Positions 1 to 47,124 of a DNA stretch of 47,124 nucleotides are shown piece after piece. Where the stretch lies: assembly GCA_007695115.1 (NCBI GenBank), contig REEK01000115.1, forward strand, positions 1 through 47,124, given 5' to 3'. The translations under genes were made by a program, and so were the position numbers. The stretch is from Sphaerobacteraceae bacterium (GTDB taxonomy: Bacteria > Chloroflexota > Chloroflexia > Thermomicrobiales > Thermomicrobiaceae). Each line of letters starts with the position of its first letter. Within the stretch, counting starts at the first letter, position 1. The notes beneath the pieces were generated by a model that was not told where the DNA came from, made no database searches, and saw only the letters and a program-made list of their open reading frames with translations.

Positions 1-83
1 GGCAGGAAGAAGTTCAGCGTGGCGGCGAGCCAGGTAATTACGACGAAGAGAAATACTCGTCGGACAACATAGTCGAGTCGCAC
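1..83 (-). CDS. ABC transporter permease, DppB-like (N-terminal fragment)
   Basis: Only the first 27 residues lie inside the window; the gene continues past the left edge. The translation has the usual start of DppB/OppB-type inner-membrane permeases: a short basic lead (RLDYVVRR) followed by a hydrophobic first membrane segment (VFLFVVITWLAATLNFFLP). The GTG start is preceded by GCGAGGG about six bases upstream. It lies downstream of the substrate-binding lipoprotein on the same strand and would form the channel of that importer. Upstream in-frame starts exist (a GTG about 20 codons earlier) but would add a polar extension unusual for the family. The family call rests on a short stretch plus context. 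Confidence 0.7.
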   Translation of the reverse strand, partial: MRLDYVVRRVFLFVVITWLAATLNFFL

Positions 84-212
84 AGGATCCCTCGCCTCAT
101 TGCGCGGGACGTGACCGGGTATATGGTGACTGACGTCCCGATCCACTAATACGGAGAGTGCCGTAGTAGCTCAGGAACGCGTTGATCTGGTCCTCGATCC
201 CGCCGCGATGAA

Positions 213-240
213 CGGGAAGCGCCGCATGCGACGCTTCCCG
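213..240 (-). terminator. Intergenic hairpin between binding protein and permease genes
   Basis: A 9-bp perfect stem (CGGGAAGCG / CGCTTCCCG) with a 10-base loop lies just after the stop of the binding-protein gene and before the permease start. No U-tract follows, so it is more likely an mRNA-stabilising or attenuating hairpin than a full terminator. Such structures commonly keep binding-protein mRNA above permease mRNA. Confidence 0.5.
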
Positions 241-251
241 AACGATATCGA

Positions 252-2180
252 TTACTGCGTTGGCTGAAGCTCGTTGAGTACGAGCTGGAATGTCAGGTGC
301 CAGAAGGCGCCATTGACATACTCGTTCTCAACTGTTGGCCAGCCTTCCCAGAAGGTGGTGTTCATCGGAACCCGGTGATACCACTCCTGGATCTGGATGT
401 TCGGCAGTTCCGGAATCCAGATTTCCATAGCATCGTGGAAGAGTTCCATCAGACGATCCTGATCATCAATTGGAGTTACCGCGATCTCATCGACGATCTG
501 GTCGTATTCTTCGTTCTGCCATTGCGTGAAGTTGACGCCGTGGGCGCCTGGAACAGCAACCGTAACGCTCTGGAACAGTCGGAGCGTGTCATATGGATCG
601 TTGCTGACACTTCCACCGTGACCCTGGAATCCGGCCCGATAGTTGCCCTGCTGAATCATGTCACTCCAGTCGGGCGGCTGGGCGTACTCGGCGTCGATGC
701 CGTTCTGACGCAGCATTTCGGCAACGATCGGCCCGATGTCGGCAAACACCTCGAAGCCGTTGAGCGTCATCTCGAGCACTTCACCGTCGCGCTCCCAGAA
801 ACCGCTGCCGTTGCGCTGGAAGCCTGCCGCCTCGAACATCTCATCACCCTTTTCCGGGTTGTATTCGAGGGTGTCATACTCTTCCAGAATGTCGCTGACA
901 TGCTCGACGTATGGTTCGAGTCCGGGATATGACGGTAGCGGCAGCGGAGACACACTTCCGGCCCCGTCATAAGCCACCTCGATCATCTGCTCACGATCGA
1001 TGTAGTAACTGATTCCCCAGCGGACTTCGAGTTCATCGAACGGCGGTTCCTCATGGTTCAAGAACAGCGCGGTCGGCCACCAGTCGACATAGCCGTATGG
1101 CGGCTCGCCCAGCGTGTGGGTGACGACGTTGGGGTTGTCCTCCATGACGCGCACGATGGTCATTGGGCGAAGGTCCAGCGAACAGTCGATCTGGTCAGTA
1201 ATCAGCTGCTGGGCAACGCCGGTTTCATCACCGAACGGCAGATAGACTACGCGCTCCGGTCCTGGCAAATCGTCAACGAGTCCCTGGTCGATTGCCCACC
1301 AGGAATCGCGCCGATCGATGATCTTCTGTTCAGGTGAAGAGAAGACGACTTCCCAGGGGCCAGTGGTCACTGGCAGTCCCTCATCAAGGTCGAAGCAGGT
1401 GAACGTGCTCCAGTCTTCGCCCTCATAAATGTGTTGCGGAATGATGTACAGACCGATGTCGTACTTGTAGGTCATGAAGAACATGAACCGAGGCGCCGGG
1501 ACGTTGAAGGTGACGTGCACAGTCGTATCGTCGACAGCCTCGGCCGATTCGACAAACTGCTGCACATCGGTTCCCCAGCGAACTTCCGAACCGATCTCAA
1601 CCAGATGGTTCAGCGTGAATGCGACATCGTCTGCAGTAAACGGTTCGCCATCGCTCCATTCGATACCTGAACGAAGGTTGATCGTCAGTTCGGTGGAATC
1701 GTCATTGTATTCCCAGTCTTCGGCTAGCCAGGGATACGTTTCGTCAGCAAATGCACTGTAGTAGGCCAGCGGTTCGTAGAGGATTCCCAGACCGTTCTGG
1801 TGGTTTGCGCCGATGGCGTAGCCATTCCAGAGGTCATGATCGACGAAGCGGCCTTCCTGGCCTCCCCAGCGCAGGAACAATGTTCGCTCACGAGGGACTT
1901 CACCTATTTCATCGATATCAACTTCCGCATCCTCGGGAATAACGTCTTCGTCATCGAGGTCCGACAACTCTTCATCATCGAGTTCCTCGTCATCGTCGGG
2001 TTCAGCAGCGACGCCATCGTCGCTATCATCAGCATCGTCGTCCTCACAGGCAGCAATCAAGCCAGCCAGCGCAGGTGTCGTGATTCCGAGAATCGCCGCT
2101 CGCTTCAAGAGTGTGCGGCGGTCGAGTCTGCCCTCGAGTACGTCATTCGTCAGCGCGTCAATCGCTCGTCGATCAGCCAT
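252..2180 (-). CDS. Peptide/oligosaccharide ABC transporter substrate-binding lipoprotein (SBP family 5)
   Basis: A 642-residue extracytoplasmic solute-binding protein of the DppA/OppA class that would deliver ligand to the adjacent permease. The N-terminus has a twin-arginine-like motif (RRTLLK, residues 21-26), a hydrophobic stretch and a lipobox ending at Cys45 (LIAAC), so it is probably a Tat-exported lipoprotein. A very acidic linker of about 60 residues (46-105) separates the lipid anchor from the binding fold. The body shows family-5 features such as WSDGEPFTADDVAFTL and a C-terminal half rich in aromatics. I chose the ATG at 2180 because GAGGAGGA lies about 10 bases upstream; a TTG seven codons earlier overlaps that ribosome site. 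Family 5 proteins bind peptides, nickel, or plant and uronic oligosaccharides; the downstream catabolic genes favour a sugar-acid ligand, but this is inference. Confidence 0.9.
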   Translation of the reverse strand: MADRRAIDALTNDVLEGRLDRRTLLKRAAILGITTPALAGLIAACEDDDADDSDDGVAAEPDDDEELDDEELSDLDDEDVIPEDAEVDIDEIGEVPRERTLFLRWGGQEGRFVDHDLWNGYAIGANHQNGLGILYEPLAYYSAFADETYPWLAEDWEYNDDSTELTINLRSGIEWSDGEPFTADDVAFTLNHLVEIGSEVRWGTDVQQFVESAEAVDDTTVHVTFNVPAPRFMFFMTYKYDIGLYIIPQHIYEGEDWSTFTCFDLDEGLPVTTGPWEVVFSSPEQKIIDRRDSWWAIDQGLVDDLPGPERVVYLPFGDETGVAQQLITDQIDCSLDLRPMTIVRVMEDNPNVVTHTLGEPPYGYVDWWPTALFLNHEEPPFDELEVRWGISYYIDREQMIEVAYDGAGSVSPLPLPSYPGLEPYVEHVSDILEEYDTLEYNPEKGDEMFEAAGFQRNGSGFWERDGEVLEMTLNGFEVFADIGPIVAEMLRQNGIDAEYAQPPDWSDMIQQGNYRAGFQGHGGSVSNDPYDTLRLFQSVTVAVPGAHGVNFTQWQNEEYDQIVDEIAVTPIDDQDRLMELFHDAMEIWIPELPNIQIQEWYHRVPMNTTFWEGWPTVENEYVNGAFWHLTFQLVLNELQPTQ

Positions 2181-2252
2181 AGAGTCCGTCTTCCTCCTCA
2201 ACCCGTCACCATCAGACTCTGGTGCCGTAATGCTGCGGGCGCTATTACTGGT

Positions 2253-2270
2253 GTATCCGCCATTGGATAC
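2253..2270. promoter_or_regulatory. Inverted repeat GTATCC-N6-GGATAC upstream of binding-protein gene
   Basis: A perfect 6+6 palindrome with a 6-base spacer, centred about 80 bases upstream of the binding-protein start. Size and place fit a dimeric repressor operator, but no regulator gene is present nearby and chance cannot be excluded. Confidence 0.3.
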
Positions 2271-2695
2271 TCCGTGCTCCTCATCGAACGCAATCAGATG
2301 ACGCTATCACCCCCAATTCTCACATTGGAAATATTCGGTTGTTCACGTCAACCATGACTGGTAGTGGCGTAATACTAAGCACACGGTAATTCTCCTGTCA
2401 ATGCGAAAGCGTATAGCAGTTTGTTTTCCGAGTTCTTCTAGTATCACTATATCCTGCATAAGGGCATAATGAGAATTAGCAACAAAAGACCTTGGCGAAC
2501 TCATGACGGAGGGCAATGTCACTCGATTTTGTTGTGTGACCTGCTTGCATCTATCAATCGTGCAACTGCATGTTGTTTTTGCATGAAATGGTTTGGGGAT
2601 ATGCGTATACTCTGCTCAGTACACCGCACCAGGAATTCGTTAATGAGGTTGCCAGCTCTCTTGATCGAGCGTGAACTCCGAGTAGAGGCAACTCG

Positions 2696-2724
2696 TTGAC
2701 GAGCCAAGGGGGCTGTATTATAGT
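2696..2724 (+). promoter_or_regulatory. Sigma70-type promoter for the ATPase/uronate operon
   Basis: TTGACG at 2696-2701 and TATAGT at 2719-2724 are separated by 17 bases, a good match to the housekeeping consensus. This predicts transcription from about 2731 with a leader of roughly 140 bases. The leader ends in a small hairpin (CAGGAC / GTCCTG, 2839-2856) that abuts the GAGGAGG ribosome site. Confidence 0.55.
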
Positions 2725-2872
2725 CACCGCATCTCGAGCGAGCAGGAGCGCAGTGAATCCTGTCACCGGAAAATTGCGAGCGATGACGGGGTGGAGTTCC
2801 TGAAATTGGCGACCTGCGCTATCCGTCACTGAGGCTAGCAGGACGACGATGTCCTGAGGAGGATGGTTCATT

Positions 2873-3883
2873 TTGGTAGAGGAAACGCTCAGCGCCGAAG
2901 AGCCCAAAGCAGCGGAGTTGAAGGAGACGCTCAAGGTCGAGGACCTGCACGTTTACTTCCACACTGCAGCCGGCGCGGTTAAGGCAGTGAACGGCGTCTC
3001 GTTTTCGCTGAAGTCTGGTGAGCGATTCGGACTCGTTGGTGAGTCTGGCAGTGGGAAATCAACCATTGCGTTGTCGTTGCTCCGCTTGATCAAGCCACCC
3101 GGAAAGATTGAAGGCGGGCACGTCTTCCTGAACGGGACGGATCTGGTCACTCTCACAGAGGAGCAGATGCGCCGGAAGCGCCTGGATGAAATTGCGCTCG
3201 TTGCTCAGGGTGCGATGAACTCGCTCAACCCGGTGCGCCGGATTCGCGATCAGTTCATTCTGGCTTACAAAGATCACGATATCGATGTCAAGCGCTCCGG
3301 ACTCGAAGAGCGTATTGGTGACCTGCTGACAAGGGTAGGCTTGAATCGCGAAGTGGCCAACATGTTCCCGCACGAGTTGAGTGGCGGTATGAAGCAGCGC
3401 GTTTGCATTGCGCTCGCAATCAGCCTGTCGCCAAGCGTGATCATCGCTGACGAGCCAACCAGTGCGCTCGATGTGGTGGTGCAGTGGCAAGTGATGGATA
3501 CATTGCGAAGTGTTCAGGAAGACCTGGGCGCATCGGTGATCCTGATCGGCCACGATATGGGGCTGATGGCGCAATTCGTCGATCGACTCGGTGTGATGTA
3601 TGCCGGCAAACTCGTCGAGATCGCCACAGTGCGAGACATGTTCGGCGATCCACTGCACCCGTATGGCCAGATGCTGATCGCCAGTCTGCCATCGCTCGAA
3701 TCCCGAAAAGCACGCCTGGAGGGTATCCCGGGAATCACACCATCGTTGCTCAATCCGCCGAGTGGTTGCCCATTCCACACACGGTGCCCGAAAGTGATGG
3801 ATCATTGCAGCTCTGTCACGCCGATCCTGCAGGAGGTTCGACCGGACCACTGGGTGGCGTGCCACTTGTATGAGGAGGCTTGA
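2873..3883 (+). CDS. Dpp/Opp-type ABC transporter ATP-binding protein (DppD-like)
   Basis: A 336-residue cytoplasmic ATPase that powers the importer. Walker A is GESGSGKST (residues 56-64), the signature is LSGGMKQR, and Walker B is VIIADEPTSALD with a following H-loop (IGHDMG). The C-terminus carries the cysteine-containing oligopeptide-transporter extension (CPFHTRCP) typical of DppD/OppD. The start is TTG with GAGGAGG ten bases upstream; no in-frame ATG fits. The first 20 residues are an acidic/charged lead. Its stop overlaps the start of the second ATPase by one base (TGATG), so the two are translationally coupled and probably act as a heterodimer. Confidence 0.93.
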   Translation: MVEETLSAEEPKAAELKETLKVEDLHVYFHTAAGAVKAVNGVSFSLKSGERFGLVGESGSGKSTIALSLLRLIKPPGKIEGGHVFLNGTDLVTLTEEQMRRKRLDEIALVAQGAMNSLNPVRRIRDQFILAYKDHDIDVKRSGLEERIGDLLTRVGLNREVANMFPHELSGGMKQRVCIALAISLSPSVIIADEPTSALDVVVQWQVMDTLRSVQEDLGASVILIGHDMGLMAQFVDRLGVMYAGKLVEIATVRDMFGDPLHPYGQMLIASLPSLESRKARLEGIPGITPSLLNPPSGCPFHTRCPKVMDHCSSVTPILQEVRPDHWVACHLYEEA

Positions 3884-5007
3884 TGCCAGCGTTGATCGAA
3901 GCGAAAAACGTCACAAAGATTTTCGGTGGCGGACTGCTTGACAAGAGCCGAACCGTTGCGCTCAAGGACTTCTCGTTCCAGATTGACTCGGAGAACCCGT
4001 CGGTCACCTCGATCGTGGGTGAGAGCGGGAGCGGAAAGACCACGCTGGCACGCATGCTTCTCGGGCTGGCCGCGCCAACCGAGGGCGAGGTTCTGTACAA
4101 CGGCAAGAATCTCGAAAAGCTGAGCGGATCCGATCGACGTCAGTTTCTGCGCGACGTACAGGTGATCTTCCAGGACCCGTTCGAGGTCTACAATCCGTTC
4201 TACCGGATTGACCACGTGCTTGAGACACCGATCAAGAATTTTCGCCTTGCCGACACCGAAAAAGGGCGTCGAGACCTGATGATCGAGTCTCTGGAGGCCG
4301 TTGGTATTCGGCCAGAAGAGATCCTGGGTCGTTTCCCCCATGAATTGAGTGGTGGACAGCGACAGCGGATCATGGTCGCGCGAGCGCTCCTGCTTCGACC
4401 GAAACTGATCATTGCTGACGAGCCAGTGTCCATGGTCGACGCGTCTCTTCGCGCCACGATTCTCGGAAGTCTGCTACGCCTGAATCGCGAGTTCGGTATC
4501 TCGCTAATCTACATTACTCATGACTTGACTACCGCGTTTCAGGTGAGCGAAGACATTATGGTGCTCTATCGGGGCTCACTGGCTGAGGCAGGCGATGTCG
4601 ACCAGGTTGTGCGACACCCCGAGCATCCGTATACGCGATTGCTTGTTGGCTCGATCCCCTTGCCAGATCCCGATCTCCCGTGGGAGGGCGAACGAGCGAT
4701 CGGCCGCCCTGCCGGTGAACTCGGGGTGCAGGGTGACGAGTATTGCCAGTTCCATGATCGATGTCCGTACGCGATGCCGATGTGCGTGCAGACTCATCCA
4801 CCGCTGTTCCACACGCATCCAAATCGCGTGACGTCGTGCTATCTGTATCGGGAATCGCCTGAGTTGCCGATGCCTCAGATGACCAGTATCTTCAAGAGCT
4901 CCAATCGTGAGGGGCCGCCTGAAGAGACTGAGCAGCTGGATGCACTGGACGCTGAACTGGAAGTCTCGCAGGAGAATTCCTCGACGCCAACATCTGCGGA
5001 CGATTAG
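3883..5007 (+). CDS. Dpp/Opp-type ABC transporter ATP-binding protein (DppF-like)
   Basis: A 374-residue second ATPase of the same importer. Walker A is GESGSGKTT (residues 46-54), the signature is LSGGQRQR, Walker B is LIIADEPVSMVD, and the C-terminal oligo_HPY-type cysteine region reads CQFHDRCPYAMPMC. It has an extra tail of about 45 residues after that region, rich in Pro, Glu and Ser. The ATG at 3883 overlaps the previous stop and has GAGGAGG just upstream. The Walker B variant EPVSMVD (instead of EPTSALD) is common in DppF-like subunits. Together with the minus-strand binding protein and permease it would complete a five-subunit importer; the second permease lies outside the window. Confidence 0.92.
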   Translation: MPALIEAKNVTKIFGGGLLDKSRTVALKDFSFQIDSENPSVTSIVGESGSGKTTLARMLLGLAAPTEGEVLYNGKNLEKLSGSDRRQFLRDVQVIFQDPFEVYNPFYRIDHVLETPIKNFRLADTEKGRRDLMIESLEAVGIRPEEILGRFPHELSGGQRQRIMVARALLLRPKLIIADEPVSMVDASLRATILGSLLRLNREFGISLIYITHDLTTAFQVSEDIMVLYRGSLAEAGDVDQVVRHPEHPYTRLLVGSIPLPDPDLPWEGERAIGRPAGELGVQGDEYCQFHDRCPYAMPMCVQTHPPLFHTHPNRVTSCYLYRESPELPMPQMTSIFKSSNREGPPEETEQLDALDAELEVSQENSSTPTSADD

Positions 5008-5085
5008 ACACAGCCTGTTCAACGAATGTGACTCCCCGTGAGCGTCGCCAGATGCTTGCGGGGAATTCGCGAGGGAGTATGTGCA

Positions 5086-5943
5086 ATGGAGCCCGAACTC
5101 ATCGCCGATTACGCGTGCGCGACTGGCGAGGGGCCGATCTGGCACGAATCTGAACGTCGCCTCTACTGGTGCGATATCCCGGCTGGCAGAATGTTTCGCT
5201 ACGACCCGGAAACAGGTCAGCACGAACAGTTCTACGATGGACCGGTCGTCGGTGGGTTTACGATTCAGGCCGATGGGTCGCTCTTACTGTTCGGCGAGCG
5301 TGGAGCGATTACGATCTGGCGTGACGGCCAGACTGAGACCGTCATCGACGAGATTCCGGATGAGGTCAATACTCGCTTCAACGATGTGATTGCCGATCCA
5401 GAGGGGCGTGTGTTCTGCGGAACGATGCCAACTGACGATCGCCCCGGGCATCTGTATCGCCTGGAGCGCAACGGCGATCTCTCAATAGTGATCGACGGCG
5501 TCGGTGTATCGAACGGTCTCGGATTCACTCCTGATCTTTCCCACATGTATCACACCGATTCCACCAAACGACAGATCAACAAGTATCGGTATGATCGTTC
5601 CTCTGGTGAGATTTCAGACAAGCAACTCTTCCTGCAGACCCCGGAGGGTGAAGGCGTGCCAGACGGCATGACCGTTGATCTCGAAGGCTACGTCTGGTCG
5701 GCTCGCTGGGACGGAAACGCGCTGTTTCGGTACACACCTGATGCTGAGCTTGATCAGACCTTCAAATTCCCGGCGAAGAAGGTGTCAAGCGCGGTGTTTG
5801 CCGGTCCTGACTACTCCGACATCTATGTCACCACCGCCGGTGGTACCAACAAAGCTGAAGAAGGTGAGGGGGCCGGCGCTCTGTTCCGGATTCGTCCGGG
5901 CATCAAGGGCCGAGCCGAGTTCCAGTCACGAATCGGTTTGTAG
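5086..5943 (+). CDS. SMP-30/gluconolactonase/LRE family lactonase
   Basis: A 285-residue six-bladed beta-propeller lactone hydrolase. The family metal ligands are visible: Glu15 (GEGPIW), Asn143 (VSNG) and Asp193 (VPDGM), plus the substrate-contacting Asn99 (RFND). SMP-30 enzymes open aldono- and uronolactones with a divalent metal in the cytoplasm. I chose the ATG at 5086, preceded by GAGGGAG eight bases away; an upstream GTG frame start lacks a site. It lies between the importer ATPases and two uronate-dehydrogenase-like genes. Uronate dehydrogenase releases an aldarolactone, so a lactonase here makes metabolic sense. The exact substrate is inferred. Confidence 0.88.
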   Translation: MEPELIADYACATGEGPIWHESERRLYWCDIPAGRMFRYDPETGQHEQFYDGPVVGGFTIQADGSLLLFGERGAITIWRDGQTETVIDEIPDEVNTRFNDVIADPEGRVFCGTMPTDDRPGHLYRLERNGDLSIVIDGVGVSNGLGFTPDLSHMYHTDSTKRQINKYRYDRSSGEISDKQLFLQTPEGEGVPDGMTVDLEGYVWSARWDGNALFRYTPDAELDQTFKFPAKKVSSAVFAGPDYSDIYVTTAGGTNKAEEGEGAGALFRIRPGIKGRAEFQSRIGL

Positions 5944-5981
5944 AGATTCAAAGCCAACCGTTGAGAGGATAGTACCCACGC

Positions 5982-6209
5982 ATGGCAGAGCAGTATTTCG
6001 ATCATGTTGATCAACAGTATCCGTATGCCTTGATCGGTCCGCTACGGGAGCAGGTGCGAGTGCTCGAAGATCGCGCACATCACTATGTTCATCATGTCCG
6101 CATGGACGATGACGATCGGGCCACCATGGAGAAGGTCCATGCCTTGCTGGAGGCAACTCGCGCCGAACTGGAGCGATTGCGAGAGGCATCCGGCAAACCA
6201 ACCGAGTAA
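5982..6209 (+). CDS. Small coiled-coil protein of unknown function
   Basis: A 75-residue protein I do not recognise. The first 20 residues are aromatic and acidic (YFDHVDQQYPYA), followed by a long amphipathic helix region with heptad-like Leu/Val spacing and a His-rich stretch (HHYVHHVR, about residues 33-40) before an acidic DDDD. It has no membrane segment or signal. GAGAGGA lies upstream at a slightly long spacing. It sits in the middle of the putative uronate operon, 38 bases after the lactonase and 35 bases before the first dehydrogenase, so it is probably co-transcribed. A subunit-bridging or metal-binding role is possible but unsupported. Confidence 0.65.
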   Translation: MAEQYFDHVDQQYPYALIGPLREQVRVLEDRAHHYVHHVRMDDDDRATMEKVHALLEATRAELERLREASGKPTE

Positions 6210-6244
6210 TCGATTCGCTTCACGGATCTGGAGACACCGAACCT

Positions 6245-6988
6245 ATGAGTGAGCAAAAACGCAGGGTATTGATTACCGGTGCTGCTGGCCGGATTGGTAC
6301 TGCGCTGACCGAACGCCTGAAGGATCGATACGAACTGCGCCTTCAATTCCACAACACGGTCCCGGAACACCCACTGGTTGACGACTACATCATTGCCAAT
6401 ATCGCTGACTACGATGCGATTGCTCCGGCCATGGAGGGCGTAGACTCGATCATCCACCTGGCTGGTCAGCCATCCTGGAAAGCCGACTGGCCGAGCGTTC
6501 ACGAAGCGAATGTGCTTGGACAATATAACGTCTACGAGTCCGCTCGTCAGGCGGGTGTTCGCCGCATTCTCTTCGCGTCAACGAATCATGTAATGGGTAT
6601 GTACGACCGGGATACTGCCTGGCCCGTGTATGCTGATCTTCCGCAGCGGCCGGACTCGTTGTACGGCGTAACCAAGGCATTCGGCGAGACGCTAGGTCGG
6701 CATTATCACGACCGCTATGGGATGTCGATTATCAACTTCCGCATTGGCTGGTTCCTGGACAAGCCTGTGGACGAGATCGGCCGCTACATGTGGCTCAGCG
6801 CACGCGATTTCACTCAGCTCTGCTGGCGAGCGATCGAGAGCGATGTGGGATACGGCACCTTCTACGCGATCTCCGGAAACAGCAGTCGGAACTGGGACAT
6901 CACTGATTCCGTTGTCAAACTCGGCTACCGACCGGAGGATGATGCCGACGAGCATCTGCCGCCACCGGACGAAGGGGCGGCGAACTGA
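6245..6988 (+). CDS. NAD-dependent short-chain dehydrogenase, uronate-dehydrogenase-like (copy 1)
   Basis: A 247-residue extended-SDR-fold enzyme. The Rossmann nucleotide motif TGAAGRIG is at residues 11-18 and the catalytic pair Tyr140/Lys144 occurs in YGVTK. The block FASTNHVMGMY resembles the SSNHVxGFY segment of bacterial uronate dehydrogenases, which oxidise galacturonate or glucuronate to aldarolactones with NAD. RIG at the substrate loop is also kept (NFRIGW). Its stop overlaps the start of a close paralogue. Assignment as uronate dehydrogenase proper, rather than a generic NAD-dependent epimerase, is probable but unproven. Confidence 0.8.
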   Translation: MSEQKRRVLITGAAGRIGTALTERLKDRYELRLQFHNTVPEHPLVDDYIIANIADYDAIAPAMEGVDSIIHLAGQPSWKADWPSVHEANVLGQYNVYESARQAGVRRILFASTNHVMGMYDRDTAWPVYADLPQRPDSLYGVTKAFGETLGRHYHDRYGMSIINFRIGWFLDKPVDEIGRYMWLSARDFTQLCWRAIESDVGYGTFYAISGNSSRNWDITDSVVKLGYRPEDDADEHLPPPDEGAAN

Positions 6989-7728
6989 TGGCCCAGCGGC
7001 GTAAACGAGTGCTGATCACCGGTGCAGCCGGCAGGATTGGCATGGATATGACCCGATTGCTCGGCGATCGGTACGATCTGAGGTTGCAGTTCCACAATAC
7101 GGTGCCCGAGAAACCGGCAACCGACGACTATGTAGTGGCTGATATCGCCGAATACGATCAGATCGCTCCGGCGATGGAGGGCATCGATGCGGTGCTTCAT
7201 CTCGCCGGTGAACCAGCAGTAACAACTCCCTGGGATCGGGTGAACCGGGCCAATATCGAGGGGCTCTACAATGTGTATGAATCGGCCCGGCAAGCGGGGG
7301 TTCAGCGTGTTGTGTTCGCGTCAACGAATCATGTAATGGGCATGAACGACCGGGACGAAGCCTGGCCGGTCTACTCCCGACAGCCGGTTCGCCCAGATTC
7401 ACTGTACGGCGTTTCCAAGGCGTTCGGTGAGACACTGGGGCGTCACTACTACGACCGCTACGGGATGTCGTTCATCAACATGCGCATCGGTGCATACAAC
7501 GATCGGCCACGTGACGAGATTGCTCGCTACATGTGGCTGAGCCCGCGGGATTTCGCGCAGCTCGTCTGGCGATCGATTGAGAGTGACGTCGGCTTCGCGA
7601 CGTACTATGCCATCTCCGGCAATACGTCCCGAACCTGGGACATAACTGACGCGGTGGTGCAGCTCGGGTACATTCCCGAAGACAACGCCGATGACCATCT
7701 TCCGCCACGCAATCATCGCATCGGCTGA
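6988..7728 (+). CDS. NAD-dependent short-chain dehydrogenase, uronate-dehydrogenase-like (copy 2)
   Basis: A 246-residue paralogue of the preceding gene, collinear over its full length and identical in long blocks (LITGAAGRIG, LRLQFHNTVPE, FASTNHVMGM, SLYGV). The Rossmann motif is at 11-18 and Tyr140/Lys144 are conserved. Differences cluster around residues 75-90 (SWKADWPS versus AVTTPWDR) and in the loop after RIG (WFLDKPVDE versus AYNDRPRDE), both near the expected substrate pocket, suggesting split substrate preference after tandem duplication. ATG overlaps the upstream TGA by one base. This is the last gene of the plus-strand operon, followed by a terminator hairpin. Confidence 0.8.
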   Translation: MAQRRKRVLITGAAGRIGMDMTRLLGDRYDLRLQFHNTVPEKPATDDYVVADIAEYDQIAPAMEGIDAVLHLAGEPAVTTPWDRVNRANIEGLYNVYESARQAGVQRVVFASTNHVMGMNDRDEAWPVYSRQPVRPDSLYGVSKAFGETLGRHYYDRYGMSFINMRIGAYNDRPRDEIARYMWLSPRDFAQLVWRSIESDVGFATYYAISGNTSRTWDITDAVVQLGYIPEDNADDHLPPRNHRIG

Positions 7729-7743
7729 TGACCTGAGCACGAG

Positions 7744-7776
7744 CGCCGGGATCTCAGATTCCTGAGAATCCCGGCG
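7744..7776. terminator. Hairpin between convergent genes
   Basis: A stem of CGCCGGGAT / ATCCCGGCG plus an inner CTCAG / CTGAG (one bulged base) lies between the dehydrogenase and aminotransferase stops. The U-tract is poor on both strands, but the position between convergent genes fits a bidirectional terminator. Confidence 0.65.
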
Positions 7777-7795
7777 TTGATCGTAACCCTCTGAG

Positions 7796-9094
7796 CTACC
7801 GCTTCATCGCCTTTGCGACATCCTGAATCACGTTCAGCGCTTCTCCGAGTTCCTCACGTGAATGTGAGAGCGTAATTCCGTTGTGCCCGGGTGCTCCTGC
7901 GGTTCTGTAGGCGTGGAAGTAGACGCCGCGCTCAATGCAGGCGTTCACGAAGCGGGCGTTGAGTTCGTGATCATTGTCTTCGGAATCTTCGCTGGTTCGA
8001 ACCGGATCCTGACGGTCGAAGTAGATCCCGAACCTCGTTCCAAGTCCCTGAACGACGACTGGCATGTTTGCCGCGTCGAACGACTCCTGCAACTGTTCGT
8101 AGAACCAGTTGGCTGTCTTGTTGAGTTCAGTGTAGGTCTTCTTCTTGGACAGGATCTCCATTGAGGCGTTCGCTGCGGCGATCGAGAGTGGATGCCCGGA
8201 GTACGTTCCGCTGTGGACAACGGTTCCGGTCGGTGCCAGCTCTTCCATGATCTCGGCTTTTCCGACGATGGCAGAGAGCGGCATGCCGTTCGCTAGCGCC
8301 TTGGCAAGCGTTGTGAGATCTGGTGTGACTCCGTAGTGCCCCTGAGCGCCTCCGGGGGCCATACGGAAGCCGGAAAGCACCTCGTCAAAGATGAGAACAC
8401 ATCCATGCTTGTCTGCGGTATCCCGGAGATGCTGAAGGAATCCGTCGTCCGGTGGTACACAGCCCGCGTTGTACCAGACCGGCTCACAGATAATGGCGGC
8501 AACCTGATTGCCCTCACGGCTCATCAAATCATCGAACGCTTCGACGTCGTTCCAGGAAACGCTCAACGAATCGTAGGCGTAGCTGGTGGGAACCCCACCA
8601 GACGTTGCCTGCGGTTTCGCGCTGGCGTGGATTGTTGGTTTCGGCTGGAACAGAAACGCGTCGGAGAGGCCGTGGAAGTGGCCCGTGAACTTCAGGAATT
8701 TCGTGCGTCCGGTCACATGTCGAGCCAGTCGCAATGCAACCGCGGTGGCTTCACTCCCGGTTGATGCGTAGCGAACCCGTTCGGCAGACGGGATCATCTT
8801 GCAGAGCTGTTCGGCCAGGCGAACGTGGTCCTCGGTCTCACCAGCAGTAACTGGCCCACGCGACATAACTTCATTGATCGCTTCCTGCACGGCCGGATAG
8901 TTGTGACCGAGCATCGTGGCTCCGTTGGAGTTGCTGAAGTCGATCAATCGGTTGCCGTCTTCGTCCCAGATATGCGCACCATCTCCGTGCGTGACATAGA
9001 GGGGACGATCCAGGTAGGGATGATGACGCATTGATGCACTGACGCCACCAGCCAGAACCGATTTCGCCCGATCGTACAGTTTTTTCTTCGCCAT
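7796..9094 (-). CDS. Class III PLP-dependent aminotransferase (glutamate-1-semialdehyde aminomutase-like)
   Basis: A 432-residue fold-type I PLP enzyme. The cofactor lysine is Lys265 (TLAKALANG), the aspartate pairing with the PLP nitrogen is Asp237 (IFDEV), and the phosphate-binding STGSEAT is at 111-117. It resembles the HemL branch (opening YDRAKSVLAGGVSASMR; PVTAGETED) but it stands next to DUF3830 and transport-type genes instead of heme genes, so a catabolic transaminase or beta-amino-acid aminotransferase role is more likely. The ATG has GGGAGGA nine bases upstream. I leave the symbol empty because HemL itself is not demonstrated. Confidence 0.85.
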   Translation of the reverse strand: MAKKKLYDRAKSVLAGGVSASMRHHPYLDRPLYVTHGDGAHIWDEDGNRLIDFSNSNGATMLGHNYPAVQEAINEVMSRGPVTAGETEDHVRLAEQLCKMIPSAERVRYASTGSEATAVALRLARHVTGRTKFLKFTGHFHGLSDAFLFQPKPTIHASAKPQATSGGVPTSYAYDSLSVSWNDVEAFDDLMSREGNQVAAIICEPVWYNAGCVPPDDGFLQHLRDTADKHGCVLIFDEVLSGFRMAPGGAQGHYGVTPDLTTLAKALANGMPLSAIVGKAEIMEELAPTGTVVHSGTYSGHPLSIAAANASMEILSKKKTYTELNKTANWFYEQLQESFDAANMPVVVQGLGTRFGIYFDRQDPVRTSEDSEDNDHELNARFVNACIERGVYFHAYRTAGAPGHNGITLSHSREELGEALNVIQDVAKAMKR

Positions 9095-9159
9095 ATTGGT
9101 GGTTCCTCCCAGCTTGAATAGTCACGACGGGTGAGTTCGGGATAGTGAGTGACAAGGAG

Positions 9160-9933
9160 CTATTCCGAAAGATCCGCTGTCCGTTCAGCAACAATGATCA
9201 GCGAGTACGAACGTTCGACATCGCGCGGCTCTGGGTACCCGACCACGGTCGCGAGGCGTTCGAGCGTCTCGCGACCGTGCAGGGACGGCTCATCTCCGAT
9301 ACGGCCGTCGACCTGCTTGCGGCGAATGTTTCTGGTCTCATTGCTATTGATATCCGTTGTCAATTGCTGTCCGAGCACTTCACGCACCTCATAGCCTGAC
9401 GCGTTGAGCAACGATCGAATAGAGGAGATCGTAAAGGCTCTGCGATGATATGGATTGGTTAGCAGTCCATCTGGGCCGATTCGTTCGGCAACACTGTTCG
9501 GCACAGAGAGGATGAGTATTCCGCCCGGATTCTGAATCTGGCTGAACTCTTCCAGCGCTCCACCCGGGTCGACCAGATGCTCCACCGTCTCGAAACAGAC
9601 AATCGCATCGACGAAGCTGCGATCCAGTGCAGTCTTGAGCGACTGCGTGCCGAGTTTGTGGGTGATCTGAATGATTGATTCACGGTTAGGTGGGCTGGGA
9701 TGACCTACATCCAGGCTGAGAACCGTCGGAATCTGACTAGCCAGACGATCGCTACCGTACCCGGTTCCGGCACCAACATCGAGAACCGTTTCTACACCTC
9801 TGCTGGCAAGGTATCTACAGGCGAAGATATAGCGGCCGAGGTGCTCGACCTTGATCCACAGATGCGGGTACGATTCGTCGAATGGATCGACGGCATCCCA
9901 CTGCTCGGTAAACCGGGTTTCGGCGTTCTTCAT
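9160..9933 (-). CDS. Class I SAM-dependent methyltransferase
   Basis: A 257-residue cytoplasmic methyltransferase. Motif I is VLDVGAGTGYG (residues 50-60), followed by an acidic motif II region (LSLDVG) and motif III-like GGILILSVPNSV after an ETVEHL segment typical of the Methyltransf_11/UbiE group. The acceptor substrate cannot be read from the sequence. It begins four bases after the stop of the DUF3830 gene, so the two are co-transcribed; the ribosome site is weak (an AGG about nine bases upstream), again suggesting coupling. The late C-terminal part is rich in Arg and Asn and not recognisable. Confidence 0.85.
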   Translation of the reverse strand: MKNAETRFTEQWDAVDPFDESYPHLWIKVEHLGRYIFACRYLASRGVETVLDVGAGTGYGSDRLASQIPTVLSLDVGHPSPPNRESIIQITHKLGTQSLKTALDRSFVDAIVCFETVEHLVDPGGALEEFSQIQNPGGILILSVPNSVAERIGPDGLLTNPYHRRAFTISSIRSLLNASGYEVREVLGQQLTTDINSNETRNIRRKQVDGRIGDEPSLHGRETLERLATVVGYPEPRDVERSYSLIIVAERTADLSE

Positions 9934-9937
9934 CGAC

Positions 9938-10354
9938 CTAGGAACCCGAATGGAAGACGATGTCCTGAGCGCCCTCCCAGACGACTCTGCGGCCGATCTC
10001 CTGAAGATGCTCGATTCCGGTGGTCACGGTAAGGAAGTGATTTCCAGCCAGCTGGCCCATCTTGCTGGCGAAGCAGGTTGGACCGTATGGGAACAGGATC
10101 TCGGTCTCTGAGTATCCCCCTGGATAGAAGAGAATATTTCCGGGCGCTGGATAACTCAAATGGTTCTCGAATTCCACGCCAAGCTGGAACCCGCCCAACG
10201 GGATCCAGGCGGACTCCCCGCTCCACCGTGCCTGAATCAGCTTTTGCCGATAAGGCAGCAACTTCGAGAATGCGGCGCAGGTACGAGGCGCGTTATCGAA
10301 CTCGAAACGCGCCTCCAGCTCGATGTCGTCAACCGTAATCTTGATCGGATCCAT
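9938..10354 (-). CDS. DUF3830 family protein (cyclophilin-like fold)
   Basis: A 138-residue protein matching DUF3830 from memory of the family: an ITVDD opening, an ARWSGESAW segment, a YPAPGNILFYPGG block and the conserved GNHFLTV. DUF3830 proteins have a cyclophilin-like barrel and are found in catabolic loci next to ABC transporters, aminotransferases and amidohydrolases; their function is unknown. AGAGGAA lies upstream of the ATG. Here it leads a three-gene minus-strand run with the methyltransferase and aminotransferase. No membrane segment or signal peptide is present. Confidence 0.75.
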   Translation of the reverse strand: MDPIKITVDDIELEARFEFDNAPRTCAAFSKLLPYRQKLIQARWSGESAWIPLGGFQLGVEFENHLSYPAPGNILFYPGGYSETEILFPYGPTCFASKMGQLAGNHFLTVTTGIEHLQEIGRRVVWEGAQDIVFHSGS

Positions 10355-10444
10355 ACAGAGTTCCTCTCTTCACACCTAAACGCTCAGGTGAAGGTTTAGC
10401 GTGTGTCCCGGGTGACGTCAACAGTGCGCCGCGGTGACCATCGT

Positions 10445-11320
10445 CTAATGGATTTCATCCGGTGGGCGAACCATCATCACCGGCGATCGCCCAAGCTTCA
10501 GCATTCGCTCGGCTACGCTTCCGAAGACGACACGGCTCACACCGCTGCGACCCGCAGTCGCCATGACAACGAGCTGGAAGAATCCGCGACGCTCATGCTC
10601 GATGAGTTGCTCTCCTGGAAAGCCCTCGACCACCGTCTTCCGGACCTGGACTCCTTCATTGCTGAGTCTCTCCGCGAGCTGGTCTATGTAGGCGTTCGCC
10701 TCGTTGCGCATCGAATCGATGATTTCATCAAGGATATCGCCAGTGGCCGCCGTTTCCATATGCCTGCTAAGCAATCCGTAAGCGGAAGGTGTATCGACAA
10801 CTCGAATCAAATGGAGTGTGCTCCCAAACAGTCTGGCAAGCTCTACTGCGTAATCGATTGCCGATTCACTGTATCTGGAGCCATCCACTGGCAACAAAAT
10901 CGAGCGGAGTTCGATCTTCTCGGCTGATTGAATCTCCTGATCACCACGGACGAGGAGAACCGGCACTCCCGCGCCGCGAACTACCTCTTCTGCCACACTT
11001 CCGGCCATCCAGCGATGGATCCCACCCCTTCCGTGCGTCGACATCACGATGATCGGATCGACATGTTGGTGAGCCAGTTCGATGATCGACTGGGCCGGGC
11101 GCCCACGGTCGGTAAATGTCGCAAGTTTGCCGGATACGTTGCTGGCTCTTGCTTTCAGGTACTTTCGAATCTGCTCCATCTCGGGCTCATCTGCGCCAAT
11201 TCGCCCAATCCGTGCAAGCAGCAGATCAGAGCTGGTTCGTCCGGCGATTGCCTGGCCGATATTCAGCGCGCGCTCCGAGAGTTCCGAGCCGTCCAGCGGA
11301 ACAATGACTGTACCAATCAT
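10445..11320 (-). CDS. Tandem-domain universal stress protein (UspA family)
   Basis: A 291-residue protein with two Usp domains (about 1-140 and 148-291). Each begins with the family pattern (VIVPLDGSELSERAL; ILLPVDGSRYSESAI) and ends with an ATP-binding-type loop (GRGGIHRWMAGSVAEE; GRSGVSRVVFGSVAER). Nucleotide-binding Usps accumulate in starvation, hypoxia or dormancy. I chose the ATG at 11320, preceded by GGGTGGAAG; a longer frame to 11383 adds a non-family lead. A second tandem Usp lies beyond the two-component system, making a flanked arrangement. A perfect ACTGGCGCCAGT palindrome lies about 45 bases upstream. Confidence 0.9.
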   Translation of the reverse strand: MIGTVIVPLDGSELSERALNIGQAIAGRTSSDLLLARIGRIGADEPEMEQIRKYLKARASNVSGKLATFTDRGRPAQSIIELAHQHVDPIIVMSTHGRGGIHRWMAGSVAEEVVRGAGVPVLLVRGDQEIQSAEKIELRSILLPVDGSRYSESAIDYAVELARLFGSTLHLIRVVDTPSAYGLLSRHMETAATGDILDEIIDSMRNEANAYIDQLAERLSNEGVQVRKTVVEGFPGEQLIEHERRGFFQLVVMATAGRSGVSRVVFGSVAERMLKLGRSPVMMVRPPDEIH

Positions 11321-11630
11321 GCTCTTCCACCCTTCGATCGTCTTCGAATACCAGGGCGCTCTCACTGGCGCCAGTAATCCCAATCATGCGACGCTCGTGG
11401 TGTCGCCCCGGTAAATTGAAACTGCCAACTATGACAGAGGCGTTACATTGCGGTGTGTTGTTCTCGGGGGCGATCAAAAGTTACCCCAGTCCATCTCTAC
11501 CTGTAACGAATTCGACATGATTATCGTCTCTGCTACATGCGGTCGTCAGTAGCCTATCACTACTATGGTGAATACAGGGGCTGCCGGCGGCCGGTAAGCT
11601 GTTCACGGGTTGCATACAGGGAGGGCTTCG
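11321..11630. other. Divergent intergenic region, usp / small hypothetical gene
   Basis: About 310 bases separating divergent starts. I found no consensus-quality promoter on either strand. It contains the 12-base palindrome listed separately and a weak GTTAC...GTAAC repeat around 11479-11506. No RNA gene was recognised. Confidence 0.5.
11364..11375. promoter_or_regulatory. Perfect palindrome ACTGGCGCCAGT upstream of usp
   Basis: A 12-base perfect palindrome about 45 bases upstream of the Usp start, where an operator could sit. The CTGGC/GCCAG half-sites recur as TCTGGC-N11-GCCAGA upstream of the response-regulator gene at 15328-15350. Confidence 0.35.
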
Positions 11631-11921
11631 ATGCCGTACGAAGAGTCGTTCGACAACGCGGTGATCCTGAGAATCGGCTCACTCGATATTCGATACTACC
11701 TGCGTGAGCCATCACCAGACCATTGGAATGCAATCGGGGTGATCGAACGCCACGACCTTGCTGATGGCCGGGATCAGATTGCAGGCTACAAGATGATCGT
11801 GGGTGTTGGTGCGAGCGAGGATGAGGCGATTGGTGACTTGATTGCCCGCGTTCTGGTCGGACAATCGGGGGGGCCGATGTTGCCGCCCGCAACGACATCA
11901 AGACGCTTATACCGAGTGTAA
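11631..11921 (+). CDS. Hypothetical 96-residue protein
   Basis: A small soluble protein I do not recognise. The ATG at 11631 has GGGAGGG at ideal spacing, which makes it a convincing gene. The sequence (VILRIGSLDIRYYLREPS, then GYKMIVGVGASEDEAI and a short amphipathic helix) suggests a compact alpha/beta fold with alternating strands; residues after 80 are likely disordered. No signal, membrane segment or cysteine is present. It lies divergent from usp and convergent with the ferritin-like gene and ends before a strong bidirectional hairpin, so it is its own transcription unit. Confidence 0.7.
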   Translation: MPYEESFDNAVILRIGSLDIRYYLREPSPDHWNAIGVIERHDLADGRDQIAGYKMIVGVGASEDEAIGDLIARVLVGQSGGPMLPPATTSRRLYRV

Positions 11922-11950
11922 CGAAATTCTGATAATTGGTGATTACGAGA

Positions 11951-11979
11951 ACGGACCACTGGGAAATCCAGTGGTCCGT
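11951..11979. terminator. Strong bidirectional terminator hairpin
   Basis: A 12-bp perfect stem (ACGGACCACTGG / CCAGTGGTCCGT) with a 5-base loop, between the convergent hypothetical and ferritin-like genes. A short TTTG follows on the plus strand. Confidence 0.85.
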
Positions 11980-12012
11980 TTGCATTCGCAGGACGCGATC
12001 AGTCAGCGTGAT

Positions 12013-12510
12013 TTAGTTCTCGTACTCCTTGAGGAAGGACTCGAAGCTGCGGTAGTGATTCTGCTCTTCTTCGAGAATCGCCACCACCATATCCTGAGTT
12101 ACCCAGTCGACACCGTCACATGCTTCGATGAGCCGGTTGTAGTGATCCAGTGCTCCTTTTTCGGCTTCCATCACACCCTTGATGACATGGGCGACATCAG
12201 TCGATTTATCTGGTGGCTGCAGGAATCGCTGCTCCGGGCTGAAGTCAGCAGAGCCAGGAACAACCCCGTACAGATCCTTGATTCGCTGGGCGAAGCGCTG
12301 GGCATGAGCCAGCTCTTCCTGAATATCTCCTCGAAGTGAGTCGGCAACCTCTTCAGCGCGTATTCCGTCAAGGTTGACTGACGCCTGGATGTAATTCATA
12401 ACCGTTTCGATTTCCATCCAGTAGGCGCGCGTCAACAGCTCAACGATTTTCTCTCGCTGCTCTGTGTTATTGGTTCCAAGAATATCTTTTGACTGGCCAA
12501 TGCCTGCCAT
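12013..12510 (-). CDS. Ferritin-like diiron protein
   Basis: A 165-residue four-helix bundle. Diiron ligands can be placed: Glu33/Glu35 in helix A (WMEIETVMNY), Glu66-xx-His69 in helix B (EELAHA), Glu115/117 in helix C (MEAEKGALDHY) and Glu149-xx-His152 in helix D (EEEQNHY). This is the bacterioferritin/ferritin-like superfamily, which stores iron or detoxifies oxidants. AGGAGGT lies just before the ATG. It follows the histidine kinase by 85 bases on the same strand and may be the last gene of that operon, linking iron and redox handling to the two-component system. Confidence 0.87.
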   Translation of the reverse strand: MAGIGQSKDILGTNNTEQREKIVELLTRAYWMEIETVMNYIQASVNLDGIRAEEVADSLRGDIQEELAHAQRFAQRIKDLYGVVPGSADFSPEQRFLQPPDKSTDVAHVIKGVMEAEKGALDHYNRLIEACDGVDWVTQDMVVAILEEEQNHYRSFESFLKEYEN

Positions 12511-12595
12511 CTATGAGACCTCCTGTAGATCGTGACGTGCGTGTCTGTACGAACTCAGCGGGCGATTTCATGCCCTGATACGCCTTACTTGCAAG

Positions 12596-14539
12596 TCACG
12601 GGCCGTCGTTCTCGATATCAGCCGCCCGGGGAACGCTGAAGCAGAATCGAGACCCGCCATCCTCGGGAAGCTCCAGCCATAGCTGACCACCGTGCGCCTC
12701 AACGATCATTCGAGATAGATACAGTCCAAGCCCCATTCCAGCAGTGGTCTCTCTGTCCCGGCCACGATGGAAGCGGTCGAACAGGAGCGGAAGGTCATTC
12801 GGGTCCACGCCGCGTCCATAATCTCTGACGCTGATGATGATCATGCCGTCCATGGATTCGGCTTCGATGTCGATCGGGCTATCCCCAGGGACATATTTGA
12901 CTGCGTTCTGAACGAGGTTGCGCAGCACTTGATCGAGGCTATCGACATCTCCCGTCGCCAGCATGTTGCGCGTTTCACCGATCCGGATCTCGCGTTCAGC
13001 TTTCACCGCGTCAGTGCCACGGATCGCGCGCTGAATCAGAAGCCGGACATTTACCGGTTCTTCGTCGATCTTGAATCTGCCTGCCCGTATATTGGCCAGC
13101 TTAACCATGTTTTCGACCAGACTAGCCAGGCGCTTGCTCTCCGAGAAAATGTCATTGAGGATCTCTGCGCGGGTTTCCTCTTCGAGATCGAGTCCTGATT
13201 CCATGAGCAGATACGACCCGCCATGGATCGTGGTCAACGGAGTACGCAGCTCATGAGACACAAGTGAGAGGAAGTCGTCCTTGATCTGCTCCGCGTCCTT
13301 CAGAAGCGTGATGTCCTGGAAGACGAGCGCGGCTGCGCCGATCGATCCGTCAGCCTGACGCAGCGGGGCAGAGTTGACGAGTAACGTCAGCCGCTCCCCA
13401 TCTTCCCGCTCTAGCTGGATTTCGCTTCTGGCCACCGTTTCGCCATAGCGAAGTGACCGGACGATCGGAATCTCCTCGTTCGGGATCCGCTCCCCGTCGG
13501 GGGAATAGCGAGGGTTGCGATCAAGGAACTCCTGGAGTGGCAGCGAATCCGAAAGATCCCACCCGAGCAGGAGCGATGCCTGCCGATTGGCCATCGTGAC
13601 CCGTTCGGGATCGCTCTCAACAAGAACCACCGCCTCGGGGAGTTGATCGATGATGAACCGGAGCCGCTCTTGCTGGAATTCCAGCGACGAATACAGATGG
13701 GCATTCTCGATCGCCACCGCCGCATGTCGTGCGAGGAGCTCGACCAGGCGCTCATCTTCAGCGGTGAACTCGTTGGCAAAACGCTTCTCGGTAAGATAGA
13801 GGTTTCCGAGCACCCGGCCACGGGCGTTGATCGGCACCCCGAGAAAGCTCTTCATCGGTGGATGATTTGGTGGAAATCCGACTGACGATGGATGTTGGGA
13901 AAGATCACGGAGGCGCATCGATCGCTGTTCTCTGATCAACTCTCCCAGCAGGCCCTTGCCACGGGGCAATTCGCCGATTGCTGCGTGTTCGGCCGGTCCG
14001 ATTCCCGCAGTAATGAATGATTCAAGTTCACCGTGTATTCCCGGAACTCCGAGCGCCGCATAGCGGGCACCGGATACCGAACGAGCCAACTCGACGATCC
14101 GGTTCAAAACATTCTCGAGCGAATGCTCACCGGTAATCGCGACAATCGCCGAGCTCATCAACTCGAACTGACCGGAGACTTCCAGTCGCTCCCGCTTCTC
14201 GTCCTCAATCGCGGAGAGCCCGACCGCCGCGTTCTGGACTGCGGTGGCCAGACGGGCTTCGGCATCTGGTGTGAGAACCGGTACATCGGGATCATCCGAC
14301 GGAACATCCGCACGAACGTACGGCCCTGCCACGATGATTGCCGCCGTCTGATCGGAGAAGCGGCTTCCGAGGTAGAGACGATCACTGTATGTGAATGTCT
14401 GACTGACGCCGCGAATGCCGACCACTGTCTGAAGCGCACTCTGTTGGACCTCTGGCTCTAGCTCTCGCAGAGGCGCCACGTTCACCCCGGTCAACACAGT
14501 GATATTCCTCAGGAGTGGCTCGGCAGTAGCGTATGGCAT
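12596..14539 (-). CDS. Sensor histidine kinase, GAF-PAS-HisKA-HATPase, with DevS/DosS-like GAF
   Basis: A 647-residue soluble kinase with no membrane segment. An unrecognised N-terminal domain (1-115, perhaps PocR- or GAF-related) precedes a GAF domain (about 125-285), a PAS domain (about 290-415), HisKA with phospho-acceptor His429 (LVSHELRTP), and HATPase (N box LRNLVQNAVKY; GRGVDP; GMGLGLYLS). The GAF block from GLLGELI to GNLYLTEK closely resembles the heme GAF of mycobacterial DevS/DosS: His226 in FPPNHPPM aligns with the DevS heme ligand His149, and Tyr248 in GNLYLTE with Tyr171. Heme binding is inference. It starts three bases after the response-regulator stop, so the two form a cognate pair. 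Unlike DevS, it has HisKA and not HisKA_3. Confidence 0.92.
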   Translation of the reverse strand: MPYATAEPLLRNITVLTGVNVAPLRELEPEVQQSALQTVVGIRGVSQTFTYSDRLYLGSRFSDQTAAIIVAGPYVRADVPSDDPDVPVLTPDAEARLATAVQNAAVGLSAIEDEKRERLEVSGQFELMSSAIVAITGEHSLENVLNRIVELARSVSGARYAALGVPGIHGELESFITAGIGPAEHAAIGELPRGKGLLGELIREQRSMRLRDLSQHPSSVGFPPNHPPMKSFLGVPINARGRVLGNLYLTEKRFANEFTAEDERLVELLARHAAVAIENAHLYSSLEFQQERLRFIIDQLPEAVVLVESDPERVTMANRQASLLLGWDLSDSLPLQEFLDRNPRYSPDGERIPNEEIPIVRSLRYGETVARSEIQLEREDGERLTLLVNSAPLRQADGSIGAAALVFQDITLLKDAEQIKDDFLSLVSHELRTPLTTIHGGSYLLMESGLDLEEETRAEILNDIFSESKRLASLVENMVKLANIRAGRFKIDEEPVNVRLLIQRAIRGTDAVKAEREIRIGETRNMLATGDVDSLDQVLRNLVQNAVKYVPGDSPIDIEAESMDGMIIISVRDYGRGVDPNDLPLLFDRFHRGRDRETTAGMGLGLYLSRMIVEAHGGQLWLELPEDGGSRFCFSVPRAADIENDGP

Positions 14540-14542
14540 CGA

Positions 14543-15244
14543 CTACTCCCCGTCTTGCGGCGGTTCCAGGCGATAGCCCATGCCGGGAAAGGTCTTGATG
14601 AGTGTCGGGTGTTCCCGGTTCTCTTCGAGTTTGGCTCGGAGTCGACTCACCCAGGTTCTCAGGTAGTACGTTTCGTCCCGGAACTCTGGTCCCCATATTC
14701 GCGATAGCAGCTCGGTGTGGAGCATTACGCGCCCAGCATTGCTGGCAAGTTGATACAGGAGTTCCCACTCAGTGCGACTGAGTTCGACTTCCTGGCCATT
14801 GTTCATGATCTGCCGGCGGCTGAGATCGATCGTCAATCGTCCGTAGTCGAGAAGTTGCGAGGATGCCGGCTGACTTCCAGAAGCCCGTCGCAGAACCGCG
14901 GAAATGCGGGCCGATAGCTCATCTGGATTGAATGGTTTGGTGACATAATCGTCGGCTCCAAGGTCGAGCCCCCGAATCTTCTCCGGCGCAGCTGAGCGCG
15001 CGGTGAGAATGACCACCGGAACATTGGCGGACTGTCGGATTTGCTGCATGGCGTCATAGCCATCCATAACCGGCATCATCAGGTCGAGAACCACGATGTC
15101 AGGACGCTCTCGTTCGAAGAGTTCGACGGCTTCTTTACCGTTCATGGCCGTGATCACACCGTAGCCGTCAGCTTGCAGCTTGGTTCTGACAAGTCTGAGA
15201 ATCGGAGCGTCGTCGTCCGCAACGAGCACCAGCTGTTTTCGCAT
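14543..15244 (-). CDS. OmpR/PhoB-family response regulator
   Basis: A 233-residue regulator. The receiver has an acidic cluster at 10-12, phospho-acceptor Asp54 (VLDLMMPVMDG), Thr81 and Lys103 (VTKPF). The C-terminal winged helix (about 130-228) ends with the typical RTWVSRLRAKLEE and GMGYRLEPP. GAGGGGGTGG precedes the ATG. The kinase follows three bases after its stop. The upstream intergenic region contains two inverted repeats, which are candidate binding sites for this regulator or others. The likely output is control of its own operon and of the divergent usp gene. Confidence 0.94.
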   Translation of the reverse strand: MRKQLVLVADDDAPILRLVRTKLQADGYGVITAMNGKEAVELFERERPDIVVLDLMMPVMDGYDAMQQIRQSANVPVVILTARSAAPEKIRGLDLGADDYVTKPFNPDELSARISAVLRRASGSQPASSQLLDYGRLTIDLSRRQIMNNGQEVELSRTEWELLYQLASNAGRVMLHTELLSRIWGPEFRDETYYLRTWVSRLRAKLEENREHPTLIKTFPGMGYRLEPPQDGE

Positions 15245-15327
15245 TCCACCCCCTCGGTTACCGTTCTATCGAGCGATTGTCACCGGAGCCTGGTTACTGT
15301 TGCTTCGTCCGAAGTCAGTTTACGCTC

Positions 15328-15350
15328 TCTGGCAGCCATTGTAAGCCAGA
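15328..15350 (-). promoter_or_regulatory. Candidate promoter/operator of the two-component operon
   Basis: TACAAT (minus strand, 15338-15343) is a plausible -10 box but has a poor -35. It is enclosed by a perfect TCTGGC-N11-GCCAGA inverted repeat, which would place a bound regulator over the -10. Confidence 0.35.
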
Positions 15351-15373
15351 TGGGGTATGCGAAGAGAAACACT

Positions 15374-15398
15374 GTTAGGTCGTGCTATTCATCCTAAC
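15374..15398. promoter_or_regulatory. Inverted repeat GTTAGG-N13-CCTAAC upstream of usp
   Basis: A perfect 6+6 palindrome with a 13-base spacer, ending 19 bases before the extended -10 of the plus-strand usp gene. The place would suit an activator near -35 to -60. Confidence 0.35.
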
Positions 15399-15417
15399 CT
15401 GAATTTTGCGAATGTGC

Positions 15418-15426
15418 TGCTACAAT
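15418..15426 (+). promoter_or_regulatory. Extended -10 promoter of the second usp gene
   Basis: TGC-TACAAT is an extended -10 element, with no good -35. It predicts a leader of about 97 bases before the GTG at 15530. The same architecture (TGC-TATAAT) occurs at the polysaccharide operon. Confidence 0.45.
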
Positions 15427-15529
15427 CTTTGGGGAAACGCGAACGCGATCTGGATCGCCAGTTCGGGGGAATCTTCGCAAGATCCCTGGGTAAAGCAACC
15501 GTGAACAAGTCATATAACGGAGGAACCTG

Positions 15530-16459
15530 GTGAGCAAATCAATAGCCCGACCCGATCGCTTGCTCGTTCCGTTGGATGGCTCGGCAGCGTCTGACCGTGT
15601 CATTCCCGCGGTGGTGAATCTGGCCAGCAAATTGTCGATCCGTGTTCGTGTCCTTCATGTGTTCCGTGACATTAAGCAGATGAGCCGAATGACTGAAGGG
15701 GATGTTGACTGGACCGCTGATGCGGAGCCTCGTGCATTCATCAATGCACCTGCAGCGATCCGGGAATCATGCGCACGACTCAATGAGTCTGGCATTGAAT
15801 TCGAAGTCATCGGGCGTGTTGGATCAGCGGCCAACGAGATTGTCCGCGAGGCTGAGTTCGATCCGACTGCCTGGATCATGATGTCCAGCCAGGGAGCCGG
15901 CGGAATTCGTCGATTGTTCATGGGATCGACAACGACTGCAGTGGTGCGGGCGGCTGAACAGCCCGTAATCATGATCCCTTCTGAATTAACGGATCAGCGG
16001 GTGAACGACTTGCTGCACCGACCACTGATCTCGGTGTTTCTGGATGGAAGCGCCAACGCGGAGACGGCAATCCAACCTGCCGCGATGCTGGCAGGTGATC
16101 TGAAGACGCAACTCGATGTTGTACGGGTAGCAGAAACGATGCGTGATTCAGATGATCGTCCTACTCCGGACGACGATCGGTGGGAAGCGCCCGAAGTGGA
16201 ACGCGTGAGAGAGTATCTCGAGCGGCAAGGCTCGGCGTGCGCAGATACTTATGGAATTGAGGTTGTGCCCGTCATTCTGGCTGGAAGCCCCGCGGTGCAA
16301 TTGATGCGATACGCTGAACGCGCTCGACCCGGACTGGTGGCGCTGGCGACGAGAAAACGATCCGGGATCGAGCGCTGGACGTACGGTAGTCTGGCAGAGC
16401 AACTGGTAGATCGAATGCAGACACCGTTGCTGCTCATACCGGTTGAACCGGTTTCCTGA
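15530..16459 (+). CDS. Tandem-domain universal stress protein (UspA family)
   Basis: A 309-residue protein with two Usp domains (about 8-150 and 165-309). Domain 1 opens with LLVPLDGSAASDR and has a loop GAGGIRRLFMGST; domain 2 opens with ISVFLDGSANAET and has KRSGIERWTYGSLAEQL. The second domain's first strand (FLDGS) and its nucleotide loop (KR in place of Gly) depart from the ATP-binding consensus, so only one domain may bind nucleotide. The GTG start has GGAGGA at good spacing. It is divergent from the response regulator, with inverted repeats between them. Confidence 0.88.
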   Translation: MSKSIARPDRLLVPLDGSAASDRVIPAVVNLASKLSIRVRVLHVFRDIKQMSRMTEGDVDWTADAEPRAFINAPAAIRESCARLNESGIEFEVIGRVGSAANEIVREAEFDPTAWIMMSSQGAGGIRRLFMGSTTTAVVRAAEQPVIMIPSELTDQRVNDLLHRPLISVFLDGSANAETAIQPAAMLAGDLKTQLDVVRVAETMRDSDDRPTPDDDRWEAPEVERVREYLERQGSACADTYGIEVVPVILAGSPAVQLMRYAERARPGLVALATRKRSGIERWTYGSLAEQLVDRMQTPLLLIPVEPVS

Positions 16460-16506
16460 AACTGAGTTACGGATCACCAGCGACCAGGACACCGCCGCTT
16501 AGCCGA

Positions 16507-16716
16507 TCATGACTCGCGGTCGTTCAACCATTTCAAGACTTCCGACCGTTCGAAGCGTACGATGTCGTTTCCGACCTTGACCGCCCGCAGATTGCCTTTC
16601 CAGACCTCATTGAACAGAAATGATTCTGTGGTGCCGAGAAGGCGTGCCAGTTCTCGAGGCTGGAAGGCACTCTGGCGAAGGAGTTCTTCTGCGCGTCTGT
16701 AGGTAACCTTTACCAT
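16507..16716 (-). CDS. Small helix-turn-helix DNA-binding protein (excisionase/MerR-type HTH)
   Basis: A 69-residue protein. The segment FQPRELARLLGTTESFLFNEVWKG is not quoted in full here but covers residues 17-40 and is a winged HTH of the helix_turn_helix_17/excisionase type, followed by a wing and RFERSEVLKWLN. I chose the ATG at 16716 because AGGAGG lies seven bases upstream; a longer frame to 16857 would overlap the preceding gene and has no site. It follows the GGDEF protein by about 100 bases on the same strand. No phage or integrase gene is nearby, so it is more likely a small transcription factor than an excisionase. Confidence 0.75.
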   Translation of the reverse strand: MVKVTYRRAEELLRQSAFQPRELARLLGTTESFLFNEVWKGNLRAVKVGNDIVRFERSEVLKWLNDRES

Positions 16717-16816
16717 ATTGCCTCCTAATTGACTTCTCAACCGTTCCTGATTCAGGTTAGCGCCCAGACCGTTACAGACGACGCTGTAGCGCGAGAGTTT
16801 GCGTATCGTTTTCGTA

Positions 16817-18991
16817 TCAATAAGCAGTTCGCTTGTCGAGGTCGAATACATGGTCAATGCTGAAGTCGAGGAGTTCGCCTGCGGTGAGTGGTCTCGAGAA
16901 CAACGGTCCAGATCCGAAATCGAACCCGAGATCGCGAATCATACGGAGTTCTTCAGCGGTGCGGATGCCTGGTGCCTTGGCGGGGAGATCGAAGACTTGC
17001 GCCGTGGCAACCACGGATCGCAAGAGTGTGTGCGCTCGACGATCCGTCAACGCACTATTGACCAGATCTGTAGAGGCCACGATTGCCTCGACCGGAAGAT
17101 GTCGCAACAACCCGGTATCACCTTCGTAGCCGCCAAATTCAGCAATCGAAAACTGTATCCCCTCTTCGTAGAGGCGAATCAGACGACTCAAGGTGGAATC
17201 GTCGTCTGGCAAGATTCGTCCGGAGAGTTCGATCCAGACGGAGATTGGAGTCCCTCTCACGTCTCTGGCGATCTGTGCGAGTTGATCGATTACCCGATTT
17301 TCACGGAGATACTCGATCCAGTAATGGCGAGACAACACAATGCCTGTGCGATTCCCGATCGCCTCCAGCATGAGCGGGCGGTCACGCTCGCCAAGTTCAG
17401 CCGCGTGCTCGGCTATTTCGTGGAGGACACCGGCTCGCCAGGCACGTGACCGGATTTCGTGGTCATCGAGAAGCCCCTCTGTCGCGCTGCGCCAGAACAT
17501 GGCGATTTCTACTTCTCGGACATTGCCAATCCGAAGATCGACCACTGGCCGGTAGAGCATTTCGAACTGCTCAGTATCGAGTGCGTGGCGAATTTCCTCG
17601 ATGAGGCTGCGAGGTGCCCTCCCGTCGGGACGGTGGGAGTCGTGAAAATACGCCCATCGGGAGGTGCCTGCGGCTTTGGCTTCGTACATCGCGATGTCAG
17701 CTCGTCGAATCGCCTCTGAGGTGGTGATGGCTTCATCCCCATCGAGAACGCTGACACCGACACTGCCGGGCAGCCTGATCGCTTGACCGGCCACTTCCAT
17801 CGGTTCATTCAGAGCGTCGAGGATTCGTCGAACGACCTGCTCGACCTGGCCAAGATCAGTTGTTGGATAGAGAAGGACAGCGAACTCGTCGCCGCCGATT
17901 CGGGCAATGGCGTCGGTATCGCGGACCGATGAACGGATTCTGGCGCCGGCTTCGATAATGGCCATGTCACCAGTATCGTGTCCGAGGTTGTCGTTGATTG
18001 CTTTAAATCCATCCAGATCGATATAGAGGATGGTGAGGGCTGCGTTTCTCGACTTGCTGTCACCTATCGCGTGTTCAACGTTGTCGGCAAAGCTGCGGCG
18101 ATTGCCCAACCCGGTGAGTGGATCGAGCAGTGCCTGTCTCTCGAGAGAGTCCTGCAGCTGCACGTGTTCGGTGACATCAACGATCGACATCGCCGATCCT
18201 ACGACTTCTTGCAACTCATCGAGAACCGGGCTGGCAGTGACCTGCACGAAGATCGGTTTGGCGTCCAGGTTTTCGAACTGAATGATATAGTCGTCCGGCC
18301 CTTCATCGACCCGGGACTCCATCGAGCGATAGAGGGGCAGATCAGTTGAGGAGACCGGCTCAAAGTCAGTCGACCAGATTGGCAGCTCCTCTATGCACTC
18401 GGGAGCCTTCGCAAGATTCCACAATTCCTGGATGCGGAGATTCGTCATCTGTATCTCGCCGCTTGTGTCGTTCACGATCACGATTCCCTCGGGTAGTTGA
18501 TCGATCAATGACACGAGCCGTCGGCGCTCAGTCTCCAGTTCTCGACTCAGTGCTGTCAGAAGGTAGCCGTGTTGCTGGAGTTCGCTCTGCTGTTTCGACG
18601 TTTCTCGTTGAAGATTGGCGAATTCAGCCAGCAAGGCCGAGAGTTGCTCGAATCTTGATTCATCATCGTCATCTTCCCGGGCCATGACGATGATTGCATT
18701 ATCGTAGCGAAAGATATGTACAGAACAGAGGACCGGTCGGTTTTCGACGACGAAAACCAGCTCAGTGACGAGGTCACTTCCTTCCCGAACCTTAAACAGA
18801 CTGGATGCGAGTTTGTTGAGGCTACCGGGATCGAGAACGGTCTCGATAGGCACGCCGACCAACAGCCCCAGCCGTTCTGTGGCGTGACTGTTGCACCATG
18901 ACGTGACTCCTTGCGAGTCCAGTGCAATGGTTATCTCCGGAATCTGACCAAGAAACTTCTCGAACGCCGCTGTCGTGATTTCAGTAGACAT
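16817..18991 (-). CDS. PAS-PAS-GGDEF-EAL protein: diguanylate cyclase with degenerate EAL domain
   Basis: A 724-residue cytoplasmic signalling protein. Two PAS-like domains (about 8-105 and 155-280) flank a coiled-coil stretch (110-160). The GGDEF domain (about 285-445) has an intact GGDEF at 366-370 and an inhibitory RxxD site (RDTD, 357-360) five residues upstream, so it should make c-di-GMP under product control. The C-terminal domain has the EAL fold (MLYRPVVDLRIGNV) but the signature is EIA (495-497), the metal-binding DDFG is AEFG, and the later KxD and EGVE motifs are missing, so phosphodiesterase activity is unlikely. The ATG at 18991 has GAGGAA; a TTG four codons earlier overlaps that site. 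It follows the B12-domain gene by 88 bases. Confidence 0.92.
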   Translation of the reverse strand: MSTEITTAAFEKFLGQIPEITIALDSQGVTSWCNSHATERLGLLVGVPIETVLDPGSLNKLASSLFKVREGSDLVTELVFVVENRPVLCSVHIFRYDNAIIVMAREDDDDESRFEQLSALLAEFANLQRETSKQQSELQQHGYLLTALSRELETERRRLVSLIDQLPEGIVIVNDTSGEIQMTNLRIQELWNLAKAPECIEELPIWSTDFEPVSSTDLPLYRSMESRVDEGPDDYIIQFENLDAKPIFVQVTASPVLDELQEVVGSAMSIVDVTEHVQLQDSLERQALLDPLTGLGNRRSFADNVEHAIGDSKSRNAALTILYIDLDGFKAINDNLGHDTGDMAIIEAGARIRSSVRDTDAIARIGGDEFAVLLYPTTDLGQVEQVVRRILDALNEPMEVAGQAIRLPGSVGVSVLDGDEAITTSEAIRRADIAMYEAKAAGTSRWAYFHDSHRPDGRAPRSLIEEIRHALDTEQFEMLYRPVVDLRIGNVREVEIAMFWRSATEGLLDDHEIRSRAWRAGVLHEIAEHAAELGERDRPLMLEAIGNRTGIVLSRHYWIEYLRENRVIDQLAQIARDVRGTPISVWIELSGRILPDDDSTLSRLIRLYEEGIQFSIAEFGGYEGDTGLLRHLPVEAIVASTDLVNSALTDRRAHTLLRSVVATAQVFDLPAKAPGIRTAEELRMIRDLGFDFGSGPLFSRPLTAGELLDFSIDHVFDLDKRTAY

Positions 18992-19079
18992 GTTTCCTCG
19001 CAAGCTTCAGGATAATCCGCAATTCTCATGCTGTGCAAAATGGGGTGGGGCCGGCAGCACGAATCGCAGTACTGCGCGT

Positions 19080-19829
19080 TCAGTCTCTCACCTCGGCATC
19101 TCTGCGCCGATTCAGCACCTGGCGCGAGATTTCCACCAACTGGCGAGCATCACTGGCACGGACCTCGATATTGAGTTCATCGAGGAGCTCCGGTGTCAAG
19201 TCGAATGCCTGTCCTCCAGCAGCGATCAGCACCTCGTCTCCAAAAGACTGTCGAAGTGCGTCAACTGTGGCCCGAAACGACGGAAGGTTGTAGGTCATCG
19301 TTGCCGACAATGCGACGAGGTCCGGTGTCCAGCGGGAAACCGCATCAACGATCTCCTTCACGGGCACGTCTGCCCCGAGGTAGCGAACATCGAACCCGGA
19401 CATTTCGAAGAAGTCGGCCAGAATCCTCGGTCCCATATCGTGTGTCTCCCCGGGAACACACGTTATCAGAACACTGAAGCCTGACGATTCGTTCCGTGGC
19501 ATCATCGAGTAGAGGTGGGCGATTGCCAGTTGAGATATTCCAGTCGCCAAATGCTCCTGTGCAACGCTGACTTTGCCCTCCACCCAGAGCTTACCGATCT
19601 CATATTGCGTGGCCTGGATGACCCCGAGATAGATCTGGCCAACTGAAAGACCTGCAGCCGGACCCGCTTCGCCAATCACTTTGAGTGCGACGGTGCGATC
19701 TCCCCGAAGCGCGGCGTCCATATACGCCTGTGCTACGCGCTCCAGCGGGCTGAAATCACAGTCGTTGCTCGACACCATGGACGAAGACGTGAAATTGGCA
19801 GGATCTGTTGGGTAATCGTGAGCCATCAT
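19080..19829 (-). CDS. Stand-alone cobalamin-binding photosensor-like protein (CarH-type B12 domain)
   Basis: A 249-residue protein with a helical cap (about 28-110) and a B12-binding Rossmann domain (about 117-240). The cap carries Trp82-x9-Glu92-His93, the W-x9-EH motif of CarH-type adenosylcobalamin photoreceptors. The Rossmann domain has GETHDMG, whose His130 should be the lower axial cobalt ligand. There is no MerR-type DNA-binding domain; the first 27 residues look disordered. The residue after Trp82 is Val, whereas CarH has His132, the ligand in its light state. Two adjacent ATGs are possible (19829, 19826), neither with a strong site. As the first gene before a GGDEF protein, it may feed light or cobalamin status into c-di-GMP signalling; this is inference. 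Confidence 0.88.
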   Translation of the reverse strand: MMAHDYPTDPANFTSSSMVSSNDCDFSPLERVAQAYMDAALRGDRTVALKVIGEAGPAAGLSVGQIYLGVIQATQYEIGKLWVEGKVSVAQEHLATGISQLAIAHLYSMMPRNESSGFSVLITCVPGETHDMGPRILADFFEMSGFDVRYLGADVPVKEIVDAVSRWTPDLVALSATMTYNLPSFRATVDALRQSFGDEVLIAAGGQAFDLTPELLDELNIEVRASDARQLVEISRQVLNRRRDAEVRD

Positions 19830-20159
19830 AGTGAAACCAACCCTGTATTCTCGAGCGGACTGGCGATTGACGTGCCCCGCGTGCGTTCAATTCTCAGGAT
19901 TGTGATCAGCTCTGATCGATCCTGTCTCCTGGTGCCGGCGGGTCTGGCAACAACATTCTGACTTGATCGAAGAGTGTGATCAGACAAATCGAGTTCAAAG
20001 AACCTGCGAGCGGGCCCGCGTACTTCGAGGGACAAAAAAGCCCGCGGAAGACGCGAACCACAGGATTTATTCTCACTCGATTATACGCTGTTGCAGCCCC
20101 ATCGGATAGAGACTCCACCCGTGACCAAAGGGGCATATGCATCCCGAAACCGGCTGAAA
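19830..20159. other. Intergenic region upstream of the B12-domain gene
   Basis: About 330 bases between two minus-strand genes. It contains the terminator of the glycosyltransferase gene (20034-20058). The remainder should include the promoter of the B12/GGDEF/HTH run, but I see no consensus-quality boxes. Confidence 0.5.
20034..20058 (-). terminator. Rho-independent terminator of glycosyltransferase gene
   Basis: On the minus strand GUUCGCG-UCUUC-CGCGGGC forms a 7-bp stem (two G-U pairs) followed by six U residues. It lies about 100 bases beyond the glycosyltransferase stop. Confidence 0.75.
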
Positions 20160-21407
20160 TCATGTGGGCATTCCTGTTTCCCGTCGTGGAATTCTGAGAC
20201 CACCAGTGACCTGGCTGTAGATGTCATCGATCGTCTCCAGATGCTGTGACACCGTGTAGTGACGGTCAAACAACGAACGTCCACGTATCCCCATCTGCCG
20301 AGCGCTATGCAGATCGTTCCATATCGCTCTGGCCGCGTTGGCAAGTGAATCCGCGTTCCCTGGTTCGAAGAGTAGTCCGGTACGCCCGTCCTCCACCAGC
20401 TCGCTGATGGCGCCCAGGTCGGAGGCAATTACCGGTGTGGAGCGAGAGTACGCTTCGATCGCCACTCGGCCAAACGTTTCGTACCATTCCGACGGGAAGA
20501 GCACTGCTGCAGCCTGGCCCATCAGCGAATAGATGTTGTCAATCGTCTGCGCACCGAGCCAGGTGACGCCTTCGAGACGTTGAGCTGCCTCTTCGACGAT
20601 GTCGGACGAAGGGCCTCTGCCAGCAATCACGAGTGGTATGTCCTGATGTACCTGCTCCCAGGCGCGGAGCATAGTTGCGATTCCTTTTTCCTCGGAAAGA
20701 CGCCCAACGAACAGGATGAACTTTCGGTCTTCTTCGCTCACCCCCGGATCTGGAAACACGAAGTTCGGCGCCACCGAAATCTTCTCTGCCGGCAGTCCAC
20801 CTTCGATCAGCTTCTGCCGTCCGAATGCAGAGAGCGCGATGAAGTGATCGACCTTGCGACTCCAGGAGCCGAGAGAGTTGTGGATCGTCTGCATGGCAGC
20901 GATCGCTGCCGTTCCGGCGCGGCTACCCCGGTAGCAGGCATGCAGGACTCCCGGCCACGCGAACTTCTTGCCCATGCAGTCTTCGCAGACACGATTGTTA
21001 CGGTAGAAGATCGCTCTGGGACAAAGCAATCGGTAATTCCGGATACTCTGTATCACCGGAACCCCCTCGGCCCGGGCAGCGTAATAGATCGACGGAGACA
21101 TCATGGGAAACGAATTCTGCACGTGCATGAGCTGTGGCCGAGTTTCCCGGATAATTCTTTGGATGTCTGATTTGGCCTCTCCTGACCAGACACATCGGAT
21201 GCCGGCCTTCAGTCCACCGAGAGTATCCACCCGGTAGTTGGTGTCGACATAGGTGTGCACTGTGACTCCTGCATGCTCAAGGGCACGCCGTTCTGCCTCG
21301 AAACTGAGGTCTTCGCCACCGCGCTCCTGATAGTAGGTGTGCACCATTAGAATGTCCGTCAGTTGGCGCATAGGGTCGGCCATCCTCGCGGGTATCAGGG
21401 TCAACAT
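20160..21407 (-). CDS. GT4-family glycosyltransferase
   Basis: A 415-residue GT-B enzyme. The N-terminal domain opens DILMVHTYYQERGGED, a start shared with capsule-type glycosyltransferases; a cysteine-rich segment follows (CEDCMGKKFAWPGVLHAC). The C-terminal domain has the nucleotide-sugar site with FVGRLSEEKG and the E-x7-E motif in EWYETFGRVAIEA. It would transfer a sugar during surface glycan synthesis on the cytoplasmic face. The start is uncertain: ATGs at 21407, 21383 and 21371 are all in frame, and GAGGATGG favours 21371. It is a single-gene unit, but glycan genes follow 3 kb further on. Confidence 0.88.
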   Translation of the reverse strand: MLTLIPARMADPMRQLTDILMVHTYYQERGGEDLSFEAERRALEHAGVTVHTYVDTNYRVDTLGGLKAGIRCVWSGEAKSDIQRIIRETRPQLMHVQNSFPMMSPSIYYAARAEGVPVIQSIRNYRLLCPRAIFYRNNRVCEDCMGKKFAWPGVLHACYRGSRAGTAAIAAMQTIHNSLGSWSRKVDHFIALSAFGRQKLIEGGLPAEKISVAPNFVFPDPGVSEEDRKFILFVGRLSEEKGIATMLRAWEQVHQDIPLVIAGRGPSSDIVEEAAQRLEGVTWLGAQTIDNIYSLMGQAAAVLFPSEWYETFGRVAIEAYSRSTPVIASDLGAISELVEDGRTGLLFEPGNADSLANAARAIWNDLHSARQMGIRGRSLFDRHYTVSQHLETIDDIYSQVTGGLRIPRRETGMPT

Positions 21408-21657
21408 TTCCGATGGTCTCGCTTCGCGTAGTCTACATGATTACTCTGGCGATTTCCCCGGGTTCAGAAGATATCACGGTCGTAGACCGCGATTCGTAGA
21501 CATCATAGAGATGGACATAACATCTAAGTGGTGAGGGTGAGCTGGACGTTCTACTGTTGTAATCGTGCATCCTGACTGGAAGTGCTCATGAGGGTGAAGT
21601 ACAGTGCCAGACACATGACATAGAAAAATGGAACTCGTTGCACGGTGAGGCGAATTG

Positions 21658-23232
21658 ATGGAGACGAACCGATCTTATGATCTGATCATTGTTGGGGCTG
21701 GCTCGGCCGGTGCGATTCTGGCTGCCCGGTTGACTGAACGTGGCGACCGCCGCGTCCTGCTTCTTGAATCGGGCCCGGATATCGATCCGGATGACACTCC
21801 GGAGGAGATGCGGAGCGCGAACCCGCTGGCGATCATGGACCCGACGAGATTTCCGCAATACACCTGGCCGGAATTGCTGGTTCGACGGACCTCAAGCCAG
21901 GCGCCGCGCGTTTACGACCGCGGGCGTGGGGCGGGAGGAAGCTCGACCGTCAACTGGCAGGTGGCCCATCGCGCTATGCTGGAAGACTTCGATATCTGGG
22001 CCGAACAGGGATGTCGTGGCTGGTCCGGCGAGGAGCTGTTGCCGGCGATGAATCGCCTCGAAACCGATGTCGACTATGGATCGGCGCCGTATCACGGCAA
22101 CAACGGCCCGATATCGATCGCCAGACCACCGGTCTCGCAGTGGGGCCACGTCGATCTGACTCTGCTGGAGTGCGGTCTCGAACGGGGCCACCAGTGGCAT
22201 GACGATCTCAACGCGCCCGATTCCACGGGAATCTGCGCAACCCCATTGAATCGAATCGATGACAATCGCGTGTCAACGAATGACGGCTACCTCGCTCCGG
22301 CGCGTCATCGAGAAAACCTGGAGGTGGTTTTCAACGCGCATGTCTCCCACGTCACGCTGAACGGTGAGCGTGCCACTGGGGTAGAGGTGATCGTCGAGGG
22401 GGAAAGGCGTTCCTTTTCGGCGGCGGAAGTCATACTAGCTGCGGGTTCGACATTCTCTCCGGGGATCCTCATGCGCTCGGGGATTGGGCCGGAGAAGCAT
22501 CTACGCGAAGTCGGAATCGATGTGGTCGCTGATCTTCCGGTTGGTCAGAACCTCGTGGATCACGCCTCCGTTGGCGTGCAGCTCTATCTGAACGAGCGCG
22601 CTCAGTGTGCCAGTTTCAGCGATCGTCACTCGAATCTCTATATCCGGTTTGATTCAGGTCATCCGGATACCGGTTCCAATGACATGGTAATGAGCAGCCG
22701 GAACCTCAATGGATACGATGCCGAGGGCCTGAACCGTGGTGCGCTGGCAGTGAATCTCTGGCAGACGTTTTCACGTGGTGAGCTGCGAATACCAGGCTCT
22801 GATCCGATGGCAATGCCGATCATAGATCAGCATCTGTTGTCTGATGAGCGGGATCTCGTCCGCTTGCGGGAAGGGGCAAAGCAGTTGTTCGACATCGCCT
22901 CGAGCCGGCAGGTCAGGGCTATCGCGAATGATGTGGCGCTGACCCAGGGCCTGAACGTTGCAACCGATCGGCGACCGTCTGATCTGCGCAGTGACCGGGA
23001 CATCGATCAGTGGATGCTGCAGTCGGTCAGAGATACCTGGCATCTCGTGGGCACGTGTCGAATGGGTTCGGACTCTGATCCTCGAACAGTTGTCGATTCC
23101 GACTGCCGGGTTCTGGGAATCGAGGGGCTCCGTGTCATCGATGGCTCGATCATGCCGGAGGTGCCGCGCGCCAATACCAATCTGCCGTGTATGGCAATAG
23201 CAGAACATATGGCGTACAGGCTGAATCGCTGA
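21658..23232 (+). CDS. GMC-family FAD-dependent oxidoreductase
   Basis: A 524-residue flavoenzyme of the choline dehydrogenase/glucose oxidase family. The FAD dinucleotide motif GAGSAG is at 13-18 followed by LLLESG; the GMC signature regions AGGSSTVNWQ and AAGSTFSPGILMRSGIG are present. The C-terminal active-site pair is WHLVGTCRMG and ANTNLPCMAIAEHMA, where the second catalytic position is Asn, as in many dehydrogenases. The substrate is an alcohol or sugar that cannot be specified. ATG at 21658 has GGTGAGG upstream. It is a single plus-strand gene with its own terminator among minus-strand genes. Confidence 0.92.
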   Translation: METNRSYDLIIVGAGSAGAILAARLTERGDRRVLLLESGPDIDPDDTPEEMRSANPLAIMDPTRFPQYTWPELLVRRTSSQAPRVYDRGRGAGGSSTVNWQVAHRAMLEDFDIWAEQGCRGWSGEELLPAMNRLETDVDYGSAPYHGNNGPISIARPPVSQWGHVDLTLLECGLERGHQWHDDLNAPDSTGICATPLNRIDDNRVSTNDGYLAPARHRENLEVVFNAHVSHVTLNGERATGVEVIVEGERRSFSAAEVILAAGSTFSPGILMRSGIGPEKHLREVGIDVVADLPVGQNLVDHASVGVQLYLNERAQCASFSDRHSNLYIRFDSGHPDTGSNDMVMSSRNLNGYDAEGLNRGALAVNLWQTFSRGELRIPGSDPMAMPIIDQHLLSDERDLVRLREGAKQLFDIASSRQVRAIANDVALTQGLNVATDRRPSDLRSDRDIDQWMLQSVRDTWHLVGTCRMGSDSDPRTVVDSDCRVLGIEGLRVIDGSIMPEVPRANTNLPCMAIAEHMAYRLNR

Positions 23233-23257
23233 TACGGACACGAATCGGATGAAACAA

Positions 23258-23297
23258 GAAACCACCGGTACATTATGTACCGGCGGTTTCTTTCTTT
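23258..23297. terminator. Bidirectional terminator between GMC gene and tRNA-Asp
   Basis: GAAACC-A-CCGGTACA / TGTACCGG-C-GGTTTC forms a 14-bp stem with one mismatch and a 3-base loop. TTTCTTT follows on the plus strand and TTGTTTC on the minus strand, so it can end both converging transcripts. Confidence 0.85.
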
Positions 23298-23300
23298 CGG

Positions 23301-23374
23301 CGGAAGCGACGGGATTCGAACCCGCGATCTCTGCCTTGACAGGGCAGCGTGTTAGGCCGCTACACTACGCCTCC
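23301..23374 (-). tRNA. tRNA-Asp (anticodon GTC)
   Basis: A 74-base cloverleaf on the minus strand. The acceptor GGAGGCG pairs with CGCTTCC (one G-U), the D stem is GTGT/ACAC, the anticodon arm is CTGCC-CTGTCAA-GGCAG giving anticodon GTC, and the T arm is GCGGG-TTCGAAT-CCCGT. The discriminator is G, as expected for tRNA-Asp. CCA is not encoded (CCG follows). Confidence 0.96.
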
Positions 23375-23390
23375 TCGCCTGTCGAGTGGA

Positions 23391-23419
23391 ATGATGCCAT
23401 GCCAGTCAGGCGGTGTCAA
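23391..23419 (-). promoter_or_regulatory. Promoter of tRNA-Asp
   Basis: On the minus strand a perfect TTGACA is followed after 17 bases by CATCAT (4 of 6 matches). Predicted initiation is about ten bases before the mature tRNA 5' end. Confidence 0.65.
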
Positions 23420-23451
23420 GGAATTCTGAAGACAATTTCGCGCGCGGATTT

Positions 23452-25038
23452 CTACTGTTTTCCGTCGCCCGATTTACGGTCAAGTAACTGTCTGAGAATC
23501 ACCAGATCCCGATGACCAACGGCGCCGGCGAGCACCAGGAATCCAGCGTAGGCGATTGTCCCGATCGCCAATCCCGGGACCAGTCCGACCATCGAGATTG
23601 CTCCTGCGCAGACGGCTCCCATGCCGAGGCCGGCGATCGTCGGTCGAGCGAACAGACCAAACCAGTGTGGGGTTCCGATGTGTTTCTTCATGAAGAACGC
23701 GAGTGGCGCAAAGAGGACGAACTCGGTCAGGATCGTAATTACCGCCGCGGCCATATATCCGTAGATTGGCACCAGAATCAGGTTGGCAACGAAGTTGAAT
23801 CCGACCGCAATAGCGAATGCCACTGAGATGGTCCGCTGCTGGTTGGCCGCGATCAATGTGTACTGGATCACACCGTTGACGAAGCTCAGTGGCAGAAACC
23901 AGATGATCACGCGCAGGACGTTCGCAGATTCGGGCAGGAACGCTTCACCGCCGAGTACGCGAATCATCCACGGCGCCAGGAAGATCGTTCCAATGGTTAT
24001 CGGCCAGGCGATGATGAGCAGAAAGCGGGATGCCTCACGAAACCCCTGTAGCAGTTGCCCGTTTTGTTCCGCTGCCATTCGGGAGAGGATCGGGAAGATC
24101 GCCAGCGTAAAGTAGGCCGGAAGGATGATCAGCATGTTGACGAACTTGTAGGCGGCGTCGTAAGTGCCAAGTGCTGCGTCGCCCTGCGCTGCCTGAATGA
24201 CGAACACGTCCACACGAAAGAACAGGTTCAGAAGCAGCGCGTTCAGGAGTAACGGCCATGAGACGGATGCAAACCACCAGATCTGCTCGCGGGAAATCCC
24301 CCAGCTGGGCCAGATATCGAGATGCCGGAGCGATACGTGATATGCCCCGGCCGAGATGAACGTGGCAATCAGTGCAGCCAGTGCAAGTCCGATTACCCCG
24401 TAACCGGCGAACAATGCCGCCAGCCCGAGTCCGAATCGGCTGAGGTTGGTGAAGATGTTCAGGATCGCCGGCAATTCCATGCGTTCGCGGCCATTGAAGA
24501 CTGAGTTGACGGCCTCACCGTATGATCCGGGGATGATCGACAGCATCATCAGTACGATCGCCCATGCGCTCACCGGAGCCATCTCGAACCAGGCCAGTCC
24601 GCCCATCACATAGATCACCGCAACTGGGGCAATCAATCCCAGAACCAGAATCCGCATCAATGTCGATGCCCCGAGTAGCTGACCGGCGCGCTCTGGTTCC
24701 CGGGCAGTCTCACGGGTTACCAGGACGCTTAGCCCGAAGTCAGAGATCGTCTTGAGGTACAGCCAGGTGACGACGGCAATTGCGTATTGGCCGTTGCCCG
24801 TGACTCCCAGTAGTCGCAGAGCAAACGCCGCGAAGACGAGATCCACTGCGCGATTGGTGAGCTGGCTAGCGATCGGGATAGTGCTGTTCTTGACGATGCG
24901 CTGGACGGTGTTCCCGGCGAACTGATGGAGAAACGGTATGCCCCACCAGGCGACGAGATAGAGCAATGCGGCGAACATGACGCTGAGGGACAGCATGAGG
25001 AACGGTGTCAGCGACCAGCTTTCAAGCGTTTCGACCAT
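23452..25038 (-). CDS. Polysaccharide flippase (MATE/Wzx-like oligosaccharide exporter)
   Basis: A 528-residue polytopic membrane protein with about 13-14 hydrophobic segments. The pattern STIPIASQLTNRAVDLVF, with RETAREPERAGQLLGAS after the third segment, is typical of polysaccharide biosynthesis flippases that move undecaprenyl-linked oligosaccharides to the outer face. The final polymorphic C-terminal part matches the polysaccharide biosynthesis C-terminal domain. AGGATGAG precedes the ATG. It is the last gene of the nine-gene surface-glycan operon. MurJ is an alternative but less likely in this context. Confidence 0.88.
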   Translation of the reverse strand: MVETLESWSLTPFLMLSLSVMFAALLYLVAWWGIPFLHQFAGNTVQRIVKNSTIPIASQLTNRAVDLVFAAFALRLLGVTGNGQYAIAVVTWLYLKTISDFGLSVLVTRETAREPERAGQLLGASTLMRILVLGLIAPVAVIYVMGGLAWFEMAPVSAWAIVLMMLSIIPGSYGEAVNSVFNGRERMELPAILNIFTNLSRFGLGLAALFAGYGVIGLALAALIATFISAGAYHVSLRHLDIWPSWGISREQIWWFASVSWPLLLNALLLNLFFRVDVFVIQAAQGDAALGTYDAAYKFVNMLIILPAYFTLAIFPILSRMAAEQNGQLLQGFREASRFLLIIAWPITIGTIFLAPWMIRVLGGEAFLPESANVLRVIIWFLPLSFVNGVIQYTLIAANQQRTISVAFAIAVGFNFVANLILVPIYGYMAAAVITILTEFVLFAPLAFFMKKHIGTPHWFGLFARPTIAGLGMGAVCAGAISMVGLVPGLAIGTIAYAGFLVLAGAVGHRDLVILRQLLDRKSGDGKQ

Positions 25039-25095
25039 GGCTCATCCTGTTCGCATTGCCGGTCCTGGCCTGGCGATCTCTTGCCGATTGAGCGT

Positions 25096-25254
25096 TCACA
25101 GCAACGCAAGCGCGAAGACAAACGTGCACATGCAGATGATCAAGCCGAAGGACCCGACGCCGATGAGGATGATTATGTACCTGGCACGGTTGCTCGGTTC
25201 CGGGGTCTGGTTATCGGGTTCCTGGTGGCTATCTCTGTCGCTTTGCTCGGTCAC
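25096..25254 (-). CDS. Small single-pass membrane protein (52 residues)
   Basis: A short gene hidden between a glycosyltransferase and the flippase. GTG at 25254 overlaps the glycosyltransferase stop (GTGA), with GGGGG just upstream, which argues for real, coupled translation. The first 25 residues are polar (TEQSDRDSHQEPDNQTPEP), then one hydrophobic helix (YIIILIGVGSFGLIICMC onwards) reaches the C-terminus. I do not recognise a family. Its place suggests a role in the glycan export complex, but this is inference. Confidence 0.6.
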   Translation of the reverse strand: MTEQSDRDSHQEPDNQTPEPSNRARYIIILIGVGSFGLIICMCTFVFALALL

Positions 25255-26375
25255 CGGGCAACCCCCTTGTAAATGGCGATATGCTGCTCGGCCGCAGATG
25301 CCCATGAGTAGGATGCACTCCGCCGCGTGCCTGCCTCGATGAGTTGCTGCCTGGCCTGTTCGTCGGTGGCGATCAGGGACATCTGGGATGCGAGCGCATG
25401 AGCGTCTTCAACCGGAGCATACAGGGCGGCGTCTCCGGCTACTTCCCGATGGGCGGGTGTCGATGACGCAACCACCGCGGTCCCACTCGCCATCGCTTCC
25501 AGAAGCGGAAGTCCGAAGCCCTCGTACCGAGAGGGGTAGACCAATCCAAGGCTGCCGGCATAGAGGGCCGGGAGCAGATTGTCGCCAACCCCTTGAAGGT
25601 GGCGAATTGGTAGTCGCTCGGACGCGCTATTGATCGACGCGACAATCTCATCGGCCAGCCACCCCGTGCGTCCGACGATAACGAGTGACACATCTGGATG
25701 ATCCTCGTGAATCGATTCGAAGGCACGCAGAAGTGTAAGGTGATCCTTGCGGGGTTCGACCGTCCCAACGGTGATGAAATAGGGGCGTTTCAGGCCGAGT
25801 TGCGCCTGCATGGCGAACACGTCGGAGGCCGACGGTTTCTGGAAGATCGGGTCGGCTGCATGGTGAATCACTTCAACCCGGTTCGGGGAGATCTCGTAGA
25901 ACTCGCAGAGATCACGCTTCGTGGTTTCGGAGACTGCGATCACTTTGCGGGCCCGGTCGATCGACCTGGGCACCGCCCGATCGAGATAGCGCTTCAGGCG
26001 AGGGTGGGCGACCTGCGGCATCAGTGCGTAGGACAGATCGTGAACGGTGACCACTGACGGGCACGACGATGGCGGAACCACGAAATCGGTTCCATGAATG
26101 ACGTCTGGTGAGTCGATATAGCGGTCGATCGGGAAGGGAATCCCGAGCCTGTGCCAGGCCATGTTCAGCCAGCGTGATGAGATTGGGAGTTGCGATGAAC
26201 TCACGCTATCTCCGCCTGGCAGGCGAACATCACTGTCCACTTCTGCGGCGTACCAGAGGTGCCAGGCAATTTCGTCGCTGGTGCCGTTCTGCAATGCATC
26301 GAACAGGCTGCGAGTATAGCGACCGACCCCGGCAACCTGATCAATTGCTGGAGTGTAGTCCAGTGCTACTTTCAA
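25251..26375 (-). CDS. GT4-family glycosyltransferase
   Basis: A 374-residue GT-B enzyme. It opens MKVALDYTPAIDQVAGVGRY, the typical glycine-rich acceptor-side loop; the C-terminal domain has FITVGTVEPRKDHLTLL and the E-x7-E motif (YEGFGLPLLEAMASG), common in mannosyltransferase-like GT4 enzymes. The ATG lies 35 bases inside the end of the upstream gene. It likely adds a sugar to the lipid-linked glycan built by this operon. Donor and linkage are not readable from sequence. Confidence 0.9.
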   Translation of the reverse strand: MKVALDYTPAIDQVAGVGRYTRSLFDALQNGTSDEIAWHLWYAAEVDSDVRLPGGDSVSSSQLPISSRWLNMAWHRLGIPFPIDRYIDSPDVIHGTDFVVPPSSCPSVVTVHDLSYALMPQVAHPRLKRYLDRAVPRSIDRARKVIAVSETTKRDLCEFYEISPNRVEVIHHAADPIFQKPSASDVFAMQAQLGLKRPYFITVGTVEPRKDHLTLLRAFESIHEDHPDVSLVIVGRTGWLADEIVASINSASERLPIRHLQGVGDNLLPALYAGSLGLVYPSRYEGFGLPLLEAMASGTAVVASSTPAHREVAGDAALYAPVEDAHALASQMSLIATDEQARQQLIEAGTRRSASYSWASAAEQHIAIYKGVAR

Positions 26376-27399
26376 TCTGTCTTCCTCGCCATCTCCATCG
26401 TGTCAATAGAAAGACCCCGGTGCCGATCACCAGCACGCTCCAGTAGGCCACGAACCGATCCAGCACGGCCAGTGAGGCGGCCACGCCATCGCTGAATCCC
26501 ATAACGACTGCAGCCCCAACGATACCGATCTCAACAAATCCGAGTCCGGCCGGTGTGGCCGGTACGGCAGTCAGCAGGCTTGCCAGCAACGCGATGAAAA
26601 CGGCTTCCGGGATGCCCAGCCCTGCACCGATAGCCAAACCGATCAGGTACATGCGGGCGCCTTCGAGCAGCCAGATCACCGACGTCAGGGAGACCAGAGA
26701 CGGGACTTTCCGGTAGGACATGAGCGCGCCCTGCTCGAGCCGCAGGTAGTGCGTCATTGCTCGCTCGGGTACGAACCGTCGGAGTACTGTCCGATATCGG
26801 AAGGCGAGGAAGAACGCGACGATCAGGCCAATACCCATTGCCGCAGCAAACAGCAGCCAGTTCTCAAGCGAATCTGGCACGCGGGTACCGAAGACGACAA
26901 ACCCCGAAACAACCAGGAGAAGTGCCAGTGCCACAACGTCGGCCAGTCGCTCGGCTACCACCGTGCCAAATGCTGTGCTGAAGGGCGTTCGAGAGCGCGA
27001 CTTCAGCAGGTATCCGCGGTAGGCGTCGCCGAGTTTGGCTGGGAGCAGGCAGTTGAAATACCAGGAGACCATGTAGATCGCGGCCATGCCCCGAACCCCT
27101 GGCATCTGGTAGCCAGGATCAGGTCGCACGTCGGCGGAATCAAGCAGGTTCGTCCACCGCAGCGACCGGATAAAGATCGAACCGTAGTTGGCCAGGAATG
27201 CCAGAAGGATGAAGCCAACGTGCGCGTTCCGAAGCTGGCTGTAAATGTCGTTCCAGTCCAGATCGAGTCTGGTGATTGCGAGAACGACGATGCCCGCACC
27301 GATCAGAAACGAGATCAGCGTTCGTGGGCGCAACAGCCGTTTGCGAAGGCCGTAGTCGTCGTTATCGTAGGTCTGATCTGGACTCTGTCCGGAGGTCAA
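26341..27399 (-). CDS. YbhN / lysylphosphatidylglycerol synthase transmembrane family protein
   Basis: A 352-residue polytopic membrane protein with about eight hydrophobic segments and a short basic N-terminus. The patterns IFIRSLRW near residue 77, LLPAKLGDAYRGYL (about 120) and TPAGLGFVEIGIVG (about 280) are hallmarks of the UPF0104/YbhN group, which includes the membrane part of MprF and AglD-like proteins. These are often encoded in glycan clusters and may handle polyprenyl- or lipid-linked substrates. The soluble synthetase domain of MprF is absent. Start and upstream stop overlap (ATGA). Confidence 0.85.
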   Translation of the reverse strand: MTSGQSPDQTYDNDDYGLRKRLLRPRTLISFLIGAGIVVLAITRLDLDWNDIYSQLRNAHVGFILLAFLANYGSIFIRSLRWTNLLDSADVRPDPGYQMPGVRGMAAIYMVSWYFNCLLPAKLGDAYRGYLLKSRSRTPFSTAFGTVVAERLADVVALALLLVVSGFVVFGTRVPDSLENWLLFAAAMGIGLIVAFFLAFRYRTVLRRFVPERAMTHYLRLEQGALMSYRKVPSLVSLTSVIWLLEGARMYLIGLAIGAGLGIPEAVFIALLASLLTAVPATPAGLGFVEIGIVGAAVVMGFSDGVAASLAVLDRFVAYWSVLVIGTGVFLLTRWRWRGRQIESSTGLHSSN

Positions 27400-29021
27400 T
27401 TGTGCTCCCGTACAGATACTGATGGCCGCAAATCCTGCGAACGCTCATTGCGTCCTTCGGAATCGTACTGCATCGCTGGTGAGTGTACCGATGGTGATTC
27501 GTCAGCAGTGTCGCCCTCCTCAGACGGTAGTCGCGTCACAAGAATGGCGATAGCCCAGAGAAACCCCATCTGAACGGTGATGTTCAGTACGTGGAGATTC
27601 TCGAAGATGTTGTGGACAAGGAGTGCGGTGGTGGTTCCCAGAACACCGATTCCGATCGCCCGGGAGAGCGCGTCCGGATGTCGGTAGGCTCTCCATCCGA
27701 CGACGAGCACGGTGATCGCGAGAACCACGTAGGCGGCAAGCCCGAGCAATCCGGTCTCGGCAAGGAGGTGGAGGTAGTAGTTATGGGCGTGTCCCTGTGA
27801 ATCTGAGAACTGTGGGTGAACAGCAAATTCGGTGAAACGGTCGTCGAAATTGCCGACGCCAACGCCCAGCCACGGAGATTGATCCCACATGGCGATAGCA
27901 GTCTGCCAGTGGGACATCCGCTCGATCGCGGCGAAGTTATCGTCAGTGACCGGCATCCCGCGCACGTCCCCGATTCGAACCTGATCAACGAGTTGAACGA
28001 ATCGCTCTTCGATGACCGTCAGAATCGCACCGGATGCACCGATCAGAAGGCCGAATGTCAGTAACAGCGCACTGACGGCGGTGGTCAGGATTGCTCGTTG
28101 ACCGAGCAAGATCACGATCACCGCGATTCCGGCAATCGTGCCGACCCACCCACCGCGGGAAAAGCTCACCGCAATCGCTGACAGGCCGATGATCATGCCG
28201 ATCCCGAATAGTGCGAACAGGGCTGAGCTGACGATTGCCCGAGAGCGAAGCTCCTTGCTCGCAAGGAATCCCGATGGCCGAACACGCAGGTATTCACGAA
28301 CGTGCGCGCTGGCACGAACTCCTGCCCAGATTGAGAGTGGGATCAACGGCAGCGTCACCATCTCCATATAGGCAGCGAAGCTGTTCGGCATGCCGAAGGT
28401 TCCGAAAGCTCGTGAGAATCCAGCGCCAATCTGGAAACTCGAGGGGCCGGCTCCCGTGATCGCCTGGCCGAGCCCGAGCCCGCCCTGAGCAATCGCCAGT
28501 ATGGCGATCAACGCTAGCCCGATGACGATATGCCTTCGCGTCTCCAGGAATTGCAGTGTTAGCCAGATAGCCACCAGGGCAACGAACCAGCGGTAGAGCT
28601 CCTCGAAGCTCGAACCGAGATCGCCGGCGTTGAGCAGCGAGACCAGCATCGCGCCCATCAGCCCCAACACTGAAGCCAGAATCCACGACCACCGGATCGG
28701 CGTTTGTCGACGAATGAGAATCAGAGGAAGAAGCAACAACGCGGCCCCGAAGAAGACTCGGGTTACGGTGATCGGTACGTCTTCCGGAAGAGGGACTACA
28801 TCCTGAACAGGGACAGATATCACCAATCCCAGCACAAGAAGTATCGGATTGAGCAACAGAACTATGACTGCAACCGGCGCAACGAGTATCCCGATGTTGA
28901 ATGGCATCGGGATAAATGCAAGAACGATCACCACTGCGGCGATCAGCACGATCGACAGCCATGGTGGGCCACCTGCCCAGGAAGACGGAGCGCTAACCCT
29001 GTTTTCTGGTAGTCGAGACAT
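27396..29021 (-). CDS. O-antigen ligase / Wzy polymerase-like membrane protein
   Basis: A 541-residue membrane protein with about twelve segments. The large external loop with SHWQTAIAMWDQSPWLGVGVGNF and a later HAHNYYLHLLAETG carries the Wzy_C/RfaL pattern, including the catalytic-type His of the HN motif. These enzymes polymerise or ligate lipid-linked glycans on the outer face. A polar tail of about 60 residues follows. ATG overlaps the epimerase gene by 29 bases. A second member of the same family is encoded two genes upstream. Confidence 0.87.
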   Translation of the reverse strand: MSRLPENRVSAPSSWAGGPPWLSIVLIAAVVIVLAFIPMPFNIGILVAPVAVIVLLLNPILLVLGLVISVPVQDVVPLPEDVPITVTRVFFGAALLLLPLILIRRQTPIRWSWILASVLGLMGAMLVSLLNAGDLGSSFEELYRWFVALVAIWLTLQFLETRRHIVIGLALIAILAIAQGGLGLGQAITGAGPSSFQIGAGFSRAFGTFGMPNSFAAYMEMVTLPLIPLSIWAGVRASAHVREYLRVRPSGFLASKELRSRAIVSSALFALFGIGMIIGLSAIAVSFSRGGWVGTIAGIAVIVILLGQRAILTTAVSALLLTFGLLIGASGAILTVIEERFVQLVDQVRIGDVRGMPVTDDNFAAIERMSHWQTAIAMWDQSPWLGVGVGNFDDRFTEFAVHPQFSDSQGHAHNYYLHLLAETGLLGLAAYVVLAITVLVVGWRAYRHPDALSRAIGIGVLGTTTALLVHNIFENLHVLNITVQMGFLWAIAILVTRLPSEEGDTADESPSVHSPAMQYDSEGRNERSQDLRPSVSVREHN

Positions 29022-29949
29022 ACGCGCTCAGGTCATCGATCGTGGCCCGGAAGCCATCTTCGATACCGGTTGTGGCCGACCAGTCAAGCAGTCGTATCGC
29101 TTTGTCGATGTTCGGACATCGAACGTATGGATCGTCGGCCCGGGCTTCCATGAAGTCGATGCGGGACTGCGATCCGCAATTCTCGATGATCGTCTCGGCA
29201 ATCGCCAGAACCGATCGTTCATCCGGATTCCCGAGATTGATCACTTCGCCGCGAGTGTTGTCGCAGTTCATTGCCCGGATGATTCCCTGAACGAGATCGG
29301 TCACGTAGCAAAGCGACCGGGTCTGGTTGCCGTCACCGAAGATCGTCAGTGGTTTATCCTGCAGGGCAGCCATAATGAATGCCGGTATAACTCGGCCGTC
29401 GTTTGGATCGCTTCTTGGCCCGTAGGTGTTGAAGATACGGATGATACGGGCGTTCAGGTCGAAATTCCGGACGAACTCCATGGTGATCGACTCACCGAAC
29501 CGCTTGCTCTCGTCGTAACAGCTTCTGGGTCCGACCGGGTTCACGTTGCCGAAGTACGTCTCCGGCTGCGGGTGAACCTCGGGATCTCCGTATGCTTCAG
29601 ACGTCGATGCGAACAGGAATGACGCCTGATGCTGACTGGCGAAGTTCAGAAGGTTGTAGGTTCCAATCGAGTTGGTCAGATGCGTTTCGATCGGGTTCCG
29701 CATGTACCCGACAGGGCTAGCCGGGCTGGCCAGATGAAACACCTGATCGACCCCTTCGGAGAGCTCGAGTGGGGTGGTGATGTTGTGCTCGACGAGCCGG
29801 AATCGCGGCTCATCGGCGAGATGTGCGATGTTCACCGCACGTCCGGTGATGAAGTTGTCGACGCCGATGACCTCGTGGCCCAGCTCAAGGAGTGCGTCGG
29901 TCAGATGTGAGCCAATGAATCCGGCCGCGCCAGCAATGAGGATTTTCAA
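28993..29949 (-). CDS. NAD-dependent sugar epimerase/decarboxylase, UXS-like (UDP-glucuronate decarboxylase)
   Basis: A 318-residue extended SDR. The Rossmann motif GAAGFIG is at 7-13 and the catalytic Tyr145/Lys149 lie in SCYDESKR. LASPASPVGYMRNPIETH and TSEAYGDPEVHPQPE are the typical UXS blocks that separate it from UDP-glucose 4-epimerases. UXS converts UDP-glucuronate to UDP-xylose, so the operon may supply its own xylose-type donor. ATG overlaps the stop of the preceding gene (ATGA). Confidence 0.85.
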   Translation of the reverse strand: MKILIAGAAGFIGSHLTDALLELGHEVIGVDNFITGRAVNIAHLADEPRFRLVEHNITTPLELSEGVDQVFHLASPASPVGYMRNPIETHLTNSIGTYNLLNFASQHQASFLFASTSEAYGDPEVHPQPETYFGNVNPVGPRSCYDESKRFGESITMEFVRNFDLNARIIRIFNTYGPRSDPNDGRVIPAFIMAALQDKPLTIFGDGNQTRSLCYVTDLVQGIIRAMNCDNTRGEVINLGNPDERSVLAIAETIIENCGSQSRIDFMEARADDPYVRCPNIDKAIRLLDWSATTGIEDGFRATIDDLSAYVSTTRKQG

Positions 29950-31403
29950 CGTTCGCCTTCCGATTCGGTTAATGAGTCAGCTTCTTCAGACGCTTCAGCT
30001 TCCTGCGTCTCTTCGAGGTCTGCGTCGTCGATTACTGGCTCGTGAGACGGTGGAAGCAGGGCAACCATTAGCCAGGCACTGACCGCGAGTTCGGGCAGAA
30101 AATAGCTGTGATCGACCATTCCATGAACGGCTACCGTGATCAGTGCCCCTGCCGCGGCGAGCGTCACCCTGTCCTGAACCAACAATGCTGTGCGCACGTG
30201 TCGATAGGTAATCAACCCGATCATCCCGATGACAATCAAGCCGATTATACCGAGCGATAGCCAGCTATCGAGCAAGATGTTGTGTGGGTGTGACGTGAAT
30301 CGTTCCGGCCAGGCCGCCGGGTTGATGTAGCGAGGAGAATATTGGTAGAGAAACTGGTCCAGCCCAACACCGGTCATCACATGGTCGGCGATCATATTCA
30401 GCGACGATTGCCAGAGTTCGATGCGCATCGACCCGCTGCCACCGCCAAGAAACGAGAGCGTCCGTTCCGGTGCGGTCATCATCATTGCCACGAACGCCGT
30501 CACGCTCGCCCCCAGCATAGCGACGGCGAATCGGCCCGCCTGGGCTATGACCAAAATCAGCAAGACTCCAGCACCAACCCCAAGGAACGCACCACGAGAG
30601 AACGTCAGGAGAAGAACAACCGCGACCAGCGCCGATGGAATCAGCCAGTTCCGTGCGATCTTGTTGCGAAAAAGTACGCCGACGAGAATACCGAGGACGA
30701 GTGCACGATCGAGCACGAGTGCTAGCGCGTTCGGATGCGGAGCAATCCCGGATAGCCGGGTGACAGCATCGGCCTGAACTCCGCCACCCAGTGCTCCGTC
30801 GATCAGTGCCAGGATAGAACTGACTACCGCCCCGGCCAGAAAGAGTCCTACCGCGATGTATCGATAGTCAGCGTGTTGCCGAAGGATCGGGACAATGAGA
30901 AAGAAGAATGCAACTGGGACGACGATCGTCCAGCGGGCGAGCCGGAGGCTCTCCGCTGCGTGCGCGCCATCCGCCATCCAGATGATGGATACGATGCCCG
31001 CGATCACCAGTAGAAACGCGATCCCTGCCGCAAGGCGGTCAGGAACGATCGTGCGCATGTAGCTGTAGCGATCTTCTGGCTCGATTCGGGTGAGTTTCCA
31101 GAATCCAGCCAAGAATCTTGGGGTGTATCCGATGACCCCGGCGATCGTCAGAGCTTCCAGCACGTTCAATTCGAATGAACCGAGCAGCATCGGTTGAAAC
31201 GAGAGCGGGATCATCGCCGGGATCGCCAGGATCACTGACCGCGGGTAGACGAGGGCAAAGGCAAGTAGCCCGCCGATCGCTGCCCAGCTCATTAAGCCGA
31301 GCTGAAGAATGGCTGGAATCGCGACAATTATGATAACGATTGAGATAAGCGCTATTTCGCGTGCAATGACCTGCGGATGCAGGTGTTCCGGCGCTCTTTG
31401 CAT
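29946..31403 (-). CDS. O-antigen ligase / Wzy polymerase-like membrane protein
   Basis: A 485-residue polytopic protein with about twelve segments. The loop WQSSLNMIADHVMTGVGLD and the following FTSHPHNILLDSWLSLGI carry the Wzy_C/RfaL pattern with the PHN motif. The last 40 residues are highly acidic (ETQEAEASEEADSLTE). I chose the ATG at 31403, which overlaps the upstream TGA and has GAGGG nearby; a longer frame would run 46 codons into the preceding gene. It may polymerise the repeat, while the second homologue ligates it, or the reverse. Confidence 0.87.
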   Translation of the reverse strand: MQRAPEHLHPQVIAREIALISIVIIIVAIPAILQLGLMSWAAIGGLLAFALVYPRSVILAIPAMIPLSFQPMLLGSFELNVLEALTIAGVIGYTPRFLAGFWKLTRIEPEDRYSYMRTIVPDRLAAGIAFLLVIAGIVSIIWMADGAHAAESLRLARWTIVVPVAFFFLIVPILRQHADYRYIAVGLFLAGAVVSSILALIDGALGGGVQADAVTRLSGIAPHPNALALVLDRALVLGILVGVLFRNKIARNWLIPSALVAVVLLLTFSRGAFLGVGAGVLLILVIAQAGRFAVAMLGASVTAFVAMMMTAPERTLSFLGGGSGSMRIELWQSSLNMIADHVMTGVGLDQFLYQYSPRYINPAAWPERFTSHPHNILLDSWLSLGIIGLIVIGMIGLITYRHVRTALLVQDRVTLAAAGALITVAVHGMVDHSYFLPELAVSAWLMVALLPPSHEPVIDDADLEETQEAEASEEADSLTESEGER

Positions 31404-32143
31404 CAATCCCTCGTCATCCGTCGCTGCGCCGGTGATGGCCGCAGTACGTGAGTGCTCTGGCGATTGATTCCGTAGAGCAATGCCCGGACGAGGAGAAAGA
31501 TTCCACCGCCGAGTCCGGAGTATCCGAGTATGAATGCCCATGGGAAGGGGATCGATGCGTCGACTTCGAATCCGGAAAGTGCCAACTCACCGTCGCCATC
31601 AGCCACGATATGTACCGTGTGCTCTCCATGCGCCAGGTTCTGTCCGATTCGGATTGGCTGGTCCGACGTCTGCGCAGACCACAAATTGACATAGCTCCCG
31701 ACATCATCCTGAAGGAGATGATCGACTGGTCGATCGTTCACAGTGATGTATGCCCGACTTGCGTCCGGCCCCAGGCGTGCCCAGAGATAGAGGTCGGTGC
31801 CATAAAAGGCAGCACGCAGACTGCTGCCGCGCAGATCGGTGGCAAGCCAGTCGCTGTCACCTATTTCCTGGGTGACCCAGTCGCCCTCCAGAGCGGGATC
31901 CACATCTTCGATATCTGTCTGCCCGGGCATAAGGAGCGCATGACCTGGCAGTACTGTGCTGGATGCTGAATCCCGGGGCGTGCGAATGTCAGGAAGGGAC
32001 TGCTCCAGATTCATCAGCCAGGCTACTGCGCCGGTAAGCAGGATGATTCCGGCAATGGCGGCAATTGGCCAGGCCTGTACAGCCGTTCCAGTCTTCGGAG
32101 CTGATTCCTGTGACTCGTCCTGGTTCATCTGGCGCTCACTCAT
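31403..32143 (-). CDS. Membrane-anchored beta-sandwich protein, unknown
   Basis: A 246-residue protein with one N-terminal membrane segment (about 25-44), an external domain (about 50-200) and a second segment near 205-228. The external domain shares a repeated pattern with the C-terminal domain of the next-upstream glycoside hydrolase: FYGTDLYLWARLG then YITVNDRPVDHLL then LSGFEVDAS here, against FSGTDLTLIPG, YVTLNGEPVDNDL and LRGIDVDYE there. It is probably a carbohydrate-binding-type beta-sandwich. ATG overlaps the hydrolase stop. I know no named family with certainty. Confidence 0.72.
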   Translation of the reverse strand: MSERQMNQDESQESAPKTGTAVQAWPIAAIAGIILLTGAVAWLMNLEQSLPDIRTPRDSASSTVLPGHALLMPGQTDIEDVDPALEGDWVTQEIGDSDWLATDLRGSSLRAAFYGTDLYLWARLGPDASRAYITVNDRPVDHLLQDDVGSYVNLWSAQTSDQPIRIGQNLAHGEHTVHIVADGDGELALSGFEVDASIPFPWAFILGYSGLGGGIFLLVRALLYGINRQSTHVLRPSPAQRRMTRD

Positions 32144-33855
32144 GTTCGATCAGTCCGACGCACGACCATTATTGTGCCAGCAACGAGTCCGCCCAGGGTC
32201 ACAAGTGTCACGATGATGAATCGATTGTTCGAAGGTTCGTAGTCTACGTCGATTCCGCGGAGCGAGAAGCTCGCGCCTTCGTGGATGTGGAGCACGAACG
32301 TATTGACCTGTTGCGGCTGGTCCGGGCGGTATCGTTCCACCACTGGCAACTCGTCAACGTCGTCCGGCAGTTGATCGAGATCGAGGTAGGTCCGATCCAG
32401 AACGTCGCGGCTGAACAGATCGTTGTCTACTGGCTCGCCATTGAGGGTGACATACATCCACCCAGATTGAAGTGAACTGTCCCCAGGGATCAGCGTGAGA
32501 TCAGTGCCAGAGAACTCGATCCTGATTTCGGAGCCCCAGTGATCGGACGCAATCGACTCTCCGGTGGGACTCTCAGGATCGTCGAATCTGGGCCAGCGGC
32601 CCGTTTGCTGAATTGGCGATTCCATCGGCCCGTAATGTCCTGGGAGCGCAATCTGTCTGGCAGCGGCATCGTCCCGAACACTGAGATACACCTGCCGAGG
32701 AGTGAACTCGAGGTCCACCATTGCGAAGTAGTACTCGGCCGAATCCGGCGGGATTAAACCGACCTGACGGAAATACCAGATGCTGGAGACGCCGAACCAG
32801 TCCCAGTTCTCATCCATATACCGGATTCCATCGGCAGTCCATTCCGCCTGTTCAGCGTCAGTGACGCTGCCCCACTCCTGAAGCTCGGTGGGGATGACAT
32901 CCGGGGATGCATTCCAGCCATACTCGGTGAGCCATATCGGAGTCGACGTATCGTTGTACTCGGCCATCAGATCGCGCACGAGTTCAATTCTTCGAAGGTT
33001 GATCACGTCTGGCGACGGTGGATCTTCTGGCGGTTGATCGATGCCGTAGCCGGTTGCCGTGAGAATATCGAAGTAGTCCTGAGCGCCGAGCTCGTAGAGC
33101 TCCCGCCAGTAGTCGAATTCGGGGATCGCCCGACCGGACACTTCGTTGGTCATCGCCATCGGGGCACTCAAGACAACGACATTCGGGTCAGCAGCCTTCG
33201 CTCTGGTGTACGCCTCTGAGAGCAGATCGAAGTACCCCTCGGGATCGATTTCGCCACCCCATTCCCGGGACAGATTCGGCTCATTCCAGATCTGAATATG
33301 CTGCACTCGGCCCTTGTAGCGTTCGACGAAGTCCTCAACGAACTGGCCATACGTCTCCACGTCCGATGGTGGGGAGTGATAGGTTGAGCCTTCGGGTCTG
33401 GCCCATGGCGGGGTGTGATCGAGCCGTGCGATAACGCGAACCCCGTAACGCTCGGCCATCGCGAAGATGTCGTCGTACTTCTGCCATGTGTCCTGCTGGT
33501 GTTCCGGGTCCCAGTGGCTGCCTTCAGCGGGTTCGATCTCGCTCCAGGGTACTCCCTCTTTAATCCACCCAATCCCGGCCATGGAGATCATCTCTAGCGT
33601 CTTCTCGCGCTTCCACGGTTCGACCTCTTGAGAGAGAAATGTGTTGACACTGTAGGGGTTGACCGCGGTGTGCGGCGTCGGCGCACCGGTGGCGATTGCT
33701 GGTCTGGTCGCGGGGCTCTCCCAGGGTGCGTACTTGTTCAGATTCCAGGCACCGACGCCGAGGCACAGGACGATCAGAACCACTCCGGATAGCCGGAGAA
33801 AGCAGGAGGATTCACCTGATACTGGTAGATTGACTCGTTCTTCGGAATTGGCCAC
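32140..33855 (-). CDS. Membrane-anchored clan GH-A glycoside hydrolase with C-terminal beta-sandwich domain
   Basis: A 571-residue protein, first in the surface-glycan operon. An N-terminal membrane segment (about 20-38) is followed by a TIM-barrel hydrolase (about 70-400): acid/base Glu192 in IWNEPN and nucleophile Glu311 in WLTEYGWN, the pair expected of clan GH-A (GH5, GH39, GH42, GH53-like). A beta-sandwich domain (about 420-540) and a second hydrophobic segment (about 545-563) follow, so the catalytic part faces outside, tethered at both ends. It may trim or release the polysaccharide. The start is GTG with a poor ribosome site, so the N-terminus is uncertain. Confidence 0.85.
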   Translation of the reverse strand: MANSEERVNLPVSGESSCFLRLSGVVLIVLCLGVGAWNLNKYAPWESPATRPAIATGAPTPHTAVNPYSVNTFLSQEVEPWKREKTLEMISMAGIGWIKEGVPWSEIEPAEGSHWDPEHQQDTWQKYDDIFAMAERYGVRVIARLDHTPPWARPEGSTYHSPPSDVETYGQFVEDFVERYKGRVQHIQIWNEPNLSREWGGEIDPEGYFDLLSEAYTRAKAADPNVVVLSAPMAMTNEVSGRAIPEFDYWRELYELGAQDYFDILTATGYGIDQPPEDPPSPDVINLRRIELVRDLMAEYNDTSTPIWLTEYGWNASPDVIPTELQEWGSVTDAEQAEWTADGIRYMDENWDWFGVSSIWYFRQVGLIPPDSAEYYFAMVDLEFTPRQVYLSVRDDAAARQIALPGHYGPMESPIQQTGRWPRFDDPESPTGESIASDHWGSEIRIEFSGTDLTLIPGDSSLQSGWMYVTLNGEPVDNDLFSRDVLDRTYLDLDQLPDDVDELPVVERYRPDQPQQVNTFVLHIHEGASFSLRGIDVDYEPSNNRFIIVTLVTLGGLVAGTIMVVRRTDRT

Positions 33856-33944
33856 AGATCACTCGCAGTGTATTCACAATGATCTTCCGGGTCGGTTGAT
33901 TCGCTGGGCGAGCTCTCCGGATTCAGTCTTTTGCGTTTCGGCGG

Positions 33945-33953
33945 ATTATAGCA
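33945..33953 (-). promoter_or_regulatory. Extended -10 promoter of the surface-glycan operon
   Basis: On the minus strand TGC-TATAAT is a consensus extended -10 element with no -35 of quality. It would start transcription about 80 bases before the GTG of the hydrolase gene. Confidence 0.6.
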
Positions 33954-34117
33954 GCGCGCTGGTGCGGGGCATGTGGCGGACTGCCCCTCATCCACCAGTG
34001 GGAGCGAGACGATTCGCGTTGCATTTCGGGTCTCATTCCGCCCCCCGAATGCGGTAGGCTTGTGCAGCATCGTAAGACGCATGGAGACGGTGTCGTTGTA
34101 ACGGAAACGCGATCATT

Positions 34118-35428
34118 ATGCGCGCTGCACTCGAACGTTTTCGATTCACTGAATTTCAACTTCTGATCGTCCCGTCGCTGATGGCGATCGTCGGCCTTCT
34201 GACGATCTTCCTTGCCCGTACTGGGCAGGCTACGTGGTCATGGGCCGACATCTGGGTTAGCCTCGCCTACGTTGCGCTTCTCGTTGGCGTGTCGCTCTGG
34301 TTCAGCGCCACCGGTTTCCGCGGCGACCAGGCGCTCTTCCCGATCATGGCAATGCTCGCCGGCATCGGCCTTCTGATGATCCAGCGTTTGCAACCCGAAC
34401 TGGCCGAACGCGGCGAATCCTGGGCGAACCTCGCCAGCAGACAAGTCATCTACCTCGCACTCGGATTTCTCCTTCTCTGGGGGATGATGACGTTCGTGCG
34501 CCGTCTCAACTGGTTGCGCCGCTACAAGTACACGCTGGCGTTGACCGGTGTCGTACTCATGGTGATCACCATGGTGTTCGGTGTCGAAATCAACGGTGCG
34601 CGGCTCTGGCTCGATCTCGGGTTCGTTCTGGTTCAGCCGGGTGAACTCGTGAAGGTGATCCTGGTGGTGTTTCTTGCCGGGTATCTGGCTGATCATCATG
34701 ATCTTCTCACCGGACACTATCGACTTGGTCCCCTGCGGTTGCCGCCGATCCCATATTTGATCCCGCTCGTCTTTATGTGGCTCATGGCGGTCATGATCGT
34801 CGTGTTGCAGAACGACCTCGGCACCGCCTTGCTCTTCTTCGGGATCTTCCTGGCGATGCTGTATGCGTCGACAGGACGGCTGTTGTATGTCGTTGCCGGC
34901 CTGGTTTCGTTCGTGATCGCGGTGTATCTGACCTATGAGATGTTCAGTCATGTTGCAGTCCGTGTGCGTAACTGGATCGATCCCTGGGCAAGCCCTCTTG
35001 GAATCGGATATCAGCAGATTCAGGGCGAATATGCTCTGGCGTCCGGAAATCTGTTCGGAACCGGGCTTGGATATGGTGAGCCGGGAGTGATCCCGGTTGT
35101 GGAGACCGATTACATTTTCGCGGCGATTGGCGAAGAGCTCGGTTTGCTGGGCACATTCGCAGTTCTTGCGCTCTACATGTTGCTGATTACCCGGGGGTAC
35201 CTGATCGCGATTCGCGCCGTATCCCAATTCGAACGATTGCTGGCGCTGGGAGTCACGACGATCCTCGCCCTGCAGGCAGTGATTATTGTGGCGGGCAATC
35301 TCCGCCTGATCCCGCTGACGGGTATCACGCTTCCGTTCATCAGCGCTGGCGGTAGCGCGTTGCTCGCAAACTTTCTCATTATCGGAATACTCTTACGCAT
35401 CAGTGAATCGAAGTGGGACCGTCGATGA
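34118..35428 (+). CDS. FtsW/RodA/SpoVE family peptidoglycan glycosyltransferase (SEDS)
   Basis: A 436-residue polytopic membrane protein with about ten segments. Family features include the NGARLWLDLG-type loop (EINGARLWLDLG), VQPGELVKVILV, a VVLQNDLGTALLF region and the C-terminal GITLPFISAGGSALLANF. SEDS proteins polymerise glycan strands from lipid II and pair with a class B PBP. Its stop overlaps the start of exactly such a PBP. I cannot separate FtsW from RodA by eye; the paired PBP and absence of division genes nearby leave both open. Ribosome site weak. Confidence 0.92.
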   Translation: MRAALERFRFTEFQLLIVPSLMAIVGLLTIFLARTGQATWSWADIWVSLAYVALLVGVSLWFSATGFRGDQALFPIMAMLAGIGLLMIQRLQPELAERGESWANLASRQVIYLALGFLLLWGMMTFVRRLNWLRRYKYTLALTGVVLMVITMVFGVEINGARLWLDLGFVLVQPGELVKVILVVFLAGYLADHHDLLTGHYRLGPLRLPPIPYLIPLVFMWLMAVMIVVLQNDLGTALLFFGIFLAMLYASTGRLLYVVAGLVSFVIAVYLTYEMFSHVAVRVRNWIDPWASPLGIGYQQIQGEYALASGNLFGTGLGYGEPGVIPVVETDYIFAAIGEELGLLGTFAVLALYMLLITRGYLIAIRAVSQFERLLALGVTTILALQAVIIVAGNLRLIPLTGITLPFISAGGSALLANFLIIGILLRISESKWDRR

Positions 35429-37086
35429 TCGTTGCTCTCTCCCGCGCCGCAGCTTTTACCGGCGCGATCATTCTGCTCGTATTCGGCATGCTCTACACCG
35501 AAACACATTCCGACGTTGCCTGGTTGCTCCTGCTGCTGTTCTGCGGGATCCTGATGATGTACGCAATTCTCCCCCGGATGAGCGACAGTGTTCCCCACGT
35601 CAACAGCACGATCGTCTCGATCGGTGCAATCTGTATGGTCGGGTTCCTGCTTATGACCGTTCAACTTGTCCGGATTCAGATCGTGCAAGCCGATGAAATC
35701 AGCCAACGTAGCGCGAGCGTTGCCGACGGGTCTGTGGTTCAGGATCCACGGAATCGCACACGGGATCGTGACGTCGCCCGTGGGAGGATCCTTACCCGCG
35801 ACGAGGATGTGGTTGCAGACACGGTCGAACGCGAAGGTGGTGTCTTCGAGCGAACGTACCCAAACCCTCACCTTTCTTATCTGGCCGGCTACCATTCTCC
35901 GGCGCTGTTCGGTAACACGCAGCTCGAATCTGTCTACGACGAAACGTTGATGGGGCGTGAAGGTGGAAATCCCTTCAACGAATGGCTCGATCAGGTCCTG
36001 CATCGAACCAGACACGGCTACGACATTCAGTTGACGGTTGATAGTGAACTGCAGCGTCTGGGCTATGACCTGCTCGGAGACCGGGACGGGTCGATTGTCG
36101 TTATGGATGCCGAGACCGGCGCGATCTACGCGATGGTCAGCAAACCCCATATCGATCCGAACCGACTCTACGCCGGGTACGGCCCGAACATGGATCAGCA
36201 GGTGAGTGAGGCTTCAGAATACTGGGTTCAGGTAACCGAGTCTGAGGGCTCACCGCTGTTGTTCCGTCCCACACAAGGCCTCTATGCCCCCGGGTCCGTG
36301 TTCAAGACGGTTACCGCCGCGTCAGTCCTGGAGCACGGTCTGGCCGATCCGTCGACGGTTTTCCGAAACGAAGGCGCACTCGTCGTTGGCTCACATGTTA
36401 TCGAGGAGCAAAACCTTCCCGACGATGGCAGGGTGAGCTTCACTCTGTCCGAATCGTATGGCTACTCGTTGAATGTCGTCTTCGCCGATCTGGGTATCCG
36501 GCTCGGCCGGGAACGGCTCTCCGAGACAGCCCGGCAGTTCGGCTTCGAGTCGACGATCCCGTTCGATTTCCAGGTATCTCAGAGCCGGATCTCGTCGAAT
36601 CCGGAATATCTGGACGCTGACATTGGTCTTGCGGAGACAGGGTTCGGTCAGGGGCAGTTGTTTGCCACGCCACTTCAGATTGCGATGACTACGCAGGCTG
36701 TGGTCAACAACGGGATGATGAGTGAGCCCTTCCTGATGCACCGCATCCGTGACAACGAAGGCGTTGTTCTCAGTGAAACACGTCCGTCTTCCTGGCAGGA
36801 GGCGGTCGATTCCAGCATTGCTTCGGAACTGCAACAGATCATGATCGAATCAGTCGAGTCCGGATGGGCAACCGATGCACAGATATCGGGTGCGGTCGTC
36901 GGAGGGAAGACTGGAACCGCTGAAGTAGGTGACCGGACGCCCCATGCATGGTATACAGGGTTCGCGGGGCAGGATGAACCGCGCTTTGTCATTTCGGTCA
37001 TTGTCGAGCATGGCGGCGGCGGCGGGGCAGTCGCGCTACCAATAGCTCGAGAGATGCTGGTCATGGCGATGGATCGCATCGACTAG
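35425..37086 (+). CDS. Class B penicillin-binding protein transpeptidase (PbpA-like)
   Basis: A 553-residue membrane-bound DD-transpeptidase. The active-site motifs are Ser291-V-F-Lys294, Ser348-L-Asn350 and Lys495-T-Gly497. The N-terminus appears to contain three hydrophobic segments (about 5-24, 32-50, 62-80) and not the usual one. Residues about 85-200 form the non-catalytic linker. It crosslinks peptidoglycan made by the SEDS partner upstream, whose stop it overlaps (ATGA). I chose the ATG at 35425 over a GTG four codons earlier because GTGGGA lies at proper distance. Confidence 0.92.
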   Translation: MIVALSRAAAFTGAIILLVFGMLYTETHSDVAWLLLLLFCGILMMYAILPRMSDSVPHVNSTIVSIGAICMVGFLLMTVQLVRIQIVQADEISQRSASVADGSVVQDPRNRTRDRDVARGRILTRDEDVVADTVEREGGVFERTYPNPHLSYLAGYHSPALFGNTQLESVYDETLMGREGGNPFNEWLDQVLHRTRHGYDIQLTVDSELQRLGYDLLGDRDGSIVVMDAETGAIYAMVSKPHIDPNRLYAGYGPNMDQQVSEASEYWVQVTESEGSPLLFRPTQGLYAPGSVFKTVTAASVLEHGLADPSTVFRNEGALVVGSHVIEEQNLPDDGRVSFTLSESYGYSLNVVFADLGIRLGRERLSETARQFGFESTIPFDFQVSQSRISSNPEYLDADIGLAETGFGQGQLFATPLQIAMTTQAVVNNGMMSEPFLMHRIRDNEGVVLSETRPSSWQEAVDSSIASELQQIMIESVESGWATDAQISGAVVGGKTGTAEVGDRTPHAWYTGFAGQDEPRFVISVIVEHGGGGGAVALPIAREMLVMAMDRID

Positions 37087-37123
37087 CGAATCCTGACCGT
37101 GGGGAAGGGAACTGGGGAGGCCG

Positions 37124-38728
37124 ATGGGGACGCCGGATCTCTCACCGGTGACCTGGGTCGTGGCGGCGACTCCGATCATCACATTGCTTGTACTCATGGT
37201 CGGCTTCAACTGGGGTGGCGCGAAGGCGGGCGGGATTGCCTGGCTTGTCGCCCTCGCGGCGGCGTATCTCGGTTTCGGCGCCGGGCCCGAATTGCTTGCT
37301 TACTCCCAGACAAAAGCGATTCTCCTGGCGCTCTGGGTCCTTTATATTATCTGGGCTGCCCTTTTTCTGTTTCATGTTGTTAGTGAAGCCGGTGGTATTC
37401 GTATCATCGGCGATGCGCTGGTGCGGGTCACAGAGAATCGCGTGTTGCAACTGATGATTCTGGCGTGGTGTTTCACCGGGTTTCTGCAAGGCTTCGCCGG
37501 ATTCGGTGTTCCGGTGGCAATCGTGGCCCCGCTGATGGCCGCTGTCGGCTTTTCCCCGGTGGTCGCCGTCGTCTCGACCCTCATTGGACATACCTGGGCG
37601 GTTACCTACGGGAGCCTGGGGGCTTCGTTTTTCGCGATCGTAGGTGTCACCGGACAGGCTCCCGAAGACCTCGCCAGCCCACTGGCCCTGATGCTCGGCG
37701 TCACGGTTTTCCTGGCTGGCGCTGGAGCTGTCTGGTCGTTCAGAGGCCCAATGGCGATGCTTCGGGTTCTCCCGCTCATCCTGATCGTCGGCGCCGTGAT
37801 GTCCGGCGTGCAGTGGGCAATGGCTGTCCTCGGCTTTTATTCCCTTGCCGCGTTTACGGCCGGAATCACCGGCATGATCGTCATGATTCTGCTGGTCCGG
37901 ACCGGAGTGTTCCATCGGGAGCAAGACGACGATGACACAGGCGATGCTGAGGGCCAGGATTCGCAAGATTCGAAGATGAACTGGCCACGATTTCTTCTGG
38001 CTGTTCACGCGTATGTCTTGCTTGTCGCTATCGTACTGGTCGTCAACATGGTCGATCCCATCGGCGATGCCCTGGGGCAGGTTTCGATCGACCCCTCATT
38101 TCCCGAGACCACCACAGATTTCGGATGGACAAACGAAGCAACTGACTCCTATCGGTCTCTCGATGTGCTGAGCCACCCGGGCGCACTGCTGCTCTATACG
38201 GCGATTATCGGACTCCTGATCTATCGACAAGCCGGGCTCTATGGCGATGGAGCGATGCGGAAGATCGTTCGCAACGCCGTGGACGCGTCGGTTTCAGCCA
38301 GTCTCGGCATCGTGACTCTGGTGGGCATGGCGCTGATCATGATGGAATCCGGGATGACGTTCCTTCTTGCTCAGGGGATTGCCGATGTCGCAGGTGGTGC
38401 GTTTCCCGCCATCAGTCCGTTTATCGGGGTCCTCGGTGCCTTCATGACCGGATCGAACACCAATTCCAACATTCTCTTTGGCGCGCTTCAGCTCGATACC
38501 GCGCTGATTCTGGAGCTTCATGTCGGCCTCATTCTGGCTGCGCAGACAGCTGGTGGTGCACTCGGGAGCATTATCGCCCCCGCCAAGATCATCGTTGGCT
38601 GTTCCACGGTTGGCCTCGGTGGCCGGGAAGGTCCGGTGATTCGCAGCGGGATCAAGTTTGGTCTGGCAATCACCGCGATAATCGGGCTTGTCACGCTTGT
38701 CGCGTCACTCGTGATCGGAGGTTCCTGA
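37124..38728 (+). CDS. L-lactate permease family transporter (LctP-like)
   Basis: A 534-residue transporter with about thirteen hydrophobic segments. The family motif GFLQGFAGFGVPVAI is at about 123-137 and a C-terminal TGSNTNSNILFGALQ block is present. LctP/GlcA proteins are proton symporters for lactate or glycolate. A loop of about 30 residues (HREQDDDDTGDAEGQDSQDS) is acidic. The ATG has GGGGAGG only three bases upstream, an unusually short spacing, so a nearby alternative start is possible. It follows the PBP by 37 bases and precedes a tiny membrane protein by two bases. Confidence 0.9.
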   Translation: MGTPDLSPVTWVVAATPIITLLVLMVGFNWGGAKAGGIAWLVALAAAYLGFGAGPELLAYSQTKAILLALWVLYIIWAALFLFHVVSEAGGIRIIGDALVRVTENRVLQLMILAWCFTGFLQGFAGFGVPVAIVAPLMAAVGFSPVVAVVSTLIGHTWAVTYGSLGASFFAIVGVTGQAPEDLASPLALMLGVTVFLAGAGAVWSFRGPMAMLRVLPLILIVGAVMSGVQWAMAVLGFYSLAAFTAGITGMIVMILLVRTGVFHREQDDDDTGDAEGQDSQDSKMNWPRFLLAVHAYVLLVAIVLVVNMVDPIGDALGQVSIDPSFPETTTDFGWTNEATDSYRSLDVLSHPGALLLYTAIIGLLIYRQAGLYGDGAMRKIVRNAVDASVSASLGIVTLVGMALIMMESGMTFLLAQGIADVAGGAFPAISPFIGVLGAFMTGSNTNSNILFGALQLDTALILELHVGLILAAQTAGGALGSIIAPAKIIVGCSTVGLGGREGPVIRSGIKFGLAITAIIGLVTLVASLVIGGS

Positions 38729-38730
38729 TC

Positions 38731-38904
38731 ATGAAATCCGTGCGTAAGAAGAACCCATTGATTTTTGATCTCATATTGTTTCTCGCATTCGGGCTTGCAT
38801 CATTCGCCGCTTATCTTGCGACAGATGCAGCCGGCCTTGCTGGAGCGGTGACCAGTATCGCGGTGCTGGCAGGTATTTGCCTGATCCTGATTTTCAGTCG
38901 TTGA
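38731..38904 (+). CDS. Small two-segment membrane protein (57 residues)
   Basis: A short gene starting two bases after the LctP stop, with GGAGG nine bases upstream of its ATG. The protein has a basic lead (MKSVRKKNP), one hydrophobic helix (about 10-30), a short Asp/Ala turn and a second helix (about 38-55). I do not recognise it. Tight coupling to the permease suggests an accessory or stabilising subunit of that transporter, as seen for other small membrane proteins, but this is inference. Confidence 0.7.
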   Translation: MKSVRKKNPLIFDLILFLAFGLASFAAYLATDAAGLAGAVTSIAVLAGICLILIFSR

Positions 38905-39037
38905 TGCACAGTTCTGGGCCGCCATTCGTGCCGCGCCCAAATCGCCTCAGCCTGGGAGTCTCGCCGGGCACGTCAGGGCCGTGAATATTCGCGGATTTGG
39001 TAGAATTACACAGGTTTTGTGTTCGGGGATGTGAGCA

Positions 39038-39415
39038 ATGGATCTGACTGAAGAACAATTTGAGCAACTCGTGGTCAAGGCGCTCGATAGCCTGCCACCC
39101 TCCATTCTTGCGCACATGGAAAATGTGGATGTGGTGATCGAAGATTGGCCCAGCCCTGAGGACTTCGATGAGTATGGCCTCGACGAGAACGGAACGATGC
39201 TCGGTCTCTATGAAGGCGTCCCGCATATCGATCGATCCTCCGGATATGGATTGGTTCTCCCGGACAAGATCACTATTTTCGCCGGGCCGGTGCTCAACGA
39301 GGCCAGCGATACCGATGGAGACGTTGAGCGCGTGGTTCGCGAGACGGTGATTCACGAGATCGCGCATCATTTCGGAATCACAGATGAACGTTTGCTCGAG
39401 ATCGATCGCTACTAG
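39038..39415 (+). CDS. Minimal zincin-type metallopeptidase family protein (PF06262-like)
   Basis: A 125-residue cytoplasmic protein with H106-E-I-A-H110-xx-G-xx-D116, an HExxHxxGxxD zinc site near the C-terminus. This size and layout match the minimal metallopeptidase family common in Actinobacteria and Chloroflexota, whose substrates are unknown. The acidic N-terminal half (VVIEDWPSPEDFDE, then LGLYEGVP) is the family pattern. It begins a plus-strand group with a membrane protein, gyrB and plsX. Confidence 0.85.
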   Translation: MDLTEEQFEQLVVKALDSLPPSILAHMENVDVVIEDWPSPEDFDEYGLDENGTMLGLYEGVPHIDRSSGYGLVLPDKITIFAGPVLNEASDTDGDVERVVRETVIHEIAHHFGITDERLLEIDRY

Positions 39416-39430
39416 CATTCCCGTCGCGCT

Positions 39431-40366
39431 ATGATGAGCGAGCGTCAGTCTCCCGATCAAGTTGCTGGGAAGACTCCTGGTGTTGTCGATACCATCGGGC
39501 TCGCCTTCGGGCTATTGAATCAGCGACCATACCTGATCTGGGTGATTCTCCTGGTAGACGTGGCGCTCTGGTCGAATTTGCGGCTCGTTGTTCACGATTG
39601 GCCCGGTCAGAATCTCTGGCAGAGATGGGCATCAGGCGAGGCGCCATCGATCGAACTGGCCGGGGTCGGAGCCATGTTGACACCCACGCTGTTCGACACT
39701 ATTGCGGTTCGATCATCCGAGGCGAGCTTCTGGACCGAACGGGTGATAGTGATCAGCGGAGTAGCTGGCGCCGGGGCGATTTTCGGTTTTGCATTCGTGG
39801 CGCTATTCGTTCTGATTACGAATCTTATGATCATGTCGAAGTTAGTCCGACGTGAACCGATTCTGATTAGAGATCTTGCGATTCAGCCGATCGTAGCCAC
39901 GCTCAAGACAACAGGGGCGATGCTGCTCGGCGTTCTATTGGTCGTTTTTTTGATGATTCCGTTTTTACTGGTCGGGTTTGGATTGGAGATGGCCGGCATC
40001 GAGGCCACCGCGCTGATCGTCTGGGCGGCGATTCTCCTCGGAGGCTGGCTTGGACTGTTTTTCCTGTTCTCCGGCGTCTCGCTCGCTGATGGAGAGTCAG
40101 CGATCACGAAGGCGTTGCAACGCAGTTATCGAGTGGTGCAGCAGAACTTTCTCGGACTGATCGGGTTGTTGCTGATTTTTCTTTTGATTCGACTCGGTGT
40201 TCCGTTTGCATTGTCACCTTTCGTTGAATCCAACTGGAGCGCTCCGTTCGCAATCGTCGTCAATGCATATCTTGCAACAGGCTTGATCGCTTCGCTGGTG
40301 CTCTTTTTCCAACTCCGTGCTCAACTAATAGAACCAGCGGACATTACCGGTTCGAACGCGAACTGA
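39431..40366 (+). CDS. Polytopic membrane protein of unknown function
   Basis: A 311-residue protein with about six hydrophobic segments and a short external loop (about 55-95). The pattern resembles glycerophosphoryl diester phosphodiesterase membrane-domain or DUF4013-like proteins (SLADGESAITKALQRSYRVVQQNFLGLIGLLL), but I cannot name a family with confidence. Two ATGs (39431, 39434) are possible, with no clear ribosome site. It begins 15 bases after the metallopeptidase and ends 18 bases before gyrB, so it is probably in that operon. Confidence 0.75.
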   Translation: MMSERQSPDQVAGKTPGVVDTIGLAFGLLNQRPYLIWVILLVDVALWSNLRLVVHDWPGQNLWQRWASGEAPSIELAGVGAMLTPTLFDTIAVRSSEASFWTERVIVISGVAGAGAIFGFAFVALFVLITNLMIMSKLVRREPILIRDLAIQPIVATLKTTGAMLLGVLLVVFLMIPFLLVGFGLEMAGIEATALIVWAAILLGGWLGLFFLFSGVSLADGESAITKALQRSYRVVQQNFLGLIGLLLIFLLIRLGVPFALSPFVESNWSAPFAIVVNAYLATGLIASLVLFFQLRAQLIEPADITGSNAN

Positions 40367-42291
<1,925 letters not shown>

Positions 42292-42292
<1 letters not shown>

Positions 42293-43341
42293 TGAGTGCT
42301 GACGAATCAACATCGCCGGACCAGGACCAGAAATCACGTCGTTTCACCGTAGCTCTCGATGCGATGGGTGGCGACATTGGACCCGGAGTGACCGTCAACC
42401 CGGCGATCGATGCTGCGGTGGAGATGGATGTTCGCGTCCTTCTGATTGGCGACGAGGACCAGATTCTCAAGGCAATCGGTGATCGATCGTATCCGGCGCA
42501 CCTCGTTGAGATCGTTCACGCCCCCGAACAGGTTTCCATGGAAGACGAAGCGGTCTCGGCCGTTCGAGGCCGGAGCAGAGCTTCAATGCCAGTAGGAATC
42601 CAGATCCTGCGGTCAGGCGATGCCGATACCTTCATCTCCGCCGGCAATACCGGGGCAGTAGTCGCCTGCGCCGTAGTAGGACTGGGTCGGCTGCCTGGCG
42701 TTCATCGGCCAGGGATAGCTGTCCCGATTCCGACTGCCTCCGATACCCCGCTACTGCTGATCGACGCTGGCGCACTGGTCGACCCACGGCCCGAGCATCT
42801 CTGGCAACATGCCAGGCTGGCAGCTGCCTATTCTCGCGTGGCCAAGCAGACTCCGAATCCGCGAATCGGACTGGTGAGCAATGGCGAAGAGCGTGGAAAA
42901 GGAAACGCAATCACCCGCCAGGCGTTCGATTTACTGGATGGAGACGAAGATCTCCGGTTCGTTGGCAACGTGGAGTCACGCGACATACCCCATAAGCCCT
43001 GCGACGTACTCGTCACCGACGGGTTTACCGGGAACATCCTGCTGAAGACAGGTGAGGGGATCATGTCCCTGTTCCAGACCAGTCTTCGCGAGGAGTTCAA
43101 ACGGACCTGGTACACGTCACTGCTCGCAGCGTTGCTCAAGCCGGCGATGAGGCGTGCTGGGCGGGCACTGGACTACCGGGAGTACGGTGGAGCGCCGCTC
43201 CTGGGCGTCAATGGCCTGGTGATGATCGCTCATGGTGGGTCAGACGAAATTGCGATCAAGAGCGCGGTGAAATCAGCCGTTGAAGCCGGCCAGACGAATC
43301 TTATGGAAGTCCTCAGAACGGCAGTGCCGCCCTCGAAGTAA
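42292..43341 (+). CDS. plsX: Phosphate acyltransferase PlsX
   Basis: A 349-residue enzyme that converts acyl-ACP to acyl-phosphate for phospholipid synthesis. It shows ALDAMGGDIGP (about 21-31), the SAGNTGAVVA block and the DGFTGNILLKTGEG segment typical of PlsX, plus the GGAPLLGVNG stretch near the C-terminus. A charged lead of about 15 residues precedes the fold. ATG overlaps the gyrB stop. Unlike the common arrangement, rpmF, fabH and fabD are not adjacent. A convergent terminator lies downstream. Confidence 0.95.
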
Positions 43342-43386
43342 CGTTGACTTCTCAAGCTATAGGAAACATGAATCCTGGATGAGAAC

Positions 43387-43423
43387 AGAGACTCCTACCG
43401 ACACATAGTCGGCAGGAGTTTCT
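43387..43423. terminator. Terminator hairpin between convergent plsX and HU genes
   Basis: ACTCCTACCGAC / GTCGGCAGGAGT forms a 12-bp stem with one A-C mismatch on the plus strand and a G-U pair on the minus strand. An outer AGAG/TTTCT extension adds pairs and a T-rich tail on the plus strand. Confidence 0.75.
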
Positions 43424-43454
43424 TGCTCGATACTGATTCACGAGGCGGAAGTGA

Positions 43455-43736
43455 CTAGTCCTCGCCGGCAACTGCACGCTTGAGCTGGCTGCCTGGCTTG
43501 AAGCTCGGGCTCTTGCGAGCTGGGATCGTCATCTTCTCACCCGACTGTGGATTTCGACCCTCACGAGCTGCCCGCTCGCTGATCCTGAATGTTCCAAAGC
43601 CCGTGATAGTGACTTCATTTCCGCCGGCCAGCGAACTTTCGATCTCATCGAACGTGGCGTTAATCACGTTCGAGACCTGGCTCTCCGGCTGATCAACGGA
43701 CTTCGCTACTGCTTTTACGAGATCACTCTTTCTCAT
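43455..43736 (-). CDS. HU-family DNA-binding protein
   Basis: A 93-residue histone-like protein. The start MRKSDLVKAVA and the beta-arm core GFGTFRISERAAREGRNPQSGEKM followed by PARKSPSFKPG are HU hallmarks (the core is quoted only in part). It bends and compacts DNA as a dimer. I chose the ATG at 43736, with GGAGGG seven bases upstream; a longer frame adds five residues across that site. The leader contains CTCGTT-N6-AACGAG (43768-43785), a possible operator or mRNA hairpin. Confidence 0.95.
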   Translation of the reverse strand: MRKSDLVKAVAKSVDQPESQVSNVINATFDEIESSLAGGNEVTITGFGTFRISERAAREGRNPQSGEKMTIPARKSPSFKPGSQLKRAVAGED

Positions 43737-43767
43737 GTTCAATCCCTCCATGGTGGTTAGCCGTTAT

Positions 43768-43785
43768 CTCGTTATTCCCAACGAG
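43768..43785. promoter_or_regulatory. Inverted repeat in the HU leader
   Basis: CTCGTT-N6-AACGAG is a perfect palindrome about 32-50 bases upstream of the HU start. It could be an operator or a 5'-UTR hairpin; no clear promoter boxes were found to place it. Confidence 0.3.
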
Positions 43786-43853
43786 CTTTAGCTACCAGTA
43801 AACAACAGACACAGCGTTTCATGAGCGTCCGCTCTGCACATGTGCCTGACCTC

Positions 43854-44660
43854 TTATTGACGCCGACGTTGGCGCCAGGCTTCGAAAAGAATGACTGAAC
43901 CAGCGATTCCTGCGTTCAGTGACTCTAAACTATTCGCAAGCGGTATACCAACTGTTCCGTCTGCATGGGCAAAAGCGGCTTTCGAGACGCCTTCGGTTTC
44001 ATTCCCGATAACAATCGCGGCCGGTCGAGTCCAGTCGATGTCATCATATGTCGCCTCTGTCTCGGCCTCCGTGATGTACACATCAACACCATCCAGCCAT
44101 GATGGGGGATTCGACCAGTTGAACCGAACTACAGGCAAATGAAAAACACTGCCAGCACTTGACCGTATGACCTTGGGCGAAAAAGGATCAGCACTCTCCC
44201 GGCTTACCAGAATCGCGTTGCAACCTGCACCATGCGCCGATCGGATCAGGGTTCCGAGATTTCCCGGATCGCGTACCCGATCCGCAATGAGGATCAGCGG
44301 GTCGCGTTCCACTGGCGCGAAATCGCTCCAGTCCGGCATTCCGGCGATAGCCAGAATCCCTTGTGGGGAATCGGTATCGGCCGCCGATTGCAGGATGTCA
44401 GGAAGCACGGTGGCGACGAGTTCTGCTCGATCTCGTGCCGTGTCGAGAATCTGTTCGACCTCTGGGATTTCTGCCGCCTCGGGCGACACCAGGATAGCCA
44501 GAACAGGCGATTCCGATACCAGCAGCTCTCGCAACGGACGGATTCCTTCGACAAGCATTGCCCGCTCCTGATTTCGCGCCTTTCGGCGGTGAAGGGAGCG
44601 GGCGAGCTTGATCCATCGATTTCGTGGTGAGGTGATGTCAGCTGGAGTGTCGATACTCAC
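43854..44660 (-). CDS. SpoU/TrmH-family RNA 2'-O-methyltransferase
   Basis: A 268-residue SPOUT enzyme. An N-terminal RNA-binding domain (about 1-100) with LVEGIRPLRELL is followed by the knot domain with motif 1 DPGNLGTLIRSA, motif 2 IGNETEGVS and motif 3 SLNAGIAGSVILFEA. It methylates the ribose 2'-OH of rRNA or tRNA using SAM. The start is GTG, 14 bases after the rplT stop, so it is likely the last gene of the infC-rpmI-rplT operon, an arrangement common in Gram-positive and related bacteria. Confidence 0.93.
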   Translation of the reverse strand: MSIDTPADITSPRNRWIKLARSLHRRKARNQERAMLVEGIRPLRELLVSESPVLAILVSPEAAEIPEVEQILDTARDRAELVATVLPDILQSAADTDSPQGILAIAGMPDWSDFAPVERDPLILIADRVRDPGNLGTLIRSAHGAGCNAILVSRESADPFSPKVIRSSAGSVFHLPVVRFNWSNPPSWLDGVDVYITEAETEATYDDIDWTRPAAIVIGNETEGVSKAAFAHADGTVGIPLANSLESLNAGIAGSVILFEAWRQRRRQ

Positions 44661-44674
44661 GATCGCGAATGGAT

Positions 44675-45028
44675 CTAGAGCGCTTCGCGTGCGACGGTGA
44701 CGAATTCCGTAAATGCTTCCGGGTCCCGGACGGCAAGGTCTGCCAGCATCTTGCGGTCAACTTCGACACCGGCGCTCTTCAGGCCATTCATCAAATGGCT
44801 GTAGGGCATTCCGTTTTGCCGCGACGCAGCGTTGATGCGCTGGATCCAGAGCTTTCGCATTTCGCGCTTTCGATTACGGCGGTCACGATACTGGTATTGA
44901 CCAGCCCGCATTGCCGCTTCATTAGCACGCTTATACAGCGTGCTGCGCGTTCCACGATAGCCCTTCGTGAGGGCCAACGTCTTGTTATGACGGCGCTTGG
45001 TGGTTACACCACGTTTTACGCGTACCAT
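44675..45028 (-). CDS. rplT: 50S ribosomal protein L20
   Basis: A 117-residue basic protein with the family start [16 protein letters not shown], the helical [15 protein letters not shown] and [22 protein letters not shown] regions (second given in part) and the [21 protein letters not shown]-terminal block. It binds 23S rRNA early in 50S assembly and in other bacteria represses its own operon. It lies 36 bases after rpmI, in the canonical infC-rpmI-rplT order. Confidence 0.98.
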
Positions 45029-45064
45029 CGATCCTGACTCCTCTTGTTCTGGTCTCCAACGAAC

Positions 45065-45265
45065 CTAAGCGCCGTATGGCAGCTTGGCTTTGATTCGCTT
45101 GACGTCGGACTTGTCCACTTCGAGCATCCGATCGAACATACGCAGTGTCCGCGGAGACTTCTTCCGGCGATTGTGGCTCTTCATACCTTTGGCTCGCATA
45201 AATTTGCCTGAGCCGGTGATCTTGAAGCGCCGTTTCGTCCCCTTATGGGTCTTCATCTTCGGCAT
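45065..45265 (-). CDS. rpmI: 50S ribosomal protein L35
   Basis: A 66-residue basic protein. MPKMKTHKGTKRRFKITGSG and the HNRRKKSPRTLR block are unmistakable L35. I chose the ATG at 45265 because GGAGGTGA sits seven bases upstream; an 11-residue longer frame has no site. It lies between infC and rplT, with a strong hairpin in its leader. Confidence 0.98.
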   Translation of the reverse strand: MPKMKTHKGTKRRFKITGSGKFMRAKGMKSHNRRKKSPRTLRMFDRMLEVDKSDVKRIKAKLPYGA

Positions 45266-45306
45266 TTGATTCTCACCTCCAGCGTCATCTCGACGCACAC
45301 GCTCAC

Positions 45307-45353
45307 GCCGGTAGAGGCCTCTCCCTTGTCAGGGAAGGCCTCCGAAAACCGGC
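45307..45353 (-). promoter_or_regulatory. Structured leader between infC and rpmI (possible L20 autoregulatory element)
   Basis: Nested inverted repeats: outer GCCGGT / ACCGGC, middle GAGGCCT / AGGCCTC, inner CCCT / AGGG around a short loop. The element ends about 42 bases before the rpmI ATG. Other bacteria place an L20-binding translational operator in this interval; no U-tract follows, so it is not an ordinary terminator. Confidence 0.5.
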
Positions 45354-45367
45354 AGACCTGTTCAGTA

Positions 45368-45952
45368 CTAATTCTCGTTGTCAGCGAGCTGATCAGAGGC
45401 TTCGTCTGCATCGTCCGCATCATCCGACATTTGCGCTTCGGAAACCGGACTTATCAGCATCACCATCGAACGACCCTCCATATGAGGTTGCTGGTCGATC
45501 GTGCTCAGGTCGCTCAACTGTTCTCCAACCCGGACAAGAAGTGATCGCCCAATATCCTGGTGGGCGATTTCCCGACCGCGAAAAAGAACCGAAAGCTTGA
45601 CCTTCGACCCTGATTTCAAGAACTTCCGCGCCTGACGCGCTTTGGTGTCGAGATCATGGTCGTCAATCTTTGGTCGCAATCGGACTTCCTTCAGCGCAGC
45701 AGTGCGCTGCCGACGACGTGAATCTCGCTCACGTCGACTTTCTTCATACCGGTACTTGCCGTAGTCCATTAGCCGGCAGACCGGTGGGGCTGCGTTTGGC
45801 TGCACTTCAACGAGGTCATAACCTCGTTCGCGAGCCATATCCATCGCTTCACGTGTGCGAATTACGCCTACGTGTTCGCCCTCTTCGTCAATCAGACGGA
45901 TTTCCGGAACTCGAATGCGCTCATTTACCCGAGCGGGTCTCGAAGTGCTAAT
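45368..45952 (-). CDS. infC: Translation initiation factor IF-3, apparent ATT start
   Basis: A 194-residue factor that prevents premature subunit joining and checks the start codon. RVNERIRVPEIRLIDEEGE, GYDLVEVQPNAAPPVCRLMDYGK and the C-terminal KEVRLRPKIDDHDLDTK region mark both domains (long blocks are abbreviated). The family N-terminus falls exactly at an ATT codon at 45952, preceded by GGGAGG and a 5-base spacer. An upstream in-frame GTG (45994) would add 14 residues and lacks a site. ATT initiation of infC is known in Escherichia coli, where IF-3 represses its own mRNA. A 25-residue acidic tail (MSDDADDADEASDQLADNEN) follows the fold. Confidence 0.93.
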   Translation of the reverse strand: MSTSRPARVNERIRVPEIRLIDEEGEHVGVIRTREAMDMARERGYDLVEVQPNAAPPVCRLMDYGKYRYEESRRERDSRRRQRTAALKEVRLRPKIDDHDLDTKARQARKFLKSGSKVKLSVLFRGREIAHQDIGRSLLVRVGEQLSDLSTIDQQPHMEGRSMVMLISPVSEAQMSDDADDADEASDQLADNEN

Positions 45953-46029
45953 CGAAGCCTCCCTGTGAAAACAATACGACACCGCTCCGGACACACCGGG
46001 ACGCGGCTTCAGTCCTCAAACCGTCTCAT

Positions 46030-46059
46030 AGTCTAGCACAATAGCGGGGAAATGGTCAA
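46030..46059 (-). promoter_or_regulatory. Promoter of the infC-rpmI-rplT operon
   Basis: On the minus strand TTGACC and TAGACT are separated by 18 bases. The -35 overlaps the stop codon of the upstream gene. The predicted leader to the infC start is about 70 bases. Confidence 0.55.
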
Positions 46060-47124
46060 TTTTCGGCGTTCAGATGCGGAATCTCATAGATCAGAACGTC
46101 ACCCGATTGATGAACCAGCATCCATCCAGCTTCTTCGAGACGCTGCGGTGTGTCCGATGGATATGGCGGACCCGCTTCACACGTAGCATACCCCAGCTGT
46201 TCATGGGTCCCGAAGAAGACGTGAGTCACGCCCAGTTCCCGGAGAAACGGTTCTGCTGCCGCCGGATCCTCATAGGTCAGGTTCATCATATCCCGGCGTT
46301 CCGCGAACTCGCCGAGTCGGTCAGGTTGCCCGCGTCTCCACTGGGCCTGATGGCCCTCCCAGCCAATGATCGTCGGAATTCCCGTGATGATCGAAACACG
46401 ATTGTGCGGGATCCCATTGTCTGATCCATAGGCACAACCCGGAGCCTCGACAACTACCGAGACTTCATCTCGATGTTGCCTGAGCCATGACATTGCAACC
46501 TGTTCGTCGTGATTCCATTGCTCGATGTATTGGATCCCATCAAGGCCACGCCAGTCATGGAACCCGTTAGTCCATCGATAGGCCGAAACTGGCGAATAGA
46601 CTGCAGTGGCGACGATAAGGACAACCAGTGCGATTGCGGCGACCGAGTGAATCTGCGCGGTGGAAGCTGGAATGCTTCTCCTTGCGATCTTCAGAATCCC
46701 GGGGGCCAGCGCTCCGATCCCAATCGCCAGGAGTGCCCATGCCTGGAAGCCGAATTTGAAGACAGTATTCATACGATCACCAAATGGATCCTGCAGAAAC
46801 ACGAACTCAATTGCTGTCAGAGTGAGCAGTGCAATCAGAATCAGGATTGCGGAAAACCGATCTGGTTGAGTTGTCTCACGGTGCAGAGCGAGGAGTGCGA
46901 TGCCCGAGCCAGCAATTGCGAAGACCAACATCGCTGGCGTGGCGGTGATGAGGGCGACTGCGAGAATCGCCGCAACGATACACGTGATCAGGAGTGAGCG
47001 GTTTCGTAGTTCGGCTCGATGTGTGAAGAGAATTGACGAGGAGAAAAGAGCGAGAAGAAAGACGAAAGCGCCCCAGTGGGTGAGAAGATCGGCGAAGCTG
47101 GTCCGATTCCAGGCGACATATCCA
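46056..47124 (-). CDS. DUF2298 (Chlor_Arch_YYY) integral membrane protein, C-terminal part
   Basis: The 3' portion (about 355 residues) of a gene cut by the right window edge; the frame stays open to base 47124. About five hydrophobic segments occur in the visible part, with WNRTSFADLLTHWGAFVF at the edge, FLQDPFGDRMNTVFKFGFQAW, and a soluble C-terminal domain (about residues 200-355) containing WEGHQAQWR and YEIP. The loop RMNTVFK and the aromatic-rich pattern match DUF2298 proteins of Chloroflexota and Archaea, thought to be GT-C-like enzymes of unknown substrate. Its stop overlaps the infC promoter. Confidence 0.85.
   Translation of the reverse strand, partial: GYVAWNRTSFADLLTHWGAFVFLLALFSSSILFTHRAELRNRSLLITCIVAAILAVALITATPAMLVFAIAGSGIALLALHRETTQPDRFSAILILIALLTLTAIEFVFLQDPFGDRMNTVFKFGFQAWALLAIGIGALAPGILKIARRSIPASTAQIHSVAAIALVVLIVATAVYSPVSAYRWTNGFHDWRGLDGIQYIEQWNHDEQVAMSWLRQHRDEVSVVVEAPGCAYGSDNGIPHNRVSIITGIPTIIGWEGHQAQWRRGQPDRLGEFAERRDMMNLTYEDPAAAEPFLRELGVTHVFFGTHEQLGYATCEAGPPYPSDTPQRLEEAGWMLVHQSGDVLIYEIPHLNAEN

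Follow-up and report, generated by a model that had tools for sequence, protein, structure and literature searches.

In this study, we have explored a stretch of 47,124 nucleotides from a Sphaerobacteraceae bacterium (contig REEK01000115.1, positions 1 to 47,124, called the window below), in which a stand-alone cobalamin-binding protein is encoded next to a candidate output partner. The sensor gene, an open reading frame of 249 amino acids at 19080..19829, is read on the minus strand (19829→19080); read on the plus strand, the same interval is not a gene. Its initial Met-Met pair is kept in the orthologues. The protein comprises a disordered N-terminal tail (residues 1-25), a four-helix cap (28-107) and a Rossmann B12 domain (119-248), and because two Pfam domains match, B12-binding_2 on the cap (33-106, E 3.5e-11) and B12-binding (119-218, E 3.2e-23), the assignment reflects homology and not a chance motif. 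The AlphaFold2 model (pLDDT 92, pTM 0.85) has the CarH-like fold of cap plus Rossmann domain, and a Foldseek search with it returned SasPcob, CtMerR and AbPcob at the top with CarH after them (8j2w, 8jbs, 5c8d). A sequence-only reading of this DNA had claimed that the protein has no DNA-binding domain, and the domain search bears this out: Pfam found no helix-turn-helix (HTH) in the 249 residues, such as the N-terminal MerR HTH of CarH, and the TransRegCarH score was 64.8 against a cut-off of 400. A fused globin-like biliverdin-binding domain is likewise absent, with no further domain detected by Pfam or in the model. Judging from a comparison with a 95%-identical orthologue (dN 0.022, dS 0.094), the gene is under purifying selection.

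The light-response signature published for cobalamin-binding domains (SignatureFinder) consists of GxxW, EH, GxxH and GxxxP (PMC11796333), and all four parts are present in the sensor as G79xxW82, E92H93, G127xxH130 and G152xxxP156. Of the solved structures, CtMerR (8JBS) matches the sensor best in sequence; over a gap-free stretch, residue n of the sensor corresponds to n+74, so that W82, V83, E92, H93 and H130 fall on W156, R157, E166, H167 and H204. In CtMerR, W156, E166, H167 and H204 are the adenosyl pocket and the axial ligand described with that structure (PMC11796333). The sequence-only reading had named Trp82-x9-Glu92-His93 and the axial-His motif GETHDMG as marks of the CarH group, and had allowed that the Trp and Glu-His might prove to lie elsewhere than in the cofactor pocket. 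The alignment puts them inside it, the numbering was right (GETHDMG spans residues 127-133, with H130 as its His), and the pocket is complete and identical across all four same-genus orthologues. The genome also encodes both PduO- and CobO-type adenosyltransferases, which count in favour of a supply of adenosylcobalamin to the sensor. By its residues, then, the protein carries in full the B12 light-sensing pocket known from CarH and the photocobilins, without an output domain, and we infer that it binds the cofactor and responds to light. The NCBIfam corrinoid-protein models also match it, below their cut-off, as would be expected if it were an ordinary methyl carrier like MtaC, MtbC or MetH. 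But the features of MtaC and MtbC (DxHDIG without W-x9-EH, and a methyltransferase context) were not found: the sensor has W-x9-EH, and ExH in place of DxHDIG, none of the neighbours examined was identified as a methyltransferase, and the ordinary corrinoid proteins form a separate clade (100/100) in our tree, on a branch 1.6 long. We rejected this explanation as hardly credible.

The same tree joins the window clade (100/98) to paralogues from the same genus (L026-L029) as its sister group (99/93). At two of these loci (L028, 4679-7188; L029, 1408-3710), the gene for the cobalamin-binding domain (CBD) is followed by those for a BBAG-2-like globin with an RGMC motif, an ABM-type monooxygenase and a ferredoxin-dependent bilin reductase, the ABM gene standing where a heme oxygenase might be expected. 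Pre-2/BBAG-2 clusters of that layout were described by Rockwell and colleagues and are largely confined to delta-proteobacteria (PMC10151467). They resemble the window in having a stand-alone B12-binding protein beside signalling or bilin genes, and the sister paralogues lie in clusters of this type, whereas the window copy has no adjacent globin or bilin reductase. The context of L028 and L029 does raise the idea that the sensor is one half of a split photocobilin, which would require a separate bilin-binding globin; this is largely refuted for the present genome, and we consider it very improbable, as no homologue of the L028/L029-type globin was found in the 98.5%-complete window genome, nor in the neighbourhood. 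The sensor should therefore work with cobalamin alone.

In CarH, the His that follows the Trp takes over the cobalt in the light. The sensor has Val83 at this position, which in TtCarH is His132, and since Val replaces the cobalt-capturing residue, no bis-His light state is expected. The sequence-only reading had seen in this Val a possible sign of altered photochemistry. The difference from CarH is real, but it is not special: among 86 W-motif domains from Chloroflexota, the residue after the Trp is A, H, E, Q, Y, V, L or others, with His in just 16 cases, and it is Glu in two orthologues of the sensor and Gln in the C-terminal-globin photocobilins. As the position varies and a residue other than His is usual, we do not regard Val83 as a meaningful novelty. 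Three proteins that lack this His, CtMerR (Arg), SasPcob (Gln) and AbDPcob (Tyr), are photoactive and form aquo/hydroxocobalamin with no bis-His ligation (PMC11796333). The photochemistry of the sensor is thus likely to be altered relative to CarH, as a variant that has already been described.

The gene that follows on the same strand starts 77 bp downstream and encodes a product of 728 amino acids (16817..19003, minus strand; the frame opens with TTG at 19003, and ATG at 18991 is the more probable start). Domain search, orthologue comparison and predicted structure outline a PAS1 domain (24-109), a helix (115-168), a PAS2 domain (173-276), a GGDEF domain and a degenerate EAL domain. The helix, of 54 residues, sits between the two PAS folds in the predicted structure, from which, at an overall pTM of 0.35, the local structure alone was used. 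Its GGDEF motif is intact, as is its RxxD inhibitory site (three orthologues). Neither the canonical DDFG nor the TE motif is present in the EAL domain, whose degeneracy rests on motifs known from the family and not on an alignment. A scan by consensus alone placed a terminator-like hairpin with a T-run (20039..20059, minus strand) in the gap that separates the B12 gene from the glycosyltransferase gene upstream; this hairpin suggests that the B12 gene begins its own transcript. It had been claimed from the letters that the output must go through a partner, and a concrete candidate now stands beside the sensor gene: the partner is very probably this next gene (16817–19003). The two genes are paired in each of the four same-genus genomes with the sensor gene; synteny with the three other genomes of the genus spans the entire neighbourhood, however, and the conservation of the pair is therefore not independent evidence. 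The case for a specific pair is weakened by some 15 other GGDEF genes in the genome. No PilZ receptors were found in the sensor's own genome.

A third co-directional gene (16510..16716, minus strand), preceded by an AGGAGG ribosome site, encodes an HTH_17/excisionase-like protein of 69 amino acids, possibly a DNA-binding output. If the output were transcription, through this small protein or an unlinked regulator, in the way that AerR acts with CrtJ, one could understand why the HTH gene runs in the same direction and has a strong ribosome site, why its product is more conserved among orthologues (74-80% identity) than the cyclase (49-57%), and why a CBD-only gene elsewhere (L095) overlaps a MerR-PAS gene. 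We nevertheless find such an output improbable, since CBD genes outside the genus were not found to have a small HTH gene of this kind next to them, and the shared module described below sits on the cyclase. Further along the same strand (window 12596-15244) lie a GAF-PAS histidine kinase and an OmpR-type response regulator, the latter 91-93% identical genus-wide, far above its surroundings.

From a survey of 400 Chloroflexota genomes, we sampled about 80 B12-domain genes with their neighbourhoods and counted as adjacent any co-directional output, helix-module or globin gene immediately beside the B12 gene. Such a neighbour accompanies 10 of the 14 proteins made of the B12 domain only (CBD-only) and all 12 of those with an N-terminal globin (globin-CBD), that is, 22 of 26 for these two light-type groups together; it accompanies one MerR-fused protein in 42, and none of the C-terminal-globin proteins (0/11) or the ordinary corrinoid proteins (0/6). 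With the window clade and the module-only matches removed, the comparison is 13/22 against 1/42 for the MerR-fused proteins (Fisher p 4e-7, a guide only, as this is a post hoc test on rows that share ancestry). The four CBD-only negatives include L026 and L027, which lie at contig edges, and L095, where the overlapping MerR-PAS gene was outside the query set. This last locus (L095, 6149-7446), with its MerR-HTH plus PAS gene, resembles a CarH split in two proteins.

Several other loci deserve mention in their own right. CBD-only genes adjoin PAS-helix-STAS genes at L063 (4182-6144), L067 (1211-3264) and L073 (4542-6259), with an additional short PAS-helix gene without output at the first two, and these may be stressosome-like B12 modules. 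At L077 (5709-8413), the gene directly after that of a globin-CBD photocobilin encodes a histidine kinase that combines the PAS-helix module with an ABM domain at its N-terminus; domains of the ABM type are met repeatedly around B12/bilin sensors. At L084 (6794-7120) and L085 (5736-6104), photocobilin genes overlap a small gene with the helix motif and a Cys-rich tail (CxxCKN...CPxC), which matched no Pfam family. Finally, an AT-rich contig in a same-genus MAG (L030, G003:C494) bears a Bacillota-like photocobilin and PAS-GGDEF pair, and is probably contamination.

Whatever their output (GGDEF, STAS, histidine kinase or none), the partners that adjoin B12 genes have a PAS domain and then a helix at their start. 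On the window, this PAS1 + helix module is encoded at 18524..19003 (minus strand) and, being common by hhalign and whole-genome searches to genes beside free-standing B12 sensors, is a candidate docking site. With hhalign, the window module scored 96% over 136 columns against the merged profile of the partners; unrelated PAS controls from the same neighbourhoods mostly stayed under 30%, none exceeding 28% with the window profile or 37% with the STAS/short-module profile, and they aligned over short stretches. When the module profile was run on the 400 whole genomes, all 16 matches of at least 42 bits adjoined a B12 gene; 13 of these were in the model or equivalent to sequences in it, and the three top matches outside it were L087, L077 and L078. 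The next match, at 41.6 bits, is not adjacent to a B12 gene. A single simple coil motif was rejected as the common feature, its regular expression having found three proteins only, two of which were the window protein and a near-identical orthologue; the PAS+helix profile with controls was used in its place.

Stand-alone B12 sensors that act through partners are already known, AerR being one and SasPcob, which acts on a cyclase in trans, another. The closest known arrangement is that of AerR–CrtJ and AppA-SCHIC–PpsR, in which the linker of a PAS–helix–PAS protein receives a B12-type domain. The free-standing AerR of R. capsulatus binds B12 but not DNA and shares a transcript with CrtJ; AppA contacts PpsR through its B12-fold SCHIC domain, which docks on the helix between the N-terminal PAS and PAS1 of PpsR (PMC9144470). 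The window pair has the same layout, in that a stand-alone B12-fold protein and a PAS-helix-PAS partner are encoded together, but there are clear differences: the output of the partner is GGDEF with degenerate EAL and not HTH, the phylum is another, and the pocket is the W-x9-EH one of CarH. In a blind PDB search with a wide module profile, PpsR (4hh2) came first (whole-chain E 1.6e-5), but none of its domains was significant by itself (best single-domain i-Evalue 2.4). It was not recovered with the narrower profile, TIGR02040 was not matched (NCBIfam), and a fold search with the partner did not list PpsR in its top 50. As the per-domain score was weak and not reproduced in the further searches, we did not retain PpsR homology and kept it as an analogy; the partner module shares the arrangement of PpsR, with homology weakly indicated. 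The photocobilins SasPcob and AbDPcob (8J2W/8J2X/8J2Y) are like the sensor in that they are its closest PDB folds, with the same pocket and no bis-His light state, and like the proposed pair in that a separate photocobilin protein switches a diguanylate cyclase in trans; unlike them, the sensor has no globin/biliverdin domain, and its cyclase is a separate PAS-PAS-GGDEF-EAL protein, with degenerate EAL, encoded by the next gene. CarH/LitR (AdoCbl class) share with the sensor the pocket W, E and H and the axial His, but not the lack of a MerR HTH or of a His after the Trp.

Based on our results, we think it rather probable that the sensor is the light-sensing subunit of a two-protein B12 photoreceptor that acts on the PAS-PAS-GGDEF cyclase with degenerate EAL. 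The sensor would bind adenosylcobalamin base-off, with His130 as lower ligand, and the adenosyl group would stack against Trp82 and be kept in place by Glu92-His93. Green or blue light would cleave the Co-C bond, and the Val83 sensor would settle as aquo/hydroxocobalamin with a moderate movement of the cap, in the manner of SasPcob and CtMerR and not of the bis-His CarH. This movement would alter the docking of the sensor on PAS1 and the helix (115-168) of the co-encoded protein, which we liken to that of the AppA B12-fold domain on the PpsR linker helix, and the change in docking would switch c-di-GMP synthesis. Such a mechanism is chemically precedented, since photocobilins activate a diguanylate cyclase in trans on illumination (PMC10979010). 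Here, we infer the formation of the sensor-cyclase complex, light as its signal and the sign of the effect. The same pair could instead report cobalamin availability or redox state, any bound cobalamin, as opposed to the apo form, altering how the sensor docks on the cyclase's PAS-helix. In favour of this reading, the bacterium probably comes from soda-lake sediment, a setting in which little light may be available, and SAerR binds several cobalamins irrespective of light (PMC9144470). Against this, the Trp, Glu-His and GxxxP of the adenosyl pocket are all conserved, and the signature-bearing proteins tested to date respond to light (PMC11796333), which leaves a signal other than light unlikely, albeit as the main alternative.

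More broadly, we propose as a tentative generalization that the free-standing B12 photosensors of Chloroflexota may be a general two-protein class, evolutionarily linked to AerR-CrtJ/AppA-PpsR, with a shared PAS + helix docking module and interchangeable outputs (GGDEF, GGDEF-EAL, STAS, histidine kinases or the module alone), of which the window pair would be the GGDEF-EAL version. If this is true, B12 light sensing would be modular between proteins and not just between fused domains, and a recognisable docking module could allow one type of sensor to act on c-di-GMP, kinase, STAS or transcriptional outputs, which would provide a sequence rule for finding the partners of orphan B12 sensors. 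The window protein would in turn offer a natural bilin-free and globin-free minimal case in which to compare photochemistry without the bis-His state, as well as a dissociable green-light part for optogenetics.
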